From the NCBI GenBank assembly GCA_008933795.1, contig WBUJ01000007.1, positions 1 through 59,009 of the forward strand: a stretch of DNA of 59,009 nucleotides, written 5' to 3'. Shown here in pieces: positions 1 to 59,009 of this stretch. The notes under the pieces were generated by a model. That model was not told where the DNA came from. It made no database searches and saw nothing but the letters and a program-made list of their open reading frames with translations. Position 1 is the stretch's first letter, and each line of letters begins with the position of its first letter. The translations under genes and the position numbers were made by a program. Origin of the DNA: Candidatus Contendibacter sp. (GTDB lineage: Bacteria; Pseudomonadota; Gammaproteobacteria; Competibacterales; Competibacteraceae).

Positions 1-92
1 CCCATCAGGCCCTGGACTATCAAACCCCAGCCGAGGTCTATGCCAACAGGGCCACAATCCTGTCACCAACAAGCGCAGAGACTCTACCTTAA
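1..92 (+). CDS. IS3-family transposase OrfB, C-terminal end (partial)
   Basis: In the frame starting at base 3 the translation is HQALDYQTPAEVYANRAT..., stopping at TAA 90-92. The pattern H-Q-x-L-x-Y-x-T-P-A-E-V-Y is the typical C-terminal signature of IS3-family DDE integrase-like OrfB proteins. Only about 29 residues lie in the window, so the catalytic DDE residues are not visible. The terminal repeat of the element follows within 40 bases of the stop, as expected. Confidence 0.7.
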   Translation, partial: HQALDYQTPAEVYANRATILSPTSAETLP

Positions 93-131
93 ATTCGACT
101 AAAAATTGTCTGGACAATGGGGTCCACTTCA
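1..131 (+). mobile_element. Right end of an IS3-family insertion sequence (cut by the window edge)
   Basis: The first 92 bases encode the last residues of an IS3-type OrfB transposase. They are followed by a terminal sequence that, on the other strand, begins TGAAGTGGACCCC. The outer TG/CA dinucleotide and the position just after the transposase stop are what IS3-family right ends look like. The element appears to end near base 131, where a phage-like reading frame begins. A second copy of the terminal 26 bp (23 of 26 identical) lies at 23332-23357. The left end is outside the window, so completeness cannot be judged. Confidence 0.7.
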
Positions 132-775
132 GTCCTTAACCCTACCAGCCAGAGGGCTGCAGATGAAATCGGCCCACCTGAAAGGCAGGGGTTTGAACCT
201 TGCATATTGAAATCAACAAAAAAAGCGGCGGGCATACGGTCAGGATTAAACTGATATTTTTGTCCCCAGGAAACAAAAATGGCTGGATCAATCTTGACAT
301 GGCTAGGCAAGACACCGCCCTTTTTGCTCCATTGATCGAAAATATCGTTAATGTCGTTGGCAATATCCAGGCTTTGCTGGTAATCCGCCGACTTGACGCC
401 TAGCTTGAGAGCCTCCTGCTCGGCCTGATGGACGGTGCTGCTTCGGATGAATGCGGGCATGGCTGGGTTATCCACTACCTCCCCCAGCCGCTGCCACCGG
501 TACAGCGGATCCTTGCCCTGGTTGTAGATCGCTTCCAGCGTCTCGCCGTCTTCCAGCACGCGCCGGCGCTTTTCCCAACTGCCGGCAATATCGCGCGCTT
601 CCTTGGGAGGGAGCTTGGCGAGAAAGGCGCGCTCGGCTTTGGGGTTGAAGCGGGGCTTGGCGTCGAAAATATCGATGTGGGGCGCGGTCAGGCAGTAGCA
701 GTGCGGGTGAAACGGCGGTTTAGGAGCGGCGGCCTTGGGGTAGACGCCCGCGCGGGTAGGCGGCCAACTCGACAC
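89..775 (-). pseudogene. Phage head-morphogenesis-like protein fragment, fused at its 3' end to IS sequence
   Basis: The open frame (GTG start at 775) gives 228 residues. Near the N-terminus AGVYPKAAAPKPPFHPHCYC resembles the C-terminal HPxCxC motif of SPP1 gp7/Mu F-type minor head proteins. The family's long N-terminal region is missing and another gene tail begins where it should be. The last 14 or so codons (89-131, on the minus strand) are the terminal repeat of the IS3-family element, so the natural C-terminus is also lost. The middle part (about residues 60-210) is not recognised. I read this as a prophage remnant cut on both sides; the family assignment rests mainly on the HPHCYC motif. 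Confidence 0.45.
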
Positions 776-926
776 GCTGGCAGCGCGCCTGACGGCTGAA
801 ACCCAGCGGCTGCCCTGGCTAAAGTTGCTGAACCGCTACCGTGCAACCCATGATCCCGCGGTGCGCGGAGAGATGGAACGAGTTCGGATCCGGTTCTTCT
901 TCGCCGCCGACCCGCCGCTCCGCTAG
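744..926 (+). pseudogene. 3' fragment of an unrecognised gene
   Basis: A frame open from 744 (after an in-frame TAG at 741) to TAG 924-926 reads like a genuine protein C-terminus (LTAETQRLPWLKLLNRYR... ending RFFFAADPPLR). There is no plausible start codon or ribosome site, and the upstream part runs into the phage-like fragment. Its stop overlaps the stop of the convergent coiled-coil gene in the shared sequence CTAG. It is probably the tail of a host gene cut by the prophage/IS insertion. Function unknown. Confidence 0.3.
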
Positions 927-1912
927 CCGCCGCGCCCGCCCTGCAAGCGCAGCAGGCGCTCCATCAATTGTTCGATTTCGGCTTCCAACGCGCCGCGCTC
1001 CTGTTCCGCCCGGAGATTGCGCGCCGCCAACTTTTCCTCCAGCGCTTGGCGGTCGTGTTGAGCCTGCTCCAGTTGTTGGCGCAAATCCGAATCGCCCGAA
1101 GCTGATGGGATGTCCAGGCTCGCTGTCGCCGCCTGCTCCCGCAGCGCCCGCCGCTCGGCCTGCAACCGTTCCAACTGTTCCTGCAAGTTTTGGCGCTCTT
1201 CGTCCCAGGCCGCCTGCCGCCGCTTCAACTCGGCGGCTGATTCCGCCCGCGCCTGTTCCACCATCAGCGCCCTGTCCGGCGCCAGGGCCGGGCCACTGCT
1301 GGAGCGCGCCTTCTGCAACGCCAGATTATCCTCCAGGGTATTCAACTGGATCTGCAACGCCAGACGTTCACGCTCCCACGCCTCCTGCTGCTGCTCCAAT
1401 CGCTGGCCCAGCGCCGACTTGTCCTGCTGCAGCGCCTGGTGCTGCCGTTCCATGTGCGCGGTTTGCAAACCCAGGCTCTGGCGTTCCCGATCCCATCGCG
1501 TGCTATCCTGAGCGTAGCGATCCTGTAACGCCACCTGTTCTTGTTCCAGCCGCGAGATCGCGCCCCGCAACCGGGTTGCTTCGCGCAGGTAGGTCTGCTG
1601 CTCCTGCTCGTGTTGCGCCTCCAAATCGGCGATCCGCTTTTCCAGTTCGGCGTGGCGCTCGCCCGCTTCGGCCAGTTGATCCTCAAGCCGTTTTTGTTGC
1701 TGCAGCGCCGCTTGGCGACCCTGGTAGGCCGTGGACTGCACATCGAGTAAATCTGCTTGCAGCCCATTGTTCCTGGACTGCATTTCCGCAAGTTCCGCTT
1801 GTGTCACCCCATGCTCGCGCCGTAACGCCTGATAGGGCAGACCATAGAACACGAGGAAGCCCACCACCGCGCCGGCGGCCAACCCGATGAATAACGACAG
1901 GATATCGATCAT
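923..1912 (-). CDS. N-terminally anchored coiled-coil protein, function unknown
   Basis: The 329-residue protein starts with one hydrophobic helix (about residues 3-25, IDILSLFIGLAAGAVVGFLV) and is then almost wholly alpha-helical, rich in Gln, Glu, Arg, Ala and Leu. Heptad-like repeats run from about residue 35 to the end, the pattern of a long coiled coil. I see no enzymatic motif. It is best read as an inner-membrane protein with a cytoplasmic coiled coil. It lies 66 bp downstream of the tail-anchored response regulator on the same strand, so the two may be co-transcribed and may work together (inference). YhcB-like (DUF1043) proteins share the general plan but are much shorter. Confidence 0.7.
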   Translation of the reverse strand: MIDILSLFIGLAAGAVVGFLVFYGLPYQALRREHGVTQAELAEMQSRNNGLQADLLDVQSTAYQGRQAALQQQKRLEDQLAEAGERHAELEKRIADLEAQHEQEQQTYLREATRLRGAISRLEQEQVALQDRYAQDSTRWDRERQSLGLQTAHMERQHQALQQDKSALGQRLEQQQEAWERERLALQIQLNTLEDNLALQKARSSSGPALAPDRALMVEQARAESAAELKRRQAAWDEERQNLQEQLERLQAERRALREQAATASLDIPSASGDSDLRQQLEQAQHDRQALEEKLAARNLRAEQERGALEAEIEQLMERLLRLQGGRGG

Positions 1913-1978
1913 CTTCTTAGATCCAATGGTATTTTTTAACCTTCGCTTCGACCCGGTACGCCGCCGTCCATCCGTCTC

Positions 1979-3067
1979 TCATCGCAACAAGTAGACCAGC
2001 AGTGCCGCTCCGCCCGCCGCCAGCAGACACGCCAGATAAATATGGCGCCGCAACTCCCGCTGGTTTTCCGCCAATAATTTCCGCGCCACTCGCGCCGCCG
2101 CTGCTGCCGGGGTTTCCTCAGCGCGGGCGGCGGCATGAGCCTCCGCGACCGCCTGCAAGGCAGCCTCCCGGGCCGTGGCAAGGGCAGTTTCGCGGGCGGC
2201 GTCGACCGCGGCTTCCTGGGCGGCGACACTCGCCTTCCGCATGGTCTCGGAAAATCGCGCGCTCAACTGCGGCGCCAATTGATCGGTGAACGCATGCAAT
2301 TGACCCTGGCAAACCCGCGTGGCGATCTCCTGGATGATCTGCTCGGCTTCCGCCCGCCCCTCGCGCTGGAAGGTCTTGAGTCGTTCTTCCATCAGCGGTG
2401 GCAACTGGGTTTGAAGCGCCGCCTCAACCGTTCCCTGGGCATCCGGCGGCGGCGACCAGTTCGCCAGCCGCTTCTCGACGACTTGGGCGGCGATTCGGTT
2501 GCTGACTTCTTCCTGGCTCAGTTCCAACTCCAGCCGCAGCTTGGCGACCACGTCGTTAACCAGTGGCAGCACCTGCGATTCGACCGCATCATAGAAAACC
2601 TGCTCGGACTTTTCGAGGATAAGCTTTTCGATCCATTCGGCCGTTATCCCCTCGCCGGCCGGCGCCGGCGCTGCGGGCGGATGAACGGCGGCATCAAGCA
2701 GCGTGTTCATTCGTTCGAGAAGCGCGCCAAGCGCCTCCGGCGTCGCGGGTTTGCTCAAGACATCCACCGCGCCTGCGGCGTGAGCCTCGTTTCGATACGC
2801 CGGTTCGTCCTTGGAGGTGTACATCGCCGCTGGAATGCCGGCGGTGGTCGGTTCGCTCCGAATCCGGCGCAACGCCGTCAGCCCGTCCATGCCGGGCATG
2901 GTGTGATCCATGAAGATCACGTCCGGTTTCCGGTCGCGCAGATAGGCCAGCGCTTCCTCGGCGGAATCCGCCGTGTCCACGGTCATGCCGAGATTTTGTA
3001 AAATCTTGCGCAGCATCAGCCGCGCGGATTTGGAGTCATCCACCACAAGAACATGTCGGATTGGCAT
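1979..3067 (-). CDS. Response regulator with helical region and C-terminal membrane anchor
   Basis: Residues 1-125 form a CheY-like receiver: acidic pair D10-D11, phospho-acceptor D54 in FMDHTMPGMDG, the Thr/Ser of MYTSK and the conserved Lys of LSKP. Residues 140-330 are helical, rich in Ala/Glu/Gln and probably coiled. The protein ends in a hydrophobic helix (HIYLACLLAAGGAALLVYLLR) at its extreme C-terminus. There is no DNA-binding or enzymatic output domain, so phosphorylation may act on membrane localisation or assembly (inference). A receiver tethered by a C-terminal tail anchor is unusual. No histidine kinase lies nearby. The coiled-coil membrane protein downstream is the likely partner. 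Confidence 0.8.
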   Translation of the reverse strand: MPIRHVLVVDDSKSARLMLRKILQNLGMTVDTADSAEEALAYLRDRKPDVIFMDHTMPGMDGLTALRRIRSEPTTAGIPAAMYTSKDEPAYRNEAHAAGAVDVLSKPATPEALGALLERMNTLLDAAVHPPAAPAPAGEGITAEWIEKLILEKSEQVFYDAVESQVLPLVNDVVAKLRLELELSQEEVSNRIAAQVVEKRLANWSPPPDAQGTVEAALQTQLPPLMEERLKTFQREGRAEAEQIIQEIATRVCQGQLHAFTDQLAPQLSARFSETMRKASVAAQEAAVDAARETALATAREAALQAVAEAHAAARAEETPAAAAARVARKLLAENQRELRRHIYLACLLAAGGAALLVYLLR

Positions 3068-3184
3068 AAACCCTCCTGGCTTTCCATATAAATTAACAGG
3101 ATTTCCGCTTTGGAAGAACGATGACCATGGTCAGCCTCTTTCGCGAGGACCACGAACGCAACGATTTGCAGTAGCAATAATCCA

Positions 3185-3745
3185 TCACCACGGCGCGATA
3201 AAAGCGAATAGCAACAGTGGAAGTATAATACGAGAAACACCTTCAACAACAAAGAGACGATCCAGCCAGTTTAGCGCCGGCAAAACAAAAGTATGGGCGG
3301 TGTAAATCGGCAGCCAAGCCCGACCGAACAAGGCAACGGGACAGGTCAACTTCTTCTCCAGCAACGCCATTCCGGCGAAGAACCGTCAGCGGCTGGAGTC
3401 GAAATCGCCGGCCAGCCCCAAATTGACATAGTCCGGCACGCGGATAATCAGCGCGCACAGCACCCGCAGGCGGGCGCGGGCATGGACCGCCTCCAGCAAC
3501 ACCCGGACGCGGTCTGGCCCAAGGAAGCGATCAAAATAGACGAACCCAACCGTGACGCCGAACACCACGATGAACGTGGTGTTCGCAAATCGGCCCAGGA
3601 ACAGGATCGGTTCCGCCAGCGGTTGCAACGCCGGCAGCCGTTGGAACGCGCTGGGTCCAAAGCGCCCGATCATCATCGAGAAAATCGCGAGGGTGCGCGT
3701 CTCGCCAATCGCGGTGGACCGCGACGTTAGCACGGATCTGGACAT
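3185..3745 (-). pseudogene. Integral membrane protein gene with an in-frame stop
   Basis: One frame runs from ATG 3745 to the TGA ending at 3185 but is broken by TGA at 3386-3388. Both halves are hydrophobic and read as one protein: an N-terminal half with LFLGRFANTTFIVVFGVTVG, then after the stop an in-frame half with WLPIYTAHTFVLPALNW and a final membrane helix. Length without the stop is about 186 residues. The pattern loosely resembles acyltransferase-3/OpgC-type polytopic proteins, but no defining motif is clear. Either a decayed gene or, less likely, two small proteins. The next upstream gene is also decayed. Confidence 0.4.
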
Positions 3746-3948
3746 AAACCGCTGTTTCCTGGCAGGGGGCGACCGAACCGAACGGATAACCCGAATCATA
3801 GCAAGCCTTACCTACAAAGGACGAAAACCGTGAAGCGCATGGGCATGCAAGGCGTGCGGACACGAGGAACAAACTACGCCAAGCCCGGCGCTGGCGTTAT
3901 TCCCGCTCGGGCTCGTTGGGAAGTTGGCTGCCGTTTTCTTGCCGCCGG

Positions 3949-4373
3949 CTATGCCGTGCCGCAGAAACGAGTCTGGCCGGTGCTGCGGGCCGTGCTGGAC
4001 CTTAACTTAGAGACTATCGAAAAAATTCTCATTGATTTTTCTGAAAAATTTTCTGTGGAGCTGACCTTCAGCCGGCGGGATCGGCCAAAAACCGGCTGGA
4101 AGCCAGATCTACGGCCATATAGATCAAAGACTTGGTTTTTGTACAGTCTATAGGGGACGACCACCGAGGCCAGCATGGCGAACGTCAGGTTCTGGGCGTC
4201 GTTGTAGCCCGAGGCCCGATATTCGGAATAGGCGATCACTCCGGCGAAGCCGAACACCACTGCCGGAAACAGCAGCGAGGGCAGGTTATGACGTTGAAAA
4301 AGGCGAACCGCAACGAGCGGACGACCGCGAGGTCGGCGGCCAGTAACCCGGGGATCAGGGCCAGTATCGCCAT
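3949..4373 (-). pseudogene. Frameshifted membrane-protein remnant
   Basis: From ATG 4373 the frame reads MAILALIPGLLAADLAVVRS then loses sense after about 27 codons. A neighbouring frame continues with HNLPSLLFPAVVFGFAGVIA and NLTFAMLASVVVPYRLY, again hydrophobic. A single-base change near 4290 would join the two into a two- to three-helix membrane protein. After about 4100 the translation no longer looks protein-like. It starts 18 bp after the Smr-domain gene, so it was probably once in the same operon. I do not recognise the family. Confidence 0.35.
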
Positions 4374-4391
4374 GCGCTCTACCCCAGCACG

Positions 4392-4934
4392 CTACATTCG
4401 CCGCAACAACACATAAATCGCCCCGGTTCCGCCGTCCACGGGTCGGGCCGAACAGAACGCCAGTACCTCGTCGCGCTGGCGCAGCCAATGGTTAATCTTT
4501 TGCTTCAACACCGGCCCCCGGTGGCGGGAACCTTTTCCTTTACCGTGAACGATCCGGACACAGCTCAGGCTATCGCGGCGGGCGCGGCGCAGGAACTCCG
4601 CCAGCGCCTCGCGGGCCATCGCTACCGTCATCCCGTGCAAATCCAGCGCCGCCCCAACCTGGAACTGGCCGCGCCGCAGCTTGCGCAGCACCGCCTGCTG
4701 CACCCCTTCCCGGCGGTAGTACAATTCCTCGCCGGTATCCAGTTCCGCCGGCTCAAAGTAGTTCGACATCATGTCGGCCAACGCCTGTCGCTCGTCGGCC
4801 TCGGTGAAGCGGGGAATCGGCGCGGGATGGAAACGAACCGGTTCGATGCGGTCGCAATGTAGCGGCTCGACCGGGCCAACGGCCTGACGAAACAGAGCCC
4901 GGTCTTGCGGGTCAAGGACGAACGGCTTGGTCAT
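4392..4934 (-). CDS. Smr-domain protein (SmrA/SmrB-like nuclease)
   Basis: The protein has 180 residues. An N-terminal extension (1-90) precedes a C-terminal Smr domain with the diagnostic motifs DLHGMT (about residue 96), HGKGKGS (about 127) and GGTGAIYVLL near the end. Smr domains bind or nick nucleic acids; the enterobacterial SmrB cleaves mRNA at collided ribosomes. The length and the position of the domain at the C-terminus match stand-alone SmrA/SmrB proteins rather than MutS2. It is divergent from surE across a 126-bp gap that should hold both promoters. Which Smr subgroup it belongs to is not clear. Confidence 0.85.
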   Translation of the reverse strand: MTKPFVLDPQDRALFRQAVGPVEPLHCDRIEPVRFHPAPIPRFTEADERQALADMMSNYFEPAELDTGEELYYRREGVQQAVLRKLRRGQFQVGAALDLHGMTVAMAREALAEFLRRARRDSLSCVRIVHGKGKGSRHRGPVLKQKINHWLRQRDEVLAFCSARPVDGGTGAIYVLLRRM

Positions 4935-5060
4935 GGGCGCCTCGGCGGGAATGCGGCAGGCGTCCGGCCAGGACGGTGAAGGAGACTGTCATTTTAACGT
5001 CAGCGCCGCCGAATACCATACCGATCACCCTGTCGGCCGCGCGGTGAGGAGAGCCAAATC

Positions 5061-5825
5061 ATGCACATTCTGGTCAGCAACGACGATGGTTATCAGGCGC
5101 CCGGCCTGCTGCGGCTGGTCGCCGCCCTGAGTGAACTGGCGGAGATCACGGTGGTGGCCCCCGACCGCGACCGCAGCGGCGCCAGCAACTCGCTGAGCCT
5201 CAAGAATCCGCTGTATGTCACCCAGCACGACAACGGTTTCTACAGCGTCGAGGGTACCCCCACCGACTGCGTCCATGTCGCCATCACCGGTCTGCTGGAC
5301 CAGGAACCGGACATGGTGGTGTCGGGCATCAACAGCGGCGCCAACCTGGGTGATGACGTGATCTATTCCGGTACGGTGGCGGCGGCGATGGAAGGCCGCT
5401 TCCTCGGTCTGCCCGCCATCGCGATATCCCAGAACGCGCTTTGCCCCGCGCATTTCAACACTGCCGCCCGCGTCGCTGTCTGGCTGGTGCGGCGGTTGCG
5501 CGAACGGCCGCTGCCGCCGGATACCATCCTCAACGTCAACGTCCCCGACCTGCCCTGGGAACGACTCGCCGGGTTCCAGGCCACCCGCCTCGGTCACCGT
5601 CACAAGTCCGAACCTGTCATCAAGAGCATCGACCCGCGCGGCCGAACGATCTACTGGGTGGGACCGTCCGGTCCCGAACAGGACGCCGGTCCCGGCACCG
5701 ATTTCCATGCCGTGCATGCCGGTCGGGTGTCGATCACGCCGTTGCAGGTGGACTTGACCCGCCATGGCGCGCTCGGTTCCCTGAGGGAATGGTTGAGCGC
5801 CGGGCAACCTTGGCAATCCAATTAG
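5061..5825 (+). CDS. surE: 5'/3'-nucleotidase SurE
   Basis: The 254-residue protein is full length for SurE. It begins [16 protein letters not shown], containing the metal-binding Asp pair of the family (NDDGY), followed by [16 protein letters not shown] and [20 protein letters not shown], both SurE signatures. SurE hydrolyses nucleoside monophosphates and other phosphate esters and is linked to stationary-phase survival. In many gammaproteobacteria the order is surE-pcm-nlpD-rpoS. Here rpoS follows after 263 bp with neither pcm nor nlpD. A GGAG-like site lies a few bases before ATG 5061. Confidence 0.95.
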
Positions 5826-6088
5826 AGCGGTTTTCTGTTGTACCGAATAGGCATTCTGTCAGTAGACGAAGGGGGCAGAAAAAGTTTATCATCATCAAAT
5901 GCTTGGAATACGCACCAAGGATAAGGCGATCCCGCGGTTCCAGCGTCGGCGCAAGCAGTAGGGCGAGCCCACTGCCAGTCCTCTCAAAACGAACGCCGAT
6001 TTCCGACCCAGAAATATAAAGACGCGGCCGAAATTGGCCCAAGCGTCAACAAGAGCACCTACCAAGCGAAGCCATGAGGAGGTCATCA

Positions 6089-7102
6089 ATGTCCCGACGG
6101 ATTGCCGTCTGTCTGGAAATGGTGGTATGTGAAGACGAACTGCGCATGGACGACCCTCTGCTGGATGACGACAAGCAAGAGGATACCGAGGACGAAGCGG
6201 TCGCGGAGGAAACACTGGAGCCGGGAGAACCCCCGTGGTCGGCGCCGATAGCGACCGGTCGGGAGTTCACCCTGGAGGAACTGGACGCCACCCGCATGTA
6301 CCTGAGCGAAATTGGCTTTTCTCCACTGCTGAGCGCCCAGGAAGAAGTCTACTACGCGCGGCGAACCCTCCAGGGCGATGCCGATGCTCGCAACCGCATG
6401 GTCGAAAGCAATCTTCGCCTGGTGGTGAAGATCGCCCGCCGCTACATGAACCGGGGCCTGAGCCTGCTCGATCTGATCGAGGAAGGCAATCTGGGACTGA
6501 TTCACGCGGTCGAGAAATTCGACCCGGAGCGCGGCTTCCGGTTTTCGACCTACGCGACCTGGTGGATTCGCCAGACCATCGAGCGGGCGCTGATGAACCA
6601 GACCCGCATCATCCGGCTGCCGATCCATATCATCAAGGAAATCAACGGCTACCTGCGAACCGCCCGGCAACTGGCGCAGACGCTGGACCACGAGCCTACC
6701 GCCGAGGACATCGCCCAGGCGATGGGTAAGTCGACGACCGAAGTGAAGCGGATGCTGCAACTCAACGAGCGGGTGGCCTCGGTGGATACCCCAATCGGCA
6801 AGGACGAAGACCGGTCGCTTCTCGACGCCATTCCCGACGACAACAACCCCGATCCATCGCAATGGTTGCAGGATGCTGACCTCAACGAAAAACTGGATCT
6901 GTGGCTCGGTCAGTTGCACGACAAGCAGCGCATCGTGGTGGAGCGGCGGTTTGGCCTGGGGGGTCAGGACAAGGCGACCCTGGAACAGGTCGGCAACGAA
7001 ATCGGCGTGACCCGCGAGCGGGTGCGCCAGATTCAGATCGATGCGCTGCGCCGGCTACGCAAGATTCTGGAAAACGAAGGTTTTTCCCAGGATTTTCTGT
7101 AG
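6089..7102 (+). CDS. rpoS: RNA polymerase sigma factor RpoS
   Basis: A primary-sigma-like factor without region 1.1: a short acidic N-terminus, region 1.2 ([13 protein letters not shown]), region 2 ([37 protein letters not shown]), region 3 and region 4 with [17 protein letters not shown]. Length and order match RpoS, and the surE neighbour supports the assignment. An ATG at 6074 is in frame, but AGGAGG at 6077-6082 sits six bases before ATG 6089, so 6089 is the more likely start (337 residues). The acidic stretch [16 protein letters not shown] follows the start. The 263-bp leader may carry control elements; I see no certain promoter. Confidence 0.95.
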
Positions 7103-7119
7103 CGGTCCGATCGAACTCA

Positions 7120-7149
7120 CCCCACTCCCACCAGAAGGTGGGAGTGGGG
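7120..7149. terminator. Perfect 13-bp hairpin between convergent rpoS and gyrB
   Basis: CCCCACTCCCACC, a loop AGAA, then the exact complement GGTGGGAGTGGGG. It lies 18 bp after the rpoS stop and 114 bp from the gyrB stop, where a bidirectional terminator is expected. No T-tract follows on either side, so it may act only partly or with other factors. Its CACCCCACTCCC core also resembles the intergenic hairpins at 52945, 54636 and 56853. Confidence 0.5.
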
Positions 7150-7262
7150 CCGCTTCATCGACAGTCCCGCCTGCGAACTTTTTCCCCCGACGCCCCGCAC
7201 TTGGTCAACATCCGCCTTTTTGACGCCGATCCAGAAATGGGCGATTAAAACAGGAAATCGGG

Positions 7263-10800
<3,538 letters not shown>

Positions 10801-10885
10801 TCAGGACGCGACGCCCGCGACCAGGCCAGCGCGATCGCAACGACTCACCCAAGCTGTCCCCTGTCCCTAGACGCCCGCCTCCTGA

Positions 10886-11986
10886 TCAAAGCCGCATCGG
10901 CATGATGACGTGCTTGCCGCCGCCGCCCTCGGCCTCCTCGATCAGGCAACTGCTGCCGGCGTCGGAGAAGGACAGCTTGGCCAGCTCGCCGCTCAGCGCA
11001 CCCAGCGCGTCGAGCAGGTAGCCGCCGTTGAAGCCGATTTCCAGCGGGCCGCCGCTGTAGTTGATCTCGACCTCCTCCTCGGCCTCTTCCTGGTCGGGAT
11101 TCTGGGCCTGGGTCCGCAGAATCCAGTCCTCCAGTTGCAGGCGAATGCCCTGGGTCTTGTCGCTGAGCACCAAGCTGGTGCGCGTCAGGGCGTTGCGCAA
11201 CGCCACCCGGTCGGCGATCACCACCCGGCTGCCCTCGCGAGGAATAACGCGCTGGTAGTCGGGAAACTTGCCGTCGATCAGTTTGGAGGTGAAACGGATG
11301 TCGCCCATCGTGACCCGGATGTGGTTGGCGCCCAGCCCGAGCAGGGCTTCGGCATCGCTGTCGGCCAGCAGCCGCAGCAGTTCCATCACCCCCTTGCGCG
11401 GCACGATCACTTGGCGGGTCTCCGCCGTGTCGACCTCGGTTTGCAGTTCCTGGAACGCCAAGCGGTGACCGTCGGTGGCGACCAGCCGCAGCGCCCCGGG
11501 ACCGACTTCCAGCAGCAGACCGTTGAGGTAGTAACGCACGTCCTGCTGGGCCATGGCGAAGTGCGTTCGTTCGATCAGGCTGCGCAGGGCGCCCTGAGGC
11601 AGGCGGATATCGCCAGCGAAGGGTAAATCCTCCAAGGTGGGAAAATCGCCAGCGGGCAACATGGCCAGGGTGAAGCGGCTGCGGCCGCAACGCACCGTCG
11701 CCTTGTCGCCGTCGACGCTCAAGGTCACGACGCCGTCCTCGGGCAGGGCGCGCAGGATATCGTGCAGCTTGCGGGCGGGCAGGGTGATCTCGCCCGGGGC
11801 ATCGGCGGGTAGTCCGACCCGCGTGGACAATTCCACCTCCAGATCGGTGGCGGTCAGGGTCAATTCACGCTCCCCCGCCGCCAGCAATACATTGGCCAGG
11901 ATCGGCAGGGTCTGCCGCCGCTCGACCGCGCCGATGACATGCTGAAGGGGTTTGAGCAGTTGCTCGCGCTTGGCTTCCAGTTTCAT
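10886..11986 (-). CDS. dnaN: DNA polymerase III beta subunit (sliding clamp)
   Basis: From ATG 11986 (MKLEAKREQLLKPLQHVIGA) the product is 366 residues, the normal size of the beta clamp, ending in the conserved MPMRL. Internal family motifs include PILANVLL, ATDLEVEL, LPARKLHDI and ATDGHRLA. The frame stays open 20 codons further upstream, but GGAG six bases before 11986 and the family's usual N-terminus decide the start. The dimeric ring holds polymerase III on DNA. It is the first gene on the dnaN side of the origin. Confidence 0.97.
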   Translation of the reverse strand: MKLEAKREQLLKPLQHVIGAVERRQTLPILANVLLAAGERELTLTATDLEVELSTRVGLPADAPGEITLPARKLHDILRALPEDGVVTLSVDGDKATVRCGRSRFTLAMLPAGDFPTLEDLPFAGDIRLPQGALRSLIERTHFAMAQQDVRYYLNGLLLEVGPGALRLVATDGHRLAFQELQTEVDTAETRQVIVPRKGVMELLRLLADSDAEALLGLGANHIRVTMGDIRFTSKLIDGKFPDYQRVIPREGSRVVIADRVALRNALTRTSLVLSDKTQGIRLQLEDWILRTQAQNPDQEEAEEEVEINYSGGPLEIGFNGGYLLDALGALSGELAKLSFSDAGSSCLIEEAEGGGGKHVIMPMRL

Positions 11987-12153
11987 GGGGTCTCCGATGC
12001 ATCGTGGTCCTTGGCCTTGGTTCGGGATATTTCCCAGTAAAGTCAAGGGTCATTAAAAATTATCTCTGCTGGCGTCCCTCGGTTTTCGCGGTTCCCCAAT
12101 AATAAACTTCTTTTAATATATAAAAGATTATTATTATTAGGGAGGCCATTTTC

Positions 12154-12341
12154 TGTGGATAACTTTTTTTTATTTTTAATAGTCAAATGCTTATAAGCAT
12201 TTTGCCTGTGGATAACCCTGTGGATAAAATGTGGATAAGTCGGTTTTCCTGTGGATAACTTTTTTGCCTGTGGGTAACTTATCCACAGGCTTAGCCGACT
12301 TATCCACAGAAATGGTCGACTTATCCACAAAGTTATCCACA
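12154..12341. repeat. Main DnaA-box array: five forward boxes facing four reverse boxes
   Basis: Forward TGTGGATAA at 12154, 12207, 12219, 12230 and 12250, then reverse TTATCCACA at 12279, 12300, 12321 and 12333. The two sets meet near 12265, with an imperfect forward copy at 12269. Starts of 12207, 12219, 12230 are 11-12 bp apart, about one helical turn. Starts of 12279, 12300, 12321 are exactly 21 bp apart, two turns, which suits a DnaA filament. A perfect 18-bp palindrome AAATGCTTATAAGCATTT (12185-12202) lies between the first and second boxes. Confidence 0.85.
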
Positions 12342-12584
12342 GGCCATTTTTCGAGTTTTTTGCGGAAATAAGCTAATTGAGCTATGAGCATCGAAAAATT
12401 TCCATTTTTTACAGTTCATCTTCTTGTAATTACTGAATTTTACGAAAACTGTTACGAAATTTTAGAAATTTAGGCGTTAAATGGTGTTTTTTTACGATTC
12501 AGTAGATTGATTTTAAATATATTTACGAAAAAAATCACACTTGGGGAAAATCAAATTTAAACGCCGTTTTTAAAGTTATTCAAC
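12342..12584. other. AT-rich stretch with TTACGA repeats, candidate DNA unwinding element
   Basis: This 243-bp AT-rich stretch lies between the main DnaA-box array and the two boxes near dnaA (12585, 12598). It has no reading frame of note. TTACGAAA occurs at 12440, 12452 and 12523 and the variant TTACGATT at 12492, all on the plus strand. The low GC next to DnaA boxes suggests duplex opening; the TTACGAAA motif could be a separate protein or filament site. Both roles are inferred. Confidence 0.55.
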
Positions 12585-12615
12585 TTATCCACAGCGGTTA
12601 TCCACAGGTATTTTG

Positions 12616-13971
12616 CTAGTTTGTCAGGATATTCAGCAAATTTGTGTAGTCGTCGCGGATCTGGGGTTCGCAGCGATGGAGTTCGCGAATCTTCCGGCAG
12701 GCGTGCAGCACGGTGGTATGGTCGCGTCCGCCGAAGGCTTCGCCGATGTCGGGCAGGCTGAGATCGGTCAGTTCCTTGGTCAGCGCCATGGCCATCTGCC
12801 GGGGGCGGGACAGGACGCGCAGTCGGCTGTTGGACAACAGGTCGCTGACCGGAATCTTGTAATAGTCCGCCACGGTTTTCTGAATGTTCTCGATGGTGAC
12901 CAGCTTGTCCTGCAAGGTCAGCAGGTCGCTCAACGCTTCCTTGACGAAACCGATGGTGATGGCTTTGCCGGTGAATTGGGCGTTGGCGTACACTCGCCGC
13001 AAGGCGCCCTCCAGTTCGCGGACGTTCGAGCGGATGCGCTGGGCGATGAAAAACGCCACTTCATCGGGCAAACCGAGCTGGGCCTGTTCGGCCTTGCTTT
13101 TGAGGATCGCCACCCGCGTTTCCAGTTCCGGCGGCTCGATGGCCACGGTCAATCCGGAACCGAAGCGCGACTTCAGTCGGTCCTCCAGTCCGGCGACTTC
13201 CTTGGGATAGCGGTCGCAGGTCAGAATCACCTGTTGGCGGCTTTCCAGCAGGCTATTGAAGGTGTAGAAGAATTCCTCCTGCGAGCGCTCCTTGCCGGCA
13301 AGGAACTGCACGTCGTCGATCAGCAACGCGTCTAGCACCCGATAGCGCCGCTTGAATTCGTTGATGGCGTTGTGTTGCAGGGCGCGCACCATGTCGGCCA
13401 CGAACTGTTCGGAATGCTGGTAAACCACTCGCGCCTCGGAACCGCGCTCGCGCAGCATGTTGCCGACCGCGTGCATCAGGTGAGTCTTGCCCAGGCCGGT
13501 GCCGCCGTAGATGAACAGCGGATTATAGGCCCGGCCCGGGTTTTCGGCCACTTGCAGGCAGACGGCCCGGGCCAACTGGTTGGAGTTGCCCTCGACGAAG
13601 GTGGCGAAGGTGAAATCCGGATTCAGGCTGCCGCTTTTGAGCAATTCGGTGGTATCCAGGGGTTTTTCACTCGCCGCCTCCACCGGAGCGGCCTCCTCGG
13701 CGGAGGGCGCCAGCAGGGGTGGATGACCACCGCTGCCGATTTCCAGCAGCACCTGCGGTCGTTGTTCCGGCCGCAGGCATTCCAGCACGGCTTCGATTTG
13801 CGCCAGATGATGCTTCCTAACCCAGTCGAGCACGAAGCGGTTGGGCGCCAGCAGGCGCAGGGCATCGTCTTCCTCTTGGGCGTGCAACGGTCGGATCCAG
13901 GTACTGAGTTGCTGTTCGGACAACTCGCGCTCCAGACGTTCCAGGCAGCTTTTCCACAGGGTATGGTCCAC
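12616..13971 (-). CDS. dnaA: Chromosomal replication initiator DnaA
   Basis: The 451-residue protein has the N-terminal DnaB-interaction domain ([19 protein letters not shown]...WIRPL), a short linker (about 85-110), and an AAA+ core with Walker [18 protein letters not shown] and Walker [14 protein letters not shown]. The C-terminal DNA-binding domain carries the signature [23 protein letters not shown]-DnaA binds the boxes next door and opens the origin. The gene points toward the origin. Upstream lie dusB-fis in the opposite direction, not the rpmH-rnpA-yidC block found next to dnaA in many relatives. Confidence 0.98.
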
Positions 13972-14279
13972 GCGCGGTCCTCACTCGATGGGCGTCATGA
14001 TTTTGCGGTAACGGGGGACGCCACGCCCTTTGAAAACTTTACCATCCTGGGGTTTGACTGAGTAGCGCCGCGCTGTGGGCAATCGCGCTATGGCGCAGCC
14101 GGGGGGTGGGGCGCCCAAGGGAGGCGCAGCCGATACTCATCATTAGGGGCGGCGCGGAGTTTGTGACGGCAGATACTGTCGCGGGGTGATTTCGTCGGAT
14201 CTTCATCCACGCCACGCGTTCCGTTATAATAATTACCCCTTCCGTTATAATAATACCCCTTCCGTCGCGCAAGCATCCC
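13972..14279. promoter_or_regulatory. Divergent dnaA/dusB intergenic region
   Basis: This 308-bp gap must hold the promoters of dnaA (leftward) and dusB-fis (rightward). The only clear structure is the tandem AT-rich repeat at 14219-14266, listed separately. I found no perfect DnaA box here, so dnaA autoregulation, if present, would use weaker sites. No open frame looks real. Confidence 0.4.
14219..14266 (+). promoter_or_regulatory. Tandem repeat with duplicated TATAAT ahead of dusB-fis
   Basis: TTCCGTTATAATAATTACCCC (14219-14239) is followed directly by TTCCGTTATAATAATACCCC (14240-14259) and a third start TTCCGTC (14260). Each full copy contains TATAAT, a perfect sigma-70 -10 hexamer, 50 and 29 bp before the dusB ATG. 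The GC-rich bases after the second copy (CCGTCGCGC) resemble a stringent-control discriminator, as known for fis promoters in enterobacteria. Which copy is used, or whether both are, cannot be told. Confidence 0.5.
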
Positions 14280-15266
14280 ATGCAGATTGGTCCCTACGCT
14301 CTGTTTCCACCCGTATTTCTGGCGCCGTTGGCGGGCGTTAGCGACCGGCCGTTCCGGTGTGTGTGCCGGCGACTGGGCGCGGGGCTGGCGGTTTCGGAAA
14401 TGGTCAGCGCCAATCTCCAGTTGTGGGACAGCCATAAAACCCGGCTACGTCTGGATCATGCCGGCGAACCCGCGCCACGCGCCGTGCAGATTCTCGGCGC
14501 CGACCCGCGCGCCATGACCGAGGCCGCCCGCCTGAACGCCGAACGGGGCGCGCAAATCATCGACATCAATATGGGTTGTCCGGCCAAAAAGGTGTGCGGA
14601 ACGCTGGCCGGCGCTGCGCTGCTGCGCGACGAGGCGCTGGTCGGGCGGATCTTGGAGGCGGTGGTGGGGGCGGTGGCCGTCCCGGTGACCCTGAAAATCC
14701 GCACGGGCTGGGATCTCGCCCACCGCAATGGCGGCGCTATCGCCCGCATTGCCGAACAGGCCGGCATCCGGGCCTTGACCGTTCATGGCCGCACCCGTGC
14801 CTGCGGTTACCACGGCCCGGTGGATTACGCCAGCATCCAAGCCATCAAGCGGGCGGTCTCCATTCCGGTTATCGCCAACGGCGACATCGACGGTCCCGAC
14901 AAAGCGCGCTGGGTGCTGGAACAGACCGGCGCGGACGCCGTGATGATCGGTCGCGGCGCCCAGGGCCGGCCGTGGATTTTCCGGGAAATCGCTCATTTTC
15001 TGGCTACCGGCAAACGGTTGCCGCCACCGACCTCGGTCGAAATCGGGGGGTGGGTCGCGGAGCATCTCGACAGTCTGTATGCGTTTTACGGCGAGGCCGC
15101 CGGGGTTCGCATCGCTCGCAAGCATCTGGCTTGGTACAGCCAACCCTGGCGTGAAGGCGTCGCGTTCCGGGCGCGGGTGAATTCGGTCGAGCTGGCCCGC
15201 GAGCAGTTGCGGCTGACCCGCGATTTCTTCGAGCGTCTGGCCGACGAGGAGCGATTGGCCGCATGA
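14280..15266 (+). CDS. dusB: tRNA-dihydrouridine synthase B
   Basis: The 328-residue FMN TIM-barrel enzyme starts at ATG 14280. It has [14 protein letters not shown], the Dus signature [20 protein letters not shown] with its active-site Cys, [24 protein letters not shown] and [11 protein letters not shown]. It reduces uridine to dihydrouridine in tRNA. DusB is the paralogue found upstream of fis in gammaproteobacteria, which matches here: the fis ATG overlaps the dusB stop (ATGA). The C-terminal helical tRNA-binding domain (about residues 240-328) is present. Confidence 0.95.
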
Positions 15267-15532
15267 GCACCCCCAACCCCGAACTCCCGGTCGATCTGCT
15301 GCCCGCCACCCCGCTGCGCGAGCACGTCGCCGAGACGCTGCGCATCTATTTTCACAACCTCGGCGGCCAAGCGCCCAGCAACCTGTACGACTTGGTGCTG
15401 CGCGAAGTGGAGCCGCCCCTGCTGGATGTCGTGATGAAGTTCACGCGCGGCAATCAGACCAAGGCGGCCATCATTCTCGGCCTCAACCGAGGCACGCTGC
15501 GCAAGAAGCTCCGGCAATACGGGCTGGTCTGA
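15263..15532 (+). CDS. fis: Nucleoid-associated DNA-binding protein Fis
   Basis: The 89-residue protein matches the size of Fis. The helix-turn-helix is at the C-terminus ([20 protein letters not shown]), preceded by the dimerisation helices ([20 protein letters not shown]). It overlaps the dusB stop by four bases, so translation is coupled. In enterobacteria Fis is made on resumption of growth, bends DNA, and acts at oriC and stable-RNA promoters. Here it sits within 2 kb of the origin on the other side of dnaA. Confidence 0.95.
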
Positions 15533-15560
15533 ACCGGCGCATCGAGGGATCCGAACGATC

Positions 15561-16220
15561 ATGAGCCTGGCGATTTTCGATCTCGACAACACGCTGTTGG
15601 GTGGCGACAGCGATTATCTGTGGGGCCAATTCCTGGTCGAACAGGGCTTGGTGGATGGCGAGTATTACGAACGCGAGAACCAGCGATTCTACGGCCAGTA
15701 CCAAGCGGGTACACTGGACATTCATGAATTTCTGGCGTTCATGTTGCGGCCACTGGCGGAAAATTCACTGACCGAGCTACTGGACTGGCGGGCACGCTTC
15801 ATCGAAGCCAAGATTCGCCCGATCCTGTTGCCCCGGGCGGCGGAACTGGTGGCGCGGCACCGGAACGCCGGTGACACCCTGCTGATCGTTACCGCCACCA
15901 ACCGCTTCATTACCGAACCGATCGCCGAGTTGCTGAGCGTGCCGCACCTGTTGGCGACCGAACCCGAATTCGCTGAGGGGCGCTATACTGGCCGCGCGCG
16001 CGGAGTTCCCTGTTTCCGGCGTGGCAAGGTGAAACGACTGGACGAGTGGCTGGACGCGACCGGCCGCGATCTTGCCGACAGTTGGTTCTACAGCGACTCC
16101 CATAACGACCTGCCGTTGCTCGATCGGGTCGCCCATCCGGTGGCGGTGGACCCCGACGCCGTTCTGGCGGAACACGCCCGGCAACGCGGCTGGCCGATCA
16201 TCAGCCTGCGCGGGGACTGA
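15561..16220 (+). CDS. HAD-superfamily IB phosphatase (SerB/CicA-like)
   Basis: The 219-residue protein has HAD motif I FDLDNTLLGGDSD, motif II VTATNR, the motif III lysine region GKVKRLDEW and the acidic motif YSDSHNDLPLL. The helical cap between motifs I and II (about residues 20-85) places it in subfamily IB, which acts on small phosphorylated metabolites such as phosphoserine or histidinol phosphate. The true substrate cannot be told. It follows fis after 28 bp and precedes DAHP synthase, so it may belong to either unit. CicA-type proteins are the closest match by pattern. Confidence 0.85.
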   Translation: MSLAIFDLDNTLLGGDSDYLWGQFLVEQGLVDGEYYERENQRFYGQYQAGTLDIHEFLAFMLRPLAENSLTELLDWRARFIEAKIRPILLPRAAELVARHRNAGDTLLIVTATNRFITEPIAELLSVPHLLATEPEFAEGRYTGRARGVPCFRRGKVKRLDEWLDATGRDLADSWFYSDSHNDLPLLDRVAHPVAVDPDAVLAEHARQRGWPIISLRGD

Positions 16221-16293
16221 GGGCGTGGTAAAAGCCCGTTCCATCCCCCTCCAAACCTCGATTCACCCTTACCCTTCGCCCGTGGAAATGCCC

Positions 16294-17370
16294 ATGTCTT
16301 CGAATCTGCTCAACAACGTCAACGTCGCCGCCCTGGATGTGCTACCCACCCCCGAGGAGATCAAGCGGCGACTGCCGATGACCGAAACCGCCGAGACCAC
16401 GGTGCTGACCGCCCGCCGGACCGTGCAGAACATCCTCGACCATCGGGATTCCCGGGTGTTCGTCGTAGTGGGCCCCTGTTCGATCCACGATGTCGCGGCG
16501 GCGCGCGACTACGCGCGGCGGTTGCGCGTGCTGGCCGACGAAGTGGGCGATACCTTATTCCTGATCATGCGGGTGTATTTCGAGAAGCCTCGGACCACGG
16601 TCGGCTGGAAGGGCCTGATCAACGATCCACGTTTGGACGACTCCTTCGATATCGCCGAGGGCTTGCGGATCGCCCGCGCGCTGCTGCTGGAAATCGCCGA
16701 ACTGGGCCTGCCCGCCGGCACCGAGGCGCTGGACCCGCTCTGTCCACAATATCTGGACGATCTGCTGGCATGGACCGCCATCGGCGCCCGCACCACCGAA
16801 TCGCAGACCCACCGGGAAATGGCCAGCGGTCTGTCCACCCCGGTCGGCTTCAAGAACGGCACCAACGGCAGCCTGGAGGTCGCGATCAACGCCTTGCAGT
16901 CCGCCTCCCGGCCCCACAGCTTTCTCGGCATCGACGCGAACGGCCGGTCGGCGGTGGTCCGCACCACGGGCAACCGTTACGGCCACGTGGTTTTGCGCGG
17001 CGGTTCCGACAGCCCCAACTACGACACGGTGACCATCGCCCTGTGCGAGAAGGAACTGACCAAAAACAAGTTGCCGCTCGACATCGTGGTGGATTGCAGC
17101 CACGCCAACGCCCGCAAGGATCCAGCCTTACAGCCGCTGGTGCTGAACGACTGCGTGCATCAGATTTTGGAAGGCAATCGTTCTATCGTGGGCTTCATGA
17201 TCGAGAGCAATCTGGAATGGGGCAACCAGGCGATTCCCGCCGACCGCTCGCAACTGAAATACGGCGTCTCGATCACCGACCCCTGCGTGGATTGGGCGAC
17301 GACCGAACAGATGCTGCGCGAGGCGCGCGCCAAGCTGAGGGAGGCGTTGCCGGGCCGGTTCGAGGGGTGA
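16294..17370 (+). CDS. aroG: 3-deoxy-7-phosphoheptulonate synthase, class I
   Basis: A 358-residue class I alpha DAHP synthase, the first enzyme of the shikimate pathway (PEP + erythrose 4-phosphate). Landmarks are VVVGPCSIHD, RVYFEKPRTTVGWKG, GTEALDPLCPQY, GARTTESQTHREMASG, PVGFKNGTNG and DIVVDCSHANARKD. ATG 16294 is preceded by GGAA with six bases between; ATG 16288 is an alternative start two codons earlier. The isozyme (Phe-, Tyr- or Trp-sensitive) cannot be fixed by eye, so the symbol is generic. The frame is open far upstream into the HAD gene but that part is not coding. Confidence 0.92.
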   Translation: MSSNLLNNVNVAALDVLPTPEEIKRRLPMTETAETTVLTARRTVQNILDHRDSRVFVVVGPCSIHDVAAARDYARRLRVLADEVGDTLFLIMRVYFEKPRTTVGWKGLINDPRLDDSFDIAEGLRIARALLLEIAELGLPAGTEALDPLCPQYLDDLLAWTAIGARTTESQTHREMASGLSTPVGFKNGTNGSLEVAINALQSASRPHSFLGIDANGRSAVVRTTGNRYGHVVLRGGSDSPNYDTVTIALCEKELTKNKLPLDIVVDCSHANARKDPALQPLVLNDCVHQILEGNRSIVGFMIESNLEWGNQAIPADRSQLKYGVSITDPCVDWATTEQMLREARAKLREALPGRFEG

Positions 17371-17553
17371 TGGCGCTGGCGGGGAGCAACCGACGCCCTC
17401 CGCCGCGCCGCCGCCGAGAATCGGTCGCCAACGGCGCGCGAATAGAGAGCGGTTCGGTGGTGGAGCCTGCGTCGGGGGGTATGATGTTCATGCGGGAAAT
17501 GGTCAAATAATTCCTTACCCGAATCAAGAACCCGTTCGGAAGGACCTTGCTCG

Positions 17554-18120
17554 ATGAAATTTTGCAGCCAATGCGGCGCTTCCGTCACTTTGCGCGTTCC
17601 CGCCGGCGACAATCTGCCCCGACATGTCTGCGATGCCTGCGACGCCATTCATTATCAGAACCCGAAGATTGTCGCCGGCTGCATTCCCGAATGGCAGGGT
17701 CGCATCCTGCTGTGCCGGCGCGCCATCGAGCCGCGCCATGGCTTGTGGACGCTGCCGGCCGGTTTCATGGAGAACGGGGAATCGGCGGTCGTGGCGGCGG
17801 TACGCGAAGCGTGGGAGGAGGCCAACGCCGTGGTCGAAAATCCGACCCTGTACGGTCTATACTCGCTGCTGCACGTCAGTCAGGTGTATTTGATGTTCCG
17901 CGGCCAGCTCAGGGATGGCGCCGCTAGCCCCGGCGCGGAAAGCCTGGAGGTGAGGCTGTTCGCCGAGGAGGAAATTCCCTGGGAGCAACTCGCCTTCACG
18001 GTGGTGCGGGAAACCTTGCGGCAATATTTCGCCGAGCGCTCGACCGGCGTGTTTGGTCTCCATCTCGGCGATATTATCCGCGAGTCGGACCAGCGGTTCC
18101 GCATCCATCGTTATTCCTGA
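17554..18120 (+). CDS. NUDIX hydrolase with N-terminal zinc ribbon
   Basis: The 188-residue protein has a four-Cys ribbon at the N-terminus (FCSQCG and VCDACD), then a NUDIX fold with the box GFMENGESAVVAAVREAWEE. The final Gly of the consensus box is Ala here (EEANA). Such proteins resemble the short NudC-like hydrolases that act on NADH, FAD or ADP-ribose, but the substrate is unknown. The last 50 residues after the fold (ETLRQYFAER...) are helical. A 183-bp gap separates it from DAHP synthase, so it probably has its own promoter. Confidence 0.88.
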   Translation: MKFCSQCGASVTLRVPAGDNLPRHVCDACDAIHYQNPKIVAGCIPEWQGRILLCRRAIEPRHGLWTLPAGFMENGESAVVAAVREAWEEANAVVENPTLYGLYSLLHVSQVYLMFRGQLRDGAASPGAESLEVRLFAEEEIPWEQLAFTVVRETLRQYFAERSTGVFGLHLGDIIRESDQRFRIHRYS

Positions 18121-18214
18121 GCCGCTTCCAGTCGTTCGCGCTTGCATGGTGTCATTGTTGAACAGCAAAAGCCTATCGCCAACGCTCAATCCGAAAACTG
18201 CATAGAGAGCCTCC

Positions 18215-18415
18215 ATGAAACCTTATCTCATCGTGGTCGAAGACCCGGGTTCCGACAAGTTGCTCAACGTCGCGCTCATCCTGGCCGAAACCGAACAAGG
18301 GGCGGAAGCCAAGGCGCGGGAGCTGTTTCCCGGTCTGCCCGAGCAGGATTTTTGCGTCTACGACGTTCATGAGGTCAACCGCGACTTTCCCGACGGCTGG
18401 ACCTATCAGGACTGA
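18215..18415 (+). CDS. Small conserved-looking protein of unknown function
   Basis: A 66-residue soluble protein (MKPYLIVVEDPGSDKLLNVA...) with a plausible alternating beta/alpha pattern and no Cys pair or membrane helix. Its codon use matches its neighbours, and AGAG lies a few bases before the ATG. It lies 94 bp after the NUDIX gene and 147 bp before the helical protein on the same strand. I do not recognise the family; it is short enough that a false call is possible. Confidence 0.6.
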   Translation: MKPYLIVVEDPGSDKLLNVALILAETEQGAEAKARELFPGLPEQDFCVYDVHEVNRDFPDGWTYQD

Positions 18416-18562
18416 ACGCTTGGCCGAACCGTCGGGCGAACCTTTTTTCGAGACCGTGCCTTGCTCACCTTGGAGACGCTTCGCATGGAGACCGACACTC
18501 ATCAAGTCGAGGACAACATAGCGCCAGCCAGCATCTCCTACGTACTCAAGGAAGGAGAACAG

Positions 18563-19252
18563 ATGGCGCAAATCTGGAACCCCCAGGATCGCGCCGAGTA
18601 CGAGCAGAGCGTGCGGGAAATCCTGGACCGGATGGTCGGGCTACGCCAAGGCTTCGAGCAGTTGCGCGCCCAGACCGACGCTATCTGGGAGCGGTTCAGT
18701 ACCCTTACGCTGGAGCGAATTTTCTCCCGCCAACTGCGCGAATTTCTTGAAGGCATCGAAGCGGAGTTGCAAGAACTGGATCAGCGCCTGATCGGGGCCG
18801 ACTGTGAAGTCGACCGGTTGCGGACGCAGATTCAGGAACGACGGCGCGTGCTGGAAGAAAAGATCGCGGTGCTGGAGCCACTGGCGCACCGAACCTCCAC
18901 CCAAAGTCACATTAGCATGATGCTGTCCCGGGTGGCGGGGCTGGAAGCGCATCTGCTGGGTAAAAAGGACGTGGCGCTGGAGGATTGTGAGACGCAGGAT
19001 ACGCGCCACGCCACCGCACCCGGTGATTTGCTGTACCTGCGCATCCGCCTGCTGACGACCCGGATCGCCATTATCGCCTCCAATCGCAGCAAGCATCTGA
19101 GCGAATTGGATGCCGGTCTGGCCACGTTGCTGCCCGAAGTTGAGCGGATCAAGACCGATATGACCACGTTGCTGACCCGGGCCGATTGCATCAAGGATTT
19201 ATCCCGCTACTGGCTGGCGTACCTCGATATCACGCAGGGAGAGGCGGATTAA
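18563..19252 (+). CDS. Helical protein of unknown function
   Basis: From ATG 18563 (MAQIWNPQDRAEYEQSVREI) the product is 229 residues, nearly all helical with long Glu/Leu/Arg-rich stretches (residues 10-125), so probably a coiled-coil bundle. No enzymatic motif is visible. The frame is open to 18461, giving 263 residues, but AGGAG at 18553-18557, five bases before 18563, favours the shorter form. No signal peptide is seen. It is the last plus-strand gene before the convergent serA. Confidence 0.7.
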   Translation: MAQIWNPQDRAEYEQSVREILDRMVGLRQGFEQLRAQTDAIWERFSTLTLERIFSRQLREFLEGIEAELQELDQRLIGADCEVDRLRTQIQERRRVLEEKIAVLEPLAHRTSTQSHISMMLSRVAGLEAHLLGKKDVALEDCETQDTRHATAPGDLLYLRIRLLTTRIAIIASNRSKHLSELDAGLATLLPEVERIKTDMTTLLTRADCIKDLSRYWLAYLDITQGEAD

Positions 19253-19492
19253 GGCGATTTTCAGAGAAGAAGCGATCCGTTCCAGCTCCGCGCTGGAGCG
19301 CGAAAGCCGGCGGCGATTCAGCGTCGGGTGACCGGACGCCTTTGGAACGGCAATAACAGCGTTCCCACACTGAGGGCGGGAACGCGATTCAGGCAGGACC
19401 TTTGCCGGAAAGCACTTGGGGAGCGAGATATCGGGGGCGGGAAGATGGGCTTTTCCTGTCCCCCCATACCGAAATGCCTGATGTCCGCCTTC
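19253..19492. other. Convergent intergenic region with a short inverted repeat
   Basis: This 240-bp gap lies between the helical-protein gene and serA, which converge. It contains the perfect 8-bp inverted repeat GCGTTCCC...GGGAACGC at 19359-19385 (11-base loop). Repeats of this CGTTCCC type occur widely between genes in gammaproteobacteria. No T-tract follows, so a terminator role is only possible. Confidence 0.4.
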
Positions 19493-20656
19493 CTAGAGCA
19501 CCCGGACGCTAAGAACTCCCTGCACGGCGGCGATCTGCGCCACTACTTCGGCTGGCGCCGGAGCAGCGGTGTCCACCAGGGTGCAGGCGATTTCGCCGCG
19601 CGATTTGTTGAGCATGTCCAGGATGTTGATGCCGGCCCCGGAAATCGCCTTGGATATCCGCTCGATCATGTGCGGGACGTTGGCGTTGACGATCACCAGA
19701 CGCGGCCCGCCATTGCGCGCCATCGCCATCTCCGGGAAGTTGACAGAGTTGTGGACCGTGCCGCTCTCCAGATAATCCCGCACCTGATCGGCGACCATGA
19801 TCGCGCAATTCTCCTCGGCTTCACCCGTGGAGGCGCCCAGATGCGGCAACATGATGACGCGCGGATGGTCCTTGAGCCGGTTGGTCGGGAAATCGCAGAC
19901 GTAGGATTTCAGCTTGCCAGCCTGCAAGGCGTCGTGAATGGCCTCCTCGTCCACCACGCCCTCGCGCGAGAAGTTCAGCAGGATCAATCCAGACTTGGCG
20001 TTTTTCAGCAGTGGCGCATTGATCAACTGGCGGGTGGCGTCGTTCAGCGGCACGTGCAGGGTGATGAAATCGGCCTGCGCCGCCATTTCATTGACGCTCA
20101 GTACCTGCTCGACCTGCGAGGAGAGTTGCCAAGCGTTGCTGACGGTGATGTGCGGGTCATAGCCGATCACCCGCATCCCCAGCGCGCGGGCGGCGTTGGC
20201 GACCTTGACGCCGATCGCGCCCAGGCCGATGACGCCCAGGGTGCGGCTGGGCAGTTCGATGCCGACGAATTGCTTCTTGCCCGATTCCACCTGCTTGGAC
20301 AACTCGGCGTCGGTCCCTTGCAGCTTGCGGGCGTAGTCCCAGGCCGGGCAGATGTTGCGGGCGGCCAGCAACATGCCGGCCAGCACCAGTTCCTTGACCG
20401 CGTTGGCATTGGCGCCGGGCGCGTTGAACACGCAAATCCCTTTGGCGGTCATCTGGGGCACGGGGATGTTGTTGACGCCGGCGCCGGCGCGGCCCACCGC
20501 CTTGAGGCTGGCGGGAACCGGCCAGTCGTGCATGCTGTAGGAGCGTAGCAGCACGGCGTCGGGGTTCTGAATTTCGGAAGCAATCTCGTAGCGGTCGCGG
20601 GGGAGGCGTTCCAGGCCGGAAACGCTGATGTTGTTGAGGGTTAAAATCTTGTGCAT
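19493..20656 (-). CDS. serA: D-3-phosphoglycerate dehydrogenase
   Basis: The 387-residue protein has the 2-hydroxyacid dehydrogenase fold: Rossmann motif LGVIGLGAIGVKVANAA, the Arg region LNFSREGVVDEEAI, and the catalytic His in MLPHLGASTGEAEENCA. A C-terminal ACT domain (about 315-387, RLVIVNANVPHMIERI) is the usual site for serine feedback. It oxidises 3-phosphoglycerate, the first step of serine synthesis. It follows serC on the same strand after 80 bp that hold a terminator-like hairpin, so its level may be set separately from serC. Confidence 0.95.
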   Translation of the reverse strand: MHKILTLNNISVSGLERLPRDRYEIASEIQNPDAVLLRSYSMHDWPVPASLKAVGRAGAGVNNIPVPQMTAKGICVFNAPGANANAVKELVLAGMLLAARNICPAWDYARKLQGTDAELSKQVESGKKQFVGIELPSRTLGVIGLGAIGVKVANAARALGMRVIGYDPHITVSNAWQLSSQVEQVLSVNEMAAQADFITLHVPLNDATRQLINAPLLKNAKSGLILLNFSREGVVDEEAIHDALQAGKLKSYVCDFPTNRLKDHPRVIMLPHLGASTGEAEENCAIMVADQVRDYLESGTVHNSVNFPEMAMARNGGPRLVIVNANVPHMIERISKAISGAGINILDMLNKSRGEIACTLVDTAAPAPAEVVAQIAAVQGVLSVRVL

Positions 20657-20677
20657 AAACGGGTAACCATATCACCT

Positions 20678-20712
20678 GAAAAAAAGAACACCCCGGACGC
20701 GCGCGTCCGGGG
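20678..20712 (-). terminator. Intrinsic terminator or attenuator between serC and serA
   Basis: Positions 20691-20712 are a perfect 22-bp GC palindrome (CCCCGGACG arms around CGCG). On the minus strand it is followed after a few bases by a run of T (20685-20679). That is the form of a Rho-independent terminator for serC. Because serA starts only 22 bp further on, read-through could decide how much serA is made from the serC promoter. Confidence 0.75.
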
Positions 20713-20736
20713 CCGATTGCGAAGACTAAAAAACGT

Positions 20737-21816
20737 TTAGCCGCGCCGTTTTTGGAAGTCGGCCATGAAATCCACCAGCGCCTTGACGCCTTCCAGCGGC
20801 ACGGCATTGTAAATGCTGGCGCGCATCCCGCCGACCGAGCGGTGGCCAGCCAAGGTCAGCAGACCAGCGGCTTTAGCTTCGGCCAGGAACGGCTTGTCCA
20901 GCGCCTCGTCGGGCAGGATGAACGGCACGTTCATCCAGGACCGATAGGCCGGATCGACCGGGTTCCGGTAGAAGCCCGATTCGTCGATGGCTTTGTACAG
21001 CAGTTCGGCCTTGGCTTGATTGCGCGCGGCCATCCCGGCCAGTCCACCCTGCGCCTTCAACCACTGGAACACCAATCCGGCGATGTACCAGGCATAGGTC
21101 GGTGGGGTGTTGTACATCGACCCTTCCTTGGCCATGGCGGCGTAGTCGAGCATGGTCGGGGTGCCGGCCACGGTCTGGCCCATCAAATCCTCGCGGACGA
21201 TGACGATGGTCAGGCCAGCGGGGCCGATGTTCTTCTGCGCGCCGGCGTAGATGACGCCGAACTGGCTCACGTCCAGCGGGCGCGACAGCAGGGTGGAGGA
21301 AAAATCCGCCGCCAGGGGCACGCCGACTTCGGGAACCGCGTGCATCTCGACGCCGCCGATGGTCTCGTTCGGCGTGTAGTGCAGGTAAGCGGCTTCCGGG
21401 TCGCACTTCCATGTGTCGCGAGCCGGCACGGTGGTGAAATTGACCGCTTCGGAACTGGCGACCACGTTGACCTGGCAGAATTTCTTGGCTTCGGAAATTG
21501 CCTTTTTCGACCACTGCCCGGTGTTGAGGTAATCCGCCCTGGTTTTGCCACGCAGCAGGTTCATGGGAACCATGGCGAACTGGCTAGACGCGCCGCCTTG
21601 CAGGAACAGCACCTTGTAATTCGCGGGGATGGCGAGCAGTTCGCGCAGGTCGGCCTCGGCCTGTTCGGCGATGGAGACGAATTCCTTGCCGCGATGGCTC
21701 ATCTCCATCACCGACATGCCGGAACCGCGCCAGTCGAGCATCTCGGCCTTGGCCTGTTTCAGAACCGCCTCGGGCAGCATGGCGGGACCCGCGCTAAAGT
21801 TGTATGGACGTGACAT
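20737..21816 (-). CDS. serC: Phosphoserine aminotransferase
   Basis: The 359-residue class V aminotransferase begins [19 protein letters not shown], the typical SerC N-terminus. The PLP lysine is in [14 protein letters not shown], and [15 protein letters not shown] lies near the C-terminus. It converts 3-phosphohydroxypyruvate and glutamate to phosphoserine, and in many gammaproteobacteria also serves pyridoxal phosphate synthesis. The first 18 codons and the upstream region are repeated in decayed form at 50942-51075. Confidence 0.96.
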
Positions 21817-21890
21817 GTTAGGACATCCTTCGTTACCGCACTGAAATGCCGCGCATGGTAGCAGAAATGCCGGGTTTGGGCATTATGACC
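21762..21890. repeat. serC 5' region, intact copy of a 129-bp duplicated segment
   Basis: This segment covers the serC start and about 75 bp upstream. It is matched at 50942-51075: a 25-bp identical core (AGAACCGCCTCGGGCAGCAT plus GGCGG) and a second block GCATGGTAGnAGAAATGCC are at the same spacing in both places. In the other copy the second block leads straight into an EamA transporter gene. Here the matching sequence (21846-21890) leads into nothing recognisable. Confidence 0.7.
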
Positions 21891-22121
21891 CCGGCCGCGA
21901 ACGAGCGAGTGGAACGGCAGTGTATATTGCGTCGGGCTAAAGCAAAGTCTTGGAAGATTGCACGCGACAATCCCGCTATCCACATAATTACCTATTGTTT
22001 CAGTCGGTTTTTTGGGCTATACGTTTGTTCGGCGCCGCCTACCTGGGTGGAGGCCAGATGCGGGCGCCAAGTCTGGGATCCCCAGTACCAGGGTACAGCG
22101 TGAGTTGCGGGATACGATTTT
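21891..22121. other. Non-coding region between serC and the outer-membrane protein gene
   Basis: Divergent gap that must carry promoters for serC and the 22122 gene. An open plus frame from 21846 is too short and unlike a known protein, apart from its first residues that match the EamA leader (MVAEMP). No hairpin or certain promoter is visible. Confidence 0.3.
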
Positions 22122-23120
22122 ATGAATCAATCAATTGATTTTTATCCGGCCCATAAAACGGTTAAGGGTGCGCCGCGCCGCAGATCGCCAGGCGCGAGAG
22201 CGAATCGCCGGTTCGGGTTGCGCGGCCCCGTCGCTTTACTCTTGGTGGCTTGCGGGCTGCCGGTCACGGCGCAGGAGACCAACCATTACCCCAATGGCAC
22301 TTCCGGCATCCTGGCTGGCAGCGTGCCGGGTCCGGGCCTTTATTATTTGATGTACAACCTGTTGTACGACGCCGACCGACTGAAGAATAGCGCTGGCCAT
22401 GCCGCGCTGGCCCCTGACGGTAACTCCCTGGATTTCAGGGCCAAGGCGTTTGCCAACGTCCATCGGCTCATCCATGTCACCCGCCTCAAGTTTCTGGGCG
22501 CGGAGTTCAGTTGGAATGTGGCCGTGCCACTGGTCTACCGCAGCGTCCGGATCAACAACTTCGGTATCGACGATTCAGACTTCGCGCTGGGCGATGTGAA
22601 CCTGGAGCCACTGGTACTGGAATGGCGCGGCCCGCAGTGGGATTTCGGCATCGGCTACGGTCTGTTCGCGCCCACCGGCGACCGGGACGATCAGTATCCG
22701 GCGGAACCGGGCAAGGATTTTTGGACCCATTATCCCATCGTGGCCGGTACCTGGTTCTTTGATCAAAAGCGTACCTGGTCGGCCTCTTTTCTATCCCGTT
22801 ACGAGTTTCACGGCAAACGCGAGGATGTGGACATCACTCCAGGGCGCGACATCTCCGTGGAGTGGGGTGTGGGCAAAAGCTTCGGCACCCTGACTGTAGG
22901 CGTCTCCGGTTACGCCCAATGGCAAGTCACCAGCGATACAGGAGCGGACATCAGCTACGATGCCAGCGTCCACGACCGGGTGTTTGGCATTGGCCCGGAG
23001 GTCCAGTACTTTTTTCCCGAGCATGGTTTTGGCTTCCAGTTGCGTCACTGGCGCGAGTTTGGCGCCCGAGACCGCTCCGAGGGATCGATAACCACCTTGA
23101 CCCTGGTCAAACCCTTCTGA
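22122..23120 (+). CDS. Outer-membrane beta-barrel protein (MetA-pathway phenol-degradation type)
   Basis: The 332-residue protein has an N-terminal signal region (LRGPVALLLVACGLPVTAQ, cleavage near residue 51) after an unusually long basic leader. The mature part is rich in alternating aromatic and polar residues and ends in Phe (TLVKPF), the mark of an outer-membrane barrel. The pattern FGIGYGLFAPTGDRDD and YDASVHDRVFGIGPEVQYFF resembles the Phenol_MetA_deg family of putative uptake channels. The substrate is unknown. It is alone on its strand, with 250 bp of non-coding DNA before the next gene. Confidence 0.75.
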   Translation: MNQSIDFYPAHKTVKGAPRRRSPGARANRRFGLRGPVALLLVACGLPVTAQETNHYPNGTSGILAGSVPGPGLYYLMYNLLYDADRLKNSAGHAALAPDGNSLDFRAKAFANVHRLIHVTRLKFLGAEFSWNVAVPLVYRSVRINNFGIDDSDFALGDVNLEPLVLEWRGPQWDFGIGYGLFAPTGDRDDQYPAEPGKDFWTHYPIVAGTWFFDQKRTWSASFLSRYEFHGKREDVDITPGRDISVEWGVGKSFGTLTVGVSGYAQWQVTSDTGADISYDASVHDRVFGIGPEVQYFFPEHGFGFQLRHWREFGARDRSEGSITTLTLVKPF

Positions 23121-23331
23121 CCAGCGGACGCGCGCTCCTTGGGACCGTAACGGCTTGCCGAGCAGACCGCCAGAACCAGTGTCCGGCCATTGTGAGCAGC
23201 CTTCTCGCATTGCCTATCCGCCCTGCTCGGCAGTTCAACCTCTAATCCCGTGTCTGCTGGTGGGCATGTCCAAACTCTGTCATAACCAAGCTTGGAGAGT
23301 TGGAGGATCGACCTTAACATCAGGTCAATCC

Positions 23332-23357
23332 TGTCTCGAGAATGGGGTCCATTTCAG
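23332..23357 (+). mobile_element. Isolated IS3-family terminal repeat
   Basis: TGTCTCGAGAATGGGGTCCA followed by TTTCAG matches 23 of 26 positions of the right end of the IS element at 107-132. No transposase remnant is seen in the 200 bp upstream, so only the end survives. It sits 29 bp before the start of the cyclase-like/FHA gene and could affect its promoter. Confidence 0.55.
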
Positions 23358-23385
23358 CCGGTAATCATATTTGGGGGAGCGGTTG

Positions 23386-24504
23386 ATGAAATTGAACCTT
23401 AGCAACTTGATATCCAGAATCAGCGATCAATTGGCGTCGGGTCAACAAGCGTCGGCGACCGTGATGTTCGCCGATAGCGGCGGCGCCCGTTTGGTTGAAA
23501 AGTATGGCGCTCAGCGTGCGCGGCAGATCGAAAAGCGGGTGCTGGATGTAATCGCAGCTAAGACGGATGCTTATGGTGGGGCAGCAATCAAAACGGTCGG
23601 CAATGAAATCATGATCTGCTTTCTGGACGCAGAGAGTGCGGTTCGCGCCGCCTGCGAGATGCATCGGGCCATCAAGGATGATCCAGCGCTGATAGGGTTA
23701 AACATCCCTGTCAAGATCGGCTTGCATCACGGCCAAGTGCTGGTGGAGGAGGACAAGGTGTTTGGCGATGAGGTGAATGTCGCCGCTCGAATGCTTGCCT
23801 TGGCCAAGGCCGATCAGATCATTACCACGCGGGAGACCGTCGGGTTATTGCCGGCCGATCTCAAGCAAAAGACCCGCGATCTTGGGCAATCATGGGTGCC
23901 GGGCAAGCAGGATGAGATGGAAATCATCGAGATACTCTGGTGCGACTCCACGAGCCAGACCCAGTTTGTCAGCTATCAGGATCAGGATGTATTGATGAAC
24001 TTGCTGTTCGCGCGACTGTTTCTGGAATATCGCGGCAGGAACATCGAGTTGGTGCCCGATCATCGGGTGTTCAAGATCGGCCGCGGCAGTGGAAACGACT
24101 TGGTGGTGGGTCGAGAACAGGTATCCCGTAGCCATGCCACCATCGAGTTTCGCCAAGGCAAGTTTATCTTGGTGGATCAGAGTGTCAACGGCACTCATTT
24201 ACTGTTGAAGGATGGCGCGCGCATCTTCCTTCGACGCGAGGAGTTCACCCTGCACGACCGGGGGATCATTTTTCTGGGTCCGATCATTTCCGAACAGGAC
24301 CCGGATATTATTCATTATTCCGTCATTCAAAACGCCCAAGAGGTGCATGCCCGCGAGAACGAGATGAAGAAGCAGGTTGAGCAAATGCACGTCGAGATCG
24401 ACAAAGCTGAGATTGCTAAACAGGTTAGCGAGATCGTGGGATCTGAATACTTCAAGCGTATTAATGCGGTGGCTGGCCGATTGCGCGCCAAACGGTCCCA
24501 ATAG
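23386..24504 (+). CDS. Class III cyclase-like domain + FHA domain + conserved C-terminal tail
   Basis: The 372-residue protein has three parts. Residues 15-190 resemble a class III nucleotidyl cyclase: first metal Asp in VMFADSGG, substrate Lys in IKTVGNEIM, and the transition-state Asn/Arg in NVAARM. The second metal Asp (usually GD) is Asn in VGNE, so activity is doubtful. Residues 215-300 are an FHA domain with GRGSGNDLVVG, VSRSHATIEF and NGTHLL, which binds phosphothreonine. The last 60 residues (IQNAQEVHARENEMKKQVEQ ... SEYFKRINAVAGRLRAKR) match the tail of the sensor at 48826. ATG 23386 follows GGGGGAG. It converges with the MinD-like gene. Confidence 0.85.
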   Translation: MKLNLSNLISRISDQLASGQQASATVMFADSGGARLVEKYGAQRARQIEKRVLDVIAAKTDAYGGAAIKTVGNEIMICFLDAESAVRAACEMHRAIKDDPALIGLNIPVKIGLHHGQVLVEEDKVFGDEVNVAARMLALAKADQIITTRETVGLLPADLKQKTRDLGQSWVPGKQDEMEIIEILWCDSTSQTQFVSYQDQDVLMNLLFARLFLEYRGRNIELVPDHRVFKIGRGSGNDLVVGREQVSRSHATIEFRQGKFILVDQSVNGTHLLLKDGARIFLRREEFTLHDRGIIFLGPIISEQDPDIIHYSVIQNAQEVHARENEMKKQVEQMHVEIDKAEIAKQVSEIVGSEYFKRINAVAGRLRAKRSQ

Positions 24505-24608
24505 GAAACTCGGTCAACGGATGAAGCCGTCATGGAGTACGTTTGGAGCGCGTTGAGTTGGAGGCAACGGCCAATCGGGCAGTGCCTAACAGGGGATAGC
24601 CCCATAAA

Positions 24609-25364
24609 TTACTGGTGGAAACGATCAAGAACTTCCCTTAGCAGGCGAACCATGGGATGTCCGGGGTATTTCGTGACAAAGACCCCTTCGCTGGCCAGCG
24701 CCATCATCTCGTCACTGTGCGGCAGGATAGCAGCCACATCGCACCGCAGCGAACTTTCAACACGCTGTTTGAGCATTTGGCTATCAAAGATCGATGGTGT
24801 TTTATTGACAATCAACAGCATGAGTGGCACGTTCAGTTGGCGAGCCACCTCAACGGTGACTGCAGTTCCCTGGAAGTCTTGCGCGTCAGGACGCATGACG
24901 ATGAGCAATACGTCTGAAATCGCGATCGACAGCAACGTTTCCTCATTAAGTCCCGGGTGGGTATCGATGAGGAGAAAATCGAGATTGAGCTGTTTGATAA
25001 GACGTTCGTAACCATCATTGAGTAGGCCAACATCATAGCCTTCCCGCAGGATGCGGGCAATGTCGCCCGTCTTCATGCTTGAAGGAATCAGATAGACTTT
25101 TCCTTTTTCCGAACTGCCTTTATTGGCAGTCACGTCGACTGCCGCATCTTCAACATTGCATGTGCCCCATAGGTAGTCGTTGAGACTGTGGACCATTGCT
25201 TCTTCCTGCACGCCGAAAAGCACATGGATACCCGGCGATAGAATATCTGTATCGACTACGCCAACCCGCATTCCCTTCTCGGCCAGAAGCGCCGCTATAT
25301 TGGCTGTTGTGTTTGACTTGCCAGTGCCGCCGCGAAATGAATGAACCGAGACAATTTTTGACAT
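24609..25364 (-). CDS. MinD/ParA-like ATPase
   Basis: The 251-residue protein has a deviant Walker A, SFRGGTGKSNTTANIA (residues 9-24), the switch region VVDTDILSPG and the Walker B-type FLLIDTHPGLNEETLL. These are marks of the MinD/ParA/CpaE ATPases that position cell structures or plasmids. No membrane-targeting helix of the MinD type is obvious at the C-terminus (LLREVLDRFHQ). There is no ParB, MinE or pilus gene close by. It ends the long minus-strand run and faces the FHA/cyclase-like gene, so a shared signalling role is likelier than DNA segregation (inference). Confidence 0.85.
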   Translation of the reverse strand: MSKIVSVHSFRGGTGKSNTTANIAALLAEKGMRVGVVDTDILSPGIHVLFGVQEEAMVHSLNDYLWGTCNVEDAAVDVTANKGSSEKGKVYLIPSSMKTGDIARILREGYDVGLLNDGYERLIKQLNLDFLLIDTHPGLNEETLLSIAISDVLLIVMRPDAQDFQGTAVTVEVARQLNVPLMLLIVNKTPSIFDSQMLKQRVESSLRCDVAAILPHSDEMMALASEGVFVTKYPGHPMVRLLREVLDRFHQ

Positions 25365-25412
25365 GGTTGCTTTCCAATTTTGCCTTACGATGCTTTTGAT
25401 AGGTTCATCAGT

Positions 25413-25507
25413 TCATCTGACGCGCAGAATGCTAGCCTGCGCTCTCGAACGCATGAAGTACTCCGAGACTCCATAATTTCGCCAACCTGTTTGGCACGCT
25501 TGTTTTT
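25413..25507 (-). pseudogene. Broken copy of the shared C-terminal tail
   Basis: On the minus strand one frame reads KNKRAKQVGEIMES, and after a shift of two bases the next reads SEYFMRSRAQASILRVR and stops. Together they match the tail of the Cache-GAF sensor (RAKQVGEIVESDYFKRLRAQ). At the DNA level ATTTCGCCAACCTGTTTGGC is identical in both places. An extra TC near 25468 explains the shift. The rest of the parent gene is missing. It lies between the PP2C gene and the MinD-like gene. Confidence 0.65.
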
Positions 25508-25576
25508 GCGAGTGGCGCCAGAGAAACAAGCAACAAAACAATCGACAGGTTGCTTGAGATACGCCGGCGACGAACA

Positions 25577-26848
25577 TCAGGGTTTGCCTGAATCTTCAGG
25601 CTGGCGCATCAAGGCAATCATCGTAATATCATCGAACTGGACGGCGCCTGCCACGAAATCCTGCAACGTCGCATACACTTGATCAACGAGTTCCTGCGCG
25701 GTCTTTATCGGCCGGGCCAGCACTTCAAAGAGACGATTTTCCATGAAGAAATCACCAGCCGCATTGCGCGCCTCAGTGACCCCATCAGTGTAACAGAAGA
25801 TGAAATCGCCCGGGTCGATCTGGGCAAATTCGATAGAGTATTTCGTGTCTGGCATCATTCCCACAGCCATGTTGGTCGGTTTCAGTTCGAGCTTGAAATT
25901 GCCCTTGCCGTCAAAGATGACAGGTGGATTGTGACCTGCGTTAATATACGCTAACTGGCCAGTTGCTGGATCCAGCATACCGAAGAACAAGGTGGCGAAC
26001 ATATTGTCCTGCATATGGTTTTCGGTAATGTAGTTATTGGTCAGTTGTACGGCATTCTTCAAAGCCATGGTGCCGGTCGATGGAATGGTGCGTGTTTGCT
26101 TGCGTGCAAACGGTTGGGCCAGTGTATCCGTCTCGAGTATGTCAGCCCAATTGAACGAATAGTTCTGTTGCGCGAAAGCGCGCGTCAGGCTGCGCACCAG
26201 TGCCATGAACAGGGCGGCTGGCACTCCTTTGTCCACCACGTCAGCGATCACGAAACCCAGACGGCGGTTTTGGGAGAGCATGAAGGCATCGTAGAAATCG
26301 CCTGCCACCTCGCGCGCGGGTTGGAAGCGCGCGGCCACGTTCCACCCATCCGGGTTGGGTAGCGTTTCAGGCAAAAAGCCAGCTTGGATACGCCTTGCGA
26401 TCTGGATATCGTGCTCGATTTTCAGAAGTTCTTCGCTTTCAATCCGGTGCTCGTGCTTGTGGCGCAAGCGTTTGTGCTCGAGAACGAGCTGCACACGCGC
26501 TTTCAACAGTCCCGTACTGATCGGGGTTATCAAAAAATCGTCGGCGCCCGCCCGCAGGCACTGCTCCAATTCCGCGCCTTGATCTGGATCGCCGATGACG
26601 ATGGTGGCCACGGCGTCCGTGCCGCCGGTATCTTTAATTCGCGCCAGGAACTCTTGCGCCGTCATATCGGGTAGGGGCGCAAAAAACAAAACCAGCTCGA
26701 AGGAACCGGCGCCAATCAGAGCCAGTGCCTGCCGCGCCTCGTTGACTACCCTCACCTGTTGTTCCAGGGAAGTCAGTATTTGAAGAAGGGTTTTATTGAT
26801 GGTCTCGTTACCGACAACGACCAAGATGTCACCAAGATTTCCATTCAT
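25577..26848 (-). CDS. RsbU-like PP2C phosphatase with degenerate receiver domain
   Basis: The 423-residue protein starts at ATG 26848, after GAGGGGG with a short spacer; the frame is open 14 codons further. Residues 5-125 have a receiver fold, but the phospho-acceptor site reads LVLFFAPLPDMTAQE, with no Asp at the usual place. Residues 170-415 are a SpoIIE/RsbU phosphatase with EVAGDFYDAF, IADVVDKGVPAALFMAL, YINAGHNPP, YTDGVTEARNA and FDDITMIAL, so the metal-binding acids are present. Such enzymes dephosphorylate STAS anti-sigma antagonists. A STAS gene lies two genes upstream in the same run. Confidence 0.9.
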   Translation of the reverse strand: MNGNLGDILVVVGNETINKTLLQILTSLEQQVRVVNEARQALALIGAGSFELVLFFAPLPDMTAQEFLARIKDTGGTDAVATIVIGDPDQGAELEQCLRAGADDFLITPISTGLLKARVQLVLEHKRLRHKHEHRIESEELLKIEHDIQIARRIQAGFLPETLPNPDGWNVAARFQPAREVAGDFYDAFMLSQNRRLGFVIADVVDKGVPAALFMALVRSLTRAFAQQNYSFNWADILETDTLAQPFARKQTRTIPSTGTMALKNAVQLTNNYITENHMQDNMFATLFFGMLDPATGQLAYINAGHNPPVIFDGKGNFKLELKPTNMAVGMMPDTKYSIEFAQIDPGDFIFCYTDGVTEARNAAGDFFMENRLFEVLARPIKTAQELVDQVYATLQDFVAGAVQFDDITMIALMRQPEDSGKP

Positions 26849-26940
26849 AAAATACCCCCTCGGATTGGCCAGTGCTTCATTGAGAGTCATTGGGCCATGT
26901 TTGATCCCACTGTCAGTTTTTCTGTAACAAGGGAGCGGAT

Positions 26941-27840
26941 CTAACGCCGAGCTTCCCTGGCCAAGGCAACGGCGACTTGGCTACTCGGAATCTGTGCTTC
27001 GATACTGTGGCACAAGGTTTCCACCACGTTCTGAATTTCGCCCATGGTTTTATCGGGATCGAATTCGAGAAAGACCTCGACGAATACCCCACCTCCAGCC
27101 CGGCGCGAGCGAATGCCATGCAGGGCTTCGTAGTCGTGGAAGTGCTGAGCCAGTTCGCGCAGGATCACGATCTGGTCGGCTTCTTCCAGGGTTCGATCGA
27201 GCAAGTCGTAGAATGAACTGGACAGCACGCCAATCGCCGAGATCAGAATACTGGCGGCGATGACCAGCGAGGCGGCCGGATCGATGTAAATCGACCAGGA
27301 GAAACCGGACAAAAGCAGGCTCAGCCCCAGGGCTAGCAGAATGAAGACGTTGCCGAAGGCGCGGGTAAAGAACAATTGCCCCTGGGATTTTAGCAACGGG
27401 GAATTTTCGGCGCGGGCCGTGCGGAAGCTGCGCCAGCTCAAGGCGCTGTTGATCGCGCCGAAAACGATTTGGGCGCCCAGGCTGATCCACACGCCGATGC
27501 CTTCGATATGGGAAGGATTGAGAATGTTGGCGATGGCGTTGACTACGATTACTAGCATACCCAGCAACATGATGCTGCCCACGAACAAGCTGGACAGATT
27601 CTCCAGCTTGCCGATGCCATAGTCGAACTGGTGGTTGCTCCCGCCGACGATGCGCCGGATCGCCAGCCAGGACAGCAGGACGGCGACGAACTCCAGACTG
27701 GTCTTGAAAAAGTCGGCGAGCAGAACCGAGGAGTGCGCTGCGATCGCGGCGCTCAAGGTCACCAGCACGTCGATGGCGCCGGCGATCACCGCGGTGCGGG
27801 CCGCTTCTGCCTTGGAGACATTGCCTGAACTACCGAACAT
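26941..27840 (-). CDS. Cation diffusion facilitator family transporter
   Basis: The 299-residue protein has about six membrane helices followed by a C-terminal cytoplasmic domain (about 215-299). The start of helix 2 reads HSSVLLADFFKTSLEFVAVL, resembling the metal-site HxxxD of CDF proteins. FDYGIGKLENLSSLF matches the family HxYGxxxxE loop, with Phe-Asp in place of His-Pro. CDF transporters export Zn, Fe, Mn or related ions; the metal here cannot be told, and the atypical loop makes transport of a usual metal less sure. ATG 27840 follows GGAG by six bases. It sits between STAS and PP2C genes. Confidence 0.85.
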   Translation of the reverse strand: MFGSSGNVSKAEAARTAVIAGAIDVLVTLSAAIAAHSSVLLADFFKTSLEFVAVLLSWLAIRRIVGGSNHQFDYGIGKLENLSSLFVGSIMLLGMLVIVVNAIANILNPSHIEGIGVWISLGAQIVFGAINSALSWRSFRTARAENSPLLKSQGQLFFTRAFGNVFILLALGLSLLLSGFSWSIYIDPAASLVIAASILISAIGVLSSSFYDLLDRTLEEADQIVILRELAQHFHDYEALHGIRSRRAGGGVFVEVFLEFDPDKTMGEIQNVVETLCHSIEAQIPSSQVAVALAREARR

Positions 27841-27922
27841 CAATTTCTCCGATGGGGTCGTTTTAATGGGCGTTCGGTGGCCGAAGCGGACTTGGCAACG
27901 ATGCGGGAAGCTCGGGACGGCG

Positions 27923-28282
27923 TCAGGCCGGCGGCGCGGGTTCGGGCTCGAGCAGGGCTTTGCCCTCGGCGGCCGTGGCGCTGATGGTCATGATGTTGCT
28001 GAACCCGGCGGTATCGAACACGCCGCGCACGTTGGCCGACATCTCGCACAGGATCATCTTGCCGTTGAGCTTGTGCATCTTTTTGGCGAACCCCAGGAAC
28101 ACGCGCAGCCCGGCGCTGGTAATCAGGGCCAGCGCGGCGAACCGGATCAAAAAGCACCGTTCGCCGGCTTCGATCAGGCTGTTCAACTGCTGCTCCAGTT
28201 GCGGCGAGGTCATCCCATCCAGTTCTCCGGTCAGGAGGATTTCGGTTACCTCGCCCGACTTGGCCACGTTCACGGTTAACAC
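27923..28282 (-). CDS. STAS-domain anti-sigma factor antagonist
   Basis: A 119-residue single STAS domain starting at GTG 28282, after GAGGG. The phosphorylatable serine is S56 in LALITSAGLRVFLG, the SpoIIAA/RsbV signature. Unphosphorylated STAS proteins bind an RsbW-like kinase and release its partner. A short Pro/Ala/Glu tail follows the fold. Possible partners in the window are the RsbW-like protein at 32943 and the PP2C enzymes at 25577 and 46205. It is 108 bp downstream of the VOC gene, so a separate promoter is possible. Confidence 0.9.
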   Translation of the reverse strand: MLTVNVAKSGEVTEILLTGELDGMTSPQLEQQLNSLIEAGERCFLIRFAALALITSAGLRVFLGFAKKMHKLNGKMILCEMSANVRGVFDTAGFSNIMTISATAAEGKALLEPEPAPPA

Positions 28283-28390
28283 GCTTTAAACCCTCTTGAT
28301 GTTTGATCGGCCGTCTCCCCGGCGCGAAACCACGGCGGGGGAACCGAACAGGAACGGCCCGACGACCGCTGGGCGCGTTTGGAGCCGAGT
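28283..28390. other. Gap between the metabolic operon and the STAS-CDF-PP2C genes
   Basis: 108 bp, the widest break in the minus-strand run between 28 and 38 kb. It contains a GC-rich stretch (CCCCGGCGCGAAACCACGGC) with weak dyad symmetry that could end or begin a transcript. No reading frame is present. Confidence 0.3.
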
Positions 28391-28822
28391 TTACGCTTGC
28401 AGGGGGGGAGTACCAGGGGCGTCCGTATAACCCTGGCTGATTTCGATGATGTTGCCGTCCGGGTCAGCGATCCAAACCGTTTTCCAGCCGGGAATGAAGG
28501 CGTCGAACTCCAGGGGGCCGAGGGAAATCCGGGCATCCTCGCCCAGTTCGGCGAGCTTGGCGTCCACATCGTCCACCTGAAAAGCCAGATGCCGTACCCC
28601 GGTCCACGGGTAGCCGTCCGCGCTCGGCGGGGAGATGGGCCGCTCCTCCTTGGCCGGGAAGATTTCCAGGGTCAGGTTGCCGGAGCGGGTGTAGACCAGT
28701 TGGTCGTCCCCCAGCGGGACAACGCGCACCCGCTGGAAGCCGAAATACTTGGTGTAGAAACGCTCGATCGCCAGGGGATCCTTGCAGGTCAGCCCGACAT
28801 GGGCGAAGGCCAAAGTGGACAT
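28391..28822 (-). CDS. VOC-family (glyoxalase I-like) protein
   Basis: The 143-residue protein has two beta-alpha-beta-beta-beta units. Metal-ligand positions of the vicinal-oxygen-chelate fold are occupied: His in FAHVGLTC, Glu in LTLEIF, His in VRHLAFQVDDVD and Glu in DGNIIEISQGY. Members include glyoxalase I, dioxygenases and epimerases, so the reaction is open. The start has a strong GGAGGAG site. It is the last gene of the packed metabolic run, 18 bp after a DJ-1 gene, which makes a carbonyl-related role plausible (inference). Confidence 0.88.
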   Translation of the reverse strand: MSTLAFAHVGLTCKDPLAIERFYTKYFGFQRVRVVPLGDDQLVYTRSGNLTLEIFPAKEERPISPPSADGYPWTGVRHLAFQVDDVDAKLAELGEDARISLGPLEFDAFIPGWKTVWIADPDGNIIEISQGYTDAPGTPPLQA

Positions 28823-28840
28823 GATCGCTCTCCTCCAAAG

Positions 28841-29410
28841 TTAGGCTAGGGACATGCGGTCGATCAGGGCGCGGGCGAACTGATGGCAGTGGCCGCCGCT
28901 GCGGGCGGTGATCAGATCGCCATCGATCACGACATCCTCGTTGGTATAAACGGCGCCGTAGGCGCGCGCATCGCCGACCAGGTTGTTATGCACCACCACC
29001 CGCCGCCCGCGCACCAGCTCCGGCATCGGAGCCACCAGCCACATGCCGTGGCAGATAATACCCTTGAGGATGGTCGGTTCCGCGAACGCGCGCCGCAGAA
29101 ACTCGGTGGCCGGCGGCGGCTGCTCCGGGTCCTCGGTGTAGCGCAGCCGGTCCGCGACCATGCCCGAAGGCACGATGATCGCCGCGTAGCTTCGCAATTC
29201 GACGTCGCTCATCCCCTCGAAGGATTCGCGACATTGCAAGGGCGCACGGTACTCGTGGCCGAGAAACTCCAGCATCGGCTGACCCCAGAGGCGGGTGAGC
29301 AAATGCAACTCGATGCCCTCCTCGGCAAAACGATGCTGGTAGTACCAGATTTCCGGTTCGTAGTAGTCGCCTTCGATCAGGATGCCGACCTTTTTGCCGT
29401 GCAGGGGCAT
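28841..29410 (-). CDS. DJ-1/PfpI-family protein
   Basis: From ATG 29410 (MPLHGKKVGILIEGDYYEPE) the product is 189 residues. The nucleophilic-elbow Cys lies in GIICHGMWLVAP and the supporting acidic residue in IEGDYYEPEIWYY, the PfpI/YhbO pattern. Members act as proteases, glyoxalase III-type hydratases or deglycases; the function here is not settled. GGAGG stands eight bases before the ATG. A longer upstream frame is not protein-like. It is the second DJ-1 family member in the operon and differs strongly from the first. Confidence 0.88.
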   Translation of the reverse strand: MPLHGKKVGILIEGDYYEPEIWYYQHRFAEEGIELHLLTRLWGQPMLEFLGHEYRAPLQCRESFEGMSDVELRSYAAIIVPSGMVADRLRYTEDPEQPPPATEFLRRAFAEPTILKGIICHGMWLVAPMPELVRGRRVVVHNNLVGDARAYGAVYTNEDVVIDGDLITARSGGHCHQFARALIDRMSLA

Positions 29411-29426
29411 GGGGCGATCCTCCCGC

Positions 29427-29831
29427 TCAGGCGACGCTGCCGTCGGGGTACTGGACCACGCCGGCGAAGTGGATTTTGATCTTGCCGTTCTCGTCCAGCA
29501 CCCAGTTGTCGTAGAAGCGGCAGCCGCCCTTGCTGCCATCCATGCCCTCGAACTCGATGGCCTCGACCATCATCAGGCCGTTGGGCAATTCCGCCCAGAA
29601 CGCGATGTCGGTCGTGAGATCCTTGAGGGTGAAAATGCGCGAGCGGAAAAACTCTTCAAGCTCCTGGTGGCCGCGCACGTAGAGAGGTTGCTTGTCCGGG
29701 GTCATGCTGCTGATCAGCACGCAGTCGGGGGCGTACTGGTTGAGCAGGCCCTCGACATTGTGGGCGATGATGAAGTCGATATGTTCGTTGTACAGCTGGC
29801 CCAGCGGGCTATCGGGTACGTTTTTCTTCAT
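29427..29831 (-). CDS. SnoaL/NTF2-like protein
   Basis: The 134-residue protein has the cone-shaped NTF2/SnoaL pattern: an N-terminal helix pair (LGQLYNEHIDFIIAHNVEGLL), then YAPDCVLISS, a G-H-x-E-L helix (VRGHQELEEFFRSR), and strands ending FAGVVQYPDG. Members are polyketide cyclases, isomerases, or binding domains with no activity. No clear catalytic pair can be named. AAGGAG precedes the ATG. It sits next to another SnoaL-like gene with low similarity, so the two may form a heterodimer or act in sequence (inference). Confidence 0.75.
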   Translation of the reverse strand: MKKNVPDSPLGQLYNEHIDFIIAHNVEGLLNQYAPDCVLISSMTPDKQPLYVRGHQELEEFFRSRIFTLKDLTTDIAFWAELPNGLMMVEAIEFEGMDGSKGGCRFYDNWVLDENGKIKIHFAGVVQYPDGSVA

Positions 29832-29902
29832 GGCTCGAGTCTCCTTGGCGACGGATGCGTTCTAAGGCCCCACGCCCGGCAGGGCGCGGGGCGAAATGGG
29901 CT

Positions 29903-30337
29903 TTAGAGCTTGGCCGAACCCTCGTGGTACTCCAGCCGATCCACGATGTAGGTGCGGACCACCGGCTTGCCGGTGATCGGATGGGCGCGCACCACCCAGC
30001 GTTGATAGGCGTCCAGCATGATGCGGGCACTGTACGGTGCCGGCGGGTTCCAGACGCTGGCCTTCCACTCGACCACCACGCCCAGGTTGTAGTCCTCGCC
30101 CTGGCGATCCACCGTGACCGACTTGACCCGGTGATCCTCATCGAAAAAGATCCGGATGACCCGCTGATACCAACCCTCGAACGCCGCCTTGCCGTGCAGG
30201 GTGGCTTCGGGGAACACCATTTCCAGCCCTTCGTCGGCCAGCAGGGGCAGGATGTTGACCATCGGTTCGTGAACGTCCAGCGCCTTGTACCAGTCGGCCA
30301 CGAACCGTTCGATTTCGCTGTTGCTCAGGTCAGACAT
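29903..30337 (-). CDS. SnoaL/NTF2-like protein
   Basis: The 144-residue protein has the SnoaL-type order: ADWYKALDVHEPMVNILPLL, then LEMVFPEATLHGKAAFEGWY, then strands with VKSVTVDRQGEDYNLGVVVEW and a final YIVDRLEYHEG. The long insertion with AHPITGKPVVRTYIV is typical of the nuclear-transport-factor-2 fold in small-molecule enzymes. The activity is unknown. AGAGGAG precedes the ATG. It follows the ThDP enzyme by 37 bp in the same run. Confidence 0.75.
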   Translation of the reverse strand: MSDLSNSEIERFVADWYKALDVHEPMVNILPLLADEGLEMVFPEATLHGKAAFEGWYQRVIRIFFDEDHRVKSVTVDRQGEDYNLGVVVEWKASVWNPPAPYSARIMLDAYQRWVVRAHPITGKPVVRTYIVDRLEYHEGSAKL

Positions 30338-30374
30338 GGGAAACTCCTCTCTGCGTGGGGGAAGGCGCCGGGCG

Positions 30375-32093
30375 TCATTGGCCGCACCGGACGCCGATCA
30401 GTTCGGGATGGGTATCGTTCTCCAGCGCCAGATCGATCAGGAAGCTGGTGGGACTGTTCAGCATCCGCTCGATAGCGGGAACAATCTGCTCGGGGCGCTC
30501 GACCCGGGTCGCCGCGATCCCCAGCGCTTCGGCCATCTTGACGAAATCGAGGGGCGGGTGGGACAGATCGAAGCTCAACGGGTAGGGACGCGGCGCGATG
30601 TCCCGTTCCTGCCAGTAGGCCTGAATATTGAGTTGCAGCAGCCGGTAGGACAGGTTGTTGCACACCACGAACTTGACATTCAACTTATGCCGCGCCGCAG
30701 TCCACAACGCCTGGATGGTGTACATGCAGCCGCCGTCCCCGGAAAAGCCGATCACCAGCTTGTCGGGATGGGCCAGTTTCAATCCGATGGCGCCGGGGAA
30801 CCCCAGACCCAGCGAACCGCCGCGCGTCAGGAAGTAATGCTCTGGCCGGCGCGGGGGAAAGTAGCGGGTGATCGGCGGCGAGTTGGTCAGCGCCTCGTCG
30901 AAGATCACCGCATCCTCCGGCAGGCGCGGGGCCAGCTCCTCCATGAAGCGGGCCATGTGCAACGGCAGATCGGCGCGGCTGGCCGCGTCCTTGGCTTTCT
31001 GCTCGGCGATGCGCGCTGCCTTGGCCGCACCGATGGCCTGACTTCGAGCTTGCGCTGCCGCCCGTTGCGCCGGGTTCAGCGTCCGCTCCAAAGCTTCGGC
31101 CAGAGCCGCCAGGGACAACTTGGGATCAGCGACCGCGCCCAGCGTGACCCGATGATTCTTGGCGATCTCGTAGCCATCCAGATCGAAATGGATAACCTGC
31201 GCCCCCGGCGCGAAGATGTCGCCCAGTTCCGGGAACACCTCAGGCAGCATGTAGGTGCCGCAGACCAGGTTGACATCGCCCTTGCGGGTGATCGGCAGGC
31301 TCTGTGCGCCGAACATGTGCCCTGTCGCCCCCTGATACAGCGGGTGCGTGGTGTCCATGTTCAACTCGCCGTTGTTGGCCTCCCAAACCTCGGCGCCGAG
31401 CAGTTCGGCAACGTGGGTCAGTTCAGCCTGCGCCCGCGCGTAGGCGATGCCGTCGCCGATGAACAGCATCGGCCGTTCCGCCGCCGCCAGCCGCCGCGCT
31501 GCTTCGTTCACCAGCTCGGGTTCGGGCGCGACCCGGGTGGAGGGAATGAAGGTCGGAAACACCTCCTCGCTGACCGGCGCATCCAGAATATCCATGGGCA
31601 GGCACACGTAAACCGGCCCCATCGGCGGGGTGGCGGCGATCTTGATGGCTCGGCGCAATACCCGCAGCAGCGAAGCCGGATCGTAGACGCAGGTCGAATA
31701 CTTGGTCACCGGCTCGGCGAACGCCACCAGATCACCCGCCATCTGGGCGTCCATGCCGAAGTATTTGACTCCGGAGTCGGCGCCGATCACCACCAGCGGC
31801 GCATGACCCCGCTTGGCCTGATACAACGCCCCGATGGCGTTGCCCAGGCCCGGCGTGCTGTGAATCTGCACCAGCGTGGGCCGTTTCGTGGCGCGGGCGT
31901 AACCGTCCGCCGCCATCACCGCCACCGATTCCTGGAGGGTCAGGATGTACTTGAAGTCCGGGTAGTCGGACAGGGCGTCCAGGAAACCCTGCTCGACCGT
32001 ACCCGGATTGCCGAACATGTGGGTCATGCCATCCGCGAGGAACTGTTCGAGGATGGCGTGGCGGCCGGTCTTGGGAGCGGATGCCGTCGTCAT
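30375..32093 (-). CDS. ThDP-dependent decarboxylase, benzoylformate-decarboxylase-like
   Basis: From ATG 32093 (MTTASAPKTGRHAILEQFL) the product is 572 residues with three domains. The Pyr domain has FGNPGTVEQG, the activating Glu in LTLQESVAVMAADGYARA and a His-x-x-x-Gly loop QIHSTPGLGNA, as in benzoylformate decarboxylase. The middle domain follows. The PP domain has the ThDP motif GFSGDGGCMYTIQAL ... VVCNN. The acid substrate is unknown; the family also includes oxalyl-CoA and acetolactate-type enzymes. The ATG is four bases after the preceding stop, so translation is coupled to the DJ-1 gene. Confidence 0.9.
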   Translation of the reverse strand: MTTASAPKTGRHAILEQFLADGMTHMFGNPGTVEQGFLDALSDYPDFKYILTLQESVAVMAADGYARATKRPTLVQIHSTPGLGNAIGALYQAKRGHAPLVVIGADSGVKYFGMDAQMAGDLVAFAEPVTKYSTCVYDPASLLRVLRRAIKIAATPPMGPVYVCLPMDILDAPVSEEVFPTFIPSTRVAPEPELVNEAARRLAAAERPMLFIGDGIAYARAQAELTHVAELLGAEVWEANNGELNMDTTHPLYQGATGHMFGAQSLPITRKGDVNLVCGTYMLPEVFPELGDIFAPGAQVIHFDLDGYEIAKNHRVTLGAVADPKLSLAALAEALERTLNPAQRAAAQARSQAIGAAKAARIAEQKAKDAASRADLPLHMARFMEELAPRLPEDAVIFDEALTNSPPITRYFPPRRPEHYFLTRGGSLGLGFPGAIGLKLAHPDKLVIGFSGDGGCMYTIQALWTAARHKLNVKFVVCNNLSYRLLQLNIQAYWQERDIAPRPYPLSFDLSHPPLDFVKMAEALGIAATRVERPEQIVPAIERMLNSPTSFLIDLALENDTHPELIGVRCGQ

Positions 32094-32097
32094 GGGA

Positions 32098-32922
32098 TCA
32101 CCAGCCGTAGCGGCGCAAGCCCTTGTCGAGCATGTTGACCAGTTGCTCGCCAAACTCGAAGGAGCATTGCAGCGAGCGGGCGGTGATGAACGGCCAGTCC
32201 ACGATCACCGAGGTGCGCCGCCCGAAATTGCCGTGATACTGCCCGTCCGGCCCCACCGCGTCGCTCAACAGGTATTCCAGCGGATAGGGCGGTGGGCCCA
32301 TGTTGAGATCGGTGTTCAGGAAGCCGGTGCCATCCTTGTAGTCGTATTCGATGCAGTGGCCGGTGACGTGCTTGCCCCGGATCAGCGACTTGCGCGTGTC
32401 AATCTCGCGGGCGAAGGCCAGCGGGGTCACGCCGTAGCAGATGCCGGCGACCGGCTTGTCCAGCTTGTGAAATCCCAGAATCGCGTCATGTACCCGCTGG
32501 TTGTTGGCCATGTCGATCAGCGGGCCGGAGCCGCCGACCAGCACCAGGCAGGCGTAATCCTCCAGTTCCTTCCAAACCTCGGCGCGGCGGTTGTAGTACG
32601 CCTCAAACTGGCGCAGAAAATCCGGCTCGCTGAAGTAGGGACGTTCCGGGAACCATGCCGACAAGTTGACGACCTTATCGAGCCGACTCGACTCATCCAG
32701 GGCCTTGACCTTGACGGCGATATCGGGATCGGTGACGTTGCAGCGCAGCGGTGGATCGAAATAAGTGGGATCGTAGCTGGGCGGCAAGGCGTGGGCGCGC
32801 TTGCCCTTGGGGGTGGCGAACACCGCTTCGTAACCAGCGGCGTCGAGATGGGTCAGGGGTCCCAGCAGTTCCGCGCCCCAGTAACCGTATTCCGAGAGGA
32901 TGTACAACGCTTTCTTGGCCAT
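32098..32922 (-). CDS. DJ-1/PfpI-superfamily protein, large Hsp31-like form
   Basis: The 274-residue protein is longer than classic DJ-1 (about 190), like Hsp31/HchA and related amidotransferase-like proteins. The elbow Cys is in VAGICYGVTPLAFA, preceded by LVLVGGSGPLID, and an acidic residue lies in YWGAELLGPL. An insert (residues 45-110, DPTYFDPPLRCNVTDPD...) would form a cap. Hsp31-type members hydrate methylglyoxal to lactate or act as chaperones; either is possible. GGAG precedes the ATG by a normal spacing. Confidence 0.85.
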   Translation of the reverse strand: MAKKALYILSEYGYWGAELLGPLTHLDAAGYEAVFATPKGKRAHALPPSYDPTYFDPPLRCNVTDPDIAVKVKALDESSRLDKVVNLSAWFPERPYFSEPDFLRQFEAYYNRRAEVWKELEDYACLVLVGGSGPLIDMANNQRVHDAILGFHKLDKPVAGICYGVTPLAFAREIDTRKSLIRGKHVTGHCIEYDYKDGTGFLNTDLNMGPPPYPLEYLLSDAVGPDGQYHGNFGRRTSVIVDWPFITARSLQCSFEFGEQLVNMLDKGLRRYGW

Positions 32923-32942
32923 GTCGATTGCTCCAGGTGGCT

Positions 32943-33362
32943 CTAAGCCAGATTCATTCCAAAGATGTTACGGTTGACGTTGTTGGACCGCTGATAATCG
33001 AAGCAGTCCACGCCCTGGAGAGCCAGGAAAATTCCCAAGCCCCCAATTTCGCGATCTTCCAGCGGCCTGTCGAGGTCTTCCGCGGTCGGCAGGCTCTGGG
33101 TGCGCGGATCGTAGGCGGCGCCCGTATCTTCCAGGACCACGGTCAGGCTCTGGTCGGTCCGTTCGATGGAAACCCCAATCCGACCGCTCAGACCCTGTTC
33201 TTCATAGCCGTGGGTGATGATGTTCGTGGCGATCTCATCCACAGCCAAGGCCAGACGATAAGTCGCTTCCTCGCTTAGTCTCGCGTTTTGACAAGCTAGC
33301 GTAACCAGTTGGCGAATGTCCGAGAGCGCCGCGAGGTTGGCCGGAATGCTGTGTTGGATCAT
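32943..33362 (-). CDS. RsbW-like serine kinase (HATPase anti-sigma type)
   Basis: The 139-residue protein is a single GHKL ATPase domain with the N-box LAVDEIATNIITHGY, G1 box LEDTGAAYDP and G2 box GGLGIFLA. That combination is typical of RsbW/SpoIIAB-family kinases, which phosphorylate STAS antagonists and hold a sigma factor or another partner. No ECF or group-3 sigma gene lies in the operon, so the output partner is unknown. It sits 18 bp downstream of a STAS gene, the normal rsbV-rsbW order. The ribosome site is weak, which fits coupling. Confidence 0.9.
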   Translation of the reverse strand: MIQHSIPANLAALSDIRQLVTLACQNARLSEEATYRLALAVDEIATNIITHGYEEQGLSGRIGVSIERTDQSLTVVLEDTGAAYDPRTQSLPTAEDLDRPLEDREIGGLGIFLALQGVDCFDYQRSNNVNRNIFGMNLA

Positions 33363-33380
33363 GGGTGGGTGCTCGCCGGG

Positions 33381-33698
33381 CTAGGGATAGCTCTCCTGAA
33401 GATAAACGGCTTGGTGAAAGCCGCTCATCTGCATCGTGTTGAGGACGGGACCCGTGGCGCCGATGACGTAAATGGCCACATCCCGTCCCATGCGCTGCTT
33501 GGCGAACACCAGCACGCGCAGACCCGCGCTGGCCATGAATTGCAGCTTGTCCATGAACAAGACGAGCTTCTGGGGCTTCTCCTGAGCGGCGTGTTCGACG
33601 GTTTGGCGGAACTGATCGGCTACCGCGGCATCGAGTTCCCCCTCGAGGGTGATCCGGGCCTCGGAGTCGACCATTTCAAGATTTGCGCTGAATGCCAT
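33381..33698 (-). CDS. STAS-domain anti-sigma factor antagonist
   Basis: A 105-residue single STAS domain with S57 in LQFMASAGLRVLVFAKQ as the likely phosphosite. The strong site GGAGGG lies eight bases before the ATG. It is directly upstream of the RsbW-like kinase, so it is the prime candidate for that kinase's substrate. It differs in sequence from the other two STAS proteins of the window, which suggests distinct inputs rather than recent copies. Confidence 0.9.
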   Translation of the reverse strand: MAFSANLEMVDSEARITLEGELDAAVADQFRQTVEHAAQEKPQKLVLFMDKLQFMASAGLRVLVFAKQRMGRDVAIYVIGATGPVLNTMQMSGFHQAVYLQESYP

Positions 33699-33740
33699 GT
33701 ATTGATCCCTCCAAACGTAAGGTGGTGGTGGATGGTTGAT

Positions 33741-35855
33741 TTAGGGGCGCCCGATCAGGATCACCACGGCCCGTCCTCCAACCAGGAAGCTGTGCTGATA
33801 CGGTTCCAACGGAGTCTCGTGACCGGGTTCGTAGATGTCGTGGGGCGCCGGCAGAGCGGTGTTGGCGAATAAATGCCAGCGATAGTTGACCGGCAGTTCG
33901 GGCAACTCGAAGGGCAGGGCGTCCCAATAACCGTTCAGGGCCATGTAGAGCACCGGACTGGTATTGCCGGCTTGGCCGGCCTGACGTTCGCGGAACATGC
34001 AGGCCAGGGTTCGCGAACCTGGCGACCAGTCGGCGTTCCAGGCCTGGGTGCCATGCCAGATGATGTCGGCCTGGGTGGCGCTCGTCCCGAAATGCTCGCG
34101 GGTGCGCAACAACGGATGGGTCTTGCGCAAGGCGATCATCTGGCGGGCAAAGTGGAACAGGTCGGCGTTGCGTTCCAGCAGGGTCCAGTCGAACCAGTTC
34201 AGGTCGTTGTCGTGGCAGTAGGTATTGTTGTTGCCCCGCTGGGTGCGGCCCACCTCGTCGCCCATCAGGATCATCGGCACCCCATGGCTCATCAATAGAA
34301 TGGCCAAGGCGTTCTTGATCATGCGCTTGCGCAGGGCGTTGACTTCAGTGTCGTCCGTTTCACCCTCGACCCCACAATTCCAGCTATGGTTATCGTCGCC
34401 GCCATCGCGATTTTGCTCGCCGTTGGCTTCGTTGTGCTTGTGGTTGTAGGCGAACTGATCGTAGAGGGTGAAGCCGTCGTGGCAGGTGATGAAGTTGATC
34501 GAGGCCGTGGGACCCCGTTTGTTCCAGCCGTAGAGATCCGGCGAGCCTTGGATGCGCTCGGCAATCACCGGGACCATCCCCTCGTCTCCTTTCAGGAAAC
34601 GGCGGATGTCGTCGCGGTACTTGCCGTTCCACTCGGCCCACCGGCCGTAGGCGGGGAAGGAGCCAACCTGATACAGGCCACCGGCGTCCCAGGCTTCGGC
34701 GATCAATTTGCACTTGGCCAGGACGGGGTCGAAGGCCAAGCTTTCCAGTAGCGGGGGATTGGGCAGCGGGGCACCCCAGGGATCGCGCCCCAGGATGGCG
34801 GCCAAGTCGAACCGGAAACCATCGATGTGGTATTCCGCCGCCCAGTAGCGCAGGCAGTCGAGCACCATCATCCGCACCACGGGGTTGTTGCAATTGAGCG
34901 TGTTGCCGCAGCCGCTGAAGTTGAAGTAATACCCCTCCGGCGTCAGCATGTAGTAGGTCTGGTTGTCGATCCCCCGGAAGGAAAGGGTCGGACCCTGCTC
35001 GTTGCCCTCGGCGGTGTGGTTGAACACCACGTCGAGAATGACTTCGATCCCGTTGCGGTGCAACTCCTTAACCAGGTTCTTGAACTCGTCCACCTGCATC
35101 CCGAACGGCCCGGTAGCGGCGTAGCCGGTCTTGGGGGCGAAGAAACCCACCGTGCTGTAGCCCCAGTAGTTGTACATGGTCTCGCCGGTGACCGGATTGG
35201 GACGACTGTTCTCAAACTCGTCAAACTCGAAGATGGGCATCAGTTCGACGCAGTTCACCCCCAACTCGTTCAGATAGGGGATTTTGGCGATGATGCCGGC
35301 ATAGGTGCCGGGATGCTTGACTCCGGCGGAAGGATGGCGGGTGAAGCTGCGCGTGTGCAGTTCGTAGACCACCAAATCCTCGAGCGGCTTTTCCAGGGGA
35401 CGGTCGTCCTCCCAGTCGAAATCCTCGAAGATCAGTCGGGCCCGGTGGGGATAGGGATCGTTCCAATCGGGCGGCTTGCCCCAGACATCGCGCCCGCCGA
35501 TCGCCTTGGCGTAAGGATCGAGCAGGATCTTGGAAGCATCGAAACGGTGTCCCGCCGCTGGATCCCAAGGGCCGTCCATGCGGTAGCCGTACTCGGTTCG
35601 CTCGTAGTCGAGATCGAACACCACCATGCACCAGGTGTTGCCGATGCGGAAGGAGTCGGGGAAAGGGATCTCCACCATCGGCTCCGGCGCGCCTTTCTCG
35701 AACAGAACCAAGGTACACGAGGTGGCGTAACGGGAGCAGATGGCGAAATTGACCCCCCCCGGCACCAAGGTAGCCCCGAACAGCACGGGACGCCCCGGAC
35801 GGAGCTTGTAACCCTGATGCTGGTGAGTCGGATAAAAATCGATGCGGGTATCCAT
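33741..35855 (-). CDS. glgX: Glycogen debranching enzyme GlgX
   Basis: The 704-residue enzyme has an N-terminal CBM48 domain (residues 15-115, PLFGATLVPGGVNFAI-type pattern) and a GH13 barrel. Conserved regions are VILDVVFNHTAEGNEQGP, GFRFDLAAILGR with the nucleophile Asp, LIAEAWDAGGLYQVG with the acid Glu, and FITCHDGFTLYD. The C-terminal beta domain ends HSFLVGGRAVVILIG. It hydrolyses alpha-1,6 branches of phosphorylase-limit glycogen. It is unusual to find it outside a glg operon and between two STAS genes, whose stop and start are 2 and 42 bp away. Confidence 0.93.
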   Translation of the reverse strand: MDTRIDFYPTHQHQGYKLRPGRPVLFGATLVPGGVNFAICSRYATSCTLVLFEKGAPEPMVEIPFPDSFRIGNTWCMVVFDLDYERTEYGYRMDGPWDPAAGHRFDASKILLDPYAKAIGGRDVWGKPPDWNDPYPHRARLIFEDFDWEDDRPLEKPLEDLVVYELHTRSFTRHPSAGVKHPGTYAGIIAKIPYLNELGVNCVELMPIFEFDEFENSRPNPVTGETMYNYWGYSTVGFFAPKTGYAATGPFGMQVDEFKNLVKELHRNGIEVILDVVFNHTAEGNEQGPTLSFRGIDNQTYYMLTPEGYYFNFSGCGNTLNCNNPVVRMMVLDCLRYWAAEYHIDGFRFDLAAILGRDPWGAPLPNPPLLESLAFDPVLAKCKLIAEAWDAGGLYQVGSFPAYGRWAEWNGKYRDDIRRFLKGDEGMVPVIAERIQGSPDLYGWNKRGPTASINFITCHDGFTLYDQFAYNHKHNEANGEQNRDGGDDNHSWNCGVEGETDDTEVNALRKRMIKNALAILLMSHGVPMILMGDEVGRTQRGNNNTYCHDNDLNWFDWTLLERNADLFHFARQMIALRKTHPLLRTREHFGTSATQADIIWHGTQAWNADWSPGSRTLACMFRERQAGQAGNTSPVLYMALNGYWDALPFELPELPVNYRWHLFANTALPAPHDIYEPGHETPLEPYQHSFLVGGRAVVILIGRP

Positions 35856-35857
35856 AC

Positions 35858-36202
35858 TCAGGCCTGCTGGAGCGTGGTCAGGGCCTGATCGACGGTATCG
35901 GCCACGGCGAAGAATTTGAGAAATCCCGTGACCGCCATCGTATCCTTGATGGTCTCCGCTACCCCCGCCAGCGCCACCCGACCGTTGCGCGACATGGCCT
36001 GACGGTAGAGCAGGAGCAGCACGCGCAGGCCAGCGCTGGACATATAGGTGACGCTCCTCAAGTCCAGGATCAACGAACTGTCCTGTTGCAAGAGAGGCAG
36101 AATCCGGGCCTGTAATCCGGGCGCCGAACCGCCGTCGATCTCGCCGGCCACGGTGACGACCGTCACCCGGTCCCGGGTGGAAACCTCAACCTCGATCGCC
36201 AT
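35858..36202 (-). CDS. STAS-domain anti-sigma factor antagonist
   Basis: A 114-residue single STAS domain with S56 in VTYMSSAGLRVLLLLYRQA as the likely phosphosite. The site GAAGGA lies before the ATG. Its stop is only two bases before the glgX start, so the two are translationally coupled, which ties expression of the regulator to that of the debranching enzyme. A direct action on glgX or neighbours is possible but not shown. Confidence 0.9.
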   Translation of the reverse strand: MAIEVEVSTRDRVTVVTVAGEIDGGSAPGLQARILPLLQQDSSLILDLRSVTYMSSAGLRVLLLLYRQAMSRNGRVALAGVAETIKDTMAVTGFLKFFAVADTVDQALTTLQQA

Positions 36203-36235
36203 ATGCTTGAATCCTTCAGTGAGATGAATGTTGGG

Positions 36236-38065
36236 TTATTTGACGGGAGTGAGGGTCGCCTTGACCCGCACGTCTTGACGGGAGTCTGGCAATTGGATGG
36301 ATAGCCCCTCGGCGTCGAAAGCCGAGTAGGGCCTTCCATCGATCTCGACGGCGGTCAGGCGGACGCTGCCCTTGGGCAGGATATCCGGGGCGACCCGCAG
36401 GATCCGTCCGGGGAAGCCGTCCGGTCGTGGCTTGAAGTGGAAGGTCATCGGCTGCTTGTTGATCAGCAGATTGATATAAGTCGCCGACAGGAAACACAAT
36501 TCGGTGGAGTGATAGGCGCTCATCGAGTGGCTGCCCTTGAAGCGCTCGTTGCCGAGCAGATAAGGCAGACCATTGGCCAGCACGTTGAAGTAGACGCCGC
36601 CATCGTCGTGGTCCAGGAAGAAGGCGTTGTAGAAGGCGGTCGCTTCGCGGCCGTGTTTCTGGTAATCCGCCTTGCCCAGGCAGCCTTGCAGGATCAGATA
36701 GGCCAGGATAGCCTGCTCCTGCTGCCACCACGCCTTGCGGTCGTGCCAGACGAAACGGTGAACCTCCTCGCCGGGGGCGAGCACCCGCTCGACCACGTCG
36801 TACCAGCCGTTGCGGACTCGATCGGAACCGACCTCGGGCATCAACTGGGCGATTTTTTCCGCCAGGGCGACATAGTCGGCATTGGGGCGAATGCTGTGAA
36901 TGCGCATCAGGTTCCAGGCGATCTTGAGATTGTGCCCGACCACCGCGCGGTTCTGTTGCCAGCCCCAAGTGGTATCGTGGCTCCAGTCCTCGAAGAAACG
37001 CTCCTGGACAAAAGGAGAATGCTCGTAATCGGGAAAATGCGTCACGATGGTGTCGGCGGTATAAGCCAGGAAATCGGCGTATTTGTCCTCGCCGGTGGCC
37101 AACCAGAGATTGATGAGGTAAGCCGGAGCGTGATCGCCGACCGAGTTCCAGTTCTTCTTAGCGCGGTTGTTGCCCTTGTCCAGCAGGGGCGAGCGGGGAT
37201 CCAGGCTGATGGGATCAATGTGGGAGAAATAGCCCTCCTTCTCATTGTCCTTGTAATACTTGTCGAACAGTTCGATGGTTTTCTCGATGTCGTACAGGAT
37301 GCGCGGGTCGCCAGTCAGACGATAGGTTTGAGTCGGGCCGGCCAGGGCGTAAATCTGCTCGTACATCGGGAGCGAATCGTAGTCGTCTCCGAACTCCGAG
37401 GTCAGCAGCTTTTGTTCGCGGTCGCCGGAAACCTGAACCCCGTGATACCAGTAGATGAGGTTTTCGTCCGAGTCGAAGAAGCGCATGTGGGCGCGCAGGT
37501 ATTCCGTGCCCTTCTCGGCCGCTTCCAGGAAGCTTTCTTCGCCGGTGAGCATATACGCCGAGGCCATTCCGTAGATCATGCGGGAAATGGTGTCGGTTTC
37601 CTGCAGGTAGTCGCCTTTCTTGCCGCCCGCCAAGTGCAACATGGTGCGGTAGTTGCGATAGTCGATGGATTGATGGGGGTAGTTGAATTGCCAGCGCAGG
37701 TAGCTGTTGGCAATCGACCGGATCTGCTTGATCCACCAGTCCGGTTCCTCGTGGCGGTAAATTCCGGGGCCATCGCCCGGAAAGACCATCGCTTTCGCTT
37801 CCACCCGCACATCCCCGGCTTGGGGGTAAAAGATGCAGTACGCATAGACATGCTGACCAGGTTGAAGCATTTGCCCGATGCGGGCCGTGCAGTCCTGGTA
37901 GGACTCCTCCAGGTTCTGGCTAATGCGCGCGTAGGTGGTAGGAGTGAGATGGATTCGGAATTCGCGGCCGTCACTGGTTTTGAGATCGAAACTGCGGGCG
38001 GCGCGATCCATCTGCGTCACGTAACCGGCGATGGTATCTGAATAGGTGTACTGTTGAATGGCCAT
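36236..38065 (-). CDS. AGE-fold (N-acylglucosamine 2-epimerase-like) protein with extra N-terminal domain
   Basis: The 609-residue protein begins with a beta-rich domain (residues 1-90). A helical (alpha/alpha)6-barrel region follows (about 110-530), with the AGE-type motifs VVGHNLKIAWNLMRIH and DRKAWWQQEQAILAYLIL. A beta-rich C-terminal part runs from about 535 to 609. AGE-family enzymes epimerise or isomerise sugars; some members act on disaccharides or as lyases. Its length is well above that of typical epimerases (about 400), so the substrate may be an oligosaccharide or a reaction other than epimerisation. The start has GAGGAGAG. Confidence 0.7.
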   Translation of the reverse strand: MAIQQYTYSDTIAGYVTQMDRAARSFDLKTSDGREFRIHLTPTTYARISQNLEESYQDCTARIGQMLQPGQHVYAYCIFYPQAGDVRVEAKAMVFPGDGPGIYRHEEPDWWIKQIRSIANSYLRWQFNYPHQSIDYRNYRTMLHLAGGKKGDYLQETDTISRMIYGMASAYMLTGEESFLEAAEKGTEYLRAHMRFFDSDENLIYWYHGVQVSGDREQKLLTSEFGDDYDSLPMYEQIYALAGPTQTYRLTGDPRILYDIEKTIELFDKYYKDNEKEGYFSHIDPISLDPRSPLLDKGNNRAKKNWNSVGDHAPAYLINLWLATGEDKYADFLAYTADTIVTHFPDYEHSPFVQERFFEDWSHDTTWGWQQNRAVVGHNLKIAWNLMRIHSIRPNADYVALAEKIAQLMPEVGSDRVRNGWYDVVERVLAPGEEVHRFVWHDRKAWWQQEQAILAYLILQGCLGKADYQKHGREATAFYNAFFLDHDDGGVYFNVLANGLPYLLGNERFKGSHSMSAYHSTELCFLSATYINLLINKQPMTFHFKPRPDGFPGRILRVAPDILPKGSVRLTAVEIDGRPYSAFDAEGLSIQLPDSRQDVRVKATLTPVK

Positions 38066-38130
38066 AATCTCTCCTCACCACAATCGAATTGATTGAGACC
38101 GCTACTGCTGCCTGGCTGGCAGTCCTCCAG

Positions 38131-39681
38131 TTAACAGACGGACGAATCCGCGCCACAGATTAAATCAGCGGCCTTTTCGCCAATCATGAAACAGGCGGCG
38201 TTGGGATTGCTGCTGGGAATGGTCGGCATGATCGAGGCGTCGGCGACTCGCAGGCCCCGCACGCCATACACCCGCAATTGCGGATCAACCACCGCCAGCC
38301 GGTCCCGGCCCATCTTGCAGGTACCGACCGGATGCCAGATGGTGAACACGTTGTTGCGCACGTACTCGCGGAGATCTTCGTCGCGCTGGATCGGCTCGCC
38401 GGGCATGACCTCGCCGGCATAAAACGGCGTCATGGCGCGGGTGCACACCATGTGGCGGGCCAGCTTGATGGAATGAACCATGACCTCAACGTCAGTCTCG
38501 CATTCCAGATAGTGGTGGCGGATGACCGGGGGATCGCCGGGATCGGCGGAACGCAGGGTCACCGCGCCTTGGCTCTGCGGCTGGGCCAGAATGGTGATGA
38601 AGTTGTAGGTCAGGCGTGGGTCGCCGGGATAGTCCGGCGGGACCAGGGCGGGCACGGCGGCGTTGAAATTGATCTGCAGATCGGGCGCGGCGGCGGCGGT
38701 GTGGGGCCGGGTATGCACCAGCAGACCGGCCTCGGCCAGCACCATCGGAATGGGCTGAACCTGGGTGTTCTTGAAGATGACCGGCATCCGCAGATGGTCC
38801 AACAGGTTCCCGCCTACGCCGGGCCGGTCGGCGATAACCGGAATGCCATGGGCTTGCAGGTGGGCGGCGGGACCGATCCCGGACAGCATCAGCAGCTTGG
38901 GCGAATCGTAGGCCCCGGCGCTGACGATGACTTCACGGTTGGCCCGCGCCTGTTTGATCTGGCCGTCCTGGCGATACTCCACGCCGCTGACCCGCCCATT
39001 TTCCACCCGCAAGCGGGTGGCCTGGGCGAAGGTGGCGATAGTCAGGTTGGGACGCTGCTTGATCGGGTTGAGGAACGCGACCGCGCTGCTGGCCCGCTGG
39101 CCGTCGCGGGTGATGGTGAACTGGTAGAAACCCGCGCCTTCGTGCTCGGCGCCGTTGAAATCCCAGTCCGGCCCGCCTTTGAACCCCAGTTCGAGCGCCG
39201 CTGCGACAAAAGCATGCGCTACCGGCGTGGGATCGGGCAGATTGATCACCGACAGCGGCCCGCCCGCGCCGTGATAGCGCGAAGCGCCTCCCACATAGTC
39301 CTCGGACTTGTTGAAGTAGGGCAGGACTTCCTCGTAGCTCCAACCCTCGTTGCCCAGATAGTTCCAGTGATCGAAATCGCGGGGGTTGCCGCGAATGTGA
39401 ATCATGGCGTGGATGGCGCTGCTGCCGCCCAGCACCTTGCCCCGGTTACAAACCATCCGGCGGTGATTGATGCCCGGCTCCTCCTCGGTGGAGTAGAGGT
39501 AATCCACCTCCGACCCCCAGAGTTTGTAGAGCGAAGCGGGATCGTGAATCTCCGGTTTGGTATCGGGACCGCCGCCTTCCAGCAGCAGAACTCGAGAACT
39601 CGCATCCTCGCTAAGCCGATGCGCGACGACGCAACCCGAGGTGCCGGCGCCGATAACGATGTAATCGAAGGATTCGCCCAT
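38131..39681 (-). CDS. GMC-family FAD oxidoreductase
   Basis: The 516-residue protein starts at ATG 39681 (MGESFDYIVIGAGTSGC), ten bases after GGGAGG. The FAD-binding motif IGAGTSGCVVAHRLSED, the GMC signature GKVLGGSSAIHAMIHIRGNP and the C-terminal catalytic region TIWHPVGTCKMG ... SSNPNAACFMIGEKAADLI are complete. Members oxidise alcohols or sugars (choline dehydrogenase, glucose dehydrogenase and similar). No signal peptide is present, so it is probably cytoplasmic. Its neighbours favour a sugar or polyol substrate (inference). Confidence 0.92.
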   Translation of the reverse strand: MGESFDYIVIGAGTSGCVVAHRLSEDASSRVLLLEGGGPDTKPEIHDPASLYKLWGSEVDYLYSTEEEPGINHRRMVCNRGKVLGGSSAIHAMIHIRGNPRDFDHWNYLGNEGWSYEEVLPYFNKSEDYVGGASRYHGAGGPLSVINLPDPTPVAHAFVAAALELGFKGGPDWDFNGAEHEGAGFYQFTITRDGQRASSAVAFLNPIKQRPNLTIATFAQATRLRVENGRVSGVEYRQDGQIKQARANREVIVSAGAYDSPKLLMLSGIGPAAHLQAHGIPVIADRPGVGGNLLDHLRMPVIFKNTQVQPIPMVLAEAGLLVHTRPHTAAAAPDLQINFNAAVPALVPPDYPGDPRLTYNFITILAQPQSQGAVTLRSADPGDPPVIRHHYLECETDVEVMVHSIKLARHMVCTRAMTPFYAGEVMPGEPIQRDEDLREYVRNNVFTIWHPVGTCKMGRDRLAVVDPQLRVYGVRGLRVADASIMPTIPSSNPNAACFMIGEKAADLICGADSSVC

Positions 39682-39704
39682 GGTCGCTTTGCCTCCCCGG
39701 TCGG

Positions 39705-40853
39705 TCAGCGGTGATAGCGATAACCGTAATGCCGGCGGTGATTGATGATCCGGTCTTCCACTGCGCCGAACAGCAGCAGGCGCGAGTAGAACTCCGGCAA
39801 AGCCGGGCTGCCGTATTCCAGCATCGGATAGGGATAGGGACCAGCGTCCGGCATGATGGAGGTCAAGGCGGGAAGCGAAGCCTGGTCGAGCCGTTGCAGT
39901 TGCTCGTCGGTCAGGCTGAATTCTACGCACCCCAAATCCTCCTGGCACTGTTCGAGCGTGCGCGCCGAGAACACCGGGATGGTGACCGGCTTCTGCTGCA
40001 TGAGCCAGCGCAGGGTCACCTGGGCGACGGGCCGGCCCATTTCGTCGGCGATCCGGGTGACTTCGTCCATGATTCGCAGATTGCGCTGCGCCATGACGCG
40101 CCAGTAGTGGTTGCGCGCGGGGTCGATCTCATCGGTCAGCCGGTGCGGTTGGCCAGCGGGCAGCGCGCCACGATTGTATTTGCCGGTAGCCATGCCGCCG
40201 GCCAGCGCCGACCAGCAAACCAGACCCACGTCCAGTTCCAGGGCCATGGGCAGGAACTCGGGTTCGCAGGACCGTTCGACGATGCTGTACTCAATCTGGG
40301 TGGCGATAAAGGGATTCCAGCCGTGAACATCAGCCAGGGTATTGGCGCGGGCGATCCACCAAGCCGGGAAATTCGAGGCGCCGACATAGAGCACTTTGCC
40401 CTGCTGGATCAGGTCGTCCAGGGCGCGCAGCATTTCGTCGATGGGGGTGGAAAAATCGTAGATGTGGACCCATAGCAGGTCGATATAATCGGTGCGCAAG
40501 CGTTTAAGGCTGCCTTCGACCGAGCGGATCAGGTTTTTGCGATGATTGCCCTGGGCATTGGGATCCTGGTTGTTGGTCCCGGTCTGATCGAACAACGAGT
40601 ACTTGGTCGCGGCCACGAACCAGTCGCGGCGTCCCTCCATGAATTCGCCTAGCCAAGCTTCCGACTGGCTTTCCTGATAGCGGTTGGAGGTGTCGACGAA
40701 GTTGCCGCCCGCCTCGACAAAGGCGTCCAGAATCCGCCGGCTCTCTTCTTTATCGGAACCAATCGGTCCCCAGTTCACGCCGAAAGTCGCGCAACCCAGA
40801 CAGAGTTCCGAAACGCGCAAACCACTTCGGCCCAGCAGACGATATTTCATCAT
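39705..40853 (-). CDS. Aldo/keto reductase
   Basis: The 382-residue protein has the AKR tetrad: Asp in GGNFVDTSN, Tyr in NRYQES, Lys in VAATKYSLF and His in LLWVHIYDF, on a TIM barrel that starts MKYRLLGRSGLRVSELCLG. It would reduce aldehydes or sugars with NADPH. The C-terminal extension (about 330-382, ALTSIMPDAGPYPYPMLEY...) is longer than usual. It is the first gene of the minus-strand run; the promoter should lie in 40854-41014. GAGGAGG stands about 11 bases before the ATG. The GMC gene starts 23 bp after its stop. Confidence 0.92.
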   Translation of the reverse strand: MMKYRLLGRSGLRVSELCLGCATFGVNWGPIGSDKEESRRILDAFVEAGGNFVDTSNRYQESQSEAWLGEFMEGRRDWFVAATKYSLFDQTGTNNQDPNAQGNHRKNLIRSVEGSLKRLRTDYIDLLWVHIYDFSTPIDEMLRALDDLIQQGKVLYVGASNFPAWWIARANTLADVHGWNPFIATQIEYSIVERSCEPEFLPMALELDVGLVCWSALAGGMATGKYNRGALPAGQPHRLTDEIDPARNHYWRVMAQRNLRIMDEVTRIADEMGRPVAQVTLRWLMQQKPVTIPVFSARTLEQCQEDLGCVEFSLTDEQLQRLDQASLPALTSIMPDAGPYPYPMLEYGSPALPEFYSRLLLFGAVEDRIINHRRHYGYRYHR

Positions 40854-41014
40854 GCGAGTCTTGACCTCCTCAGGTTTGGCTCAAGCCCAAATTCTCTTCT
40901 CTTCTCTAACCTCGGCTAGGGGAGGGAACCAACAAAGCAACCAGATCGCCAAAAGCATAGGGTAACAACAGCCTTGCTGTCCCACCGCTGCTATGGAATT
41001 TTGAGGAGCACCTT

Positions 41015-41707
41015 TTAGAATATGTAGCGCAAGCCAATTTCTCCACTGTTTATGGTGGTATCCTTGGGAGCGGCGTCAAACTCGGTGCCGTTGGGGAGAT
41101 TAAAGTGGAACTTGAGCTTGCCGCCGTTAAAGTAACGGTAGCCGGCGTAGAGTTGGAAGTTTTCGTCGAAACTATAGGTCAGGCCGGCGCGCGCCTGAAA
41201 GACGGGCGCGTAAGCACTGGTTCCAGTGAAGATGAAACCGAAGGGACTGATTTTGGCGTTGGTGAGACCGCTTAGTTTCGATCTAAAAGTGCCATAGCCC
41301 ACTCCGCCATAAATTTCGAGGGGGGTGTTGGGGATGGGAAAATCCATATAGGCATTCAGCGTGTAAGCGGTCAAATCGGCCGTGCCGCCAGTGGCTGGGC
41401 CATCGAGATCAGGACCGCCGCTGGTGGTTTCAGCGTCGTTGGTTAGCCAAGACCATTCGACATCAACGCGGAATCGCTGAAACAGCTTCAACCCGGCAGC
41501 TAGGTTGTAGTTATAACCATTATCCCAGTCCGCCCAGATCACATCGCTCTCGGCCGAACGGTTACGAGTATGCCAGCCACCGCTGGCTGTAACATAGGGC
41601 CGATAGTCGGCGCCAAAAACCTCCGCTCTCGCTGGATTCGCTGCGCTAATCAACAACAAGGCGCCGAATCCGCCAGCCAACTTGGCAGTGAGTATTTTTT
41701 TCGACAT
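41015..41707 (-). CDS. Outer-membrane beta-barrel protein, OmpW/porin-like
   Basis: From ATG 41707 (MSKKILTAKLAGGFGALLLI) the product is 230 residues with a signal peptide ending near NPARA-E. The mature chain has amphipathic strands (YNYNLAAGLKLFQRFRVDVEW, TYSFDENFQLYAGYRYFNGG) and ends in Phe (GEIGLRYIF), as outer-membrane barrels do. It fits the small eight-strand barrel group (OmpW/opacity type). Ligand unknown. GGGGGG precedes the ATG. It is separated by 161 bp from the aldo/keto reductase and may be its own unit. Confidence 0.8.
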   Translation of the reverse strand: MSKKILTAKLAGGFGALLLISAANPARAEVFGADYRPYVTASGGWHTRNRSAESDVIWADWDNGYNYNLAAGLKLFQRFRVDVEWSWLTNDAETTSGGPDLDGPATGGTADLTAYTLNAYMDFPIPNTPLEIYGGVGYGTFRSKLSGLTNAKISPFGFIFTGTSAYAPVFQARAGLTYSFDENFQLYAGYRYFNGGKLKFHFNLPNGTEFDAAPKDTTINSGEIGLRYIF

Positions 41708-42178
41708 GCTTACCCCCCGGATAGACCGAACGCAATTTTCGATAGGGCAATAATGGCCATCGCGCAGCGCTGGATTAACCCCCATGCAAAATAGCTATAA
41801 AAGCTACGTTTTGTGTAATATGAATTATGCGCTAATTGCGGATTTGGGGAGCATAACCAAGCTTCATGATGGTCAGAAACCAGTCTAGCACAAGACCTAC
41901 TATTTTGATAAACTATTTTTCATATCGTAGGGACTTTGGATGGATTTCAGGGACAAGTTAGAGAATTTATTTCTTAAATCAAAAAGTTATTTGTTTTTTT
42001 CGCTATGGCCCAAGCGACCGGGAAAGTCATCGAGCGCCGTGGATCGGAAAGACCAAAACGTGTCTGAATCTTGGGTCAATAAGGAAAAGTATTTAATTTC
42101 AAAATGTTAAATTCTATACGCGATCCGCTGGCCGCGCAAAAAACCGTCCGAGCCATTGATTGCTCAGGGAGAAATCCA
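41708..42178. promoter_or_regulatory. Divergent AT-rich region upstream of the barrel protein and the methyltransferase
   Basis: This 471-bp gap is clearly AT-richer than its surroundings, especially 41800-42100, and holds no convincing reading frame other than a 25-codon extension of the methyltransferase from 42104. It must contain promoters for two divergent genes. Runs such as TTATTTGTTTTTTTCGC (41988-42004) resemble neither a terminator hairpin nor a clear promoter. Nothing further can be assigned. Confidence 0.35.
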
Positions 42179-43024
42179 ATGAATCCAGTGTGCGATGTCG
42201 CGGACAATTACGATCAGTACTTTGCCAGCCAGTTGTACGACCAGCGGTATCCTCGCCCAAACCCGTCGAGTTTCGCCATCGTGGCGCGCGAAATACAGGA
42301 GGGCAGGGTCAGGGTTCTGGACTTTGGCTGCGGCAATGGCCGCTATGCCGCGCCCCTGCTTGAGCAAACGAATGCGATGATCGTTGCCTGTGATATCAGC
42401 CGGGAAGCGATTGACGAACTATCGGTGCGATGCGCCAAGCATGTCGATACGGGCCGGCTGCGTCCGGTGTGCGGCGATCTATCGGTTTTGACTAACACAA
42501 TGGGTCGAGGAGAGCGTTTTGATTTGGCGATTCTGATGTTTGGGGTGCTGGGTCACATTTTCTCCCGCGCGCTTCGTCAAAAAACGCTCGCGGTTATCCG
42601 GGGCCTGTTGCGGCCTGGGGGTCGGATCATCGTTACGGTACCCAACGCCGCGCGCCGTTTTCTCAAGCAGCAGGTCGTGGCGCGACGCTGGGTGCAAGAG
42701 GGAAATTTCGAGCCAGGCGATATTCTTTACGAACGAAAGGCTGATCATGTAGTAGTAAAAATGTATTATCATTTATACAATCCTGAAGAGTTCATGTTGG
42801 AATTCGAGCAACAGGGATTTCGCCTAATCCAGGTGGGGGCCGAGAGCTTTTTGCCGGAGAGCGGGGTCGTCAGGTCGACGACGCTGCACTGGCTCGACCG
42901 AGCGTTGGCGATCATCGCGCCTCTGCGCTACGCCCACGGCTTTCTCGCCGTGGCGGAGGTCGCGCCCGATGCGGACCAAGTCGCCCGCGCGCCGCAGATC
43001 GCCGATCCCGGCTTGCCAGGATAA
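42179..43024 (+). CDS. Class I SAM-dependent methyltransferase
   Basis: From ATG 42179 (MNPVCDVADNYDQYFASQLY) the product is 281 residues. Motif I is VRVLDFGCGNGRYAAPLL, the acidic loop is ACDISREAID, and post-motif I regions include FDLAILMFGVLGH and LRPGGRIIVTVPN. It uses S-adenosylmethionine on an unknown acceptor. GGGAG six bases before 42179 favours this start over ATG 42104. The ABC receptor gene begins eight bases after its stop, so it is the first gene of that operon. Its link to the transporter or phosphatase is not known; receptor methylation is one possibility. Confidence 0.88.
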   Translation: MNPVCDVADNYDQYFASQLYDQRYPRPNPSSFAIVAREIQEGRVRVLDFGCGNGRYAAPLLEQTNAMIVACDISREAIDELSVRCAKHVDTGRLRPVCGDLSVLTNTMGRGERFDLAILMFGVLGHIFSRALRQKTLAVIRGLLRPGGRIIVTVPNAARRFLKQQVVARRWVQEGNFEPGDILYERKADHVVVKMYYHLYNPEEFMLEFEQQGFRLIQVGAESFLPESGVVRSTTLHWLDRALAIIAPLRYAHGFLAVAEVAPDADQVARAPQIADPGLPG

Positions 43025-43032
43025 GCTAGGCC

Positions 43033-44634
43033 GTGAGTAGCCGTCTGGTGCTCCGCGTCGCCTGCTTGTTGGCGTTGATTGCGATCCTGGGCGGTCGGGA
43101 GGCGCTGGCCGACCGACTTGACCTGATTCAAAAGCGCGGAACCCTGATTGTCGGCGTCAAGTCCGACTATCCGCCGTTTGGAATGCTGGATGCCAACGGT
43201 CGGCTGATCGGCTTCGAACCCGATCTTGCCGCCGATCTTGCCCGCCGCTTGGGCGTCCAGTTGCAACTCGTTGCCGTCAGTTCCACCAACCGCCTGCAAA
43301 AGCTTCAGGAAGGAGCCATTGACGTGGTGGTCGCCACCTTGGGCGATACCCCGCAGCGCCGACAAATCGCCACCCTCATCGAGCCTAATTACTATGCCAG
43401 CGGTGTGACGGTCGTGGCGCCCCCCAACGCTTATCTATCCAGTTGGGCCGATCTGCGCGGCAGAAAAGTGTGCGCCACCCAGGGCGCGTACTTCAATCGG
43501 TCCATGGCTCAGCGCTTCCTGCTTGACCTGCAGGTCTTCAACGGTACGCGCGACACCAAGATGGCCTTGCGCGATGGGCGATGCGTCGCTTGGCTGTACG
43601 ACGACACCGGCATCGTGGGCATCCTCGGCGATCCGGAATGGGCGAATTACGAGGCGCCACTGCCTTCCATGATGATCTCGCCGTGGGCCGTGGCCATTGC
43701 CGCTCTGGAACGTGGATCCCAACTTGAGCGCGCCATTTCCGATGCCGTCGCCGACTGGCATCGGAGCGGCTGGCTGATCGAAGCCGAGAAGCGTTGGGGA
43801 ATCAAGCCGAGCCGGTTTCTGGCCGAGACGCGCGAACTTTGGACGCGCGCCAAGCCCGATGGCGGCGCGGTCTGCGCCCGCATGCCCGATGGCGAATGGC
43901 CAGCCGAGTGCAGGAACAAATTCCTGCTGACCTCCACCGATGTCGGCGGCCTCCAACACGTCGGCCTGTTGATCAAGGAGCGGACGGGGATCAACCTGAC
44001 GGTTCTCTACGATGCCTATGATCGCAATCTCTTTCTGTCCGGCCTCTGGATGACGCTGCGCCTGATGGTCGGCTCCATCGCTGGAAGCCTGATCCTGGGC
44101 TGCCTGGGGGCGCTGATGGCCGGGGGCATTCCCTTGCTCGGCGGCTTGGTGCGGCTAGCGGCCGCCCTCGGGCGGATGACACCCCCCCTGCTGCTGATTT
44201 ATCTGGTCTTTTTCGGCGTCGGCCATATCGTGGTCACCCGCTACGGGTGGACCTTCGACGGCTCCTTGATCGCGATCCTTTGCCTGTCGTTCTATACCGG
44301 CTGCGCCATCGTATTCGCCCTGCTCGAGGCGGGCGCCGTACTCAGGGACCAGGAACCCGGCTTTGCGCTGAACTGGCGCGGCCTGCCGCGGGCGTTGCGC
44401 TTGGCCTATGCCCCCGTTATCGCCTCGTTGGTCAACGTCGTGAAAGCGACCGGCATGGCCAGCGCCATCGCCGTGCCGGAACTCATTTCGGCCTCCACCG
44501 CCATCGTGGCCGAACAGGGCAACGCCGCGGTCATGATGAACGTGTTGATGATCGCGTATTTCCTGCTGGTGATGGGCGTCGTCCAACTCTTCAATTACTT
44601 CGAGCGCAGGATGATCCGGCATGACGTCCGCTGA
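43033..44634 (+). CDS. Fused solute-binding domain and amino-acid-type ABC permease
   Basis: The 533-residue protein starts at GTG 43033 with a signal/anchor (VLRVACLLALIAILGGREALA). Residues 30-265 form a family-3 solute-binding domain (GTLIVGVKSDYPPFGMLDAN, GFEPDLAADLARRLGV). A linker with Cys residues follows. Residues 320-530 form a permease of the His/Glu/Gln type, with LYDAYDRNLFLSGLWMTLRL and the coupling region ASLVNVVKATGMASAIAVPE. The EAA motif is degenerate. Fusion of receptor and permease is known but uncommon in proteobacteria. The next permease gene overlaps its end by 14 bp, and no ATPase gene follows. Confidence 0.87.
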   Translation: MSSRLVLRVACLLALIAILGGREALADRLDLIQKRGTLIVGVKSDYPPFGMLDANGRLIGFEPDLAADLARRLGVQLQLVAVSSTNRLQKLQEGAIDVVVATLGDTPQRRQIATLIEPNYYASGVTVVAPPNAYLSSWADLRGRKVCATQGAYFNRSMAQRFLLDLQVFNGTRDTKMALRDGRCVAWLYDDTGIVGILGDPEWANYEAPLPSMMISPWAVAIAALERGSQLERAISDAVADWHRSGWLIEAEKRWGIKPSRFLAETRELWTRAKPDGGAVCARMPDGEWPAECRNKFLLTSTDVGGLQHVGLLIKERTGINLTVLYDAYDRNLFLSGLWMTLRLMVGSIAGSLILGCLGALMAGGIPLLGGLVRLAAALGRMTPPLLLIYLVFFGVGHIVVTRYGWTFDGSLIAILCLSFYTGCAIVFALLEAGAVLRDQEPGFALNWRGLPRALRLAYAPVIASLVNVVKATGMASAIAVPELISASTAIVAEQGNAAVMMNVLMIAYFLLVMGVVQLFNYFERRMIRHDVR

Positions 44635-45280
44635 GATCGTGCATGTCTTGGTGGTGTGGACGCCGTTCCTGGCGGACGGCTTTCTGTGGAATATCCTGAT
44701 CTCGCTGGTCGCCATGGCCATCGGCACCGTGTTTGGCGCGGCGCTGGCGCGACTGCGCCTGTCCAGGCGGAAATCCATCGCGCGCGCAAGCCTCGCCGCC
44801 ACCGAACTGACGCGCAATATCCCGACCTTCGTCTTCCTGTTCTACCTGGCTTTCCTGATTCCAGTGGAATTCGAGGTTTTCGATGTGATCTACTCCTTTC
44901 CCGCTTGGCTCAAGGCATCGCTGGCGCTCTCGGTGGCCGTGGTCGGGTTTGTCTCCGACAATCTCTTCGTCGCCTGGCGATACTGGCGAAGCGACAATCA
45001 TCCAGCCGCGCTGCTTTTCATTCCCAGTTGGACCATGTACCTGCTGATCATCGTGATGGCGTCGAGCACCGCCTCGGTCATCGGCGTGGGCGAAATCGTG
45101 TCGCGCTGCAACGTCCTGATCGCTGCGGTAGGGGGCGACGAGATGATGATCTGGGTTTACGTTTACGCCATAGGCTATTTCTTCGGGCTTTGTTTCCCGC
45201 TGAACTGGGCGATGGGTCATGTGAAAAAACGCCTGCTGGCGCGCGTCAGCGGGGCGCCCGCGCAAGAATGTGGCGAATGA
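44621..45280 (+). CDS. Amino-acid-type ABC permease
   Basis: The 219-residue polytopic protein (about five helices) has FLADGFLWNILISLVAMAIG, TELTRNIPTFVFLFYLAFLI and the coupling region WTMYLLIIVMASSTASVIGV, matching the HisM/GlnP permease pattern but with a weak EAA motif. It overlaps the upstream fusion gene by 14 bp, indicating coupled synthesis and probably a heterodimeric membrane core. The usual partner ATPase (HisP/GlnQ type) is not in the window. Confidence 0.87.
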   Translation: MTSAEIVHVLVVWTPFLADGFLWNILISLVAMAIGTVFGAALARLRLSRRKSIARASLAATELTRNIPTFVFLFYLAFLIPVEFEVFDVIYSFPAWLKASLALSVAVVGFVSDNLFVAWRYWRSDNHPAALLFIPSWTMYLLIIVMASSTASVIGVGEIVSRCNVLIAAVGGDEMMIWVYVYAIGYFFGLCFPLNWAMGHVKKRLLARVSGAPAQECGE

Positions 45281-45294
45281 TGAGGAGGGGAGCC

Positions 45295-46194
45295 TTGAAA
45301 CAAATGGTCGCGATACTCCGTAGCTACCTGCCAAGCGCGATCGCGGCGGTGCTACTGGTTTTAGCCGCGCCGGAAACGGCATGGGCGGAGCGTGTCCTCG
45401 ACCGCATCGGAAACACCGGCGTTTTCAACGCTGGAACCCGCGCCGACGCCTTGCCGTTTGCCTATCGCGACAATAAAGGACGGTTGATCGGTTTCTCGGT
45501 CGATCTGCTCGGTCAAATCCACAAGCGGCTTGAGCAGCGATTCGGTCGCCCGATTGAAATGAAGCTGAGCGCGACCACGGCGAGCAACCGGATAGAAATG
45601 GTGGCCAGTCAGGTCATCGATATCGAGTGCGGCATCACCACCCCCACCTGGAAGCGGCAGGAAGCGGTGGATTTCTCGATCCCGTTCTTCGGCAACGGCA
45701 CCCGCATCATGACCCTGCGCACCACCGCCGAGCGGTTGCAAGACCTGCGCGGCAAGCGCATCGGCGTCGCCGCCGGCACGACGACCACCGCGATCCTTGC
45801 CGCGCACGCGCCCGAGTCGGTGATCGTCGAAGTCCCCGATATGGACACTGGGTTTGCCCTGTTCGAACGCGGAGAGATCGACGGTTTGTCCAATATTGGG
45901 ATCGTGCTGCGCGCCAAGGTCGAGAAAAGTCCGCTCAAAAGCAAGGTCATCCTGCTGCCGCGCACCGAGGAGTTTTCCTACGAATCGATGGCCTGCATCC
46001 TGCCCAAGGACGACTCCGAATGGCGCGCCTTCGTCAACCGGGTATTCGCGGATCTTCTCGAAGGCGTCGATCAATACCAGGGGTCCTATATCGAGATCTA
46101 CGATCGCTGGTTCGGACCACGCGGGGTCATCTATTTTCCGCTCGACTATAAGGCAGCCCAGCGGTTGGCCGCTTCAATCATCTGGCTCAAGTAG
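45295..46194 (+). CDS. Family-3 solute-binding protein
   Basis: About 299 residues with a signal peptide (SYLPSAIAAVLLVLAAPETA-WA) and the domain signatures LPFAYRDNKGRLIGFSVDLL, IECGITTPTWKRQEAVDFS and IGVAAGTTTTAILAA. Ligand type is probably an amino acid or related small molecule. TTG 45295 stands five bases after GGAGGGG and is my choice; ATG 45277 (overlapping the previous stop) and ATG 45304 are alternatives. It is followed after 10 bp by the phosphatase gene, so the second receptor and the phosphatase may form a sensing pair (inference). Confidence 0.85.
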   Translation: MKQMVAILRSYLPSAIAAVLLVLAAPETAWAERVLDRIGNTGVFNAGTRADALPFAYRDNKGRLIGFSVDLLGQIHKRLEQRFGRPIEMKLSATTASNRIEMVASQVIDIECGITTPTWKRQEAVDFSIPFFGNGTRIMTLRTTAERLQDLRGKRIGVAAGTTTTAILAAHAPESVIVEVPDMDTGFALFERGEIDGLSNIGIVLRAKVEKSPLKSKVILLPRTEEFSYESMACILPKDDSEWRAFVNRVFADLLEGVDQYQGSYIEIYDRWFGPRGVIYFPLDYKAAQRLAASIIWLK

Positions 46195-46204
46195 GATCGT
46201 GGTC

Positions 46205-48238
46205 ATGACGCTGCGCCGCCGGCTCTTCCTCTTCGTCACGCTGATCATCGCCATCGGTGTTCCAAGCACCGCCGGAGTGTTCGCCTATGTTTCCTGGCGG
46301 TCCGTTCTGGAGCGGACCGAGCGGGACGGCGCCTTGGTCGCTCAACTGCTCGCCCAGTCCATCAGCTTCATCCAGCAAGTGCCGGTGGCTATCCAGGAGA
46401 TCGTTGGCAGGGACGTGCAGGCCCAGGCGGATATCGTCGCGCATCTGATCCAAATCGCGCGCCAGCGTAAAGCGGCCCCCCTGGAAATCAATCAAGCCCT
46501 GCGCAATATCGCCGCCAACAATGGGATTCCGGAAATCTGGGTGACTGATGCCCGCGGCGCTCCAACTTTCTGGTCGCTCGACGATATCAGCGCGACCATC
46601 GGCGTCGATTCCGGCTTGGCCCTGCGGCCGGTTTTCCGACCGCTGCTGGAGGGAAATCGGTTCAGCATCTTCACCGATCTTCAGGTTCGCAACCTTGACC
46701 GTCGCGAGATGTACTATGGCGGCGTCGCCTTGCCGGATCGGAACGGCATGGTCCTGATCGCCCGCCAGCCCGGCCGCGTCAATCAGATTCTCAACAGCAT
46801 CGGCCTCAAGCGGATGACCGAAACCGTCATGTCGGGGGCGTTGATCGACGCCATCTGGGTTTTCGACGAAAACCTCAAGCCGGTGATCGCCACTTCCGCC
46901 GCAGACATCGACAAATCCACCGCGTTGACCGCTAACGAGCGCGGCCTCGTCGAAAGGGCCGTCAAGGCTAGCGCACCCGTCTCGCATCTCGAAAGCGGCG
47001 AACTCCACGAGGTGTTGTTCGGACATGGGTTGTTGTACGTGGCGGCTCCCATTTTCGGCGCGGACGGTTTGCCCAATGGAGCGGCGCTCATGAGTCTGCC
47101 CGTCAACATGCGGGCGGAACTCCATTCCCTGCTGACGATCGGCGGTGGGCTGACCGTCTTGCTGCTGTTGTTGGGCATGGCCTTGGCGCTGCCCTTTCTC
47201 AACCGCATCGTCAGACCGTTGGCTCGCCTGACCGTTCAGACCAATCGCTTGGTGGAACACGATTTCAACGCCGACCAGGAAATGCACGAGGAACTGCGCA
47301 GGGTATCCGAGAATCGCCATGACGAGGTCGGCTTCCTGGGCGGCGCGCTGTACTCGATGGTGACCCGGCTCAAAACCTATATCGTCGAACTCAAGGAAAC
47401 CACCGCGGCCAAGGAGCGGATCGAAGGTGAATTGTCCGCGGCGCGCAGCATCCAGATGGGTATGCTGCCCAACTTTTTCGGGTTGCCCGATCATGCCGAG
47501 TGCGACCTTCACGCGGTACTGGAGCCGGCGAAGGCCGTGGGCGGCGACCTGTTCGATTTTTTCCTGCTCGACGAGCACCGCCTGTTCTTCCTGATCGGCG
47601 ACGTGTCGGACAAGGGGGTGCCGGCCGCGCTGTTCATGGCGGTCACCAAAACCCTGTTCGCCGTGGAGGCGCAGCGCGATTCTGCTTCGGTCGGCCGCAT
47701 CATGGAACGGGTCAACAAAGCCCTGTGCGAAAATAATCCAGAAGGAATGTTTGTCACGGTCTTCGCCGGTATTCTGGACCTGCGCAACGGCGAGATCACT
47801 TGCAGCGACGGCGGTCACGAACTGCCTTTTGCGTTGCGGCGCAGCGGCAGCGTGGAGATGATCGAAAAGAAAAACGGTGGGCTGGTGCTCGGCTTCTTCG
47901 CCGACTCCATTTACCAGGAGGACGTCATCCGACTGCTGCCTGGCGAAGGCTTGGTGATCTACACCGACGGGGTCACCGAAGCGATGAACGCCAAGCACGA
48001 GATGTTTACGGCGACACGCCTGAACGATGCCCTGGTTCCGGTATGCCGCGAGGGTTCCGCCCACGCCATCATCGACAGCGTCATAAGCTCTGTCAAAGCC
48101 TTCGTGGGCGGTCATCCACAAAGCGATGACATCACGCTGCTGGTGCTGCGCTGGCGTGGCCCCGCCGATGCGGCGGCGAGCGGGACCGGCGTCGCCCCCG
48201 AAGCAGATTACCGGGAACCACCCGCCGAGGTGGTGTGA
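46205..48238 (+). CDS. Membrane PP2C (RsbU/SpoIIE) phosphatase with extracytoplasmic sensor and HAMP
   Basis: The 677-residue protein has an N-terminal helix (RLFLFVTLIIAIGVPSTAGVF), a periplasmic region of about 270 residues (sCache/dCache-like, with IPEIWVTDARGAPTFWSLDD), a second helix (GGGLTVLLLLLGMALALPFL), and a HAMP region with the Arg-Pro-Leu motif. The SpoIIE phosphatase domain (about 435-660) has AVGGDLFDFFLLD, LIGDVSDKGVPAALFMAV, SDGGHELPFAL, IYTDGVTEAMNA and SDDITLLVL, all key acids present. It would dephosphorylate STAS proteins such as those at 27923, 33381 or 35858. It is the last gene of the ABC operon. Confidence 0.92.
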   Translation: MTLRRRLFLFVTLIIAIGVPSTAGVFAYVSWRSVLERTERDGALVAQLLAQSISFIQQVPVAIQEIVGRDVQAQADIVAHLIQIARQRKAAPLEINQALRNIAANNGIPEIWVTDARGAPTFWSLDDISATIGVDSGLALRPVFRPLLEGNRFSIFTDLQVRNLDRREMYYGGVALPDRNGMVLIARQPGRVNQILNSIGLKRMTETVMSGALIDAIWVFDENLKPVIATSAADIDKSTALTANERGLVERAVKASAPVSHLESGELHEVLFGHGLLYVAAPIFGADGLPNGAALMSLPVNMRAELHSLLTIGGGLTVLLLLLGMALALPFLNRIVRPLARLTVQTNRLVEHDFNADQEMHEELRRVSENRHDEVGFLGGALYSMVTRLKTYIVELKETTAAKERIEGELSAARSIQMGMLPNFFGLPDHAECDLHAVLEPAKAVGGDLFDFFLLDEHRLFFLIGDVSDKGVPAALFMAVTKTLFAVEAQRDSASVGRIMERVNKALCENNPEGMFVTVFAGILDLRNGEITCSDGGHELPFALRRSGSVEMIEKKNGGLVLGFFADSIYQEDVIRLLPGEGLVIYTDGVTEAMNAKHEMFTATRLNDALVPVCREGSAHAIIDSVISSVKAFVGGHPQSDDITLLVLRWRGPADAAASGTGVAPEADYREPPAEVV

Positions 48239-48243
48239 ATTGG

Positions 48244-48272
48244 TCTTCCCGGGCGCCGTTCACCCGGGAAGA
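48244..48272. terminator. 10-bp hairpin at the ends of convergent genes
   Basis: TCTTCCCGGG (48244-48253), a nine-base loop, and its exact complement CCCGGGAAGA (48263-48272). It lies just after the phosphatase stop and covers the stop of the convergent YbaK-like gene. No T-tract follows on either strand, so termination would not be of the strict intrinsic type. Confidence 0.5.
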
Positions 48273-48754
48273 TGGATAATGCGCGGCGGGTGCCCGACCG
48301 CTTCGAGAAATCTCAGAAGATCGCCCGTGGCGATGGTGGTCGTGCGGTCGTTTTGGAGCGGGTGGCAGTTAAGGAGGTCGGCATCGAGCACGCGCCGGTC
48401 CAGGACTATACAGGCGCGGCCATCGGCGTCGTTGATGGCGGCGAACGGCGAGACCGCTCCGGGAACGACGCCGAGGATCCGGCCCAGTTCCTCCTCATTG
48501 GCGAACGAGAAGCGCGGCGCTTCCAGCAAGGACGCCGTAACCCGCAGGTCGATCCGGGTTTGCTCCAGCGCCGCCAGCAGCCAGTATCCGCCCTTTTTGT
48601 CCTTGAGAAACAGACTCTTGACATGGCCACCCTTCAGGTTGCCGCGCAGGCGCCGACTGTCCTCGATCGTGCGCAGCGGCGGATGCTCCACCGTTGTAGT
48701 CACGATGCCCAGTTCGTCGAGCATGATCGTGAGTTGTTGGCGGTCAACGGGCAT
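48260..48754 (-). CDS. YbaK/ProX-type aminoacyl-tRNA deacylase
   Basis: From ATG 48754 (MPVDRQQLTIMLDELGI) the product is 164 residues. Family landmarks are the Lys-containing LKGGHVKSLFLKDKKGGYWL and the loop VVPGAVSPFAAINDADG. Proteins of the ProX/PrdX subgroup remove mischarged alanine from tRNA-Pro. GAGGG lies seven bases before the ATG. The frame runs further upstream but without a ribosome site. Exact substrate specificity cannot be read from the sequence. Confidence 0.87.
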   Translation of the reverse strand: MPVDRQQLTIMLDELGIVTTTVEHPPLRTIEDSRRLRGNLKGGHVKSLFLKDKKGGYWLLAALEQTRIDLRVTASLLEAPRFSFANEEELGRILGVVPGAVSPFAAINDADGRACIVLDRRVLDADLLNCHPLQNDRTTTIATGDLLRFLEAVGHPPRIIHLPG

Positions 48755-48825
48755 GGCTATACCCTCGTGGCGCTTTCGGCGCCGATCCGGGAAGAAGGAG
48801 ACCCAATCTCCGGGGGTCAATGGGT

Positions 48826-50859
48826 TCACGCATCGGGAGACGGCTCCTGTTTGGACCGTCCGGCGCGCAATTGACTGGCCTGCGCGCGCAACCGCTTGAA
48901 ATAGTCCGACTCCACGATTTCGCCAACCTGTTTGGCGCGCTTGATCTCGTCGATCTCGATGTTCAGTTCCTGGATTTTCTGCTTGAGTTGATTCTCTCGC
49001 GCACGCACTTCCTGGGCGTTTTGGATGACGATGGCGGCTTGCATGGCAATGCTTTCGAGCAGGCGCAACTTGTCGGCGTCGAATCCGTTTTGCTGTTTGC
49101 TGACCAGTTCGAGAGCGCCAATGTTTTTCCCCTTGACTTGGAGCGGTACGCCCAGGTAGGACTTGGGATCGAGAGAGGTCCAGGTGCGCGCGGGTTGGTT
49201 CTGAGCTTCGGACACGGCGTCCAGACCGGACAGTAGAATACCCTCGCCGCTGGCGAGCAGTTGCCCGTGCAATCCTTGATCCCTGGCATAACCCTGTTGG
49301 GTATTTTCGACCGGATCGCCCCCCACGGCCAGATAAACCACCAGTTTCTGCTGAGTATCATCCAGCAGGGATAGCTCCATGGCGTCATACGGGACAACGC
49401 CGCGGATGGAGTTGGCAACGTAATGAAGGGTGTCGTCCAGGTCGATACTGGAACTGATCGATCGGCCTACCTGGTAGATCGTGCGCAGTTCGGCCATGCG
49501 CGCTTGGAGCGCCAGCACCATTTTGCTGAAAATGCGCGCCAAATGACCAATCTCATCTCCCAGCGTCGTGACCTCGGCGACCGCATGTTGCCGAAACGGT
49601 TTGTCTTGTTCGACTTCCCCTGCCGTGGCTGCCAGTCGGTTGATGGGTTTGGCGATCACCCGGGCCAGCAGCAGGGAAATCACGATGGCCAGGATGGCCA
49701 TGATGGCCGCGATGCCAAAACCGAATAGCTGCTGTTGATCCACGGCGTTCAGAAAGGCTTGTTCCGGCAAGTCGACGATCACCATGAACCGCTGGGCTGG
49801 CGCATCGTTGCCGCTCGCGGTTACGTTCGGCAACAGGACTGGCGTATAGGCGGCGACATGCCAAGCGCCGCTGCATTCATTAGTTCGGGGCGCGGCCCCG
49901 AGGTCGGCGGGCCAACAGAACCGCATGCTGCCCGTCCGTCCGGCGACAAACGCCTCCAGCACCTGATCGCCTAGGAGTTGCAGGGCCGGCAGAGGCTCCG
50001 GTTGGCGAGCGATTTTGTCTTTTGGCGGGCACTGTGCTTGGCGATCGGGGCAGACGCCGCCCAGCGGTTTTGCTTCCGCCACGCGCCGCGCCGCTTCGGG
50101 CGAAAGCGTTCCCAGGCTGCGATAAAGCCAGTCGTCCCCCTGCGACTGACTCATGATGATGCCGTTCGGATCGACCAAATACAGCGTCATGACCTGGGCT
50201 TCATTCGGGTCGGACGAGGCGCTCAGCGTTTGGGAGAACATGTCGGCGAACAGCTTGCCGTCGAGATGCGTGGCCATTGCTCCGATAACTGCACCCTTCT
50301 CCCGGATGGGTACCGAGAAGTTCATGCCCAACCGGTCGTTGACCAAATCGCGTCGTATGCCCGAGACAAAGGATTGGCCCCGCAACGCCGTTCCGATGAA
50401 ATCGCGACCACTCAAGTCGTTGCCGAGCAGTCCACGGTCGGTATGCGCCATCACCGTGCCATTCGGGTCGTAGATGCCGACCACGTCAATCGCGGGGTTT
50501 GCCTGTTGCAGGTTGGTCAGCGCGGCATTCACCGGTTCCGGAGGGGTGGGTTGGGTGGCGGGGGGTGCTGCCCGCAAATAGGCGGCAATGGCCGGATTGC
50601 TGGCGGAGACTTGTAGCAGGTTGTGGTTGTCCAGCAGCAGATTCGAGAAACGCAACGCGACGCTGTGGCCGAGTAGCGAGATATTGGCTCGCGTCTCGTC
50701 GGTCAGGGCGTCCGTGCTGGTGCGCACGACAATTCCGATCGCCGCCAGGAGCGGCGCCAGCGAGACCAGTAGCAGAACGACCAACAGCTTGTTCGAGATG
50801 CGCCAGTGGCGGAACGAAAACTTTTTCCGGAACGGAGGAACTGGATTCTGGATGTTCAT
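48826..50859 (-). CDS. Cache-HAMP-GAF sensor without output domain, ending in the shared tail
   Basis: The 677-residue protein has an N-terminal helix (KLLVVLLLVSLAPLLAAIGI) and a dCache periplasmic domain with IDVVGIYDPNGTVMAHTDRG and MTLYLVDPNGIIMS. A second helix (FGIAAIMAILAIVISLLLA), HAMP (about residues 405-460) and a GAF domain (about 475-615, SYLGVPLQVKGKNIGALELV) follow. No histidine kinase, GGDEF or methyl-accepting domain is present. The last 60 residues (VIQNAQEVRARENQLKQKI ... RAKQVGEIVESDYFKRLRAQ) match the tail of the FHA/cyclase-like protein at 23386. The tail is therefore the likely output or docking part. Confidence 0.88.
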   Translation of the reverse strand: MNIQNPVPPFRKKFSFRHWRISNKLLVVLLLVSLAPLLAAIGIVVRTSTDALTDETRANISLLGHSVALRFSNLLLDNHNLLQVSASNPAIAAYLRAAPPATQPTPPEPVNAALTNLQQANPAIDVVGIYDPNGTVMAHTDRGLLGNDLSGRDFIGTALRGQSFVSGIRRDLVNDRLGMNFSVPIREKGAVIGAMATHLDGKLFADMFSQTLSASSDPNEAQVMTLYLVDPNGIIMSQSQGDDWLYRSLGTLSPEAARRVAEAKPLGGVCPDRQAQCPPKDKIARQPEPLPALQLLGDQVLEAFVAGRTGSMRFCWPADLGAAPRTNECSGAWHVAAYTPVLLPNVTASGNDAPAQRFMVIVDLPEQAFLNAVDQQQLFGFGIAAIMAILAIVISLLLARVIAKPINRLAATAGEVEQDKPFRQHAVAEVTTLGDEIGHLARIFSKMVLALQARMAELRTIYQVGRSISSSIDLDDTLHYVANSIRGVVPYDAMELSLLDDTQQKLVVYLAVGGDPVENTQQGYARDQGLHGQLLASGEGILLSGLDAVSEAQNQPARTWTSLDPKSYLGVPLQVKGKNIGALELVSKQQNGFDADKLRLLESIAMQAAIVIQNAQEVRARENQLKQKIQELNIEIDEIKRAKQVGEIVESDYFKRLRAQASQLRAGRSKQEPSPDA

Positions 50860-50941
50860 AAGGGCTTATCGGAACCTTCGGGCTAGCGCGCCACGGTAAT
50901 CAATCATTCATGGGTTAATCGGACCATGCGGTATTAAGAGT

Positions 50942-51000
50942 TTAGAACCGCCTCGGGCAGCATGGCGGAACTTCGTGCTAAGGTTTTATAATAAAGGGGT
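50942..51000 (-). pseudogene. Relic of the serC 5' end
   Basis: On the minus strand the sequence reads [10 protein letters not shown] then stops, after a shifted match to the SerC N-terminus ([17 protein letters not shown]). A 25-bp block is identical to the real serC start region at 21762-21786. A one-base insertion relative to serC and loss of the ATG make it non-functional. It belongs to the 134-bp duplicated segment 50942-51075. Confidence 0.65.
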
Positions 51001-51075
51001 ATTTTTCGATATCTTTTACGACCTCGCTAACAGACGGGGCATGGTAGAAGAAATGCCCGCTTCGGATATTATGGA
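50942..51075. repeat. Second copy of the serC upstream segment, here driving an EamA gene
   Basis: Two blocks match the serC region: 50942-50967 (serC codons) and 51039-51070 (GCATGGTAG, AGAAATGCC and ATTATG). They lie at the same distance as in the 21762-21890 copy, within one base. The middle part has diverged. The second block ends at the EamA start codon, which suggests that serC and an EamA gene were once divergent neighbours. Confidence 0.6.
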
Positions 51076-51952
51076 TAAAAACCTGAAATCTTTCATGAGA
51101 CGCATCTACCCACTTCTGTTCGTTTTTTTGTGGAGCACCGGCTTTATCGGCGCTCGGCTTGGTCTACCATTTTCCGAACCCTTGTCCTTCCTTTTAGTGC
51201 GGTATCTTTGCGTCATCGTGCTGATGATGGCGATTGCCTTGCCGAGCCGCGCGCCATGGCCCAAGAATCCGGGTCAGTGGTTGCATATCGGTATTTCCGG
51301 TGTGCTGATTCATGCCGTTTATCTGGGTGGCGTATTCGTGTCGATCAAACAAGGCTTGCCGGCGGGCGTCGCCGCTCTGGTGGTCGGCATGCAGCCCCTG
51401 TTGACCGCCGTTGGCGCTGGTTGGTTGCTTGGAGAACGGGTGAGGGTTCGTCAGTGGATCGGGCTGGTGCTGGGTTTCCTGGGGGTGGCGCTGGTGGTGT
51501 CCGGCAAGTTCGGCGTCGGAGTCGAACTGGGACCGATGTTGGCGCCGGCTCTGGTGGCGTTGCTGGGGATGACCATCGGGACTCTGTATCAGAAGCGATT
51601 TTGCGCGGGGTTCGATCTGCGCACCGGTTCGGTCATTCAATTTATCCCAAGCGCTGCGGTTACCGCTATCGCGATTGCGCTGTTTACCGAATTCCAGATC
51701 ACTTGGACCGCTCGGTTTGCGTTCGCGCTCGGCTGGTTGGTGTTGGTGCTGTCCATCGGCGCGATCAGCCTGTTGAACCTGCTCATTCACAGCAGCAGCG
51801 CGGTGAACGTCGCCAGTTTGTTTTACCTGACACCTTTGAGCACCGCGCTGATCGCTTGGTTCGTGTTTGGCGAGACGCTTCCCTTCATTTCCCTGGCCGG
51901 CATGGCGCTGGCGGTCGGGGGTGTCTATCTGGTGGTCAAGCGGGCATCCTGA
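51071..51952 (+). CDS. EamA-family (drug/metabolite) transporter
   Basis: The 293-residue protein has ten predicted membrane helices in two five-helix halves. LLFVFLWSTGFIGARLGLPF and VLIHAVYLGGVFVSIKQGLP are in the first half and LSTALIAWFVFGETLPFISL is near the end, all typical of RhaT/YdcZ-type EamA carriers. Substrate unknown. Start choice is uncertain: ATG 51071 is preceded only by a weak purine-rich stretch. ATG 51053 and 51041 lie upstream in frame, and the ancestral duplication may have supplied the present leader. Confidence 0.87.
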   Translation: MDKNLKSFMRRIYPLLFVFLWSTGFIGARLGLPFSEPLSFLLVRYLCVIVLMMAIALPSRAPWPKNPGQWLHIGISGVLIHAVYLGGVFVSIKQGLPAGVAALVVGMQPLLTAVGAGWLLGERVRVRQWIGLVLGFLGVALVVSGKFGVGVELGPMLAPALVALLGMTIGTLYQKRFCAGFDLRTGSVIQFIPSAAVTAIAIALFTEFQITWTARFAFALGWLVLVLSIGAISLLNLLIHSSSAVNVASLFYLTPLSTALIAWFVFGETLPFISLAGMALAVGGVYLVVKRAS

Positions 51953-52001
51953 GCAACAGGAGTAGACGAAAATACGGGACTCGTGATGTGACTCAGCCAT
52001 T

Positions 52002-52247
52002 CTACGAACGTAATAAATCGGAGTCCATGTATGACAAAGACTCTTCATCCCAAAGTGGATAGCCACAATGAGGACAGGTTTTGATTTTTTTCGCGGATCG
52101 AATGGTTTTCTTGATGCCCTTGATTTCCTTGAGCATCTTTTTGAGGCGCTTTTTATTTCTTTCCTTTTTTGGAATGGAAAGCTCTTTAACAACCTTGTCG
52201 TAAAGCTTTTTTATCTTTGATTCAAAAACAGGAACATAATTTTCCAC
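52002..52247 (-). CDS. Small Lys-rich protein with one CxxC knuckle, function unknown
   Basis: An 81-residue protein with about 21 lysines. It has a basic helical part (residues 10-55, KKLYDKVVKELSIPKKERNK...) and one CPHCGYPLW knuckle near the C-terminus. Start is GTG 52247 with AAGGTGA seven bases upstream. Codon use is AT-rich and differs from all neighbours, a sign of recent gain. Possibly a nucleic-acid-binding or ribosome-associated small protein, but the family is not recognised. It converges with the EamA gene. Confidence 0.6.
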   Translation of the reverse strand: MENYVPVFESKIKKLYDKVVKELSIPKKERNKKRLKKMLKEIKGIKKTIRSAKKIKTCPHCGYPLWDEESLSYMDSDLLRS

Positions 52248-52557
52248 GGCATCACCTTGAAGATCAGGTTGAAGTCGACGACGTTGACGCCGACTAGGGT
52301 CTTGCCGATCATGATCTGTGCATGACTAATGGTTAAATTGGTTTTATTTATTATAAAATCATAAAGTTAGCATTAACCATGCAACCAAATAAATCGATCT
52401 TAATTAGCGAGACCATACCAGCGCGTTCAATCGCTGGGCGCCCTAGTGACCGTCGAACCGCGCAACGAGCCGTAGGGGATCGCCATGTCGCCGTCTTCGA
52501 CCCCAACGGCGTCGGTGTCGATATATGGTGCGGAGGCGTTAAAACAGGCTCTCCGCA
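52248..52557. other. Intergenic region with AT-rich core
   Basis: This 310-bp gap has an AT-rich core (52319-52400) that includes the inverted repeat ATGGTTAA...TTAACCAT (52329-52336 and 52373-52380). Short minus frames (for example GKTLVGVNVVDFNLIFKVMP read from about 52310) look protein-like but have no start and stop of useful length. They may be remnants of lost genes. Nothing further can be assigned. Confidence 0.35.
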
Positions 52558-52896
52558 TCACACCATGTTCAATTCCAGCTTGGCCCGCATGGACATGCGC
52601 TCCGGCGTCCACGGCGGCTCCCACACCAGTTCGACGTTGACCGATTCCACCCCCGCAGTGTGGCGCACGGCGTTTTCCACCCATTCCGGCATCGAGCCGG
52701 CGACCGGGCAACCGGGGGCGGTCAGGGTCATCTGAATATCCGCGTGGTTGCCCAGCGGATCGACGTCCAGACCGTAGATCAGCCCCAGTTCGTAAATATC
52801 AACCGGAATTTCGGGATCGTAGACGGTCTTCAGCGCCGCGATGATTCTGGTTTCCATCTCGTCGGCATCGGGCAAATTCATGGTGGTCGTAGTCAT
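52558..52896 (-). CDS. sufT: SUF-associated MIP18/DUF59 protein SufT
   Basis: From ATG 52896 (MTTTTMNLPDADEMETRI) the product is 112 residues. It has LKTVYDPEIPVDIYELGLIY and the Cys-containing loop TLTAPGCPVAGSMPEWVENA, the marks of the DUF59/MIP18 family. SufT helps Fe-S cluster maturation or transfer. It is the last gene of the suf operon, 79 bp after sufU, with a hairpin in the gap. The family's catalytic role is not settled. Confidence 0.9.
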   Translation of the reverse strand: MTTTTMNLPDADEMETRIIAALKTVYDPEIPVDIYELGLIYGLDVDPLGNHADIQMTLTAPGCPVAGSMPEWVENAVRHTAGVESVNVELVWEPPWTPERMSMRAKLELNMV

Positions 52897-52944
52897 TGGA
52901 TCACACTCTCCTGCGGCTGAGGCTGTTCGCCCCCTCACCCCCGA

Positions 52945-52970
52945 CCCCTCTCCCGCCAGCGGGCGAGGGG
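52945..52970. terminator. GC-rich hairpin between sufU and sufT
   Basis: CCCCTCTCCCG (52945-52955), loop CCAG, and CGGGCGAGGGG (52960-52970), one internal mismatch. With the adjacent CCCCTCACCC it belongs to the same intergenic repeat type as those at 7120, 54636 and 56853. No T-run follows, so it may fine-tune rather than end the transcript. Confidence 0.4.
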
Positions 52971-52975
52971 AGTGC

Positions 52976-53419
52976 TTATTCGGTCGCCACGGTTTGCTTG
53001 CGCTCTTCCAGCGCGGCGCGCACCGCGTGCCAGGCCAGAGTGGCGCATTTGACCCGGCTGGGATAGTCGCGCACCCCGGCCAGCACGCTGAGCTTGCCCA
53101 GCCCTTTCGGGCATTCGCAGTCGGTGGTGACGACGTTGTGAAACGCCTCGAACAGGTGTTCGATTTCGTTGACTGGTTTGCCCTTGAGCGCCTCGGTCAT
53201 CAGCGAGGCCGAGGCGCTGGAAATCGCGCAGCCGGCGCCTTGGAAGGCGATGTCCTTGATCACGCCATCCTCGATGTCCAGATAGACGCTAATTCGGTCG
53301 CCGCACAGCGGATTGACGCCGTCGGCGTGGTGAGTCGGTTGCGGGAGGATGCGGAAATTCCGGGGCCGCTTGTTGTGGTCCAGGATGACTTCCTGATAGA
53401 GATCGCGCAGGTCGCTCAT
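52976..53419 (-). CDS. sufU: Fe-S assembly sulfur-transfer/scaffold protein SufU
   Basis: The 147-residue NifU/IscU-fold protein has its three Cys in NPLCGDRIS, AFQGAGCAISSASAS and SRVKCATLAW. It accepts sulfur from SufS. SufE is not encoded in the window, so SufU takes that role here, as in Gram-positive and some gammaproteobacterial suf operons. Its start overlaps the sufS stop (TAATG), so translation is coupled. Confidence 0.92.
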   Translation of the reverse strand: MSDLRDLYQEVILDHNKRPRNFRILPQPTHHADGVNPLCGDRISVYLDIEDGVIKDIAFQGAGCAISSASASLMTEALKGKPVNEIEHLFEAFHNVVTTDCECPKGLGKLSVLAGVRDYPSRVKCATLAWHAVRAALEERKQTVATE

Positions 53420-54720
53420 TATTCGAACAACTCCTTGACTTTCCAAAGGGCTTTGATCAGGGCGTCCACCTCGTCGCGAGTGTTGTAGACGGCGAACGAG
53501 GCCCGCGCCGTGGCGGGGACGCCGTAACGCTGCATGACCGGCTGGGCGCAGTGATGGCCGGCGCGGATGGCGACGCCTTCGCGGTCGAGGATGGTGCCGA
53601 TGTCGTGGGGGTGGATGCCCTGGATGGTGAACGCCGCCAGCGCCGCCTTGTCTCGCGCCGTGCCCATGATGGCCAGGCCGGGAATCTCTTGCAGTTGGGC
53701 GGTGGCGTAGTCCAGCAATTCGTGCTCGTAAGCGGCGACCGCGTCCAGGCCGATGGCGTTCAGCCAGTCCAGCGCCGCGCCCAGCCCGATCACGCCGGCG
53801 ATGTTCGGCGTGCCAGCCTCGAACTTGTTGGGCAGGTCGGCGTATTCGGTTTTCTCGAAGGTGACCAGCCGGATCATGTCGCCGCCGCCTTGATACGGTG
53901 GCATGGCTTCGAGCAACGCCTGCTTGCCGTACAACACGCCGACCCCGCTCGGTCCGTAAAGCTTGTGACCGGAGAAGGCGTAGAACTCGCAATCGAGTTC
54001 GCGCACGTCTACCGCCAGATGCGGGACGGACTGCGCGCCATCCACCAGCACCGGAATGCCGCGCGCATGGGCCAGGTCGATCATCCACTTGGCCGGATTG
54101 ATGGTGCCCAGAGCGTTGGAGAGGTGGACCAACGCCACCAGTTTCACCCGCCCGCTGTCCAGCAGCCGCTCGTACTCTTCCAGGATCAGTTCGCCGGCGT
54201 CGGTGAACGGGATGACCTTCAGCGTCGCGCCGGTCCGTTCGCACAGTAGTTGCCAGGGCACGATGTTGGAATGGTGCTCCATGCCGGTGATGACGATCTC
54301 GTCGCCGGCCTTCACCGTGCTGCCGCCAAAGCTGCTGGCGACCAGATTGATGCTCTCGGTGGTGCTGCGGGTGAAGATGATTTCCTGGACGCTGGCGGCG
54401 TTCAGAAAAGCCCGCACCTTCTCCCGCGCGCCTTCGTAGGCGGCGGTGGATCGCTCCGACAGCAGATGAACGCCGCGATGGATGTTGGCGTAATAATGGC
54501 TGTAACAGTCGCTGATCGCGTCGATCACCGCTTTTGGTTTCTGCACCGAAGCGGCGTTGTCCAGATAGATCAGCGGTTTGTCGTGAACCCGCTGGCGCAG
54601 GATCGGAAAGTCGGCGCGGATGCGGGCGAGGTCCAGCCCCCCCCTTCCCAACTCTCCCCCCAGTGTGGAGAGGGAGTGGGTGAGGGGCGATACATGATGC
54701 AGGGTGCTCATATCGTTCAT
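53419..54720 (-). CDS. sufS: Cysteine desulfurase SufS
   Basis: The 433-residue class V PLP enzyme has the cofactor Lys in FYAFSGHKLYGPSGVGVLYG and the persulfide Cys in AIRAGHHCAQPVMQRYG. It supplies sulfur from cysteine to SufU/SufBCD. Its start (ATG 54720, or 54711 with better spacing from GGAGGGGG) overlaps the sufD stop. Residues 12-28 (PLTHSLSTLGGELGRGG) do not belong to the enzyme fold. They are the translation of an inserted intergenic-type hairpin; the enzyme proper starts near LDLARIRADFPIL. Confidence 0.95.
   Translation of the reverse strand: MNDMSTLHHVSPLTHSLSTLGGELGRGGLDLARIRADFPILRQRVHDKPLIYLDNAASVQKPKAVIDAISDCYSHYYANIHRGVHLLSERSTAAYEGAREKVRAFLNAASVQEIIFTRSTTESINLVASSFGGSTVKAGDEIVITGMEHHSNIVPWQLLCERTGATLKVIPFTDAGELILEEYERLLDSGRVKLVALVHLSNALGTINPAKWMIDLAHARGIPVLVDGAQSVPHLAVDVRELDCEFYAFSGHKLYGPSGVGVLYGKQALLEAMPPYQGGGDMIRLVTFEKTEYADLPNKFEAGTPNIAGVIGLGAALDWLNAIGLDAVAAYEHELLDYATAQLQEIPGLAIMGTARDKAALAAFTIQGIHPHDIGTILDREGVAIRAGHHCAQPVMQRYGVPATARASFAVYNTRDEVDALIKALWKVKELFE
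54636..54687. repeat. Intergenic-type hairpin repeat lying inside the sufS coding sequence
   Basis: On the minus strand this is CCCCTCACCCACTCCCTCTC, a gap, then a G-rich complement (GGGGGGAGAGTTGGGAAGG). The CCCTCACCC...CTCTCC / GGAGAG pattern is the same as in the gaps at 52931 and 56841. The frame stays open through it, adding about 17 residues to SufS ahead of its fold. It is an example of a repeat that has become coding. Confidence 0.6.
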
Positions 54721-56024
54721 TCCCCCTCCATGATGTCCAGGGCCAGATCGGCGGCAAGTAGACGGGCCAAGCGCTCGCGCAATGGCGTCAGGCGAATCGA
54801 GTTCAGGCTGTCGTTGGCAAAGGCGTGGACCAGGATGGCCCGCGCCTGAGCGGCGGGAATACCCCGGGCGCGCAGGTAAAACTCGGCGTCGGGATCGAGA
54901 AAGCCGGTGGTGGAGCCGTGGCCGCATTTCACGTCGTCGGCCAGGATTTCCAGGCGGGGATTGGAATGGGCCTGAGCCTGCCGGGACAGCAGCAGATTGC
55001 GGCTGACTTGACGGGCGTCGGTTTTCTGGGCGTGGGGGCGGACGTGGATCATACCGTCGAATACCGTGCGCGCCTTGCCGTCCAGCACGCTCTTGAACCG
55101 TTGTTGACTGCTGCCGTGCGGCTGGGCGTGGTCAACCCGGACATGGACGTCGCTGAATTGCTGGTCGCGCGCCAGGGTCAGGCCGTTGAGCGTGCAACTG
55201 GCGCCTTCGCCGTCCAGCAGCGCCTCCAGGTCGGTGCGCGCCAGTTGGCCGCCGACGGACAGCAGGTGCAGATTCGCCTCGCTGTTGCGCCCCTGCTGGA
55301 GCCGGATGCCACCGAGATGGAAGGCTTGCGGTGATTCCTGCTGAATCTGGTGGTAGTGCAGCGCCGCGCCATCGCCAAGCCGCGCTTCGGTCACTGGCGC
55401 ATTCAGATAGCGCCCCGTACCCTGGTATTCCACGACCACCGTCGCTTGCGCACCCTCGTCCAGCACCAGCAGCAGACGCGGATAAACGGTGCTGTCGCCG
55501 CCAGCGGCGTGGAAGATCAGATGAATCGGCGTTTCCACCACGGTTCCGCGGGACAGATGCACGAACGCGCCATCTTCCCAGAATGCGGTGTTCAAGGCAG
55601 TGAACGGGTGTTGAGCCAGTCCCGGCAAGCGGTCCAGATACGGCTCGATCCATTGGGGATAGGCCAACAGCGCTTGATCGAGACTGGCGATCAACGCCCG
55701 ATCGGGCATTTCCCGCAAATGCGATAGTCCCGGCGCGAAGCGGCCGTTGACGAACGCCAGCCGATGCGCCGGCAGGCCCAGCGTCGGCAGCGCCCCGGCA
55801 TCGATGAGCGCATCGGCGGGCCGCTGGAACGTCATGGCTTTCAGGGCGCTCAGGTCGGTCAGGCGCCAGGCTTCCTGCTGGCGAGTTGGCAGGCCGAGCG
55901 TCTCGAAACGATCAAACGCCGCGCGGCGCAGGCGGGCGATGGCGTCCGGTTCGCGGCGGTCAGCCGCGAACTCGATGAAGGCCGGGCGGGAGCTATCCTG
56001 GAACACAGGGGCGGCGGCGGTCAT
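54717..56024 (-). CDS. sufD: Fe-S cluster scaffold subunit SufD
   Basis: The 435-residue protein starts at ATG 56024 (MTAAAPVFQDSSRPAFIEFA) and consists of a helical N-terminus followed by the parallel beta-helix. It has RFKSVLDGKARTVFDGMIHV, ILADDVKCGHGSTTGFLDPD and YLRARGIPAAQARAILVHAF, which mark SufB/SufD proteins. It forms SufBC2D with SufB and SufC. The frame is open further upstream inside sufC, but that region is not its own. The stop overlaps sufS by four bases. Confidence 0.95.
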   Translation of the reverse strand: MTAAAPVFQDSSRPAFIEFAADRREPDAIARLRRAAFDRFETLGLPTRQQEAWRLTDLSALKAMTFQRPADALIDAGALPTLGLPAHRLAFVNGRFAPGLSHLREMPDRALIASLDQALLAYPQWIEPYLDRLPGLAQHPFTALNTAFWEDGAFVHLSRGTVVETPIHLIFHAAGGDSTVYPRLLLVLDEGAQATVVVEYQGTGRYLNAPVTEARLGDGAALHYHQIQQESPQAFHLGGIRLQQGRNSEANLHLLSVGGQLARTDLEALLDGEGASCTLNGLTLARDQQFSDVHVRVDHAQPHGSSQQRFKSVLDGKARTVFDGMIHVRPHAQKTDARQVSRNLLLSRQAQAHSNPRLEILADDVKCGHGSTTGFLDPDAEFYLRARGIPAAQARAILVHAFANDSLNSIRLTPLRERLARLLAADLALDIMEGE

Positions 56025-56034
56025 GGCGTGCGCC

Positions 56035-56805
56035 TCACGCGGCGGCCCGGCGGGCGCGGCCAGGCTCCTCGTTATACAGCGCGTAACCCTGTTCCTCCAG
56101 TTCCAGCGCCAACTCCTTGCCGCCGGAACGAACGATGCGGCCATTGAACAGCACATGCACGTGATCCGGCACGATGTAATCCAGCAGGCGCTGATAGTGG
56201 GTGATGACCAGGAAACCGCGTTCCGGGCTGCGCAGGGCATTGACGCCGTCGGCGACTACTTTCAGGGCGTCGATGTCCAGCCCGGAATCGGTCTCGTCCA
56301 GCACCGCGAAACGAGGTTGCAGCACCGCCATCTGAAACACTTCGTTGCGCTTTTTCTCGCCGCCGGAGAAGCCTTCGTTAACCGAGCGCTTGAGCATGGA
56401 TTCGTCCATCTTGACCAGTTCCATGCGCTCGTGGACCAAATCCCAGAAGTCCATGGCGTCCACCGGCGGTTCGCCGCGATACTTGCGCACCGCGTTGACG
56501 GCGGCTTTCAGAAAGTACAGGTTGGCGACGCCGGGGATTTCCACCGGATACTGGAAGGCCAGGAACAACCCTTCGCAGGCGCGGGTTTCCGGGGCCATGT
56601 CCAGTAGATTCTTGCCGTCAAAGTGGATGGCGCCCTCGGTGACGAGGTAACCCTCGCGGCCGGCGATGACATTCGCCAGCGTGCTTTTACCGGAGCCATT
56701 CGGTCCCATGATGGCGTGGACTTCGCCCGGACGGACGATAAGGTCGATGCCGTTGAGAATTTCCCGGCCATCGACCGTGGCGTGCAGATTGCGAATTTCC
56801 AGCAT
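56035..56805 (-). CDS. sufC: SUF ATPase SufC
   Basis: The 256-residue ABC-type ATPase has Walker A GPNGSGKSTLANVIAGREGY, the signature EGFSGGEKKRNEVFQ, Walker B FAVLDETDSGLDIDAL and His-switch LVITHYQRLLDYI. It drives conformational change in SufBCD during cluster assembly. ATG 56805 (MLEIRNLHATVDGREIL) is the family start; a 14-codon extension upstream is open but unsupported. A hairpin of the intergenic repeat type lies in its 76-bp gap from sufB. Confidence 0.96.
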   Translation of the reverse strand: MLEIRNLHATVDGREILNGIDLIVRPGEVHAIMGPNGSGKSTLANVIAGREGYLVTEGAIHFDGKNLLDMAPETRACEGLFLAFQYPVEIPGVANLYFLKAAVNAVRKYRGEPPVDAMDFWDLVHERMELVKMDESMLKRSVNEGFSGGEKKRNEVFQMAVLQPRFAVLDETDSGLDIDALKVVADGVNALRSPERGFLVITHYQRLLDYIVPDHVHVLFNGRIVRSGGKELALELEEQGYALYNEEPGRARRAAA

Positions 56806-56840
56806 GATTGACGATTCTCTTCTCGATTCGACGATATAAG

Positions 56841-56873
56841 CCCTCACCCCAACCCTCTCCTAAAGGGAGAGGG
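56841..56873. repeat. Intergenic hairpin between sufB and sufC
   Basis: CCCTCACCCCAACCCTCTCC followed by TAAAG and GGAGAGGG; the core stem is CCCTCTCC/GGAGAGGG with a five-base loop. It is of the same type as the repeat inside sufS (54636) and the one after sufU (52931). Such elements are scattered between genes in many proteobacteria. Confidence 0.5.
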
Positions 56874-56881
56874 CGCTTGTT

Positions 56882-58330
<1,449 letters not shown>

Positions 58331-58360
58331 ATCAGGATTCCTGTTGCAGAATTCGGCAGC

Positions 58361-58837
58361 TCAGACGGGGTGGCCAGCGGCGTTGACGGTCGTGACTCGG
58401 TGCGGTGAATGGAAACGAACCGGCCGGGGCTGATCGGGACGGCTCATTTCCTCCAGACTGATGCTTTGCAACGCGGTGTAAATAGCCTGGTTGATGCGAC
58501 TCCAGTGGCCGCTGATCTCACAGTGATCCTGCCGCGAACAGCCGTCGTGCGTTTCATCGCTGCATTCGGTGATGGCGATGGGACCCTCCAGCGCGCCGAT
58601 GATGTCGGCCGCCGAAATCTTCGCCGCCGGCCAAGCCAAGCTGTAGCCACCCTGCGCGCCGCGCTGCGAGCTGAGCAGGCCGGCTCGCGCCAGGCTCTTC
58701 AGGATTTTGCTGACCATCGGCAACGGTAACCGACGCTGCCGCGCGAGGGCGGCAGCGCTGCGCGGTTGACCCTCGGCTTGCGCCAGGCAGGCCATCAGCA
58801 CGATGCCGTAGTCGGCTTCCCGGGTGATTCGGATCAT
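58361..58837 (-). CDS. Rrf2-family regulator of the suf operon
   Basis: The 158-residue winged-helix regulator begins MIRITREADYGIVLMACLAQ, the Rrf2/IscR start. Its cluster-binding Cys are spaced C-x8-C-x5-C in ECSDETHDGCSRQDHCEISG. That pattern and the suf neighbours match the SUF-system regulators found in xanthomonads and relatives. It would sense cluster status and control its own operon, probably through the palindrome at 58858-58876. It is the first gene of the suf operon. Confidence 0.92.
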   Translation of the reverse strand: MIRITREADYGIVLMACLAQAEGQPRSAAALARQRRLPLPMVSKILKSLARAGLLSSQRGAQGGYSLAWPAAKISAADIIGALEGPIAITECSDETHDGCSRQDHCEISGHWSRINQAIYTALQSISLEEMSRPDQPRPVRFHSPHRVTTVNAAGHPV

Positions 58838-58857
58838 GGATGCTCCGCGTGACTCGT

Positions 58858-58876
58858 CTAATCGGTACTGGATTAG
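58858..58876. promoter_or_regulatory. Palindrome CTAATC-N7-GATTAG upstream of the suf regulator, candidate operator
   Basis: CTAATC (58858-58863), seven bases, GATTAG (58871-58876), a perfect six-base dyad 21 bp upstream of the regulator's ATG. The adjacent sequence GTACTATTTATGG is AT-rich and could hold the promoter. Placement and symmetry fit an autoregulatory Rrf2 site; the affinity is unproven. Confidence 0.5.
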
Positions 58877-58972
58877 TACTATTTATGGGTAGAATAGTTC
58901 CAAACGCGGCGCTTGCCAAGGGGGCGGGTGGTTGATGGCAGTAGAACCAAACGATTTAGCGAGGGATGAACC

Positions 58973-59009
58973 ATGCGGAAAATACGATGGACTGGCGGGT
59001 TGGCGATCG
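58973..59009 (+). CDS. Start of a new gene (cut by the window edge)
   Basis: ATG 58973 opens MRKIRWTGGLAI, a basic N-terminus leading into small hydrophobic residues, as in a signal peptide. GAGGGATG stands ahead of it, so translation is likely. Only 12 codons are visible, so the product cannot be named. It is divergent from the suf regulator. Confidence 0.5.
   Translation, partial: MRKIRWTGGLAI

Follow-up and report, generated by a model that had tools for sequence, protein, structure and literature searches.

Transporter-derived receptors are known in yeast, and the locus described here would share with the transporter-like amino-acid receptors the use of a transporter-type membrane protein for sensing; in contrast, those receptors have an unrelated fold and work without binding proteins or a PP2C partner switch. 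The polar-amino-acid ABC importers (ArtQN, 4yms; HisQMP; GlnQ-type systems; TIGR01726) resemble it in their family-3 binding domains, type I permease fold and two permeases per operon. In GlnPQ (structures such as 6h30 and 4kqp), a binding domain is fused ahead of the permease, and GlnP works with the ATPase GlnQ. The EAA motif of type I importers such as MalFGK2 forms a pair of short helices on the cytoplasmic side, and it is one of these helices that docks into the ATPase; the motif is the direct permease–ATPase contact and holds the coupling helix (PMC3150292). Among type I sugar importers, different systems are documented to share an ATPase (PMC7658222). On the signaling side, the SiaABCD partner switch of Pseudomonas aeruginosa, which is linked to the availability of carbon, has a PP2C phosphatase that acts together with a kinase on an antagonist-like protein (PMC7647112).

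Here, we analyzed a 59,009-nucleotide stretch (the window) from a glycogen-storing wastewater bacterium, in which an importer look-alike probably senses nutrients instead of importing them. In contrast to the polar-amino-acid importers, its locus has no ATPase, both EAA/coupling loops are shortened, and a phosphatase or, in some relatives, a cyclase adjoins it. Unlike GlnPQ, it pairs a fused permease with a plain one, and neither retains the full docking loop. It resembles SiaABCD in associating a PP2C phosphatase with a kinase and an antagonist-like protein, but SiaABCD has no ABC-like receptor, and the proteins found here are STAS proteins and an RsbW-like kinase.

Results

The open reading frames of the window confirmed the five-gene operon, with overlaps or gaps of 8–14 bp, that an earlier sequence-only reading had described; the order and junctions were as given there. 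MT (42104–43024, +) encodes a class I SAM methyltransferase (Pfam Methyltransf_25, 7e-15), whose conserved start lies nearer 42179, with orthologues aligning from residue 26. After an 8-bp gap, FUS (43033–44634, +) encodes a family-3 solute-binding domain (SBP_bac_3, 6e-25) joined to a type I ABC permease domain, and overlaps by 14 bp with PERM (44621–45280, +), which encodes a type I ABC permease subunit. PERM scored over the cut-off of the family-3 permease model TIGR01726, and the permease half of FUS below it. SBP2 (45295–46194, +), a second family-3 solute-binding protein (SBP_bac_3, 1.6e-22), starts with TTG 14 bp after PERM, and is followed after 10 bp by the gene for a transmembrane HAMP-PP2C phosphatase of the SpoIIE type (46205–48238, +; SpoIIE 1.3e-45, HAMP 2.9e-6), hereafter PP2C. 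The source genome comprises 4.38 Mb in 334 contigs; among named organisms, Candidatus Contendobacter MAGs are its closest relatives, their PERM being 84–86% identical.

The phmmer matches of FUS were amino-acid solute-binding proteins. Its residues R109 and D190, which we take to be ligand contacts from knowledge of GlnBP and LAO, are invariant in the alignment. Because these family-3 Arg and Asp positions appear to be kept in FUS, the ligand is probably an amino acid. In SBP2, the position at which family-3 proteins use an Asp aligns without one; its closest solved relative is an Asp/Glu-binding protein (2ia4/2vha, 2.4e-24), and it gave a sub-threshold match to GrrP (TIGR04262). About 280 aa of the PP2C protein form a presumed periplasmic region, which gave only weak Cache matches against Pfam in 2 of 13 members. 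Its motifs GGD, GDVSDKG and SDDIT are invariant across 13 orthologues, and the metal-binding aspartates of the catalytic domain are present. The protein is not equivalent to SiaA, as it scored 52.6 bits against the SiaA model with a cut-off of 700.

We aligned the loop regions of 22 fused-type loci (FUS/PERM pairs) with those of 16 unfused loci. Both permeases of all 16 unfused loci have a loop region of 74 residues. In contrast, the PERM loop region has 54 residues in all 22 fused-type loci, and that of FUS has 62–70 residues, 4–12 fewer, with the EAA-x3-G pattern gone. In the window, the shortened EAA loop of PERM (44957–45019, +) lacks 20 residues, and the EAA-loop remnant of FUS (44326–44412, +) has 64 residues versus 74 in canonical permeases and has lost EAA-x3-G. 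The proposed comparison with functional permeases thus revealed that the “weak” EAA motifs of the first description were an understatement, since FUS and PERM both have a shortened loop. A HisP-type ATPase is present in 16/16 unfused loci and absent from the fused-type stretches examined (the contigs of L023 and L124 are short), so that loop length splits exactly with the presence or absence of this ATPase in the locus. Since the fused loci are mutually related, the split represents one or few evolutionary events, not 22 independent ones. Relatives with the ATPase in the operon, which the sequence-only reading had named as evidence against itself, are all unfused and keep the EAA loop; this refutation does not hold. 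An unrooted permease tree with the loop masked set the ATPase-linked clade apart with a support of 0.996.

Predicted models of FUS and PERM, of moderate confidence (pLDDT 67–71, pTM 0.53–0.55), both matched 4yms_C best: PERM with Z 14.8 over 187 aligned residues (rmsd 3.5) and FUS residues 318–527 with Z 14.6 over 194 (rmsd 4.0). In these models, the permease fold is retained in both proteins. That coupling to an ATPase has been lost is well supported, and we are highly confident that FUS/PERM cannot be coupled to a HisP-type ATPase as ordinary permeases are.

A search of the operon and its flanks for a hidden ATPase found none. The claim that the window holds no nucleotide-binding subunit stands for importer ATPases and has to be amended for one ABC ATPase, the only one in the window, which is encoded 8 kb away (56035–56847, −) and is SufC (TIGR01978, 357 bits versus a cut-off of 213), not an importer subunit. 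The source genome contains many ABC ATPases, including two HisP/GlnQ-like proteins with 51–52% identity. Both adjoin their own permease(s), and their sharing is compatible with the sequence; genome searches for an orphan, as the first description had suggested, showed no spare HisP-type ATPase.

The source genome also contains a family-3 permease pair, C332 (L057, 5379–7779), with full EAA loops and without an adjoining ATPase or binding protein, which probably borrows an ATPase. This pair is what a borrowing importer looks like in this genome, and FUS/PERM is unlike it. Since C332 lacks a neighboring ATPase yet keeps its EAA loops, the absence of the gene is not a sufficient signal by itself, and we rejected the missing ATPase gene as the whole explanation.

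The same five-gene order was found in about 12 other named loci, and every full relative of the window operon shows it without variation; together with a terminal YbaK-type gene, it occurs in Competibacteraceae and Candidatus Accumulibacter. The dN/dS values of the FUS/PERM operon genes were 0.18–0.33, indicating that these genes are kept under purifying selection; combined with the recurring order, this indicates that the arrangement is not due to chance. FUS/PERM pairs occur in several classes or orders of Pseudomonadota, with open frames in nearly all relatives. In an Accumulibacter assembly (L020, 6409–8034), the FUS frame is broken, through a sequencing error or in reality. The fused type is rare, with 5 loci among 398 Pseudomonadota genomes sampled and 6 among 385 genomes from the class to which G382 belongs. 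Unfused relatives share roughly 25–46% identity with parts of the operon.

The signaling neighbors of FUS/PERM vary. In five alphaproteobacterial loci (L104, L105, L121, L122 and L123), which belong to another class of Pseudomonadota than the window, the SBP-permease fusion and the shortened PERM come after genes for a Cache/class III cyclase and a methyltransferase, without an ATPase. In L023, a Cache-PP2C protein and an additional binding protein precede FUS/PERM. The Burkholderia-type loci L025 and L094 have MT-FUS-PERM without an adjoining PP2C or other signaling gene, and no homologue of the window PP2C was found in these genomes at E<=1e-20. In the family relative G024 (L027, 6267–9259), the gene directly after a Cache-PP2C gene encodes a FUS-like binding protein that stands alone, with no permeases.

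On the reverse strand of the window lie the genes of a linked set: GH609, an AGE-like protein (36236–38065, −; PF07221, 4e-14); STAS36, an anti-sigma-factor-antagonist-like protein (35858–36202, −; PF01740, and TIGR00377 over the cut-off); the glycogen debranching enzyme GlgX (33741–35855, −; TIGR02100, 704 bits versus a cut-off of 641); STAS33, a second STAS switch protein (33381–33698, −; PF01740, 1.1e-14); and an RsbW-like HATPase_c_2 switch kinase (32943–33362, −; PF13581, 8e-23). STAS36 carries a Ser at the usual phosphosite, so that, judged by sequence, a STAS protein with a phospho-acceptor Ser and an RsbW-like kinase are both present as parts of a partner switch. No sigma factor or other kinase target was seen among the proteins scanned.

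GH609 and GlgX are linked to the cassette in relatives, and the RsbW-like kinase orthologue adjoins it in eight genomes. In Accumulibacter and several Competibacteraceae, the operon is followed by GH609, STAS36, GlgX, STAS33 and the RsbW-like kinase. This set lies on the other side of the operon, 4–9 kb away and on the opposite strand, in the window as well as in the two relatives nearest to it, and in the window other genes intervene between the operon and the STAS/GlgX genes. L016 has only STAS36 and RsbW of the set, and L021 has the operon without STAS/RsbW neighbors. A STAS36 orthologue was present in exactly 4 of 40 relatives, the four with full-length FUS; since the two genes are linked, this co-occurrence reflects co-inheritance and is not independent proof. 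A third STAS protein is encoded near a cation-efflux gene (27923–28282, −), outside the conserved cassette.

Discussion

Our analysis suggests that FUS/PERM is a polar-amino-acid type I translocator that was uncoupled from its ATPase and now serves as a receptor. The homology, the loop deletion, the loci without an ATPase, the gene linkage and the purifying selection are well supported; we infer from them the receptor function, the coupling to PP2C and the action of PP2C on a STAS protein. On balance, we favor the view that FUS/PERM and SBP2 form an ABC-importer-derived amino-acid receptor feeding a PP2C/STAS/RsbW switch, and we hold it somewhat probable that FUS/PERM is a receptor for its neighboring signal protein. 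The proposal that the complex is a sensor passing ligand occupancy to the phosphatase, and so to the STAS switch, was already made in the sequence-only reading; it has gained from the loop loss, the STAS/RsbW linkage, the co-occurrence of STAS36 with FUS and the Cache-cyclase neighbors. Of its contrast between sensor and transporter, the loss of ATPase coupling stands and sensing is partly supported by sequence, while permease–PP2C contact, a ligand effect and the absence of transport remain at the level of inference. The Burkholderia-type loci without PP2C, L021 without STAS/RsbW, and the distance of the STAS/GlgX genes in the window count against the receptor.

The proposed receptor would work as follows. 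An extracellular ligand, probably an amino acid, would be sensed by the tethered binding domain of FUS and by SBP2 as a second ligand detector. The ligand-bound domains may bind to the FUS/PERM dimer, to the PP2C periplasmic region, or to both, and the permease pair would relay their state, without ATP drive, to PP2C as the neighboring transmembrane signal protein, where the change would travel through HAMP to the phosphatase. PP2C would then dephosphorylate and reset a phospho-STAS protein (STAS36, perhaps also STAS33), whose state would set the RsbW-like kinase; these last steps are modeled on established partner switches, SiaABC among them (PMC7647112). Glycogen metabolism may be part of the output. 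The sole hint of such control is that the linked set contains GlgX, and we regard a link of the output to glycogen as possible but rather doubtful.

The retained transmembrane fold of the predicted models and the match of the binding domains to amino-acid solute-binding proteins would also suit an ATP-independent facilitator or channel fed by these domains, with PP2C as a co-regulated neighbor, and passive flux is compatible with the loss of the ATPase. However, signaling neighbors recur with two unrelated output types, and binding domains would presumably add little to passive flux. We consider this explanation unlikely, though with some chance of being correct.

The periplasmic region of PP2C raises a different explanation: PP2C could sense alone or through SBP2, with FUS/PERM merely linked to it and having another envelope function. 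The G024 locus, with its Cache-PP2C beside a lone FUS-like binding protein, is consistent with this. In contrast, selection maintains FUS/PERM next to signal proteins of several kinds, and the five-gene order does not vary among the full relatives, making this explanation quite improbable.

An ordinary amino-acid importer might borrow an ATPase encoded elsewhere, as do systems served by the multitask ATPases MsmX and MsmK. The sharing among type I sugar importers sets a precedent, and the source genome has two HisP-like ATPases, one of which C332 presumably borrows. However, both sit beside their own permeases, C332 shows that borrowing needs no loop loss, and the docking loop has been lost in both permeases of every fused-type relative aligned. 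Borrowing by FUS/PERM is therefore very unlikely. Finally, a decaying importer operon, which the loss of both motif and ATPase might suggest, is scarcely credible in view of the dN/dS values, the open frames in nearly all relatives and the distribution across several classes or orders of Pseudomonadota; a pseudogene reading was likewise rejected on the dN/dS values.

The receptor interpretation extends beyond the window. With about even confidence, we propose that FUS/PERM represents a class of receptors derived from an ABC importer by deletion of the ATPase-docking loops and used in a modular manner in Pseudomonadota, with a PP2C switch or a class III cyclase as output. If this is true, a 20-residue loop deletion together with an SBP-permease fusion would be a simple sequence rule for finding receptors of this kind, of which many would carry the annotation of amino-acid importer, and the operon would be a candidate sensory input for a GlgX-linked phosphatase switch in the glycogen- and polyphosphate-storing bacteria of wastewater treatment. 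In the open-access literature searched, we found no account of an ABC permease receptor that lacks an ATPase and lies beside a PP2C, nor of an ABC importer that shed its ATPase and docking loop yet stays in a signaling unit.

Downstream of the operon lies a conserved neighbor, a gene for a YbaK-type aminoacyl-tRNA editing domain (48260–48829, −; PF04073, 1.6e-27). It lies at the operon's end in all full relatives. In L023 (5950–7152), a YbaK-type domain is fused to a methyltransferase directly after PERM. In the window, the YbaK-type gene is overlapped by a few bases by a gene for a Cache-HAMP-GAF protein without a recognised output domain (48826–50859, −).
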